Shown piece by piece: positions 1 to 47,430 of a stretch of DNA of 47,430 nt (position 1 is the first letter of the stretch; each line of letters opens with the position of its first letter). The stretch spans positions 1 through 47,430 of the forward strand of contig VXNP01000117.1 of the NCBI GenBank assembly GCA_009840525.1. The letters are read 5' to 3'. The translations under genes and the position numbers were made by a program. The DNA comes from Gammaproteobacteria bacterium. GTDB taxonomy: Bacteria > Gemmatimonadota > Gemmatimonadetes > Longimicrobiales > Gaopeijiaceae. The notes under the pieces are model-generated. The model saw nothing but the letters and a program-made list of their open reading frames with translations. It did not search any database and had not been told where the DNA came from.

Positions 1-183
1 GCTGGCGTCCCGGTATCCGTCCACCCGAAGACGCCGCAGGGCGGCCCCGCGTTGTCGGCGAAGCGCCTTGGACTCTGGACGGTGCTTCAGGGCGCGCTGC
101 ACAACCGTGCGGCGGAAGTCCTCGCTCAGGATGGGAAAGATCTCGCTGGGGGTTCTCGGTTTGATCGCGGGCTGGTCGATCAC
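1..183 (-). CDS. Partial unknown protein, N-terminal 61 residues
   Basis: A GTG at 183-181 opens a frame that stays open to the left edge of the window. An AAGGAG Shine-Dalgarno word lies 8 bases upstream of it. The visible protein begins M-I-D-Q-P-A-I-K-P and is rich in Arg and Lys, with no recognisable domain in the 61 residues available. It is transcribed leftward, away from the recombinase at 891. I do not recognise the family; because of its position it could be another accessory or island gene. The reading frame and ribosome site make it a likely real gene, but the function is unknown and the rest lies outside the window. Confidence 0.55.
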   Translation of the reverse strand, partial: MIDQPAIKPRTPSEIFPILSEDFRRTVVQRALKHRPESKALRRQRGAALRRLRVDGYRDAS

Positions 184-475
184 GGCTGCTGCTCCTTGCA
201 GGAATGGGTCTCTCTCGCTCCACGTGGGGATGGATGCACCGGCGGAGGGCAGGGGGCGGTGCTCCCCTTGTTCCCACCAAGACTCGGCACCGTTCGCGTT
301 CGTCTGCAAGATCGACCCGACGAGGTGAGCAGGTCCACCCCACCCAGCGGGCGGAATGCACGCAATGCAGGCGCGGGTGCTGCCCAAAGGGTTGAAGGCC
401 GCTGGCGGTGGCATCCAAACCATCCGCGACCGCCATCAGCGAGTCTCGGGCTGCCTTCCCGAAGGGATCGCTGGC

Positions 476-530
476 CCGGAGCGACCTCCCCCGTGGCACG
501 CCACGCGTCCACGGACGGGGGTCGCTCCGG
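476..530. repeat. Long near-perfect stem-loop 1
   Basis: CCGGAGCGACC (476-486) is the exact inverse complement of 520-530. Inside it, CCGTGG (491-496) pairs with CCACGG (509-514) around a 12-base loop, with a short imperfect middle section. The whole 55 bases fold as one hairpin with roughly 20 paired positions. There is no T-run after it, so it is not an ordinary intrinsic terminator. It may be a structured RNA, a recombination site or the end of a mobile element. Confidence 0.6.
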
Positions 531-531
531 T

Positions 532-576
532 CACGGCCTCCGTTTCCGGCGCGGCGCAGCCGCCCCGGAGGCCGTG
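532..576. repeat. Perfect 11-bp inverted repeat, stem-loop 2
   Basis: CACGGCCTCCG (532-542) is exactly inverse-complementary to 566-576. The 23-base loop itself contains a small CGGC/GCCG hairpin. It begins one base after stem-loop 1 ends, so the two form a tandem structured block upstream of the recombinase gene. Function unknown. Confidence 0.6.
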
Positions 577-648
577 GTGCAACTGCAAGCCGGAAAACGA
601 CATGTGCAATCCTCGTCGTGCACCTCCGAACCGGGATTTCGCGCACAT
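577..648. repeat. Imperfect direct repeats, possible mobile-element end
   Basis: Two imperfect copies begin with GTGCA at 577 and 618 and share the pattern GTGCA-CT-C-A-CCGG-A followed by CG and a CACAT/CATGT word. Just to the right, the inverse strand at about 650-670 reads GCACATGTGAAATCGGG. That is nearly the same as the inner half of the repeat found at 9051 and 42547. Arrays of short direct repeats at an edge resemble transposase-binding repeats at IS21-family ends. No transposase gene is present, so this would be a remnant. Confidence 0.35.
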
Positions 649-890
649 CGACCCGATTTCACATGTGCGGCTTCATCCCGGCATCGAGCACGCCGAAGAC
701 CGCCCCTACGTCATCGCTGCCCCCCCCGAAGATCGGGAAGCTCCAGCGCGACCGGTAGACGGCGGATTTTCAGGCCCGATTTCGCGGAAGATACGACGCG
801 CTTCAAGCACGTCGTCTGGCGGAGAAGACACCTCTCCGCGATACTTCGTCGCGCAGATCGTGCAGTCCATCAATCGAGAGGAATCGAACG

Positions 891-2054
891 ATGGCACGCA
901 CGAAACGAAGTCGGCGCTCGTACGGCGCCGGCGAATGGGGCCGGAATCGGGTCCGGGTGTTTCCGGATCCGAAGACCGGCATCTTCCAGATCGAGTGGCG
1001 GGAGAACGGACGAAGGCTCACGAGGTCGCTCAGGCACCGCGACTGGACCAGAGCCAAGAAGCAGGCGGACGAATTCGCCGCGGGCTTCGGAGAGCCGGAC
1101 CCGAACGGCAAGGCGGAAGCCGAGCCCGATCCGCTCACCCTGGGACGGCTTTTTGACATCTACGGCGAAGAGGTGACGCCCACGAAGGGGAAGCGGACGC
1201 GCCAGCGCGACCGTGTCGCGACCCGGATGTTCCTCGACTTCTTCGGACGGGACCGAAGGCCGGAGACACTATCCCAGCGCGATTGGGACCGGTTCATCCG
1301 GGAGCGTCGCGCGGGCAGGGCCGGACGCTCGGGCCAACCCGTGGGCAACCGGACGATCGAGTGGGACCTGACGTTCCTGATGACCGTGCTCAACTGGGCC
1401 GCAAGGTCGCGGGACGAAAACGGACGGCTGCTCCTCGACTCCAACCCGCTCAAGGGCCTCAGGAAGCCCAAGGAGAAGAACCCCAACCGGGTCGTCCTCA
1501 GCGAGGACGAGTATCACGCGATGCTCGGGATTTCCCGGCAGGTCGGCTGGCGGTTCCATATCGCGCTCGTGCTCGCGCACGAGACCGGGCACCGAATCGG
1601 TGCCATCCGTGAACTCCGCTGGGCTGACATCGACATCGAGGGCCGTGAGGTCCTGTGGCGCGCGGAACACGAGAAGACCGGCTACGAACACGTAACGCCC
1701 CTGACCACCGAGGCGGTCGCCGCGTTGGAAGAGGCAGGGAGGATGGGCTCCGGGAGCGGCAATGCCCCGGTGCTGCCTTCGCCGAGCGATGCAACGCGGT
1801 GCATGAGCCGCGTTTGCGCGCATCACTGGTGGAAGAAGGCCGAGCGGCTCGCGGGACTGGAGCCGAGGCGGGGACGGGGCTGGCACTCGCTCCGTCGCAA
1901 GTTCGCTTCCGACCTCATGGAACTGCCGCTCAAGGTGCTGTGTGAGCTTGGCGGCTGGAAAAAGGCTCAGACGGTGTTGCGCTGCTATCAGCAACCCGAC
2001 GCGGTACAACTCAGGAAGGCTCTGGACAGCCGCCGCCGCAACCGCAGCGCCTGA
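891..2054 (+). CDS. Tyrosine recombinase / phage-type integrase
   Basis: A 387-residue site-specific recombinase that would cut and rejoin DNA through a phosphotyrosine intermediate. The N-terminal part (about 1-70) is Arg/Lys-rich like an arm-binding domain, about 85-180 fits a core-binding domain, and about 200-375 is the catalytic domain. The expected residues are visible: Arg235 in GHRIGAIR, Lys262, His332-x-x-Arg335, Trp356 in place of the second His, and the nucleophile Tyr366 in RCYQQ. Length and residue set are complete, so it may be active. A GAGAGG ribosome site lies about 7 bases before the ATG. It stands at the left of a run of nuclease and restriction genes, which suggests it is the integrase of that island, although no att repeats could be paired by eye. 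Confidence 0.93.
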   Translation: MARTKRSRRSYGAGEWGRNRVRVFPDPKTGIFQIEWRENGRRLTRSLRHRDWTRAKKQADEFAAGFGEPDPNGKAEAEPDPLTLGRLFDIYGEEVTPTKGKRTRQRDRVATRMFLDFFGRDRRPETLSQRDWDRFIRERRAGRAGRSGQPVGNRTIEWDLTFLMTVLNWAARSRDENGRLLLDSNPLKGLRKPKEKNPNRVVLSEDEYHAMLGISRQVGWRFHIALVLAHETGHRIGAIRELRWADIDIEGREVLWRAEHEKTGYEHVTPLTTEAVAALEEAGRMGSGSGNAPVLPSPSDATRCMSRVCAHHWWKKAERLAGLEPRRGRGWHSLRRKFASDLMELPLKVLCELGGWKKAQTVLRCYQQPDAVQLRKALDSRRRNRSA

Positions 2055-2674
2055 TCCGAATCGGCGGGAGCCAATCGGCGGGAATCAGGGCTGCCAATCC
2101 CATAACGCCAACCCCTACAGTACGATGCAGACTTCATAGCATTTGTGGGGTAGGCTGGCTTGAACCACGAAAACGGGCGTCAGAGAAGCCGGTGGCGACC
2201 GCGTCCGGGAAACCGGCAAACGCAGCTGCCGACGCGTTGGCGCAGCACCTCCGCGAATTCCTCGGGGAACCCGTTCAAGCAGCCGCAAGAGCGGCTCGCG
2301 GTCAGACGGAGACCTGTACGGCGAACGATACCGCAAATGCCGATGTCGCTGGAAACGAGCACCGGTTTCGCCTTGGGGTGGATCAACCTGACTACGTGCA
2401 ACTCCTCCGGTGCTTCGTCTCGTTTGCTGGTGCCGTCCTGCACTCTTCGGTGACCCGAAGGGCGGCGTCCTACGAGTTCCATCCGACATCGCGGTCGGAG
2501 GCGATCTCCCATCCCATCCAGGCGGCAGCCACTCGCCACATGCCAGAGGACTGTCCTGCCTTTCGTTTCGCCCGCGCCGAAGGTGCGGGGGGGCTGGCCT
2601 CCGGCGTATCATGACTGACTGTTGGAACGAAGCCGAAGGGCGATCACATCAGGAACAACGACTACGCAGCGACG
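2055..2674. other. 620-base gap, no confident gene
   Basis: Between the recombinase and the PD-(D/E)XK protein. A rightward frame from a GTG at 2192 to 2614 (140 residues) and a leftward frame 2180-2539 (119 residues) both stay open, but neither has a clear ribosome site or a family I recognise. The rightward one has a somewhat natural residue mix (for instance LAQHLREFLGEPVQ) and could be a decayed or orphan gene. The sequence near 2100-2160 (CATAACGCCAACCCC, then GTTCAAGCC-like on the reverse strand) was checked as a tRNA or attachment site and does not fold as a tRNA. Confidence 0.4.
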
Positions 2675-4012
2675 ATGGACCGGAAGGCAACGGACGAGAT
2701 GACACGGGACGAGGAGCTGGACAGGCTGGTCGCCGATTCTGGATTCCTCCGGTATCACGCGGAGTATGTGAAGCGGCGGGAGTTCAACGCCTTCGACGTG
2801 CTGCGCTATGCGGAGTACGAGATTCGCCACGGCAACGTGATGGCTTGGTTGCTAGACCCGAATGAGACCCATGGGATTGGCCGGGTCTTTCTGGAGTGGT
2901 TTCTGGGCCAGGCGAGGTTGCCCGGGAGGTTGCCGGGAAAGATCGTCTGCGGGGACGGCGGGCAGAAGGTGCGGGTCGAGCGGGAGCTGCACTATGTGGA
3001 CGTGATGATCTTTCTGGAGGGCGATCAGGGTCGGCACATTGTCGCGATCGAGAACAAGCCGGGGTGGGCTTCGCCAGAGCACTACGACCAGGTGCGCGGC
3101 TACGCTGCGGTGCTGCGGGCGAAGTATGGGGACCACGAGATTCACAACGTGCTGCTCTCCTCGTCGCGGGAGGGAATCGAGGACGAGGACGAGATTGCGC
3201 ATGTTAGCTGGCGGGATGTGGGCGCGCGGATCGAGACGATGCACGACGCGGGCATCTTCGGGCAGGGGGAAGTGGCCCCCTTCATTCGGCAATACCTCGT
3301 GGCGGTCGGTCGGCTGATCCGGCCGGAGGAGAGCGACGCGGACTACTTGAGGAAGCTGCTGGACGACCACCATTCCCTGCTGAAGTACATGTTCGGCGCG
3401 CTTGGCGACGAGGGGGGAGAGCAAGAGATCCGGGCGATGGTGCGAGAGCGTCACGCACACTACCAGGACACCGTGCTGCGGTTGGTGAAGACCTTCGGCC
3501 AGGAGCCGGAGAGGTTGCGGTCGGAAGTTCGAGACCTGCTGGCGAGTCGCGGAATAGAGACGACGATCACCTCAAGCAAAGGGAAAGTTGTGCTGTGGCT
3601 GAGCTGGGATCTGCAAGAAGCTCAAGGGCTGGGGCTTGGCGGGACCGGCGGGCGCATTTATTGGTTTTTCCAATTCACGCTCCGCAGCGTCGTCGTGGTG
3701 CTGGAATCCTCCCCGGGTCGTCGGGATGCGGTGGATCGGATCGTAGCCTGCATGCGCAAGATTCCGGTGGACCGGCGCCGTCGCGGCAGATACCCGATGA
3801 AAGCCGGGGCATTCAACCACTTCCACTTCTATCGCCACGAACTCGTCGGCGACGAAATCCTCTCGGGCAAGTCAACCGCAGAGGTCACGGAGGCCGTGCG
3901 GCAAGCCGTGGACGAATTCCTCGACGCGGAGGATTCGGACTACACGCGCATCAACGACTACTTCCAGTGCCTGGCGTTTCGGCCCGAAGCCGTCGCGGAG
4001 GAAGCGAAGTAA
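2675..4012 (+). CDS. PD-(D/E)XK nuclease-superfamily protein (PDDEXK_4-like)
   Basis: A 445-residue protein matching the PDDEXK_4 type of the PD-(D/E)XK nuclease superfamily. Near the N-terminus is the family block around residues 51-67 (RHGNVMAWLLDPNETHG). The catalytic core follows: Asp109 in YVDVMIF, then Glu126-x-Lys128 in AIENK, with a Gln139 further on as the usual last core residue. The C-terminal 250 residues have no recognised domain and end in a mixed region that may bind a partner or substrate. Members are often found in defence islands beside restriction systems, which fits the integrase on one side and McrBC on the other, but the target is unknown. The start is uncertain: ATG 2675 has no clear ribosome site, and ATG 2699 has GGAAGG 11 bases upstream. 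Confidence 0.85.
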   Translation: MDRKATDEMTRDEELDRLVADSGFLRYHAEYVKRREFNAFDVLRYAEYEIRHGNVMAWLLDPNETHGIGRVFLEWFLGQARLPGRLPGKIVCGDGGQKVRVERELHYVDVMIFLEGDQGRHIVAIENKPGWASPEHYDQVRGYAAVLRAKYGDHEIHNVLLSSSREGIEDEDEIAHVSWRDVGARIETMHDAGIFGQGEVAPFIRQYLVAVGRLIRPEESDADYLRKLLDDHHSLLKYMFGALGDEGGEQEIRAMVRERHAHYQDTVLRLVKTFGQEPERLRSEVRDLLASRGIETTITSSKGKVVLWLSWDLQEAQGLGLGGTGGRIYWFFQFTLRSVVVVLESSPGRRDAVDRIVACMRKIPVDRRRRGRYPMKAGAFNHFHFYRHELVGDEILSGKSTAEVTEAVRQAVDEFLDAEDSDYTRINDYFQCLAFRPEAVAEEAK

Positions 4013-4106
4013 GCCGGTACTGACGCACCTTAAGAGCGTGAGCCAGCCCTCGGGCGGAGCCGCCGAAATCGCCTCTCAGGTCACCGTCCGGAACAACGCC
4101 CACCGA

Positions 4107-4138
4107 GGCCACGCGAGCAAGTTCCTCGCCTCGTGGCC
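4107..4138. other. Stem-loop downstream of the nuclease gene
   Basis: GGCCACG (4107-4113) is inverse-complementary to 4132-4138, and GCGAG (4113-4117) to CTCGC (4125-4129) on the inner side. It lies about 95 bases after the nuclease stop codon. It lacks a T-run, so it may be a weak terminator or mean nothing. Confidence 0.25.
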
Positions 4139-4278
4139 GCCAGCCTTAATGCCGGGCGCGGGCGACGGATGCCCCATCACTCCTTCGGTGGACCGTAGAA
4201 ACCTGTGGTGGCATGCAGGGTAAGGGTTAAGGGGATTGCCGGAGACCGGAAACAGGATGGAGTGTGCGGAGGCACTTG

Positions 4279-4632
4279 ATGAGAAAGCTGATTCTCGCGT
4301 TCGCTCTGGCAGGCTGTGAGAACGCACCCGATCCAGAGGTACAGGACATCGGGGTCAAGGACGAGACGGTGGCACGCCTGTCGCCTCAACTCTCCCAGCA
4401 GGATAACAGCGAAGACGCTCACCGTGCGTTCCGGTTCCTAGCTCAGGCAGGTCAGAAAGGCATCGACGCCATCATGGCGCTTGATCGCGCTGGAGCCATG
4501 AACGAGGACGTTTGGCGTGATGTCCGCCAGGGTTTCGTAGTGGATACTGACGAATTTTGCCCTCAACTGCCGGAGTTCACGGCATGCGTGCAGGAGGATG
4601 GGTATCGATGGAATCGGAACGTTCCAGGTTAG
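4279..4632 (+). CDS. Small putative lipoprotein, unknown function
   Basis: A 117-residue protein starting at ATG 4279, preceded by GGAGG 7 bases upstream; an in-frame GTG at 4264 overlaps that ribosome site and is less likely. The leader MRKLILAFALAGC is a short lipoprotein signal with a perfect lipobox (L-A-G-C), so the mature protein would begin at Cys13 and be lipid-anchored. The remainder is acidic and probably helical, with two more Cys near the C-terminus. I recognise no family. It sits between the nuclease and McrBC genes in the island and may be cargo unrelated to defence. Confidence 0.6.
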   Translation: MRKLILAFALAGCENAPDPEVQDIGVKDETVARLSPQLSQQDNSEDAHRAFRFLAQAGQKGIDAIMALDRAGAMNEDVWRDVRQGFVVDTDEFCPQLPEFTACVQEDGYRWNRNVPG

Positions 4633-4820
4633 CTGTCGAGACAGTCTGCAGGTACGTGACGCTTTTCGGCCAGCGGAGTACGCGGCACTGGTGGAAGGCT
4701 GTGTTCGGCATGACGATTCCTATCCAGGAGTGCGACTGGGGCTGCCCTAGTGAATGGACCTTCCCGGTCTATGGGGACCCAGACGACTCCAGCCGAGAGA
4801 CCGGATTCCTGTTCGTGTAG
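4608..4820 (+). CDS. Possible small Cys-containing protein overlapping the lipoprotein
   Basis: A 70-residue frame from ATG 4608, which has GGAGG 10 bases upstream, overlapping the end of the lipoprotein gene in another frame. The product contains Trp, Cys and acidic residues with natural-looking spacing (QECDWGCPSEW, then VYGDPDD). It could be a separate short gene or the frame-shifted tail of a longer lipoprotein. No family is recognised. Confidence 0.3.
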   Translation: MESERSRLAVETVCRYVTLFGQRSTRHWWKAVFGMTIPIQECDWGCPSEWTFPVYGDPDDSSRETGFLFV

Positions 4821-4894
4821 CTGAAACGCCTGACACGAGTTGGGAATGCGACGGGTGCGTCTCTAAGGACACAACGGTCGTTGTTGGCACCGCT

Positions 4895-4945
4895 TGTCAA
4901 TGGGCACCGAAAATGTCGGGGTTTTGGGCATCGAAATGTCAGGGT
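4895..4945. mobile_element. Solitary IS21-like terminal end
   Basis: The block opens with TGTCAATGG and contains two near-identical direct repeats, 4902-4921 and 4926-4945, of the form GGGCAYCGAAA(A)TGTCRGGG. A TGTCAA-type terminus followed by repeated internal transposase-binding units is typical of IS21-family ends. No istA/istB genes lie near it; mcrC ends 86 bases away. It is best read as a decayed or solo end left after deletion. Confidence 0.45.
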
Positions 4946-5031
4946 CCGAGCGGAAGCGCGGGAGCGTTTGCGAACGCGCTGCCGCCCTCCTGTCGGTCGT
5001 CCGCGAGGCTGGTTCGCAAGCGCGAAGCGCG

Positions 5032-6108
5032 CTACGAGTCGGAACCTGATAGCCCGATGGTCGCCAGCATTTCCCTGTGAATGCGCCGCCAGTCCCGGTC
5101 GAGGTTGACCGTCCGGGCTTGGACGCGGAATCCTTCGAGGCGGATATCGGCTCTCAGCGGTTCGCCGGCCTCGGGGTACAACAGGATGCCTTCGTGTTTG
5201 GGCTGCCCCGGGTTCATCGATTGGCGGTTCCGTAGGTACGCGAGCAACTGGTACAGGTTGCCGGAGTGCAGCTTTCCCATGCCGGAACCGCGTCCACGCG
5301 CCAGCGCGTCCCGGTAGTATTTCGTGTCGAGGATGATCCGGCGCTCGGATGATTCCAGGATCACATCGGCCGTCATGACGGGGATTCGAGCCCGGTTGGC
5401 GTCGTCCTCGGCACTGGCATCCCCCCAACGGATTCGGCGGCTGCCCCCCGGATTCACCCCGTACGCACGCTGCTCGCGCTCGTAGAATCCCGTGACGAAC
5501 TCCTCGAAGAGTGCCCACATGGTCGCTTCGTCCCGCCGGAAGTCGCGGAACGTCGTGTGCCCGGTCTTCTCGTCGACCACCGCGCTCTCATACAGGAGCC
5601 TGCACACCGAGAGGAGGAACTGGTAGAGCCGCCGGTTGCCACCGAGCTGGACATGGCTGAAGGCGTTCCTCGTCAGGCGGGTCCGCGACACGCCATCGAG
5701 GCGTCTGTATGCGGAGCGCACGTCGCTACGGACATCGCGGTGCAGCGTAACCCGCCTCCCCAGCAGCCCATGCAGGGACGTGCGCAGGATGCGGTTCGGC
5801 CGAGTGTCCACGGACAACTCCTCGAAGTCGCAGGCGGCCCGGCCGCGCGCCCGGAGCGCCCGCTTCGCCGTCTCGCTCACCGCCAGCTTTCCGCGGATTC
5901 CGGCGAGGTCCTCGCGTCGTTCCACGTAGCCGCGCTCGATGCCTCGGCGGAAGAGGTGGCTGACGCCGCCCGCGAGCACCTTGCCGAGAAGGTCCTGGAC
6001 CGTCGAAAGGCCGCCGAGCAAGGCCAGCCGTCTGGTGTCCCGCTCCTGAACCCGGCCCCAGGCGTAGCAGAGGAGGTAGTAGACGTTGAGGATCGGGATG
6101 TTCTTCAA
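5032..6108 (-). CDS. mcrC: McrC, nuclease subunit of a McrBC restriction system
   Basis: A 358-residue McrC-family protein, the endonuclease partner that works with the McrB motor to cut modified DNA. It opens with the McrC hallmark (K)NIPILNVYYLLCYAWG. The C-terminal PD-(D/E)XK core shows Asp248 in ADVILE and Asp261-x-Lys263 in ILDTKYY. The start taken is TTG 6108-6106, which overlaps the McrB stop codon as TTGA. The frame extends further upstream, but that extension runs through mcrB and is Arg-rich nonsense. The overlap implies translational coupling with mcrB. Nothing looks truncated, and the length is normal for the family. Confidence 0.92.
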   Translation of the reverse strand: MKNIPILNVYYLLCYAWGRVQERDTRRLALLGGLSTVQDLLGKVLAGGVSHLFRRGIERGYVERREDLAGIRGKLAVSETAKRALRARGRAACDFEELSVDTRPNRILRTSLHGLLGRRVTLHRDVRSDVRSAYRRLDGVSRTRLTRNAFSHVQLGGNRRLYQFLLSVCRLLYESAVVDEKTGHTTFRDFRRDEATMWALFEEFVTGFYEREQRAYGVNPGGSRRIRWGDASAEDDANRARIPVMTADVILESSERRIILDTKYYRDALARGRGSGMGKLHSGNLYQLLAYLRNRQSMNPGQPKHEGILLYPEAGEPLRADIRLEGFRVQARTVNLDRDWRRIHREMLATIGLSGSDS

Positions 6109-7844
6109 GGTCGGACGTCGTCGGTGAGTTTCGCCACATCTCTCTCGACGTCTTCCGCCGCATCGAACCAGTATTCCCGTAAGAGCGGAGCGAGCTGGGT
6201 GTCTACGACGTGCCTGTACCAATCCTCGGAAGGCACGTCACCATCGCCGGGAACAAAGTAGCTGTGGCCGATCCGAAACCCCCGGCCGAGTTCCTTGTCG
6301 TTTGCGATCTTCTCGTTGAGCTTGCCCATCCGGTCGCAGATGCGGCGGGCCAGGCTCGGATCTGCGCCCTTGGACGCGAGGTGTTTCTCGAACGCATTCC
6401 GTCCGTACTTGGTCCCGTATGCGGGCTCCAGCGTCTCGAAGGCGAATCGCCGACGCAACGCGTAATCGACCAAAGCCAATGAGCGGTCGGCGGTGTTCAT
6501 CATGCCAAGCAGGTGGACGTTGGCGGGGACGTGGAACCGCGTGTCGGAGTAGGGCAGGGTGACGGCGTAGTCCTTGCTGCGCTTGTCGGCCTCGATCAGC
6601 ATCAGGAGTTCGCCGAAGATACGGGACAGGTTTCCGCGGTTAATCTCGTCGATAATGAAGACGTGGGGTATGGCCGGTTTCGACCGAGCGCGGTCGCAGA
6701 AGCGCCGGAAGACGCCGGGCTTCAGGTCGAAGCCTCTCCCCTTGGGCCGGAAGCCTTCCACGAAATCCTCGTAGGCGTAGGACTGGTGGAACTGGACCAT
6801 CTCGATCGGGTCCGAGTCCTCGCGGCCAATCAGGCACCAGGCGATTCGGCGCGCGATGAAGGTCTTCCCGGTGCCGGGCGGCCCTTGGAGGATCAGGTTC
6901 TTGCCGGACTTGATGGACTCCACAAGGCGGGTGAAGTGGGCGGGGTCGATGAAGAGGTCTTGCTGGGCGTGCATGATCGTGTAGGCAGCCTCTGGGTCCG
7001 CTCCGGATCGGTCGCCCCCGTCGCGAGCTCTGTCGCCGTTCTTCTTGGCCTTGGGGACCGCAGGGCGCTGCCAAAGCTCCTTGATGTGGGGATCGTAGAA
7101 CCGGAACTCCCCATGTTCCTCCTCCAGCCGCCGACGGATCGAAAGTAGCGCCCGGTCGATCTCGACCGGGTTGGAGGTGTCGATCCGATCACCTTGATGC
7201 AAGCGGCTGACGATCTCGCTCTTCCCCTCACTGGAGAGAATGTCCTGGAATTCGTCGGGGAAGAGCAGCCACAGGATCGCGTGTCGGAACATGCGATTCG
7301 CGGCAAACTCGGTGCCGTCCAGCCATCGAGCGAAGTCCCAAGGGCGATGAAGGAGCTTCTCGCGGTCGCTTTGCGCCCTCGACGACCAGTTCCGCATGGC
7401 GACCGTGAAGAACCGGAGTTCTCTCCATGCGTGCGTGCCGTACGCCGGGCCGGGTTGGACGACCCCCGATCCAAGGATGGCGTCGCTCAGCAGTTCATGG
7501 TCTGCTGGGAAGTCGCGCTCCGACCAGCCCCAGATGTAGGCGATCCGCCTCCGCTTGGTTTCAGGGCCCATTGGGCTCTGAATCAGGTGGTACACCCATG
7601 TCATCTCGGCCCAAAGGCACTTGGCGTCGGGCGAGGCGGGTCGCAACTGGCGCTCCAACTTCTCCAGAAAAGAGCCTTCGGACAGGTGCTCGAGGTTCTC
7701 GACGAAGACCGCATGGAGTTCCTGGAAGTTGGAGCGAGTCCAGAGAGAGTCGTCAGTGAATAGCGAATCGCCCCGGAGAAGGCATTGGTGCTTCCAGCGC
7801 TCCACTGCAGCGAGAATCGGTTCAGCGTCCTTGAATCGGGCCAA
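6105..7844 (-). CDS. mcrB: McrB, AAA+ GTPase motor of a McrBC restriction system
   Basis: The motor and DNA-recognition subunit, about 579 residues from the chosen start. The AAA+ domain shows Walker A GPPGTGKT (321-328), Walker B IIDEINRGN (397-405, the McrB-type signature) and the MNTADRSLALVDYALRRRF sensor/arginine segment (449-468). The N-terminal 300 residues are not the E. coli DUF3578 type by eye and probably carry the target-binding specificity. I chose TTG 7844, with AAGGGAG 8 bases upstream, because the protein then begins (M)ARFKDAEPIL, a natural start. An upstream TTG at 7967 overlaps the stop of a small ORF as TTGA and cannot be excluded. McrB and McrC overlap, so the pair is one operon. 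It targets modified DNA by family knowledge; the exact modification is unknown. Confidence 0.92.
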   Translation of the reverse strand: MARFKDAEPILAAVERWKHQCLLRGDSLFTDDSLWTRSNFQELHAVFVENLEHLSEGSFLEKLERQLRPASPDAKCLWAEMTWVYHLIQSPMGPETKRRRIAYIWGWSERDFPADHELLSDAILGSGVVQPGPAYGTHAWRELRFFTVAMRNWSSRAQSDREKLLHRPWDFARWLDGTEFAANRMFRHAILWLLFPDEFQDILSSEGKSEIVSRLHQGDRIDTSNPVEIDRALLSIRRRLEEEHGEFRFYDPHIKELWQRPAVPKAKKNGDRARDGGDRSGADPEAAYTIMHAQQDLFIDPAHFTRLVESIKSGKNLILQGPPGTGKTFIARRIAWCLIGREDSDPIEMVQFHQSYAYEDFVEGFRPKGRGFDLKPGVFRRFCDRARSKPAIPHVFIIDEINRGNLSRIFGELLMLIEADKRSKDYAVTLPYSDTRFHVPANVHLLGMMNTADRSLALVDYALRRRFAFETLEPAYGTKYGRNAFEKHLASKGADPSLARRICDRMGKLNEKIANDKELGRGFRIGHSYFVPGDGDVPSEDWYRHVVDTQLAPLLREYWFDAAEDVERDVAKLTDDVRP

Positions 7845-7963
7845 TGGGTGGTCTCCCTTGCATGGATGTTGAGGTTCCACAGTCTCCCGAGAGGATAAGG
7901 GAACGGAGACCAGGCCGGACAGTGGGCGGGCGCTCAACCAAGCACCCGCGCGGGGCTCGGCTT

Positions 7964-8194
7964 TCAACGGTCAACCTCTTGGACCGGGCAAGATAGCCGG
8001 GCTCCCACCCGGACGAAGTGCGGGCCGCCATTCCAGCGCAGGACAAGGACCGGGACGGCTCCCTTAGCCGCCCGCAACAGGATGCCATGGTTCGAAAGAA
8101 GGCGAGAGAGGTAGGCTTCGGTGACCTCTGGAGAAGAGGCGGCGGCGGGTGGGGACTCCCGCCATTGGAGTATGTTTTCCCCGCTTCTGCGCAC
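7964..8194 (-). CDS. Possible small protein ahead of mcrB
   Basis: A 76-residue frame from GTG 8194 ending in a stop that overlaps an upstream TTG of the mcrB frame (TTGA). The product has a plausible mixture (EAYLSRLLSNHGILLRAAKG, then VPVLVLRWNG) and could be a small partner of the McrBC operon. No ribosome site is clear at the GTG and no family is recognised. It lies in the segment between mcrB and the point at 8293 where DUF222 homology stops. Confidence 0.35.
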   Translation of the reverse strand: MRRSGENILQWRESPPAAASSPEVTEAYLSRLLSNHGILLRAAKGAVPVLVLRWNGGPHFVRVGARLSCPVQEVDR

Positions 8195-8212
8195 GGTCCA
8201 GCAGGATTCAAC

Positions 8213-8836
8213 TCAACAGCAGGAAACGCAGATCGTGCAGCCCTGTATGAACTTATACGATTTCCTGCCGGGATTTCTACCTCTTGTGTTCCGCTTCTTC
8301 CACATGCGTACCGTCCGCTCCAGCTTCGCCGCCGAGCCCGCGCGCGCGAACTCGAGCAGCTCCGCCTCGCGCTCGGGCGTCGCAACCCGGGTGAGCGCCC
8401 GCACCTTGGCATACGAGATAGTGCCGTGTTTCAGAGCGTCCGCGGTCTGCGGCAGTCGCTCGAGCGCGCGGGCGGTCCGCACCCGTTCGCGGGCCGTACC
8501 GATCTTCGTGCCAATCCTCCAGGCCAGCCATTCGGCGCAGGAGGAGTAGCCGCCGTCCTTCCACCCGCCCCGGCGGTCGAACTCGGCGATGAGGGTCATC
8601 ATGCGCGCCTCGGCGGAGTTGATGCGGGCCGCCAGTTCGGCGATGCGCTCGCCCAGCCTGCGGAGTTCGTCGTCGTCACCATTGCCGGCGGCGCGATTCG
8701 GGGCGCTCTCGGGACCGGACGGCGCGGGGATGGCATCGGTGGACACGGTGCCGGCGCCCCTGGGTTCCCGCACCATCGCAGGCCGCGAGGCGGGCCTTCC
8801 GCGAGTGTCGTAAAGAAAGTTCGCAGGTGCGATCAC
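8213..8836 (-). pseudogene. Truncated DUF222 (13E12-type) protein, HNH domain lost
   Basis: From GTG 8836 (GGGAGG 4 bases upstream) the product matches the N-terminal part of the full DUF222-HNH protein encoded at 40699-42333. Both share DELRRLGERIAELA-like and AEARMM..IA.FDRRGGWKDG segments, and both carry LPQTADAL..GTISYAKVRALTRVATPE. Homology ends abruptly at the RMWKK codons (about 8293). The remaining 27 or so residues are unrelated and run to a chance stop at 8213. The central region and the whole HNH nuclease domain are missing. The breakpoint coincides with the right end of the McrBC island, so insertion or deletion there probably destroyed the gene. Confidence 0.8.
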
Positions 8837-8854
8837 AATTCCTCCCAACGTGAG

Positions 8855-8887
8855 ATTGTACAATGACTTACGTACAAACATAACGGC
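8855..8887. promoter_or_regulatory. AT-rich intergenic element of DUF222 locus A
   Basis: Lies between the divergent starts at 8836 and 8918. It contains ATTGTACAAT and, 15 bases on, GTACAA, ending in TAACGGC. The same arrangement occurs at 42352-42383. The paired TTGTAC/GTACAA words look like operator half-sites or overlapping divergent promoter elements and stand out against the GC-rich surroundings. The factor that binds is unknown. Confidence 0.45.
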
Positions 8888-8917
8888 ACTCAAATCGGCC
8901 ACTCAGGATGCCCTGTA

Positions 8918-9439
8918 GTGGCCGAAACGCGGTTCGGAGACCTTCGGAAGGGGCAGCTGCCTGTGAATGCCGCCGGCGAGCCCGCCAGCGCCTCTGGAAG
9001 GTCAGGGAAGATGGGGTCTCGGAGTTCGCCACATCGCGGCCCCCGGATCCGTCAATGGCAGAATGGGACACGCACATGTGAATTCGGGACGCAGCGGGCG
9101 AGTGTCGCCGACCCCTCGAACGGACTACGGCCCAATGACCGACGCGCTCGCCCGTCAATGGCAGAACGGGACACCCGAATGTGCATTCGGGACGCGGGCG
9201 CGCGGGTGTCGCCGACCCCTCGACCGGTACTACTGCCCAATACCGACGCGCCCGCCCGTCAATGGAGAACGGGACACCCGAATGTGACTTCAGGCCGTCC
9301 TGGTTCCGGCCAGCGGGGAGGTACGAGATCCCGGCGTGTCACCGCGCACTTCCGCCCCGTCCTGGCAGGCGATGCGAACCCGGTTGACGAGTTGCTCACA
9401 ATCAGTACCGTAGGGGAGCAAGCCATTCACGCTTCCTGA
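8918..9439 (+). CDS. Divergent MAE-start ORF of DUF222 locus A, probably degenerate
   Basis: A frame of up to 173 residues from GTG 8918, weakly preceded by AGGA. Its first residues (MAET..GD.R) and the motif RQWQNGTRTCEFG beginning at residue 45 line up without gaps with the ORF at 42414, where RQWQNG also begins at residue 45. Here the DNA repeats that encode the motif are 103 and 104 bases apart, so the second copy is out of frame and the third is changed to RQWRTG. This suggests decay, matching the broken DUF222 neighbour. It may never have been translated; the conserved unit could act as DNA. Confidence 0.3.
   Translation: MAETRFGDLRKGQLPVNAAGEPASASGRSGKMGSRSSPHRGPRIRQWQNGTRTCEFGTQRASVADPSNGLRPNDRRARPSMAERDTRMCIRDAGARVSPTPRPVLLPNTDAPARQWRTGHPNVTSGRPGSGQRGGTRSRRVTAHFRPVLAGDANPVDELLTISTVGEQAIHAS
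9051..9296 (+). repeat. Tandem ~103-bp repeat, about 2.4 copies
   Basis: Copies start with GTCAATGG at 9051, 9154 and 9258. Each has a core of about 38 bases (GTCAATGGCAGAAYGGGACAC, then ATGTGMATTCGGGACGC). A more variable spacer containing GTGTCGCCGACCCCTCGA follows, shared by the first two units. The third unit has lost one base in the core and stops early. The core recurs twice at the other DUF222 locus (42547, 42628), always in the same orientation relative to that gene. Confidence 0.8.
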
Positions 9440-9464
9440 CCCGTCCGCGGGACCCGGAGGATCC

Positions 9465-9671
9465 ATGAGCGACGATCAACTCAATCATCCGGACGACCGA
9501 CGCGATCCCTCGGACGACCGACCCGATCCCACGGCCGAAGAGTCGGTCAATGTCGGGGGTCACCCCAGGGGCACGCTCGCCATCGTAGGCATCTACGGGC
9601 TGCTGTTCGTCGTTGGCTGGCTGTTCATCTACTTCGGGGTGTTCCTGCCCCGGGGCCCCCTGACCCAGTGA
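9465..9671 (+). CDS. ba3-type oxidase small subunit IIa
   Basis: A 68-residue protein with an acidic, Asp/Pro-rich N-terminal tail (about 1-33) and one transmembrane helix (about 37-60, TLAIVGIYGLLFVVGWLFIY). The HPRGTLAIV start of the helix and the FGVFLPRGP end match subunit IIa of Thermus-type ba3 cytochrome oxidases. In that complex the helix packs against subunit I in place of a helix missing from subunit II. GGAGG lies 4 bases before the ATG. It is first in a three-gene operon, 32 bases ahead of the CuA subunit. Confidence 0.8.
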   Translation: MSDDQLNHPDDRRDPSDDRPDPTAEESVNVGGHPRGTLAIVGIYGLLFVVGWLFIYFGVFLPRGPLTQ

Positions 9672-9703
9672 GGGGCCATGCGCTCTGACCGATTGAGCCG
9701 GCC

Positions 9704-10339
9704 ATGCACGTAGATCTCTACGAGAAGATCTGGATGTACGCCGCGGCGGGGATCATCCTCGTCTTCCTGGCGTCGATGGGCTACACCACGCTCGGGCGCG
9801 CCATGCAGCCGCCCAGCCACATCGAGACCATCGATCCGGCGTCCGTGCGCACCGACCCGGAGTTCGGCAGCCCGGGCGTGACGATCCACGAGGACGGTAC
9901 CGCGACGGTCGTGATCCAGGCCTTCATGTTCGCGTTCCTGCCGCTCGAGATCCGGGTGCCGCGAGGACGGGACGTCACCTTCCGCATGACGAGCCCCGAC
10001 GTGATCCACGGGTTCCAGATCGTGCAGACCAACGGCAACACGATGGTCGTGCCGGGCTACGTGAGCCAGTTCACGACTCGGTTCGACCGGGCCGGCGAGT
10101 ACCTCATCGTGTGCAACGAGTACTGCGGCGTCGGCCATCACGTGATGTCGGCGACCCTCATCGTCGAGGACATGCCGGCAACGTCCGAAGCGCCGGCCGG
10201 AGCCGGGGAAGCGCCGGCCAGAACCGGGGAAACGCCGGCCGAGACCGGGGAAACGTCCGCCGGAACCGGGGCATCCGCCGGAACCGGGGCGTCCACCGAG
10301 ACCGGGGAATCCGCCGCCGGGACGGAGCGTGACCGATGA
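9704..10339 (+). CDS. ba3-type cytochrome c oxidase subunit II (CuA)
   Basis: A 211-residue CuA subunit that takes electrons from cytochrome c outside the membrane and passes them to subunit I. It has one N-terminal transmembrane helix (about 10-30), then the cupredoxin domain. The CuA ligands are all present: His102 in DVIHGF, Cys137, Glu139 (backbone), Cys141, His145 and Met148 in CNEYCGVGHHVM. Having a single helix is typical of the ba3 family, where subunit IIa supplies the other. The C-terminal 45 or so residues are a low-complexity tail of Gly, Glu, Thr, Ala and Pro made of 6- and 7-residue repeats, unusual for the family. The stop overlaps the start of subunit I as ATGA. Confidence 0.93.
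   Translation: MHVDLYEKIWMYAAAGIILVFLASMGYTTLGRAMQPPSHIETIDPASVRTDPEFGSPGVTIHEDGTATVVIQAFMFAFLPLEIRVPRGRDVTFRMTSPDVIHGFQIVQTNGNTMVVPGYVSQFTTRFDRAGEYLIVCNEYCGVGHHVMSATLIVEDMPATSEAPAGAGEAPARTGETPAETGETSAGTGASAGTGASTETGESAAGTERDR
10191..10322 (+). repeat. In-frame short tandem repeats in the CuA subunit tail
   Basis: The word ACCGGGG (GCCGGGG in the first copy) recurs at 10202, 10223, 10244, 10265, 10283 and 10301, that is every 21 then every 18 bases. Both periods keep the frame and encode GE(A/T)PA.T and GA(S)xxT-like units. Such repeats can change length by slippage without breaking the gene. Confidence 0.75.
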
Positions 10340-11973
10340 GCGGGAGCGTGAGGGACGGGGGCAGGAAGCTCGCGCTCGCGAACCTGTGGGTCGCCATCGG
10401 CGCCTTCGCGGTGGCCTCCGGGATGGCGTTCATGCAGTCGCTGTCGCGAGCCAACCTCGATCTGCCGTTCCGGAGCGCGAGCGTCTACTACATGTCGGTG
10501 ACGGCGCACGGCGTCCTGATGGCGATCGTGTTCACCACGTTCTTCATCATGGGCTTCGGCTACGTGGTGGCCGAACGCGCGCTGGGCCGGTCCATCGTAT
10601 TGAAGAAGCTCGCCTGGGCTTCCTGGTGGGTGGCGCTGCTCGGCACCGCGATGGCCGCCTGGGCGATCCTGTGGGGCGAGGCGTCGGTGCTCTACACCTT
10701 CTATCCTCCGCTAATGGCCCATCCCCTGTTCTACATCGGGGCCGCGCTCGTGATCGTCGGCTCGTGGGGCTGGTGCTGGGTGATGGCGCGCACCTGGATG
10801 GTGTGGAAGAGGGAGAATCCGGGGGTGCGCACGCCGCTGCCCGTGCACGGCATGCTCGCGACGATCATCGTCTGGGTGCTGGCCACCATAGGCGTGGCGG
10901 CCGAGGTGCTGATCCTGCTGATTCCGTGGTCGCTGGGCATCGTCGACACCATCGACCCGATGCTGGCGCGCATCCTCTTCTGGTGGTTCGGCCACCCGCT
11001 GGTCTACTTTTGGCTGCTGCCGGCCTACGTCATCTGGTACACCATCACGCCGAGGATCGCGGGCGGGAAACTGTTCAGCGACCCGCTGGCCCGGCTGGCG
11101 TTCGTGCTGTTCATCCTGCTGTCCACGCCGGTGGGCTTCCACCATCAGCTCGTCGACCCGGGCGTGTCGGCCGGCTGGAAGCTCTTCCACACCTTCAACA
11201 CGCAGTTGATCCTCTTCCCCAGCTTCGTCACCGCCTTCACCGTCATCGCGTCGTTCGAGGTCGCGGGCCGCATGAAGGGCGCCAGGGGTCTGCTCAACTG
11301 GCTCGAGGAGCTTCCCTGGGGCGATCCCGCGTTCTCAAGCGTCGCGCTGGCCATGCTCATGTTCGCCGTCGGCGGATTCGGTGGAGCCATCAACGCCGCC
11401 TACGGCATGAACGCCATGGTGCACAACACCGCGTGGATCCAGGGACACTTCCACCTGACGGTGGGGACCGCGGTCGCGCTGACCTTCATGGGCACGTCGT
11501 ACTACCTCATGCCCCGGCTGACGGGCCGCGAGCTCGAGCTGTCGCTGCTGGCCCGCATCCAGCCCTACCTGTGGTTCGGCGGGATGCTGCTCTTCTCCAT
11601 CGCCAACCACCTGACGGGCCTCGCCGGCATGCCGCGGCGCGTCTACGACGCCAGCTACGGAGGCAGCGAGATCGCGCAGCAATGGGTCGCCGGCACCGGC
11701 ATCTCGGCGGTCGGCGGCATCCTGCTGTTCATCAGCGCCGCATGCTACGTGGCCGTGATGCTCGGCACCGGACTGGCGGGAAGGAGAATCGACCCCGAGC
11801 CCATCGAGTTCGCCGAGCCGCTCCAGGGCGAAAACGGCAGGGCCCCCATCCTCGACCGCTTCGGCCTGTGGTTCATCGTCGCCGCCATCCTCGTCGCCGC
11901 GGCCTACGCATGGCCCATCGCCGAGCACCTGTCGATGGAGCGCTTCGGCTCGCCGGGATTCCAGCCGTTTTAG
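10336..11973 (+). CDS. ba3-type cytochrome c oxidase subunit I
   Basis: The 545-residue catalytic haem-copper subunit that reduces oxygen to water and pumps protons. Expected ligands are visible: low-spin haem His58 (TAHGV) and His373; CuB His220 (cross-linked to Tyr224 in GHPLVYFW) with His269-His270 (FHHQ); and high-spin haem a3 His371 in GHFHLTVG. The HPLVYFWLLP and PVGFHHQLVDPG forms, and the lack of the K/D-channel Glu of the A family, point to the B (ba3) family. That family has high oxygen affinity and usually works at low oxygen. The gene starts at ATG 10336 overlapping the subunit II stop. No assembly factor gene is adjacent. Confidence 0.95.
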   Translation: MSGSVRDGGRKLALANLWVAIGAFAVASGMAFMQSLSRANLDLPFRSASVYYMSVTAHGVLMAIVFTTFFIMGFGYVVAERALGRSIVLKKLAWASWWVALLGTAMAAWAILWGEASVLYTFYPPLMAHPLFYIGAALVIVGSWGWCWVMARTWMVWKRENPGVRTPLPVHGMLATIIVWVLATIGVAAEVLILLIPWSLGIVDTIDPMLARILFWWFGHPLVYFWLLPAYVIWYTITPRIAGGKLFSDPLARLAFVLFILLSTPVGFHHQLVDPGVSAGWKLFHTFNTQLILFPSFVTAFTVIASFEVAGRMKGARGLLNWLEELPWGDPAFSSVALAMLMFAVGGFGGAINAAYGMNAMVHNTAWIQGHFHLTVGTAVALTFMGTSYYLMPRLTGRELELSLLARIQPYLWFGGMLLFSIANHLTGLAGMPRRVYDASYGGSEIAQQWVAGTGISAVGGILLFISAACYVAVMLGTGLAGRRIDPEPIEFAEPLQGENGRAPILDRFGLWFIVAAILVAAAYAWPIAEHLSMERFGSPGFQPF

Positions 11974-11993
11974 TCAATCCGCGGATCGCCCCC

Positions 11994-12752
11994 TCAGAGC
12001 TCGATCACCATCCCGTCGTCCGCAGCCTCGAAGCCCTCGATGGGCAGCGCGGCGAGCACGTCGTCGCCCATGTGGGTGAGCACGATGCGTTCGCAGTCGA
12101 TGTCCGCGCGGCGGGCGCGCAGCGTCTCGATGTCGAGGTGAACCGGGGCGCGCGGCCGCAGACTCCAGGCCTCGCAGATGAAGATATCGGCCCCGGCGGC
12201 GGCATCGATGAGGTTGTCATCCCACGCCGTGTCGCCCGAGAAGACGATGACCTTGCCCTCGACCTCGATGCGGAGTGCGTGCGGGTTGGTCGCGGGGACG
12301 TGGGTCACGGGGTAGCCGGTCACGGTCACGCCGCCGGGCCAGGCGTGTGCGAGGGTCGTGGGGCGGAAGGATGCGTATTCGCGAATTGCGAGGTTGAAGC
12401 GGTCCGGGCGCGGCGACGCGCTCGGGAAGAGGTGGCTGGCCAGCCGCGGCAGGCGTCCGGCGGTGCCCTCGGGGCCGAGGACCCCAAGGGGCCGCCTCAC
12501 CCCGGCGGCCGCCCGCTGGAGCGCCAGCCAGGGTATGCCGGCGTAGTGGTCGCCGTGCATGTGGGTCACGAGCACGGTGTCGATGGCGTTCGGATCGACG
12601 CCGAACTTCCTGAGCCCCACCAGCGCCGAGGCGCCGCAGTCGATCAGAAAGCGATGGGTGTCGGACTCGACGCAGAGGCAGGTCTGCAGCCGTCCGCCGC
12701 TGCCGAAGGCGTCGCCGCAGCCGATGAAGCGGATGCGAATGGGAGCTACCAC
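11994..12752 (-). CDS. Metallo-beta-lactamase-fold hydrolase (RNase Z-like)
   Basis: A 252-residue MBL-fold enzyme. The metal-binding motif THMHGDHYAG, the later HVPATN segment, SGDTAW and a final LTHMGDD His make a complete two-metal site, and the overall form resembles RNase Z/ElaC-like or arylsulfatase-like MBL proteins. It lacks a signal peptide, so it is cytoplasmic. The start is GTG 12752, overlapping the AddA stop and preceded by GGAGGAGGAAC inside the addA end, so it is translationally coupled to addA. The link to AddAB may mean a nucleic-acid substrate, but the family is broad and the true substrate is not known. Confidence 0.82.
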   Translation of the reverse strand: MVAPIRIRFIGCGDAFGSGGRLQTCLCVESDTHRFLIDCGASALVGLRKFGVDPNAIDTVLVTHMHGDHYAGIPWLALQRAAAGVRRPLGVLGPEGTAGRLPRLASHLFPSASPRPDRFNLAIREYASFRPTTLAHAWPGGVTVTGYPVTHVPATNPHALRIEVEGKVIVFSGDTAWDDNLIDAAAGADIFICEAWSLRPRAPVHLDIETLRARRADIDCERIVLTHMGDDVLAALPIEGFEAADDGMVIEL

Positions 12753-15700
12753 CGTTCCTCCTCCTCCATGGTCGTGAACAGGAGTGCCTTCTCCTTGACC
12801 GGTTCGCCGGTGACCTGCTCCCAGCACTCCGCGTACAGGTCCACCTGGCGGCGATACGTGCGGCGGCGGACCGGGAAGTCGGGGTCGTCGCCCACGTCGG
12901 TCTTGTAGTCCACGATCACCCAGCCGTCCGCCTCGCGGAAGGCCAGGTCGATCACGCCTTCCACCAGGCGGGGGATGCCGCCGTTCTCCGCCCGGCGCTC
13001 GACCGCGAAGGGCACCTCGGGCTGGCGCACCTCGACGCGCTCGGCACGGCGCCAGAGATCGGATGCCCGCACGCGCTCGACAAGCGACATGAGTTCATCC
13101 AGCTCGGCGGGCGCCCCGCGTTCGTCCAGCGGCCGCTCGTGCTCCACCAGGAGTGCCCGCGCAACGAATTCGAGCGCCTCGCCTTCGACTCCCTGGGCCG
13201 CGGCCGCGAGGGTGCCGTGCACGGCGCTGCCCCACGCGTAGCCGCGAAGGGTCGTGCGATCGGGCAAGGCGGGAGTCGCCGGGTCATCGGACTGCGCCGG
13301 CTCCGTGGCGGCGGCCTCGCCCCGAGGCTTGACCATATCCTGCGTTACGGCTTCATCCGCGTCATCCGCACCGTCGGCTTCGCCCATTTCCTCCTCGCCG
13401 GCCTTCGCCAACTCGGTGATGGAACTGAACTCGTACGATGGCCGGGCCCCCTCGGCCATCCCGGCTTGGGCCGCCTCCGTCTCCGCCAGCATATCCTCGG
13501 CGCTCCGCGCCATCCGCTCCCGCGACTGCGGCACGTCCGCCGCCAGGTGCAGCGCCTTGGCGTTCCGGTCCAACCACCCGTCGAAGATGCCCCAGCAGGA
13601 CTTCCCGTGCTTGCGTGCGACGACCAGTTCTTCGCGCGCGCGCGTGCATGCTACGTACAGGATGCGCTGTTCCTCGGCCTCCAGGAACCGCACCTCCTCC
13701 TGGGCAAGCGCGGACCATTCGAGCGGCTGCGCGAGCGTCCATGAACTGAAGGGGCCCGCGGGCGCGGTGACGGCCGCAAAGGCTTCCGCCCCGCCCTTTG
13801 CGCCGCGGCGGGTGTGGGCATCCAGCCGGCGCGTGTGGGAGACGGTCTGCGCGGGGTTGGCGAGCACGACGACGGTGGCCTGGAGGCCCTTGGCCTTGTG
13901 CAGGTTCATGACCCGCACGGCATCGCCGTGGCCAGGATCGAAGGGCGCTTCCGCATCCTCCCAGTCCAGCGCCGCCTGTAGCGCCTCGACGGCTCCGGCG
14001 AGCGACGCGTTGCCCCGCAGAGCCTCCGCCCGCACCGAATCCAGCGCGTAGGCCATGATCCCGGCCCGCAGGGTGCCGAGCGTGCTGCTCGCGACGAAGG
14101 GCATCAGCCCCAGCCGGTCCACCAGACGACCGATGACGATGTCGGCGGGCTCGCGGCGGCTCTCCTTCCACCATTCGTGCAGCGTCGCGATCGCCTCCGC
14201 CACCTCCGTTGCGGGCGCGTCTCGAGGAGAAATATCCTCGTCCCGGGAAGAAACATCCTCGTCCCGGTCCCGGGGCCTGGAGGTGAAGTCGAACCTGCCT
14301 CCGGCCAGGGCATGTTGCGCGAGCTGCTCGTGGTCGAGGCCGAAGAAGAGCCCGGTGAGCACCGCCACGACGTTCACGGGGTTTCCGGGGTCGATGAGCG
14401 TCTCGAGCAGGAGGACGAGCTCGCGCAACTCCTCCTCCGGCCCGGCCTGCGCCCCAGAGACCTCGATGGTCACGTTACGTTCCTCGAGCGCGCGGGCGTA
14501 GAGGTCCAGATGGGCTTTCTTCCGGGTGAGCACCAGGAAGTCGCCTGCCGTGCGCTCGCCGCTGTCGAGCCGAGCCCGGATCCAGCTTGCAAGCATCGCC
14601 GCCTCGAGGCGGGCCGCGTCCGCATTGCGCCGGGCCTTGGGCACGTAGTAGTGGAAAACCCCCTCCGGCCCATTGGGCGCTCTCGGGTAGGGCACCATGG
14701 GCGCGAAGCACGCCTGGCGGTCGGTTTCCTCCCGCGGAAAGCGGGCCGAATCGTCGAAGACGTCGTTGACCAGGTCGGCAACGGTCTGGCGCGAGCGGAA
14801 GTTGGTGATGAGCCGGAGGACGGCGCCGAACTCCCGGAAGCGCGCGCGCACCTGGTTGTAGACGGCGATGTCCGCGCGCCGGAAACGATAGATGCTCTGC
14901 TTCGGGTCCCCGACTACGAAGAGTGCCCCGGGACGCGGAACCACGGTGTGCCAGTCCCCCGGCCGGGTGGCGTCGTCGGCCCGAGATCCGGCATCCGCCG
15001 CCCGCGGCTCGGGCTCGGATGCGAGCAGGAAGAGCAGCTCCGCCTGGATGGGATCGGTGTCCTGGAACTCGTCGATGAGGACGTACCGATAGCGTTCCCC
15101 CAGATCACGGCGCACCTCGGGATGTTCGCGAAGCAGTTGCGCCGTCAGCATCAGGAGGTCGTGGAAGCTGAGCAGCCCGATGCGCAGACGCTCCTCTGCA
15201 AACTCGAGAGCTGCCCGCCGCACCAGCCTGATCGCCATCGCATAACGATGCGCCAGCCAGCGGTCGAGATGCTTGCGGATCGGACCGTCTTCGCTTCCCA
15301 GGACAGCGAGTTCGTCCCTCAGCCGCTTGACCTCGGCCGAGCCTGCCGGGGTCGGCTGTGGCCAGCGGTTGAGCGTGAAGCCCTTTCGCGAGGACATCTT
15401 TTCGGCGGCATCGAAGAGCGCCGCGAGGTCGTCCCATCCCCGGAAACGGCGCTTGTAGCGGAGGGAGCGCACCATTTGCTGGGTGGCATCCCAGCCGCGT
15501 TCAGGCTCATCATCCGGAATCAGGGCCAGTGCCCGGTCGAGCAGTTTCTCCAGCACGCGCCGCACCCCGCGTGCCTCCTCGGGGCCCGGCGCGGCGACGG
15601 GGTCGGCGGGATACTCGACATCGAGGTTCTCGACCATCTGGTCGAACGCCTTGCGCAACTGGTCGACGCGTAACCCCGCGCCCGCCAGCTCCTCGACCAG

Positions 15701-16216
15701 GGGGTCCGAGTCGGAGATGATGCGCTCGACGAAGCTCGTCCAGAAGCGTTCCTGGAGGAGCTGGGTCTCGGCCTCCTGCGCCTCCTGGAACTCCGGGTCG
15801 AGGCCGGCTTCGATGGGGCGCTCGCGAAGCAGACGCGCGCAGAAGGCGTGGATGGTGCCCAGAAACGCGCGGTCGATGCCGTCGATTGCGTCGCGGATCC
15901 GGGCCGCCCTCTCGCCTTCGGCCGGATCGTGGCGGGCCTCGCGGTAGCGCCGCTCGAGCGCCACCTGGAATCGTTCGCGCAGCTCCGCCGCCGCCTTGCG
16001 CGTGAAGGTGACGGCCGCGATCCGGGCCACTTCCGCTTCTCCGCTCTCGACCAGCGCCACCATCCGGTCGACGAGGAGCGTGGTCTTGCCGGAGCCGGCG
16101 CCGGCTTCGACCAGGAAGCTGGTGCGGAGTTCGGTGCGAACGCGCCGGCGCTGGTCTTCGTCGACCGGCGGGGGTCGCTGGTCCAGGTCAGCGGGGGAGG
16201 CTTGAGGCGCGCTCAC
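12746..16216 (-). CDS. addA: AddA-like helicase-nuclease (UvrD/RecB superfamily)
   Basis: A 1156-residue UvrD-type ATP-dependent helicase with a C-terminal nuclease, the motor of the AddAB double-strand-break resection complex. In order: Walker A GAGSGKT (about 39-45), motif Ia VTFTRKAAAELRERF, Walker B YVLIDEFQDTDPIQ, motif III GDPKQSIYRFRRAD, motif V VMNLHKAKGLQ, and motif VI ILYVACTRARE. Near the end is the RecB-type PD-(D/E)XK site with Asp in GVIDLAF and VDYKTD. The start is GTG 16216, overlapping the addB stop as GTGA; the frame remains open far upstream only because addB lies there. It is complete and coupled to addB. Confidence 0.93.
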   Translation of the reverse strand: MSAPQASPADLDQRPPPVDEDQRRRVRTELRTSFLVEAGAGSGKTTLLVDRMVALVESGEAEVARIAAVTFTRKAAAELRERFQVALERRYREARHDPAEGERAARIRDAIDGIDRAFLGTIHAFCARLLRERPIEAGLDPEFQEAQEAETQLLQERFWTSFVERIISDSDPLVEELAGAGLRVDQLRKAFDQMVENLDVEYPADPVAAPGPEEARGVRRVLEKLLDRALALIPDDEPERGWDATQQMVRSLRYKRRFRGWDDLAALFDAAEKMSSRKGFTLNRWPQPTPAGSAEVKRLRDELAVLGSEDGPIRKHLDRWLAHRYAMAIRLVRRAALEFAEERLRIGLLSFHDLLMLTAQLLREHPEVRRDLGERYRYVLIDEFQDTDPIQAELLFLLASEPEPRAADAGSRADDATRPGDWHTVVPRPGALFVVGDPKQSIYRFRRADIAVYNQVRARFREFGAVLRLITNFRSRQTVADLVNDVFDDSARFPREETDRQACFAPMVPYPRAPNGPEGVFHYYVPKARRNADAARLEAAMLASWIRARLDSGERTAGDFLVLTRKKAHLDLYARALEERNVTIEVSGAQAGPEEELRELVLLLETLIDPGNPVNVVAVLTGLFFGLDHEQLAQHALAGGRFDFTSRPRDRDEDVSSRDEDISPRDAPATEVAEAIATLHEWWKESRREPADIVIGRLVDRLGLMPFVASSTLGTLRAGIMAYALDSVRAEALRGNASLAGAVEALQAALDWEDAEAPFDPGHGDAVRVMNLHKAKGLQATVVVLANPAQTVSHTRRLDAHTRRGAKGGAEAFAAVTAPAGPFSSWTLAQPLEWSALAQEEVRFLEAEEQRILYVACTRAREELVVARKHGKSCWGIFDGWLDRNAKALHLAADVPQSRERMARSAEDMLAETEAAQAGMAEGARPSYEFSSITELAKAGEEEMGEADGADDADEAVTQDMVKPRGEAAATEPAQSDDPATPALPDRTTLRGYAWGSAVHGTLAAAAQGVEGEALEFVARALLVEHERPLDERGAPAELDELMSLVERVRASDLWRRAERVEVRQPEVPFAVERRAENGGIPRLVEGVIDLAFREADGWVIVDYKTDVGDDPDFPVRRRTYRRQVDLYAECWEQVTGEPVKEKALLFTTMEEEERW

Positions 16217-19200
16217 GATGACGCGTCTCCGGGCTTGGCCCGGGCCTCGAGCGCGTGCAGGAACCCGGCCCCCTCGTGGTCCCAGTTGCGGATCGCGCGC
16301 AGTCCGGCGAGTTCGGGGGCGTCGCCGATGCGCTCCTTCACCCACTCCGCCAGCGGGGAGTTGGCGCCGAAGTCGGTTTCGCGCACGCGGCAGATCGCCT
16401 GGTAGTTGCAGAACCGGCAGTCGCCGGCGTCGTCGGTGGGGAGGAAATGGCCGCCTGCGACCAGGTCGAGGAGGCGGGCGACGAGTTCGGGTCCCGCGAT
16501 CAGGTCGTCGGCGGAGTAGGCGCGGGTCTGGTTCTCGCCCTTGCGCGTGGGGAAGTGGTATTCCATGGCCAGGGTCCGTGCGTCGTGCAACCGGCTCGCG
16601 ACCGCCGAGTAGATGACATGCTGCAGCCGCCTCCCGCCGTCCCAGATGCCCCTCTTGCTGGCGAAGCTGAAGGTGCCGCCGGTCTTGTAGTCCACCACCC
16701 GCAACCCGCGCGCCAGCCTGTCGATGCGGTCGATCGCGCCGCGCACCAGTACGTCGCCGGAGGGCGTCGGGAAGGGAAGCGGGTCCTCGCCCCTGAGCCC
16801 GAAGGCGCGCTCGGTGGCGATCCAGGCGGGCGGACTCTGCCGGATCATGTCGATGAACGATTCCGCGTCGCCCGCCAGTGCCTCCAGTTCGCGCGCGCGC
16901 ACCGCATCGCTTGGAGCCGGCACCTCGCGTACCGCGAGGCCGACTTCCTGGTCCAGGATCGCCGCGACCAGGCTCTCGAACGCCGGTTCGTGGTAGCCGA
17001 TGTCCTCGTTGCGGGCCTCGGTCAGCGCCCGCTCGTACACGCGGTGCAGGATGCTCCCGCGCCCCAGGGCGTCGAGCCAGCCCTCGGGGTCGTAGGCGGG
17101 GTCGTCCGGTGGCCAGATCCCCGCCACGTAGCCGTAGAAGTAGCGCTTCGCGCAGGCGCCCAGCGAGGCCAGCGCGCTGGCGGATACCGCGAGTTCGGGA
17201 TTCCTGCGCGGGTCGAGTTCCGGGCGCGGCGTCGTCTGGCCGTGGAAGACGGTCACCACATCGCCCGCCAGGGCGTCGCGCGCCCGCAATCCGGCCCCGA
17301 TGAGAGGGAAGGCCTCCCGAACCATCTCCTCGCCGTCCAGAAGGCGGCCATTGCTTTCGAGCGACCCCAGCCAGACATCGGTGGCGTCGAGGCGCACCGG
17401 GCGCCGGGGGACGAGACCGGCGCGCTCGCGCACATGCGTATCCAGGTCCTCGAAGGTGGCTGCGGGATCGTTTCGCAGGAGCCGGAAGGCCTGCAGGAGT
17501 TCCGCGGAGGGCGAGACCGCGCGCGCCTCCGCCGGATCCCAGGCGGCGTAGCTCAGGCAGACGGAACCGCGCAGGCGGGCGAGCAGCGCCGCCAGCCGGA
17601 AGCGCCGCTCGCGCACGCGGTCGGTGGAGAGCGGCAGGTCGGAGCCGGCCAGTTGCATGCGGTCGCGGTCGAGCAGGTAGGGATCCTGGGTGGCCGAGCC
17701 GCCCAGGCGGTGGGCGTCCAGGCCCACCACGAAGGTGGCGCGCCGACCCGTCCGGCCACCGTTGCCGATGTCGGTCAGATAGAGCGCCCCACCCGCCGAA
17801 CTCCACGGCGCGCTCCCCTCCGCGCGCGGGGCGGGGACCGGGAACGCGATGTGGCGGCGCACGATGGCGGCGGCGGCGCGGTAGTCGGTCTGGCGGACGA
17901 GGGCCGTCTCGATGCGCTCGAGTGTGTGGGTCATGCGCTCGAGCGCGGTGTCGTCGACGGAGGTCCCCGGGGATGTGCGGGCCAGGAAGCGCCGGAGCCC
18001 GCGGGCCACCTGCGACGGCGACACCGGAGCGCCTCCCGTCCCGGAGTCCATGGAGACCGGGGGCGTGGCGGCCAGCGCGGGAGCCAGCAGGCCGCCGAGT
18101 CCCCGGAGCTCGCGGCGGGTGCGCTGCCTGCGGCGTTCCAGTTGCTCGTCCGATTCGTACTTCCCGGCGCGGTAGTCGTCGACCTCCGCCAGGGCCCGCT
18201 CGATGGCCGGGAGGTAGCGGTCGCGTCCCCACCCGATGCGCAGCGAGCGCAGCCGGCGGGCCAGCGTGGCTCCGCGGATCCATTCGTTGGGCCGGGGCGC
18301 GGTGAGGTCGCTCGCGTAGAGCAGGGTGCGCACCACCCCGGCATCGAAGCCGCCCTCGATCCAGCGGAAGTACGCCGCCGCGACTCGGCCCGGCCGGGTG
18401 CGCTCTACCGGCAGTCCGGCGGCGAAGGTCACCGGGACGCCCGTCCGCTCCGCGAGCGCGTGCAGCGCGGAGCCGTACACGGCCGGATCCGTGGCCACGA
18501 TCTCGACCTCGTCCCACCCCAGGCCCCGCTCGCGCGCCCGCCGCATCACCTCCCGCAGCTCGGCCTCGACGCTGTTGGCCACGAAGATGTCCAGGGTGTT
18601 GCCCGGGCTTGGCGAGTCGGGGGGCGCATCGCCTTCGATGGTGCCCGGGGCTCCCTCCACGTCGTGCAGGTGGGACAGGCGGCCCGCTCCCTCCCGGGCC
18701 GCGCGCCACACCACGGAACCGGGGACCGCCAGCCCCCGCACCGGATCCGCCTCCAGCACCTCCGCGCCCCGTCGCTGGAGCGCGCCCAGGAAGCGGCCGG
18801 CCAGCCCGCGGCGTTCGATCCCCGGCGCGAGGTAGACTCGCTGACCGGCCAACGCGCCCGTCCCGCCAGCTTCAGCGCCCGCCCGGTCGGTTTCCTCGCC
18901 CGACCGCAGCACCCAGGCCGCGGCCTGGTAGACGCCCGCGGTATCCGTCAGGTCGCGTTGCCGCAACCGCTCCTCGTACGCGGCCAGGACGCGGGACAGG
19001 ATGCGTGCCTTGGCGGGATCGGCCAGGGGCGCGCCGGCGAGCCTCCGGGCCCGCACTCCGGCCAGCCTCAGGGTAGTCACCGCGCGCGCGAGCGCCCGCC
19101 GCATCCCCGCCCCCCGGGCCAGCCGGGCGTGTGCGTCCTCTTCGCCTCCGAGCAGCACCTCGTCGATGGCCTCGTCGAGCAGCCCCTCCTCGTCGAAGGC

Positions 19201-19632
19201 GTCCGTGAGCCGGATTGCGCGCGCGGCCAGTGCGGGCCCGGCCACGGTGATCGCGAGCATGCGGGTGGTGGTGGCCTCGAACCCCACCCACGAGCCGGCG
19301 CGGAGCGCGAGCTGGCGCAGAAGTTCGCGGCCCTCCCCGCCGGTCCGGCACACGATCACCTTGCGGTCGAGGGGGTGTCGGGCGGAGATGCGGGCGAGCG
19401 AGCGCACCAGCGCGGGGGCGACCGTGAGGTCCGTCCGGCCGCCGGGGGGGAGATCGGCCTCGTTGCGGGCCGACGCATCTGCGCGCTGGCGGGGCGGGGC
19501 TGGTGTCCGGTCGCGGGTCGAGGTGTCCGCCCGGTCGCCGGCCGGTCCCTGCGCGCGGTCGTCGTCCCGCGCCGCCGCCGGCCCCCCTTCCAGATCGAAC
19601 TCGAACTGTCCTTCCTTCCCGTCTTTGGTCAT
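16213..19632 (-). CDS. addB: AddB-like nuclease subunit with Fe-S cluster motif
   Basis: A 1139-residue AddB-type partner of AddA. The first 70 residues are a charged low-complexity leader. The central part is an inactivated helicase-like region, as is usual for AddB and RecC. The C-terminal nuclease has GSILHRVYE, Asp in RGAIDRID, VDYKTG and QHVIYS, a full PD-(D/E)XK set. Cys827 together with Cys1072-x2-Cys1075-x5-Cys1081 reproduces the AddB 4Fe-4S layout, with one Cys before and three after the nuclease core. Having both AddA and AddB nuclease sites intact implies cutting of both strands. It is expected to load RecA after recognising a Chi-like site, which cannot be read here. It lies 26 bases after the hydroxylase gene. 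Confidence 0.9.
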   Translation of the reverse strand: MTKDGKEGQFEFDLEGGPAAARDDDRAQGPAGDRADTSTRDRTPAPPRQRADASARNEADLPPGGRTDLTVAPALVRSLARISARHPLDRKVIVCRTGGEGRELLRQLALRAGSWVGFEATTTRMLAITVAGPALAARAIRLTDAFDEEGLLDEAIDEVLLGGEEDAHARLARGAGMRRALARAVTTLRLAGVRARRLAGAPLADPAKARILSRVLAAYEERLRQRDLTDTAGVYQAAAWVLRSGEETDRAGAEAGGTGALAGQRVYLAPGIERRGLAGRFLGALQRRGAEVLEADPVRGLAVPGSVVWRAAREGAGRLSHLHDVEGAPGTIEGDAPPDSPSPGNTLDIFVANSVEAELREVMRRARERGLGWDEVEIVATDPAVYGSALHALAERTGVPVTFAAGLPVERTRPGRVAAAYFRWIEGGFDAGVVRTLLYASDLTAPRPNEWIRGATLARRLRSLRIGWGRDRYLPAIERALAEVDDYRAGKYESDEQLERRRQRTRRELRGLGGLLAPALAATPPVSMDSGTGGAPVSPSQVARGLRRFLARTSPGTSVDDTALERMTHTLERIETALVRQTDYRAAAAIVRRHIAFPVPAPRAEGSAPWSSAGGALYLTDIGNGGRTGRRATFVVGLDAHRLGGSATQDPYLLDRDRMQLAGSDLPLSTDRVRERRFRLAALLARLRGSVCLSYAAWDPAEARAVSPSAELLQAFRLLRNDPAATFEDLDTHVRERAGLVPRRPVRLDATDVWLGSLESNGRLLDGEEMVREAFPLIGAGLRARDALAGDVVTVFHGQTTPRPELDPRRNPELAVSASALASLGACAKRYFYGYVAGIWPPDDPAYDPEGWLDALGRGSILHRVYERALTEARNEDIGYHEPAFESLVAAILDQEVGLAVREVPAPSDAVRARELEALAGDAESFIDMIRQSPPAWIATERAFGLRGEDPLPFPTPSGDVLVRGAIDRIDRLARGLRVVDYKTGGTFSFASKRGIWDGGRRLQHVIYSAVASRLHDARTLAMEYHFPTRKGENQTRAYSADDLIAGPELVARLLDLVAGGHFLPTDDAGDCRFCNYQAICRVRETDFGANSPLAEWVKERIGDAPELAGLRAIRNWDHEGAGFLHALEARAKPGDASS

Positions 19633-19658
19633 CGGCCGGCGCTACCGTCCGTCGCGCA

Positions 19659-20465
19659 TCAGCGACGCCACTTCACGAACGGATACACCAGCCGCGCCGC
19701 CAGCGAGCGCGGATACGTCTCCTCCATCCCCTCGAAGCCAAGCCGCTCGGGCTGCTCCTGGTCGGCCGGCCAGTAGGCGGTGCGGAAGATCCAGTCCCAC
19801 ACGCTCAGCACGATGCCGAAGTTCTGACCGCCCCTGCCGTGTTGCACCACGTCGTGATGCCACACGTGCATCTTCGCCGAGTTGAACAGGTAGCGGAGCG
19901 GCCCCCAGTCGATGCGCAGGTTGGAATGGTTGAGGTCCTGCATCAGCGTGCTCACGATGGCCATCAGCAGGATCACGGTCCCATCCACACCCAGTACCAC
20001 CAGCGGCAGGTACGAGAGCGTCTTGTAGACCACCACCTCGCCCCAGTGGAAGCGGAAGTTCCCGATCCAGTCCAGCTCCTCGATGCTGTGATGCAGCTTG
20101 TGGAACTCCCACAGCCACGGCGTCAGGTGCAGCAGCCGATGGATGTTCCACTCCACGAAATCCTTCACCACGAAGAACACCACGAACTGGAGCCAGAGCG
20201 GCTGCGACGTGACCAGCGCCAGCGACTCGGGCACCGGCAGGCCCATCTCGAACAGCATGCCGTTGAGGGCCTGCACCAGCCGGCCTGTCACCATCGCCAG
20301 CAGCACCCCGAGGTAGTGCCCGTTGAACACGAGCCAGAACAGATCCTGCCAGATGCCCCGCCGCAGCGTCCGCTGCTCCTTGCGCCAGGGCCAGAGCCGC
20401 TCGAGCAGGAAGCAGAACAGCGAGACGGCGATCAGCCAGAAGTAGTACTGAAGGTAGACGGGCAT
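19659..20465 (-). CDS. Sterol desaturase / fatty acid hydroxylase family protein
   Basis: A 268-residue integral membrane di-iron enzyme. Hydrophobic helices occur at about 5-22, 45-65, 85-105 and 155-175. The three histidine clusters of the fatty acid hydroxylase superfamily are present: HRLLH, HKLHH and HVWHHDVVQH. They bind the two iron atoms that activate oxygen for C-H hydroxylation or desaturation of a lipid. The substrate (sterol, hopanoid, carotenoid or fatty acid) cannot be told from the sequence. It is placed directly upstream of addB in the same direction, perhaps sharing a promoter, though no functional link to repair is known. Confidence 0.88.
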   Translation of the reverse strand: MPVYLQYYFWLIAVSLFCFLLERLWPWRKEQRTLRRGIWQDLFWLVFNGHYLGVLLAMVTGRLVQALNGMLFEMGLPVPESLALVTSQPLWLQFVVFFVVKDFVEWNIHRLLHLTPWLWEFHKLHHSIEELDWIGNFRFHWGEVVVYKTLSYLPLVVLGVDGTVILLMAIVSTLMQDLNHSNLRIDWGPLRYLFNSAKMHVWHHDVVQHGRGGQNFGIVLSVWDWIFRTAYWPADQEQPERLGFEGMEETYPRSLAARLVYPFVKWRR

Positions 20466-20555
20466 GGGGTTCCGTCCTCAGGGGATGATGGGGATGTGCG
20501 ACACATATTCCGGCAAGATCCGGGGGCGCGGCAACCGGTCGCGTCCATCACTCCC

Positions 20556-21182
20556 TCAGGACGCCGGCGTGTCGGTCAGCCGCCAGAGCACCCAGCTCGC
20601 CACCGACCGGAGCGGCTTCCACACCTCCGAGCGCTCCAGAACGGCCTTCGGCGCGGGCCGTTCCTCGAGTCCGTCCAGCCGGCGCAGGCCCTCCCGCACC
20701 CCGAGGTCGGTCGCAGGCATCACGTCCAGCCGTCCGAGCTTGAAGAGGAGGAACATCTGCGCGGTCCAGACGCCGATGCCGCGCACCTCGGTCAGCCGCT
20801 CGACGATCTCCTCGTCCCCAAGCCGCCAGACGCCGCGCAGCCGGAGCGACCGGGACTCCACCCGGCGCGCGAGATCGGTAAGCGCGAGCATCTTGTTGCG
20901 CGACAGCCCCGCGCCCCTCAGCTCCTCCTCCGGCAGGGCCAGCAACTCCGCGGGAGTCGGAAAGTTGCGTCCGGGGGTGAGGGCGTGCACGCGTCCGTAG
21001 ATGGTCTTGGCGGCGGCTCCCGCGAGCTGCTGGTAGATGATGGACCGGCACAGGTAGTGAAAGCCGGAGAAGCGGCGAGCGGTCCTGGAGAAGTCCGGAA
21101 ACTCGGGCATCCGGGCCATCGCGGCCCCCAGGCGGGGATCGGCCTCGGCAAGGCGGGCCAACTGCTCTGAAGTGGGTTGCAT
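20556..21182 (-). CDS. DNA-3-methyladenine glycosylase II (AlkA-like)
   Basis: A 208-residue HhH-GPD base-excision glycosylase that removes alkylated bases from DNA. The helix-hairpin-helix lies at about 129-143 (RLTEVRGIGVWTAQM) and is followed by the catalytic Asp159 in MPATDLGV. SIIYQQLAGAAA matches the conserved intercalating region. It lacks the N-terminal AlkA domain and the four-Cys iron-sulfur motif of Nth/MutY, so it fits the short AlkA/Mag1 type. It diverges from the vWA gene at 21334. With AddAB nearby it adds to a DNA repair neighbourhood. Confidence 0.9.
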   Translation of the reverse strand: MQPTSEQLARLAEADPRLGAAMARMPEFPDFSRTARRFSGFHYLCRSIIYQQLAGAAAKTIYGRVHALTPGRNFPTPAELLALPEEELRGAGLSRNKMLALTDLARRVESRSLRLRGVWRLGDEEIVERLTEVRGIGVWTAQMFLLFKLGRLDVMPATDLGVREGLRRLDGLEERPAPKAVLERSEVWKPLRSVASWVLWRLTDTPAS

Positions 21183-21333
21183 GGGTGGACGGTGGCGGTT
21201 GAAGGGGAAGGAGGGATCTGACGTGCTCCAAGGTAACGCCGGCGCCGCCGGCGGGGGCCTGCCGCCGGGGGACCACTATCGGTCCGTCCAGAGTAGGAAA
21301 CGAACCCGCAGCAAGCCGTTCCCCGGAGGTGCC

Positions 21334-23283
21334 ATGCCCGTTCCCGTCCTCGCCTGGGTTCTCGCCGCAAGCCTGTGGTCCTTCGCTCCGGCGGCGATCG
21401 AAGTCGCTCCGCGGGAGTTCGCGCGCGCGACCGTGTCGGGCCGGATCACCGATGCCGAAACCGGCGAGCCCCTGACCGGCGCCCGCGTGTTCATCTCCGG
21501 CCAGACGACCTCCGTCCTCTCCGGGGACGCGGGCGAGTACGCCTTCATCCTTCCGGGCGATGGCTGGGACGGACGCGAGGTGGAGGTGCGCGTCGAGATG
21601 CCGGGGTACCAGGGCCTGGGGCGCACGGTTCGTATCTCGGGCTCGACCACCCGCGTCGATCTGGCGATGACTCCGGGCGCCGACATGACGCTCGTGCATG
21701 AATTGCGGATCGCACCGTCCGGACAACCCGCTCCTCCCCCTCCCTCGGGCCAGCCGGCGGTACGTGAGGCGGTGGGCGTCGACGCCGCGAGACGGGTCTC
21801 CGGCGCGGGATTCGCACCGGTCTCGGCGGACGCGGGTCCCGTTCGGCCTCCCCGGCCGCCCTTCAACACCGAATCCTACGCCCACATCGAGGAAGCGAAC
21901 TTCCTCGGCGTCGACGACAACCCGCTCTCCACCTTCGCGATCGATGTCGACCGGGCGTCGTACGCCAACATGCGGCGCTTCATCGAGAGGGGTATGCGTC
22001 CCCCCATCGACGCCATCCGCATCGAAGAGCTGGTCAACTACTTTACCTACGACTACCCGGCGCCCAGGGGCGCCCATCCCCTCTCGATCACCACCGAAGT
22101 CGGCACTGCTCCCTGGCAGCCGGCGCACAGGCTGCTGCGCATCGGAATCCAGGGCCGGGACATCGCCAATGAGGATCTGCCTGCGAGCAACCTCGTCTTC
22201 CTCATCGACGTATCCGGCTCCATGCAGCCGCCCGCGAAGCTTCCCCTGCTCAAGTCGTCCCTGCGTCTGCTGGTCGCGCAGATGAGGCCCGCGGACCGGG
22301 TCGCGATCGTGGTGTACGCCGGCCAGGCCGGGCTCGCGCTGCCTCCCACCTCCGGGACGAACAAGAGCGAGATCCTCTTCGCGATCGACAGGCTTGAGGC
22401 GGGCGGCTCCACTGCCGGCGGCGCCGGGCTGCGGCTCGCCTACGAGGTGGCGCGTGAGAACTTCGACGGGGAGGGGAACAACCGGGTGATCCTCGCCAGC
22501 GACGGCGACTTCAACGTGGGACCGTCGAGCGACGCGGAGATGATCCGCCTCATCGAAAAGGAACGCGAGTCAGGCGTCTTCCTCTCCGTACTGGGGTTCG
22601 GCACCGGAAACCTGCAGGACTCGAAGATGGAGCAGCTGGCCAACCACGGGAACGGCAGCTACGCCTACATCGACGGCGAGCGCGAGGCGGCGAAGGTGCT
22701 GGTGAGCGAGTTCGCCGGCACTCTCTTCACGATCGCGAAGGACGTGAAGGTGCAGGTCGAGTTCAATCCCCGCGAGGTGCAGGCGTACCGGCTCATCGGC
22801 TACGAGAACCGTGCCCTGCGCGCGGAGGATTTTGCGGATGATCGCAAGGATGCCGGGGAGCTCGGGGCGGGTCATACGGTCACGGCACTCTACGAGATCG
22901 TGCCGGCCGGCATCGACAGCCCCGATCTGGCGGATGCGCCCACCCTGCGCTATCGCGGCCGCGCGGGCGTCACCGGGCGGGCGGCATCCGGCGAACTCGG
23001 ATTCGTCCAGCTTCGCTACAAGCGGCCCGACGATTCGAAGAGCGTTCTCGTGCAGCAGGCATTCGTCGACAGGGGCGGAGATGGCTCGGGCGACTTGGGC
23101 TTCGCCGCGTCGGTGGCGGGCTTCGGCATGCTGCTGCGTGAATCGGCGTATGCGGGCGACTATGCACTCGGCGACGTTCTCGACCTGGCGCGGGGATCTC
23201 TCGGCGACGACGAGGAAGGCTACAGGCGCGAGTTCATCCGGCTGGTGCGCGAAGCCCGCGCGCAAGGGCTGCTGAAGCGCTGA
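21334..23283 (+). CDS. Exported vWA (YfbK-like) protein with N-terminal carboxypeptidase-regulatory domain
   Basis: A 649-residue protein from ATG 21334 with GGAGG 5 bases upstream; the frame is open further upstream without a site. A signal peptide (about 1-22) is followed by a carboxypeptidase-D regulatory-like beta domain (about 31-110, VSGRITDAETGEPLTGARVFI). After a Pro-rich linker comes the YfbK-type N-terminal block (NPLSTFAIDVDRASYANMRR). A vWA domain follows with an intact metal site starting LIDVSGSM, then a YfbK C-terminal domain. It is probably periplasmic or surface-bound and mediates metal-dependent protein contacts. The partner is unknown. The added N-terminal domain is not present in E. 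coli YfbK. Confidence 0.88.
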   Translation: MPVPVLAWVLAASLWSFAPAAIEVAPREFARATVSGRITDAETGEPLTGARVFISGQTTSVLSGDAGEYAFILPGDGWDGREVEVRVEMPGYQGLGRTVRISGSTTRVDLAMTPGADMTLVHELRIAPSGQPAPPPPSGQPAVREAVGVDAARRVSGAGFAPVSADAGPVRPPRPPFNTESYAHIEEANFLGVDDNPLSTFAIDVDRASYANMRRFIERGMRPPIDAIRIEELVNYFTYDYPAPRGAHPLSITTEVGTAPWQPAHRLLRIGIQGRDIANEDLPASNLVFLIDVSGSMQPPAKLPLLKSSLRLLVAQMRPADRVAIVVYAGQAGLALPPTSGTNKSEILFAIDRLEAGGSTAGGAGLRLAYEVARENFDGEGNNRVILASDGDFNVGPSSDAEMIRLIEKERESGVFLSVLGFGTGNLQDSKMEQLANHGNGSYAYIDGEREAAKVLVSEFAGTLFTIAKDVKVQVEFNPREVQAYRLIGYENRALRAEDFADDRKDAGELGAGHTVTALYEIVPAGIDSPDLADAPTLRYRGRAGVTGRAASGELGFVQLRYKRPDDSKSVLVQQAFVDRGGDGSGDLGFAASVAGFGMLLRESAYAGDYALGDVLDLARGSLGDDEEGYRREFIRLVREARAQGLLKR

Positions 23284-23410
23284 TCCCCGAGGTCAGCCGC
23301 CCGACGCCGTACGCGCGGCCGGGAAAACGAACATCCCATCTCCTGCGTAGTATCAAGTCTGTTTCCGAGTCCGAGAATCACCCCGGCGTTTTTTTCTGGA
23401 GAAGAGACTG

Positions 23411-26179
23411 ATGAAGCTGAACGTGAGGCATGTTCCCCATTGGACCGCCGCCGTCGCCGCATTCCTGGCCGCGACGGCCCAGGCCGCGGCGGCACAGCAG
23501 CTGCCGGAGGGCGTCACGGAGGTGGCGTCCGTCGAGGGCATCACCGAGTACCGCCTGGACAACGGCCTGCGGTTTCTCCTGTTCCCCGACCAGAGCAAGC
23601 AGCAGATCACGGTCAACGTGACCTACATGGTCGGGTCGCGGCACGAGGGATACGGCGAGACCGGGATGGCGCACCTGCTCGAGCACCTCGTCTTCAAGGG
23701 GACGCCCGACCATCCCAACATCCCCGACGAGCTGACCGAGCGCGGAGCGTTCCCCAACGGCACCACCTGGTTCGACCGCACCAACTACTTCGAGACCTTC
23801 CCGGCCTCGGACGACAACCTTGCCTGGGCGATCGACCTCGAGGCGGACCGCATGATCAACTCGTTCATCGCGGAGGAGGATCTCGAGTCCGAGATGACCG
23901 TGGTGCGCAACGAGTGGGAGTCGGGCGAGAACCAGCCCGTGGCGGTGCTGCAGAAGCGCGTCATGTCGACAGCCTACGACTGGCACAACTACGGCAACTC
24001 CACCATCGGCGCGCGGGCGGATATCGAGAGCGTGCCCATCGAGCGCCTGCAGGCCTTCTACCGCAAGTACTATCAGCCAGACAACGCGCTTGTGGTGATC
24101 GCGGGTCGCTTCGATCCGGAGTACGCCATTCAGTTGGTGGCCGAGGAATTCGGCGCTATCCCGCGTCCCGATCGGACCGGGGCGAACCAGTTGTTCGACA
24201 CCTACACGGCGGAGCCCGCCCAGGACGGCGAGCGTACCGTGACCCTGCGGCGCGTGGGCGACGTGCAGATGGCCATGGCCGCCTACCACGTCCCGCCCGG
24301 CTCCCACGAGCAGTACGCGGCGGTGGACGTGCTGATCCACGTCCTCGCGACCCGGCCCGCCGGGCGCCTCTACCAGAACCTGGTGGAGACCGGACTTGCG
24401 GCGAACGCGTTCGCCTTCGGCTACCAGTTGAACGAGCCGGGCGTGATGATGGCCGCCGCCCAGGTGCGCCAGGAGGACTCGCTGGAGGAAGCCGCGGCCG
24501 CAATGCTCGCCACCCTCGACGAGATGGTCGAGGCGCCGCCCACCGAGGAGGAGGTGGAACGGGCCCGGACCGACTACCTGTCGGGCATCGAGCTGGCCTT
24601 CAACAACCCGCAGGGCATCGCGCTGCAGTTGAGCGAATGGGCGTCGATGGGCGACTGGCGCCTCTTCTTCCTGCACCGCGACCGGCTGGAGCAGGTCACG
24701 CCCACCGCGGTACACCAGGTGGCGCAGGCCTACCTGAAGCCCTCCAACCGCACCATCGGCTACTTCTACCCGACGGAAGAGACGCCGGCCCGGGCCGAAA
24801 TCCCGGAGCCGCCCGACGTGGCGGCGCTGGTGGCCAACTACACCGGTCGCGAGGCCGTGGCCGAGGGCGAGGCCTTCGACCCGACGCCTGCAAACATCGA
24901 CGAACGCACGGTGAACACGACCCTCGCCAACGGCGTGGAGGTCTCGCTCCTGGCCAAGGAGAACCGCGGCGACGCCGTGAGCGTGCAGCTCTCCTTCCGC
25001 CACGGCACCGAGGCCGCGCTCATGGGCCGTGCCACCGCCGGGTCGCTGGCGGGCTCCATGCTGATGCGCGGCACGACCCAGCGTTCGCGCCAGGAGATCA
25101 GCGACGAACTGGATCGCCTGCGGGCACAGGGGAGCGTGAGCGGGTCGGCGCTGTCGGCCGGCGGGTCCTTCACCACTGTCCGCGAGAACCTGGCGGCCGT
25201 CGTCCGGCTGGCCGGGGAGGTTCTGCGCGAGCCCGCCTTCGATCCCGGCGAGTTCGACCTGCTGCGCGAGGAGCGGCTGGCGGCGATCGAGCAGCAGCAG
25301 TCGGAGCCCCAGGCGCTGGTCTTCGAGGCGTTCAATCGGCACCTGAACCGGTATCCCGAGGACCATCCGCGCTACTCGACCACCTTCGGGGAAGACATCG
25401 AACGCCTGAACGCGGCGACGGTCGATGAAGCGAGGGCGTTCTGGTCCGATTTCTACGGAGCCGAGGGCGGCACCATTGCCGTGGTCGGCGACTTCGATGC
25501 CGACGAGACGCTCGCGGTGCTGGAGGAGGTATTCGGCGACTGGGAGGCGCCCGAGCCCTACGAGCGCGTCGCGGATCCGTACGTCGAGGTCGAGACCGTG
25601 AGCGTCGACATCGAGACCCCCGACAAGGCCAACGCCTGGATGGTGGCGGTAACCACCTTCCGCATGCGCGACGACGATTCCCGTTATCCGGCGCTGCGCA
25701 TGGCGGACTTCATGCTGGGCGGCGGGTTCCTGAATTCGCGTCTGCCGACCCGCATCCGCCAGGAGGAGGGGCTCTCGTACGGCGTGGGCTCGCAGCTGGC
25801 GGTGCCTCCGGTCGACGACGGCGGGCTGTTCCTGACCTATGCCATCTTCGCCCCCGAGAACGGCGACCGGGTGGTGGACGCGTTCCGCGACGAGCTGCGC
25901 AGGGCGCTGGAGGAAGGGTTCACCCAGGAGGAGCTGGATGCCGCGAAACGCGGGTTCCTGGACGCGCAACAGAACGGCCGCTCGAACGACGGCGCGCTCG
26001 CCGGCCAGCTCAGCAACAACCTGTTCACCAACCGGACCATGGAGTTCACCGCCGCCCGGGAAGCGGCCATCGCAGCGCTGACGCTGGACGAGGTCAACTC
26101 CGCGCTGCGCGACTACGTTTCGCTGGACGACATCTCCATCTTCCGCGCGGGAGACTTCGCCAACAAGCTGATCCCGTAG
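23411..26179 (+). CDS. M16 family zinc metallopeptidase, two-domain, exported
   Basis: A 922-residue M16 (pitrilysin-type) peptidase with a signal peptide (about 1-28, ending AQAAAAQQ). The first half holds the inverted zinc motif His88-x-x-Glu91-His92 (HLLEH) and the third ligand Glu168 in VRNEWESGEN, so it is catalytic. The second half (about 490-900) repeats the fold without the zinc motif and carries the substrate-closing part, including the RLPTRIRQEEGLSYGVG segment. It likely degrades peptides in the periplasm. A GGAGAAG ribosome site lies 7-8 bases before the ATG. A strong terminator follows at 26207. Confidence 0.93.
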   Translation: MKLNVRHVPHWTAAVAAFLAATAQAAAAQQLPEGVTEVASVEGITEYRLDNGLRFLLFPDQSKQQITVNVTYMVGSRHEGYGETGMAHLLEHLVFKGTPDHPNIPDELTERGAFPNGTTWFDRTNYFETFPASDDNLAWAIDLEADRMINSFIAEEDLESEMTVVRNEWESGENQPVAVLQKRVMSTAYDWHNYGNSTIGARADIESVPIERLQAFYRKYYQPDNALVVIAGRFDPEYAIQLVAEEFGAIPRPDRTGANQLFDTYTAEPAQDGERTVTLRRVGDVQMAMAAYHVPPGSHEQYAAVDVLIHVLATRPAGRLYQNLVETGLAANAFAFGYQLNEPGVMMAAAQVRQEDSLEEAAAAMLATLDEMVEAPPTEEEVERARTDYLSGIELAFNNPQGIALQLSEWASMGDWRLFFLHRDRLEQVTPTAVHQVAQAYLKPSNRTIGYFYPTEETPARAEIPEPPDVAALVANYTGREAVAEGEAFDPTPANIDERTVNTTLANGVEVSLLAKENRGDAVSVQLSFRHGTEAALMGRATAGSLAGSMLMRGTTQRSRQEISDELDRLRAQGSVSGSALSAGGSFTTVRENLAAVVRLAGEVLREPAFDPGEFDLLREERLAAIEQQQSEPQALVFEAFNRHLNRYPEDHPRYSTTFGEDIERLNAATVDEARAFWSDFYGAEGGTIAVVGDFDADETLAVLEEVFGDWEAPEPYERVADPYVEVETVSVDIETPDKANAWMVAVTTFRMRDDDSRYPALRMADFMLGGGFLNSRLPTRIRQEEGLSYGVGSQLAVPPVDDGGLFLTYAIFAPENGDRVVDAFRDELRRALEEGFTQEELDAAKRGFLDAQQNGRSNDGALAGQLSNNLFTNRTMEFTAAREAAIAALTLDEVNSALRDYVSLDDISIFRAGDFANKLIP

Positions 26180-26206
26180 GGGACATCAGCGGTCACAGTG
26201 CGCCGA

Positions 26207-26240
26207 CGGGCCGGGGCCGCGAGGCTCCGGCCCGTTCGTT
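26207..26240 (+). terminator. Intrinsic terminator after the M16 peptidase
   Basis: CGGGCCGGGGCC (26207-26218) pairs with 26223-26234 around a GCGA tetraloop, 12 pairs with one G-T wobble, followed by TTCGTTTG. It lies 27 bases after the M16 stop codon and before the leader of the aminotransferase gene. Confidence 0.75.
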
Positions 26241-26374
26241 TGCGTACCGACCGGCGGGGTCGAATCGCGCGCGCGCCGGACCGGGCGTACTATTCCGGCG
26301 GGAACAGCGCAGGCCGGCCGCGTCGTCGCGAATCGGTCACGCGCGAGCCGAAACCCCACGACCGCGAGGGCCGA

Positions 26375-27667
26375 ATGTCTGCATCATCCATGAATCGCCG
26401 CGATTTCGCCCGCCTCTTCGCCGCCGGCGGATCGGCGGCCCTGCTCGGCCATCCGGCGCTCGAAGGTCTCGCGCGACGGACACCTGCCGGCGCCCTCGCC
26501 CGCCCGGACCGAGCCGGCCAGGCAGTGGACTGGGACGAGGTGCGCGCCCGCTTCCTGATGCCGCCCGAGCTGTCGGTGATGAACGCGGCCAACCTGTGCC
26601 CGTCGCCGACGAGCACGCTGCAGGCGGTCTACGACTACACCGAGCGCATGGACCGCGAACCGGTGCCGAGCTTCCGCCGCGAGATGGCGGGGGTGAAGGA
26701 ACCCACCCGCGACCGCCTGGCCGAATTCCTGGGGGTCACCCCGGAGGAGATCCTCATCACCCGCAACACCAGCGAGGCCAACAACTGGGTGTCGACCGGC
26801 CTTCCGCTCGGGCTGGGCGACGAGGTCGTGATCATGCGCGACAACCATCCCAGCAACAACCTCGCCTGGAAGGCCAAGGGCCAGCGCTTCGGCTACACGG
26901 TGCGCGAGATCGAGCCGGCGAGTCCCCACCCCGGCGCCGACTACTACGTGCAGGCGTTTCGTGAGGCGATCACGCCGAGTACCCGCGTGATCTCATTCAC
27001 CCACCTGACCAACACCGCGGGGGACCTCTTCCCCGCGCGCGAACTGTGCGCCCTGGCGCGCGAGCACGGCGTCTTCTCCGTCGTCGACGGCGCCCAGTCG
27101 TTCGGGCTCTTCGACATCGACCTCTCGGAGGTGCAGCCCGACTTCTATACCGGAAGCGCCCACAAGTGGCCCTGCGGCCCCAAGGAGACGGGCGTTCTGT
27201 ACGTCAACGCCCGCGTCCACGACCGCTTCTGGCCCACCATGTACAGCGCCTACAGCGGGTCGCGGGGCCTCGCGCGCACCCACGAGGGTCTGGGCCAGCG
27301 CGACGAGCCCGCCATCCGCGCCTTCGGTGCCCAGATCGAGTTCCTGCAGGGGATCACAATGGCCGAGGTGGAGGCCCGCAGCCGCGAACTCGCGACCGCG
27401 CTGGTCGAGGAGCTTTCCGCCCTCGACGGCGTGCACATGTGGACCTCGCAGGAGCCCTCGCGGCGCGCGGCCGTGGTCACCTTCCGCCCGGGCGAACTCT
27501 CACCGGGCGATGTGGTGGGCGCGCTGGAGAATGACGGCATCGTGGCTGCGTCGCGCGGCGGCAGCGACCGCACCGGCGTGCGCCTCTCGCCCCACTTCTA
27601 CAACTCGCACACCGATGTCGAGCGGGCGGTGTCGGCTGTCCGGGGCTATCTGCGGACGGGGCTGTAG
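26375..27667 (+). CDS. Class V aminotransferase-fold PLP protein with Tat-like leader
   Basis: A 430-residue fold-type I PLP enzyme of the class V aminotransferase family (isopenicillin N epimerase / cysteine desulfurase-like). The PLP-binding Lys264 is in GSAHKWPCG, and the cofactor-stacking segment VVDGAQSFG and ITRNTSEANNW are also present. The N-terminus reads MNRRDFARLFAAGGSAALLG, a twin-arginine type leader, so it may be exported folded, which is uncommon for PLP enzymes. The start is ATG 26375 (GAGG 5 bases upstream) or ATG 26390, which would begin exactly at the Tat leader. The substrate is unknown. It converges on the S46 peptidase gene with a 4-base gap. Confidence 0.88.
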   Translation: MSASSMNRRDFARLFAAGGSAALLGHPALEGLARRTPAGALARPDRAGQAVDWDEVRARFLMPPELSVMNAANLCPSPTSTLQAVYDYTERMDREPVPSFRREMAGVKEPTRDRLAEFLGVTPEEILITRNTSEANNWVSTGLPLGLGDEVVIMRDNHPSNNLAWKAKGQRFGYTVREIEPASPHPGADYYVQAFREAITPSTRVISFTHLTNTAGDLFPARELCALAREHGVFSVVDGAQSFGLFDIDLSEVQPDFYTGSAHKWPCGPKETGVLYVNARVHDRFWPTMYSAYSGSRGLARTHEGLGQRDEPAIRAFGAQIEFLQGITMAEVEARSRELATALVEELSALDGVHMWTSQEPSRRAAVVTFRPGELSPGDVVGALENDGIVAASRGGSDRTGVRLSPHFYNSHTDVERAVSAVRGYLRTGL

Positions 27668-27671
27668 CTGC

Positions 27672-29912
27672 TCAGTTCCCCCCGCTGCGCAGCTCCTCCA
27701 CGATGCGCTCCGCCAGGTAGACCTCTTCGAGCGCCTCGAGGATGCCGCGCACGTCCACCGACACGGCGCGCGCGCGGTCGGTGAGAAAGATGTACTCGCC
27801 GGAGAGGCCCTCGGTGTTGCTGTCGAAGGCCAGCCCCACCAGCTCCAGTTCCGCGTTGACGAGGGGCGAGCCCGAGTTGCCGCCGATGATGTCGTTGGTG
27901 GACACGAAGTTGATCGCCGTGGACAGCTCCGGGTCGCCCGGCGGATCGAGCCAGCGCGCCGGCAGATCCCACTCGCCGTCCCCGGTCCCTCCCGCCACGT
28001 GGGAGTAGTGGCGGTCGTAGAGACCGTAGAAGGTGGTCACAACGGGGGCGAAGGTGCCGTTGTATTCGTACTCGGACACCACGCCGTCGGCGATGCGGAG
28101 CGAGAAGGTGGCGTCGGGCGGGACATCGGTCCCGTACACCTCGAAGCGCGCCCGTCCCAGCGCCGCCGCGATCTGCTCCTCCTCGGGTGCAATGGACCCC
28201 ATGGCCTGCTGGAAGGGCCCGATGCCGGAGATGAGGGCGCCCAGGAGCTGCATGGCCGGGTCGCCCATGCCCGCGGTGCCGCTGCGGACGGCGTCGACCG
28301 CGCCTGCGGAGTCCGCAAGCACGCTCTCGGCCACGATGGAGGCGGCGACATCCTCCGGGCTCCTCCCGCCGAGCAGGCTGGTGGCAAGCGGGGAATCGGC
28401 TCCGTAACTCGCTTCGATGTCGCGCAGGCGGGCTGCCAGCAGCAGCTCCTGCAGCGCCGGCGGCTGATCCGGCACTTCGCTCAGCGATGTCATCACTCCC
28501 TCGAGCGCCTCGGCGGGCGCGCCCGCCCGCGACCCGTTGGCGTACTGGAAGGCGAAGAGCGCGCGTGACAGCACCGCGCCCTCGTAATCCGGGCTCGCGA
28601 AGGCCAGGAACGACCCGAAACCGCCGGCTACGAGTGCTTTCCGGTCCTGCAGTTCCGCCATCTCCGCGATCAGCCCGCCGTACTCCTCCGCCAGCTCGGG
28701 ATCGGCGTCGAGCGCTTCCTGAAACGCCCGTTCCTGGTCGCGGCGCTTCGCCAGGATCACCGGGTCGTGCAGCCCGCGCAGGATTCCCCCATAGGCCTCC
28801 TGCGTGTTGATCAGCGAGAAGATGGTGTTGCGCAGATCCATCGCCTCGCCCGCCTCCGGGTCCATGTCGTAGAACGCCTCGAGCGCGCCGATGCGGTTGT
28901 TGACGAAAGCCAGCAGCCCCTTGTCGGAGATGTCGCGCCGGAATTCGAGCTCGGCCACCGTCTGGATGCGGCTCGTGGAACCGGGGTTGCCGATCATGAA
29001 CACGGCGTCGCCGCTCTCCACCCCGGTCTCGCTCCAGCGGAAGAAGCTCTCGCTGGTGTCGAGCGGATCGCCGTCCTCGTAGACGCGCAGGAAGGTGAAG
29101 TCGAGGGCGTAGCGGGGGTAGGTGAAATTGTCGGGGTCGCCGCCGAAGTAGCCGACGGACAGCTCGGGCGCCATCACCATGCGCACGTCGGTGTAGCGCC
29201 GGAAAACGTAGGCCGAGGTGCGTCCGCCGTTGTAGAGCGAGACCATCTCCACTTCGAAGCCGGCGTCCTCGCCCCCGTATTCCCCGGAGATGCGGGCCGC
29301 GATTTCCTCCTCGGCCGATTCGCGCGCCTGCGAGCGGGCCTGGGGTTCGTTGATACCCTCCAGGGCCGCGTCCATCTCCGCGGTCACGTCGCGAATCGCG
29401 ATGAGCCGGTCGGCTTCGAATTCCTCGATCGCCCGCTCTTCGTCCAGGCTCTCCGCGTAGAACCCGTCGTCCAGAAGGCTCTCTCCCTCGCGGGACACCG
29501 CGGATATGTGCTCACGCGCGCAATGGTGGTTGGTGAGCACCAGCCCGTCGCCCGACACGAACGACGCCGAGCAGCCGGGGATGCGCAGCGCTCCCAGCCG
29601 GGCGCGGCGGAACCAGACGGAGTCGGCGTCGATTTCGTAGGTCTCGCGCAGGTAGTCGGCGGGCGGGTTCTCGAAGGTCCACATGCGCCCGTTGTCGAAG
29701 CGGCCGGCGCGCACGGTGTCGAGGCCGGCGACTGCGGGCGGGGCAGTGGTGGCAGCGGGCGGGGCCGGCGGCGCGGGCGTTTCGGCCTCCATTACGGGGT
29801 CGGGCCGCTCGGGCGCGGGCGGGTCGGTGGCCATCTGGGGCATCGGGGCGGCACCGCCGCCGCACGCCAGCGCGATCAGGCCCGCAAGGGCATAGCTATG
29901 TCGGGTTCTCAC
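27672..29912 (-). CDS. S46 family dipeptidyl-peptidase
   Basis: A 746-residue serine peptidase of the S46 (DPP7/DPP11) family, which removes dipeptides from protein N-termini in the periplasm. GRMWTFENPP near the mature N-terminus, the His in TNHHC, and the catalytic Ser in GGNSGSPLVN are all diagnostic. The leader ends in ALAC with Gly after it, an imperfect lipobox, so it may be a lipoprotein. A long Pro/Ala linker (about 25-65) follows. The start is GTG 29912, overlapping the stop of the upstream small gene as GTGA. It ends the molybdenum hydroxylase operon, an odd pairing that may just be co-transcription. Confidence 0.93.
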   Translation of the reverse strand: MRTRHSYALAGLIALACGGGAAPMPQMATDPPAPERPDPVMEAETPAPPAPPAATTAPPAVAGLDTVRAGRFDNGRMWTFENPPADYLRETYEIDADSVWFRRARLGALRIPGCSASFVSGDGLVLTNHHCAREHISAVSREGESLLDDGFYAESLDEERAIEEFEADRLIAIRDVTAEMDAALEGINEPQARSQARESAEEEIAARISGEYGGEDAGFEVEMVSLYNGGRTSAYVFRRYTDVRMVMAPELSVGYFGGDPDNFTYPRYALDFTFLRVYEDGDPLDTSESFFRWSETGVESGDAVFMIGNPGSTSRIQTVAELEFRRDISDKGLLAFVNNRIGALEAFYDMDPEAGEAMDLRNTIFSLINTQEAYGGILRGLHDPVILAKRRDQERAFQEALDADPELAEEYGGLIAEMAELQDRKALVAGGFGSFLAFASPDYEGAVLSRALFAFQYANGSRAGAPAEALEGVMTSLSEVPDQPPALQELLLAARLRDIEASYGADSPLATSLLGGRSPEDVAASIVAESVLADSAGAVDAVRSGTAGMGDPAMQLLGALISGIGPFQQAMGSIAPEEEQIAAALGRARFEVYGTDVPPDATFSLRIADGVVSEYEYNGTFAPVVTTFYGLYDRHYSHVAGGTGDGEWDLPARWLDPPGDPELSTAINFVSTNDIIGGNSGSPLVNAELELVGLAFDSNTEGLSGEYIFLTDRARAVSVDVRGILEALEEVYLAERIVEELRSGGN

Positions 29913-30328
29913 GTGTTGCCTCCCCGGGCGGCATCCTGGATATCGAGGATCTCGTCGATCAGAAAGAGGTCGGTGAGCAGGGCCCGGAAGTGGATGGAGG
30001 CATTCAGGTTGTCGATGAGCTGGGAGCTGACCCACTTCTGGGCAGATACCAACTGCACGGCCGCCAGGGTGCTTTCGGCATCCCGGCCCAGCACGTTGGC
30101 CATCGCGCGATACGCTTCAGCCGGCGTCAGCCCCGCCGCTTCCGCCAGGGCCGCCGTCCCCTCGCCCAGTCCATCGAGGGCTTCTTCGGTTCTGGCGAGG
30201 AATTGCCGCACCTGACCGCTGGAAGCACCCGGGCCGGTGCCCGCAGCCCCCTGGGCCGCGTAGGCCAGGAAGAACTCGTAGCTTTCCTCGATCGCCTCGA
30301 TGCGGGCGCGCAGCTCGCTCCGGGTCAA
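29909..30328 (-). CDS. Small helical protein of unknown function in the Mo-hydroxylase operon
   Basis: A 139-residue protein read from TTG 30328, which overlaps the cytochrome b stop as TTGA; its own stop overlaps the S46 start. It is mainly amphipathic helix (ELRARIEAIEESYEFFLAYAAQ at the start, LIDEILDIQDAAR at the end), without signal peptide, Cys or metal motif. The gapless coupling on both sides suggests it is made with the cytochrome b and may be a chaperone or regulator of the oxidoreductase. No family is recognised. The longer frame upstream runs through the cytochrome gene and is rejected. Confidence 0.6.
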   Translation of the reverse strand: MTRSELRARIEAIEESYEFFLAYAAQGAAGTGPGASSGQVRQFLARTEEALDGLGEGTAALAEAAGLTPAEAYRAMANVLGRDAESTLAAVQLVSAQKWVSSQLIDNLNASIHFRALLTDLFLIDEILDIQDAARGGNT

Positions 30329-31161
30329 GTCTGTTCCGGGAGCTGCCCCTGCGGGCCGTCTCCCGCCCAGCGCTCGGGGTCGTGGTGCTCGAGGTAGTCC
30401 TTCCGGTTCACGAAGCCGTTGAACATCGACATCGTGATCCACCACTTGTCGGGGCGCACCGCGAAGTAGATGTGCGCGATCACCAGCGAGATCAGCGCCA
30501 CCCCGCTCAGCCCGTGCACCACGTAGACCACGCCCCACATCGCATCCGAGAGGATGTAGGGGTTGCGCGCCCAGAACCAGGTGTCGACCCGGAACATCAT
30601 GAGCACGCCCGTGGCCACGGCGGCGAAGGTCACGACCACGATGACGTGGTGGTACATCTTGTGGTCGAGCGGATACTTGGCCGCCTTGCGGCCCTCCGGC
30701 TGCTCCTTGCCGAAGAAGCGCTTCACCTCGCGCTTGGCGGTCTCCACATCGTCCCTGCCCACCCACATCGACCAGAAGTCCTGCCAGAAGGTGGAGTGGA
30801 TGATGTGGTAGACGACGGTCAGGATGAGCAGCACCCCGGCCAGCCAGTGAATGGTCACCCACGGAAACTGGATTCCCGCCCACGGGAAGAAGGCGGTGAC
30901 CAGCAGGGCGAACATGGAGATGGCCATCAGCCAGTGGAACGCGCGCGCGGAAAAGGTGTGGCGCAGGATGCGCGCGGGCAGGCCCGGGGGGGCCGGGGCG
31001 TCATCGCCGTGACCGTTGGCGGTTGCCAGGCTGCGCACCCACAGGGCGTGCCCGGTCACGAAGACGATGCCCGCGATCAGCGCGGCCCACATCAGGTCGA
31101 AGGAGATCCCGATGAGGACCTCCTGATTCCATGGATTGGCGGCCCTGCGCCAGAGCTCCAC
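30325..31161 (-). CDS. Formate dehydrogenase gamma-like cytochrome b
   Basis: A 278-residue membrane protein with about five hydrophobic helices (about 18-40, 75-95, 100-120, 160-185, 200-230). It has many His in helix positions that suit two b haems: HTFSARAFHW, TIHWLAG, VYHIIH, KMYHHVIV, VHGLSG and AHIYF. The pattern and the cytoplasmic loop with KREVKRFFGKE resemble the gamma subunit of periplasmic formate dehydrogenases and related quinone-reducing anchors. Following directly on the three hydroxylase subunits, it would pass electrons from the molybdenum enzyme to quinone. It lies 2 bases after the FAD subunit gene. Confidence 0.82.
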   Translation of the reverse strand: MELWRRAANPWNQEVLIGISFDLMWAALIAGIVFVTGHALWVRSLATANGHGDDAPAPPGLPARILRHTFSARAFHWLMAISMFALLVTAFFPWAGIQFPWVTIHWLAGVLLILTVVYHIIHSTFWQDFWSMWVGRDDVETAKREVKRFFGKEQPEGRKAAKYPLDHKMYHHVIVVVTFAAVATGVLMMFRVDTWFWARNPYILSDAMWGVVYVVHGLSGVALISLVIAHIYFAVRPDKWWITMSMFNGFVNRKDYLEHHDPERWAGDGPQGQLPEQT

Positions 31162-31163
31162 CT

Positions 31164-32162
31164 CTACACCTCCGCGCGCACGGCTCGCCGCACCAGATTC
31201 TTCATGAGCGGGAGCTTGTACGCGTTGTGGCGCAAGGGCTGCGCGCGGCGAATGGCGATGTCACCGGCTGCGACTCCGATGTCGTCGGTCGGGGCCTGGC
31301 CGATGACTGCCCGCTCGGCCTCGTCGAGCCGCATGGGGTAGGGCGCGACCCCGTTGACCGAGATGCGCGCGTCCTGGATCGTGCCGCCCGAGGTGCGCAT
31401 CGCCGATGCGACGGTCACCAGCGAGAAGTCCCACGACTGGCGGTCGCGGATCTTCTCGAAGTAGAAGTCGGCGCCGGCCCAGGTTCCCGGAATGCGGATC
31501 GCGGTGAGCAGGTCGCCGGGCTCCATGACGGTCATGCGCTCAATGTCGATACCGGGGCCGATGAAGAAATCCTCGGCGTCGTACACGGTCTCGCCGGACG
31601 AATTGGTGACCACCATCTGCGCGTCCAGCGCGATCGTGGCGGGCGCGGTGTCCGAGGGGTTGATCGCCACGCAGCGGCTGGCGCCGAAGACGCAGTGCTC
31701 GGCGTTCATGGCCTTGGGCGCCGAGGCGTAGCAGATGTTTCCGCCCGCCCGGTAGCAGGGCCATCCACCGCGGTAGTACCAGCAGCGGGTGTCCTGGGCG
31801 AGGTTGCCGCCGAGGGTGCCCTGGTTGCGGATCTGGGGCGTGGCCACATGCTCGGCGGCCTGGGCGAGCAGCCCGAAGCGTCCGACGATGTCGGGATGGG
31901 TCGCCACCTCGGTCAGGGAGGTCATCGGCCCGATGACGAGCCCGTCACCATCGGCGCGGATGCCGCTCAGTTCCTCGATGCCCCCGAGGTCCACGATGGC
32001 TTCGGGGCGCTTGATGCGGTCCTTGAACCAGTCGAAGCTGTCGAGTCCGCCCGCCAGTACCCAGGAGTTTTCCCCGTACTGGTCGAGCAGGTTGAGTGCG
32101 TCGCCGATGCTCGCCGGCTGGAAGAGCTCGCACGGCGGGATCATGTCGCGAATGACGGCCAT
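31164..32162 (-). CDS. Molybdenum hydroxylase FAD-binding (medium) subunit, PaoB/YagS-like
   Basis: A 332-residue FAD subunit of the xanthine oxidase family. The FAD contacts WVLAGGLDSFDW and IRNQGTLGGNLAQDTR are clear. Right after it, Cys127, Cys136, Cys144 and Cys157 (Cys164 also nearby) form a Cys-rich insertion like the one that binds an extra 4Fe-4S cluster in PaoB/YagS and 4-hydroxybenzoyl-CoA reductase. This marks the aldehyde-oxidoreductase branch rather than CO dehydrogenase. It is 15 bases after the large subunit gene. No signal peptide of its own, so it would be exported with the small subunit. Confidence 0.9.
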   Translation of the reverse strand: MAVIRDMIPPCELFQPASIGDALNLLDQYGENSWVLAGGLDSFDWFKDRIKRPEAIVDLGGIEELSGIRADGDGLVIGPMTSLTEVATHPDIVGRFGLLAQAAEHVATPQIRNQGTLGGNLAQDTRCWYYRGGWPCYRAGGNICYASAPKAMNAEHCVFGASRCVAINPSDTAPATIALDAQMVVTNSSGETVYDAEDFFIGPGIDIERMTVMEPGDLLTAIRIPGTWAGADFYFEKIRDRQSWDFSLVTVASAMRTSGGTIQDARISVNGVAPYPMRLDEAERAVIGQAPTDDIGVAAGDIAIRRAQPLRHNAYKLPLMKNLVRRAVRAEV

Positions 32163-32177
32163 GGTCGGAGCCTCCGG

Positions 32178-34595
32178 TTACACGTGCGTTTCGAGAGGAC
32201 GATACGGCTGCTCGGTGCCCGTGAGCGCCGCGAGCACCACGTCGGTGGTGAGCGGCGTCCGGCACAGGCACTGGCCGCCGAGAGCGTCCGCGACCGCCGA
32301 AGCGATCGCTGCCGCCCCGGCCCCGATGGGTGGTTCTCCAATTCCCTTGGCGCCCACCGGCGTCTGCGGGTCGGGCTCGCCTACTGCGGCCCAGCCCATC
32401 TCCAGCGGAACGTCCAGAATGCCGGGCGGGCGAGCCGTGTAGAAGCGCTTGGCGAACGCGACGCCCCACTGCGGGTCGAAGACCCACTTCTGACTGCGCG
32501 CCTGGCCGAAGCCCTGCACTGCGCCGCCGTGGATCTGCGCCGCCAGGTTACGCGGGTGCAGCACGGTGCCGCAGTCGGTCACCCCGGTGTACTCGGTAAG
32601 ATCGATCTGTCCGGTCTCGACATCCACCTCCACCTGGGCAAAGCCCATCACCCACGACCAGATGCTGCCGTCGCCGCCGTAGTTGTCGCGCGACACGCCC
32701 ATCAGGCCCTCGCCGGCGAGATTGTTCGCGGACGCCACGGTCATGGGGTTGAGGTCGTCGGGCAGCTCGTGCCCGCTGTATCTGCCGCCCATGTCGATCG
32801 CGCGCCGGGCGGCCTCGGCGAAGGTCATGCCGCGGCCGGGATTGGCAGCCTGGAAGACACGTCCGTCCGCGCAGTCGTAGGCATCGGGAGACCCGCCCAG
32901 CGCGCCGGCGGCGATCTCCTGCAGCTTGCCCTTGGCGTCCAGCGCCGCCGCGTGGTTGGCGCGGGTGTGGGCGTGGGTGGTCTGGCTGCCGGATTGGCTC
33001 GAGCTCCAGGGCAGGTTGCGCGAGGTGTCGCCCCAGACCACCTCGCAGTCGTTCCAGTCCATGCCCAGCACATCGCACGCGGCGCGGGCGGTGTCGGCGA
33101 TGGAGTGGGTTCCCAGGTTGCCGATGCCCTGGTGGATGTAGAGCTTGCCGTCGGGCCGTATCACCAGCAGCCCGTCCATCCCCCGGCTTCCGCCCACGAA
33201 GGGGCTGATGCCGATGCCGACTCCGATGGACTTCGTGCCGCGCCGGGTCGCGCTCAGTTGTGTCCTTTCCTCCCAGCCGAACACCTCCGCACCGAGGTCG
33301 AGCGCCTCGCGTGCGAAGCAGCTGGAGAGGGTTCCCTGGTTGGCGCCCAGCCAGCCGTCGGGGCCGGGGGCGTTGACCTGCCGGATGGCCAGCCGATCCA
33401 TGCCCAGCTCGCGCGCGGCCTTGTCCATGATGGGCTCGAGCATGGCCACGATCTGTGCGCCGCCCGGAGCCCGCTGCGCGGAGCGGGGAGGGGTGTTGGT
33501 GTATACCGAGACCGCGCGGAAGCGGATGTTCTCGGGCTGGTAGCACAGCGAAGCCACCGTGCCGGCGGTGTTGAAGTCGCCGGAGCTTCCGTAGGAGCCG
33601 GCGTCCTGAACGATGTAGAGGTCGATGGCGGTTACCCGCCCGTCGTTCCCGAAGCCCATCTTCGCGAAGGACTGGAACCCGGGGCGACCCCGCCCGATGT
33701 AGGTCTCCTCGTAGCGGTTGATGCGCAGCATCACCGGGCGTCCGGTTTTGCGCGAGAGGATCGCCGGGACATCCATGATGGGCGCGCTGGAGATCTTGCT
33801 GCCGAAGCCGCCGCCGCAGTACTCCGCCACCAGCACGACGTCGGACTGGTCCATGCCCAGACGGTTGGCCAGCGCCGCGTGGGTGCGGGCGGTGCTCTGG
33901 GTGGAACCGTGCAGATAGAGCTTGCCGTTCTGCCAGTATGCCATGCAGCTCCGCGGTTCCATTGGGTGATGCGACAGCGACTGGTGCAGGATCGTCTCCT
34001 CGAGCACCAGGTCCGCGTCCTCGAAGCCGTCCTCGACGTCGCCGACGTTCCACTCCACCTGCGGCTCACCCATCGGCAGCCGGTCGGGGCCCGCGGCGTC
34101 GAAGTCGTCGTCGGTCCACTTGAACTCGCGAATCTCGCGGGTCTGGCCCTCGCGCCACTGGATGTTGCCGTCCAGGCGCGCGTTGGGGCCGCCCGGGCGC
34201 AGGCTGTCGAGCGGGTCCACCACGAAGGGCAGGGGCTCAAAGTCGACCCGGATCGCCTCGATGGCGTCCGCCGCCGTGGTCTCGTCCACCGCGGCCACCG
34301 CCAGCACGGGCTCGCCCTCGTAGAGCGGCTCGTTGGTCAGGGCGGCCTCTGCCGCGACCCCCGTGATCTCGGGCATCATCGGGTCGTCGGCGGTCAAAAT
34401 GTCGACCACCCCCTCCATCGCCAGCGCCGCGCTCGGGTCGATCCGGCGGACGCGGCAGTGGGGCATGGGGGAAAGGAGTAGCTTGGCGAAGAGCATGCCC
34501 TCCGCGCGGAAGTCCTCGGCGTACTTGGCCCGGCCGGTGATCTTGGCTCGCAGATCCGGGGGCGCGATGTCTCGTCCAATAGCCTTCTCGGCCAT
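32178..34595 (-). CDS. Molybdenum hydroxylase large subunit (molybdopterin-binding)
   Basis: The 805-residue catalytic subunit of the xanthine oxidase family, which binds Mo-molybdopterin cytosine dinucleotide and hydroxylates an aldehyde or N-heterocycle with water. It begins with the typical hammerhead domain (GRDIAPPDLRAKITGRAKYAEDF). The cofactor segments GGGFGSK and RAPGGAQ are present, and the catalytic Glu lies near the end in GAKGIGEPPIG. The CO-dehydrogenase active-site Cys loop is not evident, so the enzyme is more likely an aldehyde or purine/heteroaromatic hydroxylase. The substrate is unknown. Between the small- and medium-subunit genes in one operon. Confidence 0.93.
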   Translation of the reverse strand: MAEKAIGRDIAPPDLRAKITGRAKYAEDFRAEGMLFAKLLLSPMPHCRVRRIDPSAALAMEGVVDILTADDPMMPEITGVAAEAALTNEPLYEGEPVLAVAAVDETTAADAIEAIRVDFEPLPFVVDPLDSLRPGGPNARLDGNIQWREGQTREIREFKWTDDDFDAAGPDRLPMGEPQVEWNVGDVEDGFEDADLVLEETILHQSLSHHPMEPRSCMAYWQNGKLYLHGSTQSTARTHAALANRLGMDQSDVVLVAEYCGGGFGSKISSAPIMDVPAILSRKTGRPVMLRINRYEETYIGRGRPGFQSFAKMGFGNDGRVTAIDLYIVQDAGSYGSSGDFNTAGTVASLCYQPENIRFRAVSVYTNTPPRSAQRAPGGAQIVAMLEPIMDKAARELGMDRLAIRQVNAPGPDGWLGANQGTLSSCFAREALDLGAEVFGWEERTQLSATRRGTKSIGVGIGISPFVGGSRGMDGLLVIRPDGKLYIHQGIGNLGTHSIADTARAACDVLGMDWNDCEVVWGDTSRNLPWSSSQSGSQTTHAHTRANHAAALDAKGKLQEIAAGALGGSPDAYDCADGRVFQAANPGRGMTFAEAARRAIDMGGRYSGHELPDDLNPMTVASANNLAGEGLMGVSRDNYGGDGSIWSWVMGFAQVEVDVETGQIDLTEYTGVTDCGTVLHPRNLAAQIHGGAVQGFGQARSQKWVFDPQWGVAFAKRFYTARPPGILDVPLEMGWAAVGEPDPQTPVGAKGIGEPPIGAGAAAIASAVADALGGQCLCRTPLTTDVVLAALTGTEQPYRPLETHV

Positions 34596-34623
34596 TTCAT
34601 CCTCCTCCGTAAAAGGCCGTTCG

Positions 34624-35265
34624 TCAGGCGCGTTGGTCCATCAACTCGACGGCTCGCTCCGCCGAATCGAGGATCTTGTTGTAGTCGCCGCAGCGGCAGA
34701 GGTTGCCGGACAGCGCCTGTGCGCATTGAGCTCGCGAAGCGCCCGGGTTGTCCTCGACGAATGCGGCCATGCTCATGATGAAGCCGGGGGCGCAGAAGGC
34801 GCACTGGAATCCGCCCTCGTCCATGACCGCCTGCTGCACCGGATGCAGCTCTCCGTCGGGGCTCTCGAGGCCCTCGATGGTGCGAATCTCACGGCCGCGC
34901 ACCTGGTGGGTCAGCATCGAGCAGGAGTAGTGCGTGACGCCGTCGATGTGGACGGTGCAGGCCCCGCACTCGGCGCGGTCGCATCCCAGCTTGGTCCCGG
35001 TCAGCCCCAGCTTGTAGCGCAGCGTCATCGCCAGCGTCTCGTACGGGAGCACGTCGACGCGTCGCTGCTGGCCGTTGACGGTAAGCGTCATGAGCCGTTC
35101 CACCCCGCCCCGGGCCTGGCCGGCGGTCAGCACGCCCGGACCCCGGAACAGGTAGCTGGACGCGGAGACGGTCGCGCCCGCCGCGATCACGCCCTTGATG
35201 AACTTGCGGCGTGAGTAGTTGCGGGGACCGCGGTCGCGGATGATCTCGACTTCGGTCACGGTCAT
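34624..35265 (-). CDS. Molybdenum hydroxylase 2Fe-2S (small) subunit with Tat signal
   Basis: A 213-residue subunit carrying two 2Fe-2S clusters. The plant-type cluster is GCDRAECGACTVH plus the Cys in YSCSML; the second is QCAFC plus LCRCG. The N-terminus holds a twin-arginine leader, SRRKFIKGVIAAGATVSASS, so the whole heterotrimer is probably folded in the cytoplasm and exported to the periplasm. The start is ATG 35265 or GTG 35259; AAGGAGG sits only 2 bases before the ATG but 8 before the GTG, so GTG is quite possible. It is the first gene of the operon. Confidence 0.92.
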   Translation of the reverse strand: MTVTEVEIIRDRGPRNYSRRKFIKGVIAAGATVSASSYLFRGPGVLTAGQARGGVERLMTLTVNGQQRRVDVLPYETLAMTLRYKLGLTGTKLGCDRAECGACTVHIDGVTHYSCSMLTHQVRGREIRTIEGLESPDGELHPVQQAVMDEGGFQCAFCAPGFIMSMAAFVEDNPGASRAQCAQALSGNLCRCGDYNKILDSAERAVELMDQRA

Positions 35266-35367
35266 CACCTCCTTCGTGGTGTCGCTGGCCGGGAGTGCCC
35301 GGCACGCTTTCACAACTTGCCAAGATACGGAGCCGGTCCCGGATATGCGAGTCTTTGAGGGGCTATC

Positions 35368-36735
35368 TCAACCCACCCAGACCGTCTTCACGTTCACGAA
35401 CTCGTGGATGCCGAAGAGCGAGAGCTCGCGTCCGTAGCCGCTCTCCTTGACCCCGCCGAAGGGAAGCGCCGGATCGGAGCGGACGAAGGCGTTCACGAAG
35501 CAATTGCCCGCATCGATCTGCTCGGCCGCGATGCGCCGCCCGCGCTCAAGGTCGCGGGTGAAGACCGAGGCGCCCAGCCCGTAGCGGGTGTCGTTGGCCA
35601 CCGCGATGGCCGCGCGCTCGTCGGCCACCGGCACGATGGAGACGACCGGGCCGAACAGCTCCTCCTCGTAGGCGGGCATGCCCGGGCCGACGTCGGCCAG
35701 CACGGTGGGCGGATAGAACCAGCCCGGCTGCTCGGGCACCCGGCCGCCCACCAGCAGGGACGCGCCCGCCTCGACGCTCCCCCGCACCTGGTCGTGCAGG
35801 CGGTCGCGCAGGTCCTCGCGCGCCAGCGGGCCGATGCGGTTGGCCTCGTCGAAGGGATCGCCGAAGGTCGCGGTGGCCATCGCCTCCACCACCCGCTCGC
35901 GCAGCTCGGCGAGAACGGGCTCGACCACGATGCAGCGCTTGGCGGCGATGCAGCTCTGCCCGGCGTTGATGAGGCGGCTGGTCACGCACTGGCGGGTGGC
36001 GAGCTCCAGGTCGGCGTCCTCGAGCACGATGCACGGGTCGTTGCCGCCCAGCTCAAGCACGGACTTCTTGACGTGGGCGGCGGCGGTCGCGGCCACCGTC
36101 TTCCCGGCGACCGTGCTCCCCGTCAGCGTGACCGCGCGCACGCGCGGGTCGGCGATGAGTTCGGCGGCGCGCTTGTGGTCGATGAGCAGCGCGCGGAAGA
36201 GGCCCTCGGGGAACCCGGCTTCGCGGAAGATGCCCTCGATGGCCAGCCCGCACCCCGGCACGTTGGGCGCGTGCTTGAGGAGCGTGCCGTTGCCAGCCAT
36301 CAGGTTGGGCGCGGCGAAGCGGAAGACCTGCCAGAAGGGGTAGTTCCAGGGCATGATGGCGAAGACGATGCCGATCGGCTGGAAGGTGATGAAGCTCTGC
36401 CGAGCCTCGGTCTCGACCGGCTGCGGAGCGAGATAGCCCGGAGCGTGCTCGGCGTAGTGTTCGCACACCATGGCGCACTTTTCGATCTCCGAGCGCGCCT
36501 CCCGCACGGGCTTCCCCATTTCGCGGGTCATGAGTTCGGCGAACTCCTCGCGCCGCTTTCTCAGGATGGGCGCCAGGCTCCCCACCAGCCGTGACCGCTC
36601 CTCCATGGGGGTGTCGCGCCAGGCTACGAAGGCGTTCTGGCAGCCGGCCACGGCGCGGGCGTAGTCGCCGGAGGACATCTCCGGGTAGTCCCTGATGCGC
36701 CGGCCGGTCGCGGGATCTATCGCAGTGAACGGCAT
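35368..36735 (-). CDS. Aldehyde dehydrogenase (succinate-semialdehyde dehydrogenase-like)
   Basis: A 455-residue NAD(P)-dependent aldehyde dehydrogenase. Family residues visible include Asn in MPWNYPF, the Glu in LELGGNDP and the nucleophile Cys in AGQSCIAAKR, with the C-terminal FGGVKESGYGRE. The AIDPATGRRIRDYPEMS start and the overall form fit the short succinate-semialdehyde dehydrogenase (Sad/GabD) type, although specificity is not proven. The start is ATG 36735 with GGAGG 9 bases upstream; the frame upstream to 36810 has no site. It diverges from thyX. It lies just upstream of the molybdenum hydroxylase operon, which may make the aldehyde/acid link meaningful. Confidence 0.9.
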   Translation of the reverse strand: MPFTAIDPATGRRIRDYPEMSSGDYARAVAGCQNAFVAWRDTPMEERSRLVGSLAPILRKRREEFAELMTREMGKPVREARSEIEKCAMVCEHYAEHAPGYLAPQPVETEARQSFITFQPIGIVFAIMPWNYPFWQVFRFAAPNLMAGNGTLLKHAPNVPGCGLAIEGIFREAGFPEGLFRALLIDHKRAAELIADPRVRAVTLTGSTVAGKTVAATAAAHVKKSVLELGGNDPCIVLEDADLELATRQCVTSRLINAGQSCIAAKRCIVVEPVLAELRERVVEAMATATFGDPFDEANRIGPLAREDLRDRLHDQVRGSVEAGASLLVGGRVPEQPGWFYPPTVLADVGPGMPAYEEELFGPVVSIVPVADERAAIAVANDTRYGLGASVFTRDLERGRRIAAEQIDAGNCFVNAFVRSDPALPFGGVKESGYGRELSLFGIHEFVNVKTVWVG

Positions 36736-36800
36736 CGGGTTTAACCTCCAGAGGAGTTGTCCGTCATCGTCCATCCTCAGAAAGCCTAGCCTGAACTCGC

Positions 36801-38429
36801 ATGGAAACAAGGCGTCCCACGACTCCCGAAGCCGAGGAGATCCTCGGACTCTACTATCCCGTGCTCGACCACGGCTTCGTCTCGCTGGTCGACTACATGG
36901 GCAGCGACGAGAGCATCGAGCATGCCGCGCGCGTCAGCTACGGCTACGGCACCCGCAGGCGCAGCGCCACCCGCGGGCTCATCCGCTACCTGCGCCGCCA
37001 TCTGCACACCACGCCCAGCGAGATGGTCGAACTCAAGTTCCACTGCGCCATGCCCATGTTCGTGGCCCGCCAGTGGGTACGGCACCGGACGGCGTGCCTG
37101 GCGGAGGGCACCGAGGTGTTCTTCGACCTGCCTGGCGCCGAAGCGAGGGGGCGCCGCCAACTCTACAAGCTGCCCATCGAAGAGATCTGGCGACGCTTTC
37201 AACCCACGCGGAATCGAACTCGCCCCGACAAGCAGCGGAACCCGTTTTTTCGCCGCGATCGCGTTCGCCGGATGAAACTCAGGCAAGTCAACGAGGACAC
37301 TCTGGCGTTCCAGCACACCCGCATTGTGGACGTGTACCGGCACGGCCCGAAGCCGGTGTTCAGGATGGTTCTGGAGGACGGCAAGTCCATCGAAGCCACA
37401 GCTGATCACCGATTCATGTTTGCCGACGGCTGGAACACGCTCGGGGCAGCGGCCCGGTTGCGGGAGATCGGTGGGCGCGCGGCGTGGCAGCTTGGCGACC
37501 ACTTCGTTTACGTCAACGGCGCAGCCGAAGAGCGGCCCGCATTCTACCGCGATCCGATCTGGCTGCAACGCGAGTACCGCGGATCCGGACAGTCGTTGGC
37601 GACAGCCAGCCGCCTCGACCATGCCAAGCTCGTGCGGATCAAGCACTTCGAGTTCGTGGGCGAGCGGGAGACATACGACCTCGAAGTCGAAGGCCCATAC
37701 CACAACTTCGTGGCGAACGGCATCGTCACCCACAACTCCATTAACGAATACTCGGGCCGCTACAGCCTGATGCCGCTCCTCTTCTACAGCCCCGATAGAG
37801 AGAACTTCTCGCTCCAGAGCACCTCCAACAATCAGGGGAGGGAGGAGGATGCCGCTCCGAAGGGCCTCTATCGGGATGCGATCCGGCAATGGGAGGATGT
37901 GCGCAAGTCCGCTTCCCAGGCGTACGGGTGGATGGTCGAGCAGGATATCGCCCGCGAGCTGGCCCGAATCGACTTGCCGCTGTCGACATACACGCAGTGG
38001 TACTGGAAGATCGACCTGCACAACCTGCTGCACTTCCTCACGCTTCGCGTGGATGATCACGCCCAGTGGGAGATCCAGGAGTTCGGGCGGGTGATGGCCG
38101 GGATGCTCAAGCGGGTGGCCCCGATGAGCTTCGAGGCCTGGATCGACTACCAGGTGTGCGGCGACAAGCTGAGCCGAATGGAGCTGGAAGCGCTGGCGAC
38201 GCTGCTCGCGCCGGGAGAGGATGGCGGGCTGGAGGTCAGGCAAGGTGGCGGATCGCTCAGCTTCGAGGAACTGCGCGGAATGGGGATGGCGCCGCGGGAA
38301 GTCCGCGAGCTGGTCGGCAAGATCCGGCGCCGGACGGCTCCGGATTTCGACCTGGATCTTGCGCGCTTCCGGAGCGCAGAGGACGTGGCCGCGGAGATGC
38401 ACGAGGCAGTGCCCGGGAACTTCGAATAG
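36801..38429 (+). CDS. thyX: ThyX, flavin-dependent thymidylate synthase, with mini-intein
   Basis: A 542-residue precursor; without the intein the enzyme is 328 residues. ThyX makes dTMP from dUMP using FAD, NADPH and methylene-tetrahydrofolate. The ThyX signature RHRxxSxNExSxRY is split: Arg94-His-Arg-Thr-Ala98 lies on one side and Ser313-Ile-Asn-Glu-Tyr-Ser-Gly-Arg-Tyr321 on the other, with the intein precisely between Ala98 and Ser313. Rejoining gives a perfect signature, so splicing is needed for activity. The N-terminal substrate segment and the C-terminal dUMP-binding part (LHNLLHFLTLRVDDHAQWEI) are intact. The C-terminal 70 residues are a longer tail than in compact ThyX proteins. The ribosome site is weak. 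Divergent from the aldehyde dehydrogenase. Confidence 0.95.
   Translation: METRRPTTPEAEEILGLYYPVLDHGFVSLVDYMGSDESIEHAARVSYGYGTRRRSATRGLIRYLRRHLHTTPSEMVELKFHCAMPMFVARQWVRHRTACLAEGTEVFFDLPGAEARGRRQLYKLPIEEIWRRFQPTRNRTRPDKQRNPFFRRDRVRRMKLRQVNEDTLAFQHTRIVDVYRHGPKPVFRMVLEDGKSIEATADHRFMFADGWNTLGAAARLREIGGRAAWQLGDHFVYVNGAAEERPAFYRDPIWLQREYRGSGQSLATASRLDHAKLVRIKHFEFVGERETYDLEVEGPYHNFVANGIVTHNSINEYSGRYSLMPLLFYSPDRENFSLQSTSNNQGREEDAAPKGLYRDAIRQWEDVRKSASQAYGWMVEQDIARELARIDLPLSTYTQWYWKIDLHNLLHFLTLRVDDHAQWEIQEFGRVMAGMLKRVAPMSFEAWIDYQVCGDKLSRMELEALATLLAPGEDGGLEVRQGGGSLSFEELRGMGMAPREVRELVGKIRRRTAPDFDLDLARFRSAEDVAAEMHEAVPGNFE
37095..37736 (+). other. Mini-intein in ThyX (214 residues)
   Basis: Protein-splicing element from Cys99 to Asn312 of the precursor. 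Block A is CLAEGTEVFF, with Cys1. Block B is ATADHRF, with the Thr-x-x-His that activates the first bond. Block F is TYDLEVEGPYHNF, and block G is VANGIVTHN followed by Ser+1. The usual LAGLIDADG or HNH homing nuclease is absent. The middle (about residues 225-280 of the precursor) has a FYRDPIWLQREY segment then a helix-turn-helix-like pattern, which may be a leftover of a DNA-binding or nuclease part. All splicing residues are in place, so it should be active. Confidence 0.9.
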
Positions 38430-38544
38430 GGAAGCAGCGGACGGCTCGTGCCGGATTCCGGTCATGACCTGTCGGATCCCGCGCACTTTAGCCGTTGAGG
38501 GGATGAGTGTTTTGAAGACGAGTATGAGCGACGCAGGAGGACCG

Positions 38545-40674
38545 ATGCACGAGCACGACAACTCCCGGACAAGACTGGCACCGGATCGCGTTCCTCGCTG
38601 GCCCACCTTTGCGGCGCTGGCGCTGGTTCTGGCCCTGACGGGGCCGGTGGCAGGCCTGTGGGCGCAGGACCCGGACGCCGCGCCCCGCCCAATGACCATC
38701 GTCGACCTCATCGAGGTGCCGACGCTCGGCGACCCGCGCATCTCCCCTGACGGCACCCGCCTGCTCTTCGTTCGCCGGGACGCCGACTGGGAGGAAAACG
38801 GGACCGTCGCCCACATCTGGAGGGTGGACGCGGACGGCGGCAACCTGATCCAGGTCACCAACGGCGAGAACGGTGAGACGAGCCCGCGCTGGTCGCCCGA
38901 CGGCAGCCGCATCGCGTTCCTGGCACGCCGCGGCGAAGACGACCACACCCAGATCTACCTGCTGAACGCCATGGGGGGCGAGGCGAACGCCCTCACCGAC
39001 CATCCCACGGCGGTCTCGAGCATCACTTGGGCGCCGGACGGGAGCAGCATCTACTTCGTCGCATCGGACGAGCTCTCGGAGGAGGAGCAGGCCGCGCGCA
39101 CCGCCGGGGACGACGTCTTTGCCTTCGACGAGAACTATCAGCAGCTCCACATCTGGCGGGCGAGCGTGGAGGGCGGGGAGGCGAGCCGGGTCACCGAGGG
39201 CGACTACTCGGTCACCGGGTACTCGCTCTCGCGCGACGGCACCCACATCGCCTTCCATCGCGGCGAATCGCCGCTCTTCGAGGGCGTAGACCGGCGCGAG
39301 GTGTGGGTGATGCGCTCCGATGGCAGCGACGCCCGCCAGCTGACCCGCAACTCGGTGCCGGAATACAATGCGCGCCTGTCTCCCGACAATCAGTGGGTGG
39401 CCTTCCACGCCGACTCGAACGAGGACTTCGACTTCTACTACAACGACAATCTCTTCCTCGTCCCGGCGTCCGGAGACGGGGAGGCGCGCTTGCTGCTCCC
39501 GGACATGCCGCACGGAGTCGACGCCATCGCGTGGTCGGGCGACGGCGAGGCCATCTTCTTCCGCGCCAACACGGGCGTGCGCGAGGAGCTGATGCGCGTG
39601 GACATCGCAGGCGAGCGGCTGACGCAGCTGACCGACGGCGACCACCAGGTCATCAACTGGCAGTACGCGCCCGCGCTGGACGCGCACGTCTTCGGGCTCA
39701 ACCGGGCGGACAACCGGGGCGACCTTTGGGTGATCTCCGGCGACGGCTCACCGGAGCGCGTGACCCACGTCTTCGACTACCTCACCGAGGACTTCTTGCA
39801 GCCGCGCCAGGAGGCCATCCGCTGGCAGGGGGAGGACGGCGTCGAGGTAGAGGGGCTGCTCTTCTACCCGCTCGAGTATGAGGAGGGCACCCGGTATCCG
39901 CTGGTGGTACAGACCCACGGAGGCCCCGCCTCTTCGGACAAGTTCCAGTTCTCCACGGCGGGCAACTTCGTGCAGGTGCTGAACGGGATGGGCTACTTCG
40001 TCTTCAAGCCCAACTACCGGGGCAGCACCGGCTACGGCGACGATTTCCTGCGCAACATGGTGGGCAACTACTTCGACCAGGCTCACCTGGACGTGATGAC
40101 CGGTGTGGACCACCTGATCGATCTCGGCCTGGTGGACGGCGCGCGCATGGCCAAGATGGGATGGAGCGCCGGCGGGCACATGACCAACAAGATCATCACC
40201 CACACCGGCCGCTTCAAAGCCGCCGCCTCCGGAGCGGGCGCCGCCAACTGGGTGTCGATGTACGCGCAGAGCGACATCCGCGTCTACCGCACTCCATGGT
40301 TCGGCGGCACCCCCTGGGAGGAGGACGCGCCCGTCGACCAGTACTGGCAGGACTCGCCGCTGCGCGAGGTGTGGCGGGTGAGCACCCCTACGATCTTTCT
40401 CGTGGGCGAGGAGGATGCCCGCGTGCCCATGCCGCAGTCGGTGGAGATGTATCGCGGGCTGAAGCACAACGGCGTGCCCACACATCTCTACGTGGCGCCC
40501 CGCGCGGGACACGGCTGGACCGAACTCAGACACCAGCTCTTCAAGGCCAACGTGCACCTGGAGTGGTTCGAGCGCTGGGTGCACGACCGCGAGTACGAGT
40601 GGGAGGAGGCGCCGGGAGACGAGGAGCAGGCGCGGGCGACGACGGCCGCGGAGGAGTCGCCGCGATCCTGGTAA
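38545..40674 (+). CDS. S9 family prolyl-oligopeptidase-like serine peptidase, exported
   Basis: A 709-residue protein from ATG 38545 with AGGAGG 4 bases upstream. A signal peptide ends at LWA in positions 38-40. A TolB/WD-like propeller of repeated SPDGTRLLFV- and SPDGSRIAFL-type blades spans about 55-400, and the alpha/beta hydrolase domain follows. The catalytic triad is Ser541 in GWSAGG, Asp624 in GEEDARV and His656 in RAGHGW. The family cleaves small peptides after Pro or Ala, with the propeller acting as a size filter. Periplasmic location is expected. It adds to the M16 and S46 peptidases nearby, consistent with a peptide-feeding lifestyle. Confidence 0.93.
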   Translation: MHEHDNSRTRLAPDRVPRWPTFAALALVLALTGPVAGLWAQDPDAAPRPMTIVDLIEVPTLGDPRISPDGTRLLFVRRDADWEENGTVAHIWRVDADGGNLIQVTNGENGETSPRWSPDGSRIAFLARRGEDDHTQIYLLNAMGGEANALTDHPTAVSSITWAPDGSSIYFVASDELSEEEQAARTAGDDVFAFDENYQQLHIWRASVEGGEASRVTEGDYSVTGYSLSRDGTHIAFHRGESPLFEGVDRREVWVMRSDGSDARQLTRNSVPEYNARLSPDNQWVAFHADSNEDFDFYYNDNLFLVPASGDGEARLLLPDMPHGVDAIAWSGDGEAIFFRANTGVREELMRVDIAGERLTQLTDGDHQVINWQYAPALDAHVFGLNRADNRGDLWVISGDGSPERVTHVFDYLTEDFLQPRQEAIRWQGEDGVEVEGLLFYPLEYEEGTRYPLVVQTHGGPASSDKFQFSTAGNFVQVLNGMGYFVFKPNYRGSTGYGDDFLRNMVGNYFDQAHLDVMTGVDHLIDLGLVDGARMAKMGWSAGGHMTNKIITHTGRFKAAASGAGAANWVSMYAQSDIRVYRTPWFGGTPWEEDAPVDQYWQDSPLREVWRVSTPTIFLVGEEDARVPMPQSVEMYRGLKHNGVPTHLYVAPRAGHGWTELRHQLFKANVHLEWFERWVHDREYEWEEAPGDEEQARATTAAEESPRSW

Positions 40675-40698
40675 CGGGCTTCGGCGAAAGACACCGCA

Positions 40699-42333
40699 TC
40701 ATCCGAAAGACTCCTCCACGGCTTCCCGCGCTGCGGCTTCGATCTCCCAGGGGATGTCGGAGTCGCGATAGAGGGCAGCCCCGTTTGGCAGCAGGGTCCG
40801 TTCAGCCGTCGACCGGGCGCCGGGACGGACCGATGGGACGGGCCGCAGGTCTGGGTGCGAGCGCTGCTCCTCTGAATCCGCCCACCCGCGCCGCTTCCGC
40901 GCTTCGGTCCGCTCAACCCGCTTCGGCGCATCCACCAGCGTTCTTCCCTTCGGTGTGAAGAACAGCACCGTCCCGTCACCGTTGACGGACACCTTGATCC
41001 GTCCCTCGTGGACGGCGCGATGGTGACGCCGACAGAGCAGCAGTGTGTTCCTGAGACTCGTCTCGCCCCCGTCGGCCCAATGCTTAACATGATGCGCCTC
41101 CGTGAACCTGCACCCACACCCGGGGAAGCGGCATCCCCGGTCCCGCTCCTCCAGCGCCCGCCGGATGTGCGGAGGAATCGTGCGCGTCCTTCGGCCCACG
41201 CTCAGCATCGACCCGTCCTTCGCGTGGACCATCGCTACCACCGCGGCATCGCAGGCCATGCGCCGCGACGTCTCCGCGGAAACGCGAATCCCGTCCAGAT
41301 CCGAGCGTGCCGGCTCGCCCTCTGCCGCGAGCGTCGCCGCATCGCAGTGGACCATGACCTGGTAGCGCTCGGCGCGGGTGCCGGACTCGACGCGGGGTGG
41401 GTCGACGTTCAATTGAGCGCGCTGTTCCTCGCGGGATTGAGTCGGCGGATCGTCGCCGGGCTCGCTACCCCCGAACCCCGCCGCCAGCGCCCGCTCCGCC
41501 AGCAGCCCCACGGCATCCGCTCGACGCTGCTTCGGCTCCGGGCGCGCGTCGCCGGCCTCGCGTCTGACACTCCTTCCACTTCCCGCCCCGTCTCGGGCCC
41601 CGCCCTCGCGCCCGAACAGCGCATCCGCTGCCGCCTCCACCGCCCTCATCAGCACCGCCCCGACCTCCGGCTCGAGCCGTCCCTTCACCACGTACATCCC
41701 GTCGCCATCCACGAACACGGCGAACGCGCGGCTGCGGTGCCGCGCTTGCTCGGCGGTCAGCTCCTCGTCGCGCGACAGCTTCTTCCACATGCGCACCATC
41801 TGCTCCAGATTCGCCGCCGACCCGGCGCGCGCGAACTCGAGCAACTCCGTCTCGCTCTCCGGAGTAGCCACGCGCGTGAGCGCCCGCACCTTGGCGTACG
41901 AAATGGTCCCGGCCCTCAGGGCGTCGGCGGTCTGCGGCAGGTTCTCCAGCGCGCGGGCGGCGCGGACCCGTTCGCGGGCCGGCCCGATCGTGATGCCGAT
42001 CTTCCAGGCCAGCCACTCGGCGCATGAACCGAACCCGTCCTTCCAGCCGCCCCGGCGATCGAAATCGGCGATGAGGGCCATCATCCGGGCTTCTGCGGCG
42101 TTGATGCCCTCGGCCAACTCCGCGATGCGCTCGCCGATCTGGCGGAGTTCATCGTCGTCGTCGGGCCTGGGATCTGACGGAGCACAGGTGTCAGCGGAAG
42201 CCACTGTTTCAGTGCCGGAACGGGAGGGCGCAGAGGTGACATCGGACCGTCCACTCACCGGTTCCCGCACCATCGCAGGCCAGGGAAGAGGCTTCCTGCG
42301 AGTGTCGTAGAGAAGGTGCGGGGATGCGATCAT
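40699..42333 (-). CDS. DUF222 / 13E12-type HNH endonuclease-like protein, full length
   Basis: A 544-residue protein with the DUF222 domain (about 65-330) and a C-terminal HNH nuclease domain (about 395-440). The HNH core reads CRFPGCGCRFTEAHHVKHWADGG, with His414-His415 followed by NTLLLCRRHH, so both metal- and zinc-binding sets appear intact. The start is ATG 42333 with GGAGG 4 bases upstream. The family includes the REP13E12 repeat proteins of mycobacteria and is often multicopy. Its role is unsettled: mobile or homing-like, or defence. This is the intact sister of the truncated copy at 8213-8836, and both have the same divergent neighbourhood. Confidence 0.9.
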   Translation of the reverse strand: MIASPHLLYDTRRKPLPWPAMVREPVSGRSDVTSAPSRSGTETVASADTCAPSDPRPDDDDELRQIGERIAELAEGINAAEARMMALIADFDRRGGWKDGFGSCAEWLAWKIGITIGPARERVRAARALENLPQTADALRAGTISYAKVRALTRVATPESETELLEFARAGSAANLEQMVRMWKKLSRDEELTAEQARHRSRAFAVFVDGDGMYVVKGRLEPEVGAVLMRAVEAAADALFGREGGARDGAGSGRSVRREAGDARPEPKQRRADAVGLLAERALAAGFGGSEPGDDPPTQSREEQRAQLNVDPPRVESGTRAERYQVMVHCDAATLAAEGEPARSDLDGIRVSAETSRRMACDAAVVAMVHAKDGSMLSVGRRTRTIPPHIRRALEERDRGCRFPGCGCRFTEAHHVKHWADGGETSLRNTLLLCRRHHRAVHEGRIKVSVNGDGTVLFFTPKGRTLVDAPKRVERTEARKRRGWADSEEQRSHPDLRPVPSVRPGARSTAERTLLPNGAALYRDSDIPWEIEAAAREAVEESFG

Positions 42334-42351
42334 CATTCCTCCAAAAGATAT

Positions 42352-42383
42352 ATTGTACAACAATTTACATACAATATAACGGC
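42352..42383. promoter_or_regulatory. AT-rich intergenic element of DUF222 locus B
   Basis: Between the divergent starts 42333 and 42414. It contains ATTGTACAACAAT and TACATACAAT then TAACGGC, matching the element at 8855-8887 in order and spacing (32 against 33 bases). It probably holds divergent promoters and an operator shared by the two genes. Confidence 0.5.
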
Positions 42384-42413
42384 GCCGGAATCGACCTCTC
42401 AGGAGGCTCTGTA

Positions 42414-42701
42414 ATGGCCGAAATCGGGTCGGGAGACGATCGACGAAGGAAGGGGCCTGCGAGCGCTCTCACAGAGGCGGTCAGCGCCGCCAGCGGGCCG
42501 CGGGATCCGGGATATCGGATCGCATCGAAGCGCGAGCCGAAAACCCGTCAATGGCAGAATGGGCCACGCAGATGTGAATTCGAGCGAGACTTGGCGCGGG
42601 CCGGCGGGAGCCGTGCGTCGAGCTCCTGTCAATGGCGAGACTGGCCCCGCCGATGTGAATTCGGGCGACGTGCCGCCGCGCTCCGGATCAGAAAGGGATG
42701 A
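42414..42701 (+). CDS. Small divergent protein with two RQWQNG...CEF-type repeats
   Basis: A 95-residue ORF from ATG 42414 with a perfect AGGAGG 7 bases upstream. The product begins MAEIGSGDD, then is Arg/Ser/Ala-rich. It has RQWQNGPRRCEF at residues 45-56 and, 27 residues later, CQWRDWPRRCEFG, encoded by two DNA repeats exactly 81 bases apart. One Cys per repeat could bind metal or form a disulfide. It is divergent from the DUF222-HNH gene, and the sister locus has the same start (MAE..GD) and the motif at the same residue. I recognise no family. It could be a partner or antidote of the nuclease, or the repeats may act as DNA and the ORF be incidental. Confidence 0.45.
   Translation: MAEIGSGDDRRRKGPASALTEAVSAASGPRDPGYRIASKREPKTRQWQNGPRRCEFERDLARAGGSRASSSCQWRDWPRRCEFGRRAAALRIRKG
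42547..42666 (+). repeat. Two copies of the GTCAATGG core repeat at locus B
   Basis: Cores begin at 42547 and 42628. The first (GTCAATGGCAGAATGGG, then CACGCAGATGTGAATTCG) is nearly identical to the first copy at 9051. The second begins TGTCAATGGCGAGA, then shares GATGTGAATTCGGGCG. The first core lies 214 bases from the DUF222 start here and 215 in locus A. Confidence 0.75.
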
Positions 42702-42783
42702 TCTCGATCCTGGAGCGACGGTCCGGTCCGGCCGAACGGCGGATTGGCGAGGGCGGGACGAAGGAAGCCGACGAGCCCCGCCC

Positions 42784-45015
42784 TCAGCCCCTCCCCTCGC
42801 CCTCTGAATGCAACCGCAGCACCGGACCCTGGTCCCGCTCCAGCGCGCTGCCGCGTCCGGACAGGCTGGGGTTGTTCATGAAGTAGTCGTGGGCGCTGAA
42901 GGAGCGCTTTCCGTCCGGCACCCGGGTGTAGGACCCGTCGGCCGCCAGGCGCCAACTGCTCTCGGTGTCCTTCAGGTTGGCGACCATGATCTCGCCGAGG
43001 ATCTGGCGGTGCACAGTCCGGTTGGTGACCGGAACCAGCAGCTCCACGCGCCGGTCCAGGTTGCGCGGCATCCAGTCAGCCGATGAGATGAACACCTTCG
43101 CCCGGTCCGAAGGCAACTCGGCCCCGCCCCCCACGCAGACGATGCGCGAGTGCTCCAGGAACCGGCCCACGATGCTGGTCACGGTGATGTTCTCGGAGAG
43201 TCCGGGGACCCCGGGGCGCAGACAGCAGATGCCGCGCACCACGAGATGGATCCTCACGCCCGCGCGCGAGGCGTCGTAGAGGGCGTCGATGACCTCGCTG
43301 TCGAGCAGGGAGTTCATCTTGGCCCAGATGCCCGCTGGCTCTCCGCGCCGCGCGCGCTCCGCCTCGCCGGCAATCAGTTCGAGCAGCGTGCTGCGCATGG
43401 TGAAGGGCGCGATCGACAACTGGTCCAGGCCCTCGGGACGGGCATACCCGGTCATGAAGTTGAACGCCCGCGCGGCGTCGCGCGCCAGCGCCGGATCACA
43501 CGTGAAATACGACAGGTCGGTGTAGATCTTGGCGGTCACCGGGTGGTAGTTCCCCGTGCCGAAGTGGACGTAGGAGCGGAGCGAGCCGCCCTCCCGCCGC
43601 ACCACCAGCGAGATCTTCGCGTGAATCTTCAGCTCCGCCACCCCGAAGACCACGTGCACCCCGGCGCGCTCCATCCCCCGCGCGAACGCGATGTTGGCCG
43701 CCTCGTCGAAGCGCGCCTTCAGCTCGACCAGCGCGGTCACGTTCTTGCCTGCCTCGGCCGCCTCGATCAGCGCCGTCACGATGGGCGAGTCCTGACTTGT
43801 CCGGTAGAGCGTCTGCTTGATGGCCACCACGGCCGGATCCTCGGCGGCCTGGCGCAGCAACTGCACCACCACGTCGAAGCTCTCGTACGGGTGGTGCACG
43901 AGGATGTCCTTCATGCGGATGGCGGCGAAGCAGTCCCCGCCGAAGTCGCGAATCCGCTCCGGGAAGCGTGCGTTGTAGGGCGAAAACACCAGATCCGGGC
44001 GATCGTCGCCGATGAGCTGCGCGGTGTCGCCCAGCCCCAGCAGGTCGCCCTCGCGGAAGATGTCTGCGGGGCCGACGTCCAGTTCGCGCATCAGGAAGCG
44101 CTGCAGGGTCTCGGACATGCCGCGCGACACTCTCAGGTGGATGACCCGCCCCCGGCGCCTGCGCTTGAGCGCGGACTCGAATTCCAGCAGCAGATCCTCG
44201 GCCTCGTCCTCGATCTCCACGTCGCTGTCGCGGATCACGCGGAAATACCCGGTCTCCCTGACCGCAAAGCCCGGGAAGAGGCTGTCCAGATGCATCCCGA
44301 GCAGTTCCTCGAGGCGAATGAAGCGCTGGCTCTCTCCCGGAACGGCGATGAAGCGGTCGATCTGAGAAGGCAGCGGAAGCAGGGCGTGCATCTCGGTGCC
44401 GTCCCGCGGGCGCGCCAGCGACAGCACCATCGCGTATCCGGTATTGGGGATGAAGGGGAAGGGATGCGCGGGGTCCACGGCCAGCGGGGTGAGGACCTGG
44501 AAGATCTGTTCGTCGAAGTAGGCATCCAGGGCCGAACGCGCGGCCCCGCTCAACTCGCTCGGATGCGCGATGACGATGCCGACGCCGCGCAGTTCGTCCC
44601 GCATTTCGCGCCATCGTCTTTGCTGGCGCACCATCAGCGCCTGGGCGCGGCGGTCGATGGCCTTGAGCTGCTCGGCCGGCGTCATGCCCTCGGGCGTCCT
44701 GGTCGTGATGCCGGCGTCCACCTGGGCCCTCAGCCCCGCCACGCGCACCATGTAGAACTCGTCGAGGTTCGTGGCGGAGATGGAGAGGAAGCGCAGCCGC
44801 TCCAGCAGCGGATGGCGGGAACTCGAGGACTCCGCCAGCACGCGCTCGTTGAACGCCAGCCACGAGAGCTCCCGGTTGATGAAGCGCTCGGGGGCTTCGG
44901 GCGTCAGGGTCTCTGCGGCGGCTGTCTGGGTCACGCGGATCGGCTCCGGCACCGGGGACACGAAACGCCGCCCGCCGGTCCCGGCCGGTGCGGCGCATGT
45001 CGAAGTCTGTACCAT
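42784..45015 (-). CDS. ppk1: Polyphosphate kinase 1
   Basis: A 743-residue PPK1 that polymerises the terminal phosphate of ATP into polyphosphate, reversibly. The N-terminal domain starts at about residue 40 with [16 protein letters not shown] and [19 protein letters not shown]. The phosphorylated histidine is His465 in [11 protein letters not shown], and the second conserved one is His622 in FLEHSRI, the same 157-residue spacing as in E. coli. The first 38 residues are an unconserved extension. ATG 45015 has GGAGAAG about 8 bases upstream. No ppx gene is adjacent; the right-hand neighbours diverge. Function in phosphate storage and stress is by family knowledge. Confidence 0.96.
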
Positions 45016-45135
45016 TCTTACACTTCTCCGGGCGGGTCAAGGTTCCACGGCGGCTTGGTGCGGTGTATGTCGCCTGCCAATCTGCCTTCGTATACTGGAC
45101 CAGACATTGCTGCGCGATGAGTACGGAGACGAGCT

Positions 45136-45318
45136 ATGACCATTGACCTGCAGTTCTTTGCTTCGCTTGTAGGCGGCGTCGCCGGCATCAAGTTGGCAAG
45201 GATGTTCTACCATCGATGGCGAAGGCGGAGAATCCCGGGTCGTCCGTTCTCTTGGCTCCGGGTGGCCTGCCTCAGCCTCGTTGTGATCAGCATGCTCATC
45301 GTAGCTCTAGAGCTCTGA
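45136..45318 (+). CDS. Small membrane protein, unknown
   Basis: A 60-residue frame from ATG 45136 with GGAG 7 bases upstream. The N-terminal half is moderately hydrophobic (LVGGVAGIKLARMF). A basic patch HRWRRRRIPGRP follows, and a clear transmembrane helix ends it (about 41-59, LRVACLSLVVISMLIVALEL). The positive patch before the helix favours a cytoplasmic N-terminus. No family is recognised. It is 21 bases ahead of the lipoprotein gene and could be co-transcribed with it. Confidence 0.5.
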   Translation: MTIDLQFFASLVGGVAGIKLARMFYHRWRRRRIPGRPFSWLRVACLSLVVISMLIVALEL

Positions 45319-45339
45319 CGACTGGTTGCTGATCCGTTC

Positions 45340-46512
45340 GTGATCCGCGCGCGTGCGCTGGCTCCACTTGCTCTTGTCCTCGCCTCCTGCGGCGAGGCGG
45401 AGCAGGATGCGTCACATTTCTCCCTGGCTCCGTTCGAGGCGTCTCAAGCTCCCCTCAGCGAAGACGAAGTAGTCACCTTGGCGAGCGAGACCACGGCGTG
45501 CGTGATCGAGTCCTACGAAGTTCGCATTCACTGCATCGACCGGACGGACGGACCGGTTGCCGTCTTTGGTCGTCAAGGCCAGGGTCCGGGTGAATTCCGA
45601 TACGCCCCCGTAGACATTGTCCGTGGCCCCGACGGGACCATCGGCGTCTTCAGTGCCCAGCATATGTTGGTTTTCGAGACTGCTGGCACGCTCATCTCCG
45701 AGATGCCGCTTCCCAGCGTGCTGCTCTTTCCGAGCGGGCCATTCGGTCCCACGCTGGTCGCCGCCGAGCTCCAGGCAAACAGGGAATCCGGGAGAATGCG
45801 CATAACTAGTTGGCGACACCTGGAGATGGATGTCGCTTCGGGGGAGATCCTCTGGGAGAGGGTCTTTCCTGCCGACATGGCCGCTGATGCGGGATGTCCT
45901 CCTGGCGTAGAGGGTGTCGTGAGACCGGAAGGGGCTCCTCTCCCTCCAACCCCGGAGGGAATGAGCCGCGCCCTGACGTTTCCGGATGGCGGCATGGTCT
46001 TCACGATGTTGTGCCGCGGACAGATGCTGTTCGTGGCGGACCGCGACGACGATGGCGGGACCTTGGTCCAGGCTCCGACGTACGTGCGGGAGTTGCCCAA
46101 CCAGCGGGACGTTGAGCGCTACCTCGACGGTTGTGGTCCCGGCTTCCCGTCTCCGGGGTCCTTTCGTCCAACGTGCGCGCTTGACGTGTTCCGCCGTACG
46201 CCGAAAGCCTATGCGTCCCCCGAGCGCCATCGAGTCGATGACGTGGGTCGACTATGGGTCCTCACCAACCGGGACCGTGAGGAGTTCTCCCATCTCGACG
46301 TTTTTCGAGGTCCCGAGTACCTGGGGACCGTTCGCGTGCGGCACCGCGGGGTCGGCTTCGATGTCCTGGGCTCGACGCTGGCGGTGCTCGTGGAACGTCC
46401 GGTCGGGGAGGGTGATGCGGACGGTCTTCCGGACCGCGCGATCGATTGGTACGACATCAGCGGGCTGGAGTTCGGCCTTGCAGGCCAGGAAACCGCAGTT
46501 GGGTCTCCTTAG
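45340..46512 (+). CDS. Beta-propeller (6-bladed type) lipoprotein
   Basis: A 390-residue protein read from GTG 45340. The leader ends LVLASC, a perfect lipobox, giving a lipid anchor at Cys17. Blades of the 6-bladed propeller type are visible: VFGRQGQGPGEFRYAP, then DIVRGPDGTIGVFSAQHMLVFETAGT, a form seen in many Bacteroidota and Gemmatimonadota surface proteins. A Cys-rich stretch near 180-270 (CPPGVEG, LCRG, GCGPG) may hold disulfides. Role unknown, probably binding at the outer surface or periplasm. Confidence 0.72.
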   Translation: MIRARALAPLALVLASCGEAEQDASHFSLAPFEASQAPLSEDEVVTLASETTACVIESYEVRIHCIDRTDGPVAVFGRQGQGPGEFRYAPVDIVRGPDGTIGVFSAQHMLVFETAGTLISEMPLPSVLLFPSGPFGPTLVAAELQANRESGRMRITSWRHLEMDVASGEILWERVFPADMAADAGCPPGVEGVVRPEGAPLPPTPEGMSRALTFPDGGMVFTMLCRGQMLFVADRDDDGGTLVQAPTYVRELPNQRDVERYLDGCGPGFPSPGSFRPTCALDVFRRTPKAYASPERHRVDDVGRLWVLTNRDREEFSHLDVFRGPEYLGTVRVRHRGVGFDVLGSTLAVLVERPVGEGDADGLPDRAIDWYDISGLEFGLAGQETAVGSP

Positions 46513-46673
46513 TCCGAAGGCCGGTAGGCGCAAGGTCGGACCGGCTGGCAGGGGCGCGGCGAGCGCACAGTCTCAGGATGGCTCGATTCGTTGCCGGTAG
46601 TCCCTTTCGACGTCGGCGTGGCTCGGGTCCGCGCGCCCTGGCGGTGGAGTACTGGTAGGGCCAGCTCGGCCCC

Positions 46674-47430
46674 TCAGCGGAGGTGGACCCGGAAATCCTT
46701 GAGCCAGAGTTCGCCGGCGCCGCTGACCGCCTCGTTGCCGAACTCGATCGCGGTCAGGTAGTGGTCGGCGGGGAGATAGCCCCGGTCGATCAGGTAGCGG
46801 AAGAGGGCCAGCAGGTCTACGGAACCGACGAGCAGATCCCGATGCCGCACAAGAGCCATGTAGTCGGCCACCAACTCGCGGTCCCCGTCGGCGTTCGGCC
46901 AGACCCTGTCCGGCCAGTGGTACAGATCCCACAGGACGCCCTCGATCCGGACCGGGCCGACATAGAACTGCTCCCCCGCCGGCCGGAAGTCATGGTCGAG
47001 CCAGATCATCACTTCGTGTGAGATGCCGGACACGCTGGGCGGATCGTCGCGCGTGATCCAGAAGTCGAACGCGAGGTTGTAGGTGCCCTCGACGGCGAGA
47101 TAGGCCGCGTAGTCGACCTCCAGGGCCTCGATGGCGTCGATTCGTCGAGGAAGCTCCGGCGTGGTCGACCGCGGATGCCAGGGCTTGTGCCCGTAGATCA
47201 GCTCCGGATAGGCCTTGACCTGTCCCCTCCTCGTCGGCCAGCGCCATCGCCAGCCGTATTCCGCCCGCTCGACCAGCCCGGACAGTGTCCGCCGCATGAT
47301 GCACTGCTCGTAGTCTCGCGTGTCCTGCCGGTTCCAGACGTTGTTGAAGTAGGAGAAGTCTCCCACGAACCACTCTTCCCAGCCCCGGCAGGCCATGATC
47401 TCAGGCGGCACGGGGGTGGGATCCGCGGGC
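46674..47430 (-). CDS. GH12-like glycoside hydrolase, N-terminus beyond the window
   Basis: About 252 residues are visible and the frame is open to the right edge (it reads PADPTPVPPEIM at the border, like a linker after a signal peptide), so the true start is outside. The sequence follows the GH12 jelly-roll: GWRWRWP, VKAYPELIYGHKPW, then the nucleophile Glu in HEVMIWLDH. The C-terminal IEFGNEAVSG carries the acid/base Glu in the place of the usual GTEPF. GH12 enzymes cut beta-1,4-glucan or xyloglucan with retention. The changed GNEAV form might alter specificity. The 160 bases to its left hold no gene. Confidence 0.75.
   Translation of the reverse strand, partial: PADPTPVPPEIMACRGWEEWFVGDFSYFNNVWNRQDTRDYEQCIMRRTLSGLVERAEYGWRWRWPTRRGQVKAYPELIYGHKPWHPRSTTPELPRRIDAIEALEVDYAAYLAVEGTYNLAFDFWITRDDPPSVSGISHEVMIWLDHDFRPAGEQFYVGPVRIEGVLWDLYHWPDRVWPNADGDRELVADYMALVRHRDLLVGSVDLLALFRYLIDRGYLPADHYLTAIEFGNEAVSGAGELWLKDFRVHLR

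Follow-up and report, generated by a model that had tools for sequence, protein, structure and literature searches.

Loci A and B lie in the window, the whole 47,430-nt stretch of DNA that was analysed, which is contig 141 of a 3.99-Mb assembly with 155 contigs. They belong to a set of nine DUF222 units with a leader in this genome. The unit is composed of a DUF222-HNH gene, an AT-rich dyad at the start of the gene, a spacer that hardly varies in length and between one and seven 40-nt core repeats, and it extends over ~2 kb from just past the stop codon of the gene, where DUF222 sequence likeness ends, to just past the last core repeat. The window's genus, within the Gemmatimonadota, is probably Candidatus Palauibacter; the source genome is referred to as G000 and the other ten genomes of its genus as G001 to G010. 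The unit is real, repeated and mobile-looking, and kin to REP13E12 of mycobacteria, with a cis-repeat system that we did not find described. We favour, with a probability of roughly 0.45, the interpretation that A and B are copies of a dispersed REP13E12-like mobile repeat, the nuclease of which acts on the core repeats and which is spread by recombinational repair.

The initial annotation had described at both loci a leftward DUF222 gene, an AT-rich dyad, a divergent start reading MAE and a core repeat 215 or 214 nt from the DUF222 start; every one of these parts is present in the sequence, and the nine units confirm that the observation was right and understated. At A, the GTG-ATC-GCA start of the gene was read at 8836, the divergent GTG-GCC-GAA at 8918 and the first GTCAATGGCAG at 9051, 215 nt from the DUF222 start. 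At B, the gene starts with ATG-ATC-GCA at 42333, or alternatively with ATG-ATG from 42336, the divergent ATG-GCC-GAA lies at 42414 and the first core repeat at 42547, 214 nt from the DUF222 start. Locus A contains three core repeats, ~103 nt apart, and locus B two, ~81 nt apart. The leaders of A and B are only 70% identical, so the two loci are not a recent block duplication identical throughout. Pfam DUF222 (PF02720) matches B with 96.7 bits and the A fragment with 48.2 bits (cut-off 24.4), and Pfam HNH (PF01844) matches B with 25.0 bits (cut-off 21.4). At locus A the gene is only a 5' half of 186 residues, and the HNH part is absent. The features are collected in Table 1.

Table 1. Features at and around loci A and B of the window (positions in nt; a dot marks features given no strand).
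Feature	Position	Strand	Remark
Tyrosine recombinase	891..2054	+	77% identical to one beside a displaced DUF222 3' half in G004
PD-(D/E)XK nuclease-superfamily gene (PDDEXK_4)	2675..4012	+	
McrC-like gene (PF10117 McrBC)	5032..6222	-	
McrB-like AAA_5 ATPase	6105..7967	-	Stretch beside A
54-nt hairpin-forming end sequence of inserted element	8217..8270	-	Dispersed relatives in genus
Junction: core ACGCATGTGGAAGAAGC within DUF222 codons for MWKK, then integrative-element sequence	8293..8309	-	
Locus A DUF222 gene, 5' half (residues 1 to ~186), start GTG 8836	8294..8836	-	HNH half absent here; Pfam DUF222 positions 4-121 of 306
Locus A AT-rich element	8854..8887	.	Dyad TTGTAC-N10-GTACAA at 8856-8877
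Locus A spacer, conserved length	8888..9048	+	MAE frame from 8918; no coding sign, no conserved RNA fold
Core repeat A1	9049..9092	+	
Core repeat A2	9153..9194	+	
Core repeat A3	9257..9297	+	
Locus B complete DUF222-HNH gene, 545 aa	40699..42336	-	Pfam DUF222 E 2e-27, and HNH
Integration site 2 in B, unoccupied (CACGATTCCTCCGCACAT)	41165..41182	-	Just before HNH motif
Integration site 1 in B, unoccupied (GCGCATGTGGAAGAAGC)	41778..41794	-	
Locus B AT-rich element	42352..42383	.	Dyad at 42353-42374
Locus B spacer	42384..42544	+	MAE frame from 42414; one base shorter
Core repeat B1	42545..42585	+	
Core repeat B2	42627..42668	+	

The resemblance between A and B is not due to chance, since a scan of the source genome with the core pattern (at most two mismatches) gave 22 matches and the reversed control none. 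Of these matches, 21 are located at a DUF222 unit or close to a remnant of one (contig C123, 1.5 kb away), and the remaining one (C131) was missed by the repeat profile. The same genome has 15 PF02720 match rows on nine contigs and nine long leader matches, and its nine aligned units share the dyad, the first repeat and a spacer of equal length, which is one base shorter in B. Across the genus, DUF222 matches were found in all 11 genomes, in ten of them above the cut-off, and the leader in 10 of 11, with at least 64 matches of at least 170 nt, eight of which are in G010, a near-twin of G004; the genome with no leader match, G007, is 67% complete. Outside the source genome, the core pattern matched 142 times in the ten remaining genomes of the genus (control 2) and 26 times in 48 genomes of other genera (control 15), and the exact core repeat appears to be confined to one genus. 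In the Gemmatimonadota family concerned, DUF222 occurs in 64 of 116 genomes, which represent 25 of 40 genera. When the contigs of named genomes were scanned for the exact core, 33 stretches were found, 30 of which also carry the leader or a DUF222 gene (one is Ca. P. rhopaloidicola); the other three are from Dehalococcoidales, Oscillospiraceae and Bacterium D16-76, and by our own arithmetic about four chance matches are expected in this collection. Among the fetched loci with repeats, 68 of 70 also hold the leader or DUF222, most having been fetched for one of these, so that the genome scan is the unbiased test; the two lone repeats, L143 and L220, are both in G001. Gene, dyad and repeats therefore co-occur at many unrelated sites, as a search for the element and the repeat across genomes had been expected to reveal.

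The arrangement of the leader is close to invariant. For 47 near-full leaders, once ten loci had been removed as overlapping fetches or as G010 near-twins of those in G004, the distance from the dyad to the first repeat is 195 nt in 35, 194 nt in seven and 196 nt in one, with no value for four. The spacing between repeats is bimodal, 80-82 nt in 39 of 85 cases and 101-104 nt in 22 of 85; helical phasing of the repeats was considered and set aside, the phase statistic being broad and proving nothing. The dyad with at most one mismatch occurs at eight places in the source genome, every one at a DUF222 unit, so, as far as LexA/SOS control is concerned, no wider regulon is visible. With two mismatches there are 19 further sites (one at the C125 unit) against 22 in the control, which is background, and the dyad was rejected as a regulon box.

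The initial annotation had proposed a two-component cassette that includes a small ORF. Coding and fold tests were performed on the 35 of 47 leaders with a distance of exactly 195 nt and no gaps (B, one base shorter, was excluded). The MAE frame is free of stops in 33 of these 35, as expected of a small gene, but its variability at codon positions 1, 2 and 3 (0.164, 0.213 and 0.159) shows no third-position excess, its N/S is 1.12, its start is altered to GCG in 3 of 47 copies and a Pfam search of the ORFs in A and B gave no match; another forward frame has an N/S of 0.61, yet has stops in 32 of 35. The small divergent protein was rejected on the codon statistics and the lack of a Pfam match, and since the ORF fails the coding test, no second component of the unit is visible; we give the cassette hardly any likelihood.

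An RNA-guided or RNA-regulated nuclease, for which the repeats would be transcribed away from the gene as a guide or regulatory RNA, would fit the divergent layout and the AT-rich start region, but we consider it very improbable. RNAalifold on the 35 leaders gave z ~ -1.3 on both strands against 30 column shuffles, with no conserved fold, and an Rfam search at A had no match, and a structured leader RNA was discarded on these grounds. A CRISPR-like guide array was likewise rejected, because the stretches between the A repeats are alike (90% over 30 nt) and not unique. A promoter scan gave nothing at A; its one match at B is weak, on the minus strand and directed towards the gene. On visual inspection, the dyad could be taken for overlapping promoters.

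The HNH region of the gene is under strong purifying selection, with a median dN/dS of 0.044 against 0.254 overall (22 copies, 231 pairs). The exact motif HHVKHWADGG is found in 22 of 29 full-length copies; the other seven, a conserved-site subfamily, do not have it in exact form, but keep LC.RHHR. Structure prediction of B from 28 sequences had a mean pLDDT of 45 and was set aside. We also observed a divergent DUF222 subfamily (L119, L134, L135, L137, L149, L150 and L151; 56-61% identical to B by tblastn). Its units have one weak core repeat each, and their flanks agree in 7 of 7 genomes for which both are known; it is possibly the inherited parent copy.

The DUF222 gene is the insertion site of two different tyrosine-recombinase elements, at two codons; locus A is the 5' half of a gene cut by one such element and locus B is intact. 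Seven sequences, A among them, break off at one shared codon (MWKK) and continue into one hairpin-bearing sequence, two of them (L092 and L093) being near-twin assemblies. Ahead of the matching 3' halves, found in G000, G004, G010, G008 and G003, lie in this order the end of a tyrosine recombinase, ~90 nt and the same 16-nt core with 0-2 changes; in a sixth (G005) the linking sequence is visible up to the contig end, and other DUF222 3' pieces end at contig ends or differ. The second site lies just before the HNH motif, where an element of 3.1-3.7 kb with a different tyrosine recombinase is present in G008 (L078:2113-5120) and in G000 (L046:1660-5300), with both junctions on one contig. The L078 recombinase, the one protein of the two searched against Pfam, has arm-binding, central and catalytic domains, and the element also carries an ORF for a putative signal peptidase. 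That the gene is a landing site for two element types explains why such loci are found broken.

The PDDEXK and McrBC genes lie between the window recombinase (891-2054) and A. Since the orientation of this recombinase is at odds with a single simple element that ends at A, the stretch beside A may hold more than one element. Past the stop of the recombinase, window positions 2040-2200 resemble the sequence beside displaced DUF222 3' halves but do not contain their core, a likeness that suggests either a second element or an older junction adjoining A. A sequence of up to ~180 nt that contains the 54-nt hairpin (window 8107-8294, L156, L128, L039, L112 and L121) is dispersed in the genus, at split DUF222 genes and at many sites elsewhere, and is perhaps the end of an integrative-element family. 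At L160:3084-4232, the displaced 3' half of a split gene keeps an open frame of 382 codons with a new ATG, and the HNH half may still be made there.

The disruption of the gene at two codons by two different tyrosine-recombinase elements, together with the McrBC pair and the PDDEXK nuclease beside A, would also be compatible with a defence locus, in which incoming DNA would be attacked by the HNH nuclease, and integrative elements would silence the nuclease by inserting into its gene. PADLOC assigned no family to the complete B protein, however, and gave only a marginal LmuB match (E 0.0018) for the A fragment; multicopy genes are frequent landing sites in any case, and the McrBC genes belong to the stretch beside A, outside the unit. 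We consider a role in defence improbable.

Comparison between related species revealed that the whole unit is present or absent between matching flanks at four sites, R9, R6, R4 and the cox site beside A, which supports the earlier suggestion that it moves or acts as one unit. At R9, the G000 unit occupies 2308 nt where G008, G009, G004 and G010 have a homologous spacer of 33-55 nt between the same genes. G002 is probably empty at this site (left match displaced, gap of 11 nt), in G003 and G006 a unit is present, with a similar junction on the right, and G001 differs. R6 is filled in G006 and G009 and empty in G001, G007 and G005 (~7, 153 and 321 nt between the flanks), and R4 is filled in G004 and empty in G008 (29 nt), with a lone repeat in G001. 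The right flank and unit of the cox site are common to G000, G008, G009, G006, G005 and G002, the left flank being the same receptor gene in G008 and G009, and in G004 the unit abuts a shortened cox region; the unit is absent from G001, where the receptor gene and the cox genes are ~70 nt apart, and from G003, with ~600 nt of other sequence between. The ppk site beside B is occupied by units in G000, G008, G009, G004 and G010 and by a lone repeat in G001; G003, G005 and G006 have a different neighbouring gene and are not clean empty sites. No target-site duplication was seen by eye at R9, R6, R4 or in the sister-genus genome G098, and since the filled alleles replace 7-321 nt of spacer, no exact target site is defined.

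Most copies are old and inherited rather than recently moved, since the right flanks form 12 shared sites of 3-9 loci each; the left flanks group differently. Exchange between copies is also evident. Identical runs of 526, 512 and 504 nt are found among C86, C121 and C125 of G000, and the longest between copies with different flanks, 563 nt, may reflect assembly collapse. In C86 and C121 the left and right flanks are swapped relative to those that adjoin in empty sites, a swap that may be an assembly chimera because the two share 526 identical nt. A second re-pairing involves G000 C133 and G003 C7 and C11, in which the G003 copies share just 50 identical nt and the copy in G000 has itself been interrupted by an inserted element. 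Simple insertion that preserves synteny was rejected, as flanks are re-paired between genomes, in part in possibly chimeric assemblies. Separately, L092 and L096 (G004 contigs 54 and 37) were seen to have an identical DUF222 5' stretch, the 563-nt run, with different flanks, owing either to recent gene conversion or to assembly collapse.

The shared right-flank sites, the subfamily that keeps its flanks and the apparent crossovers between C86 and C121 could all be accounted for by a passive, ancient multicopy family that is inherited vertically and shifts in position or number only through ordinary homologous recombination between its copies, with a nuclease that serves the cell, for example in DNA repair. 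We judge this unlikely, though far from negligible: it sits poorly with the patchy presence of whole units at R9 over a homologous spacer and with the inverted end repeats and deletion derivatives of G098 described below, and its crossover argument is weakened by the possible chimera.

The closed genome G098, of the sister genus g25, has nine DUF222 units that are 92-95% identical over ~1.6 kb. In all nine, a single 40-nt repeat lies shortly upstream of the gene and a ~45-bp repeat on the 3' side, and eight of nine have one or two inverted 5' copies within their 6-kb loci, the copy of the ninth (L243) being ~5 kb away. Five of these brackets are shorter than 2.1 kb and four (L243, L247, L249 and L250) are stretched by other DNA. 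The outer-repeat pattern gave 36 matches in this genome against 0 in the control, although some of the two-mismatch matches are perhaps chance; two brackets of 789 and 861 bp are internally deleted units that keep both ends, and four lone repeats were read. The upstream repeat agrees with the window core at 22 of 40 positions, a value reached by 3 of 20000 shuffles (the likeness was noticed before testing), and the outer repeat more weakly, at 20 of 40 (202 of 20000 shuffles). A second DUF222 type in G098 (three units) has no such bracket, and no general bracket was found in eight loci of other genera scanned with short flanks. With three mismatches, the outer-repeat pattern lies upstream of the gene in L232 and L233 (g25) and elsewhere at L236, L238 and L240, shuffles giving ~0.17 matches per 3 kb.

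DUF222-HNH units might be autonomous mobile elements, mobilised by the HNH endonuclease and not by a transposase, with the core repeats as cis sites that are arranged as inverted ends or as a one-sided array depending on the genus; we hold this as a tentative possibility. Several observations count against the mobile-repeat interpretation, among them the shared right-flank sites, the lack of an exact target site and the weaker match of the window core to the outer repeat. In the window's genus no core repeat lies closer than 300 nt to the gene's 3' end in any of 29 copies (best score -13.4, where 149 of 156 known repeats score above -13), no target-site duplication was seen at the junctions read, and four of the nine G098 brackets are stretched.

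For the dispersed mobile repeat that we favour, the DUF222-HNH protein would most likely bind the core repeats as its own ends or loading sites and would then cut or nick the DNA. Recombinational repair would copy the unit into intergenic spacers, and the copies would afterwards swap sequence by gene conversion. Locus A was later split by a tyrosine-recombinase element using the gene as its insertion site. Presence and absence as a unit is observed; core-repeat binding, cutting, copying and movement driven by the nuclease are what we infer. The fixed upstream cis repeat, the empty sites and the inverted-repeat brackets make the 'function unknown' of DUF222 directly testable, through binding or cutting of the repeat, and mobilisation by the HNH nuclease, if true, would provide a function for the long-unexplained 13E12 family.

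The unit can be compared with several known systems. Like insertion sequences and transposons, the g25 units are bracketed by inverted repeats, and internally deleted versions of them exist; they differ in having no transposase family and no visible target duplication, and in the window's genus the repeats are confined to the 5' side. As with HNH homing endonuclease genes, related species differ in whether the nuclease gene occupies a fixed site, with no target duplication; here, however, the sites are many intergenic spacers, some spacer is replaced and no interrupted recognition site was identified. A tyrosine recombinase that adjoins a short duplicated core within a host gene is shared with integrative elements that have their attachment site in a protein gene, although in this case the host gene is a repeated nuclease gene with two element kinds at two sites.

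The closest likeness is to REP13E12. The parts of the literature available describe the REP13E12 multicopy DUF222 repeats of Mycobacterium tuberculosis as undergoing frequent gene conversion, with 14 annotated REP13E12 genes in H37Rv (PMC13061034), and the phiRv1 prophage as sitting in REP13E12, its attachment site, and as having a serine recombinase (PMC9317374). In the passages available, 13E12 repeats are described with mobile-element characteristics, citing Davis 2002, and 13E12 members occur in a regulon discussed under DNA repair (PMC5005354), and REP13E12/HNH/DUF222 was encountered in a mobile-element screen (PMC10589994); in the accessible portions of PMC3986857 and PMC10123090 we found no passage on DUF222 itself. 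The initial annotation had called the cassette undescribed, which does not hold for multicopy DUF222 repeats, already known in mycobacteria as REP13E12, but stands for the core-repeat array and dyad: in the portions of the literature searched we found no published array, dyad or inverted ends for DUF222 units. Both systems are dispersed multicopy DUF222 units that exchange sequence between copies and serve as the attachment site of integrative elements. The upstream dyad and core-repeat array carried by the units here may set them apart, and the integrative elements differ: here they use tyrosine recombinases at two codons, whereas phiRv1 uses a serine recombinase (PMC9317374).
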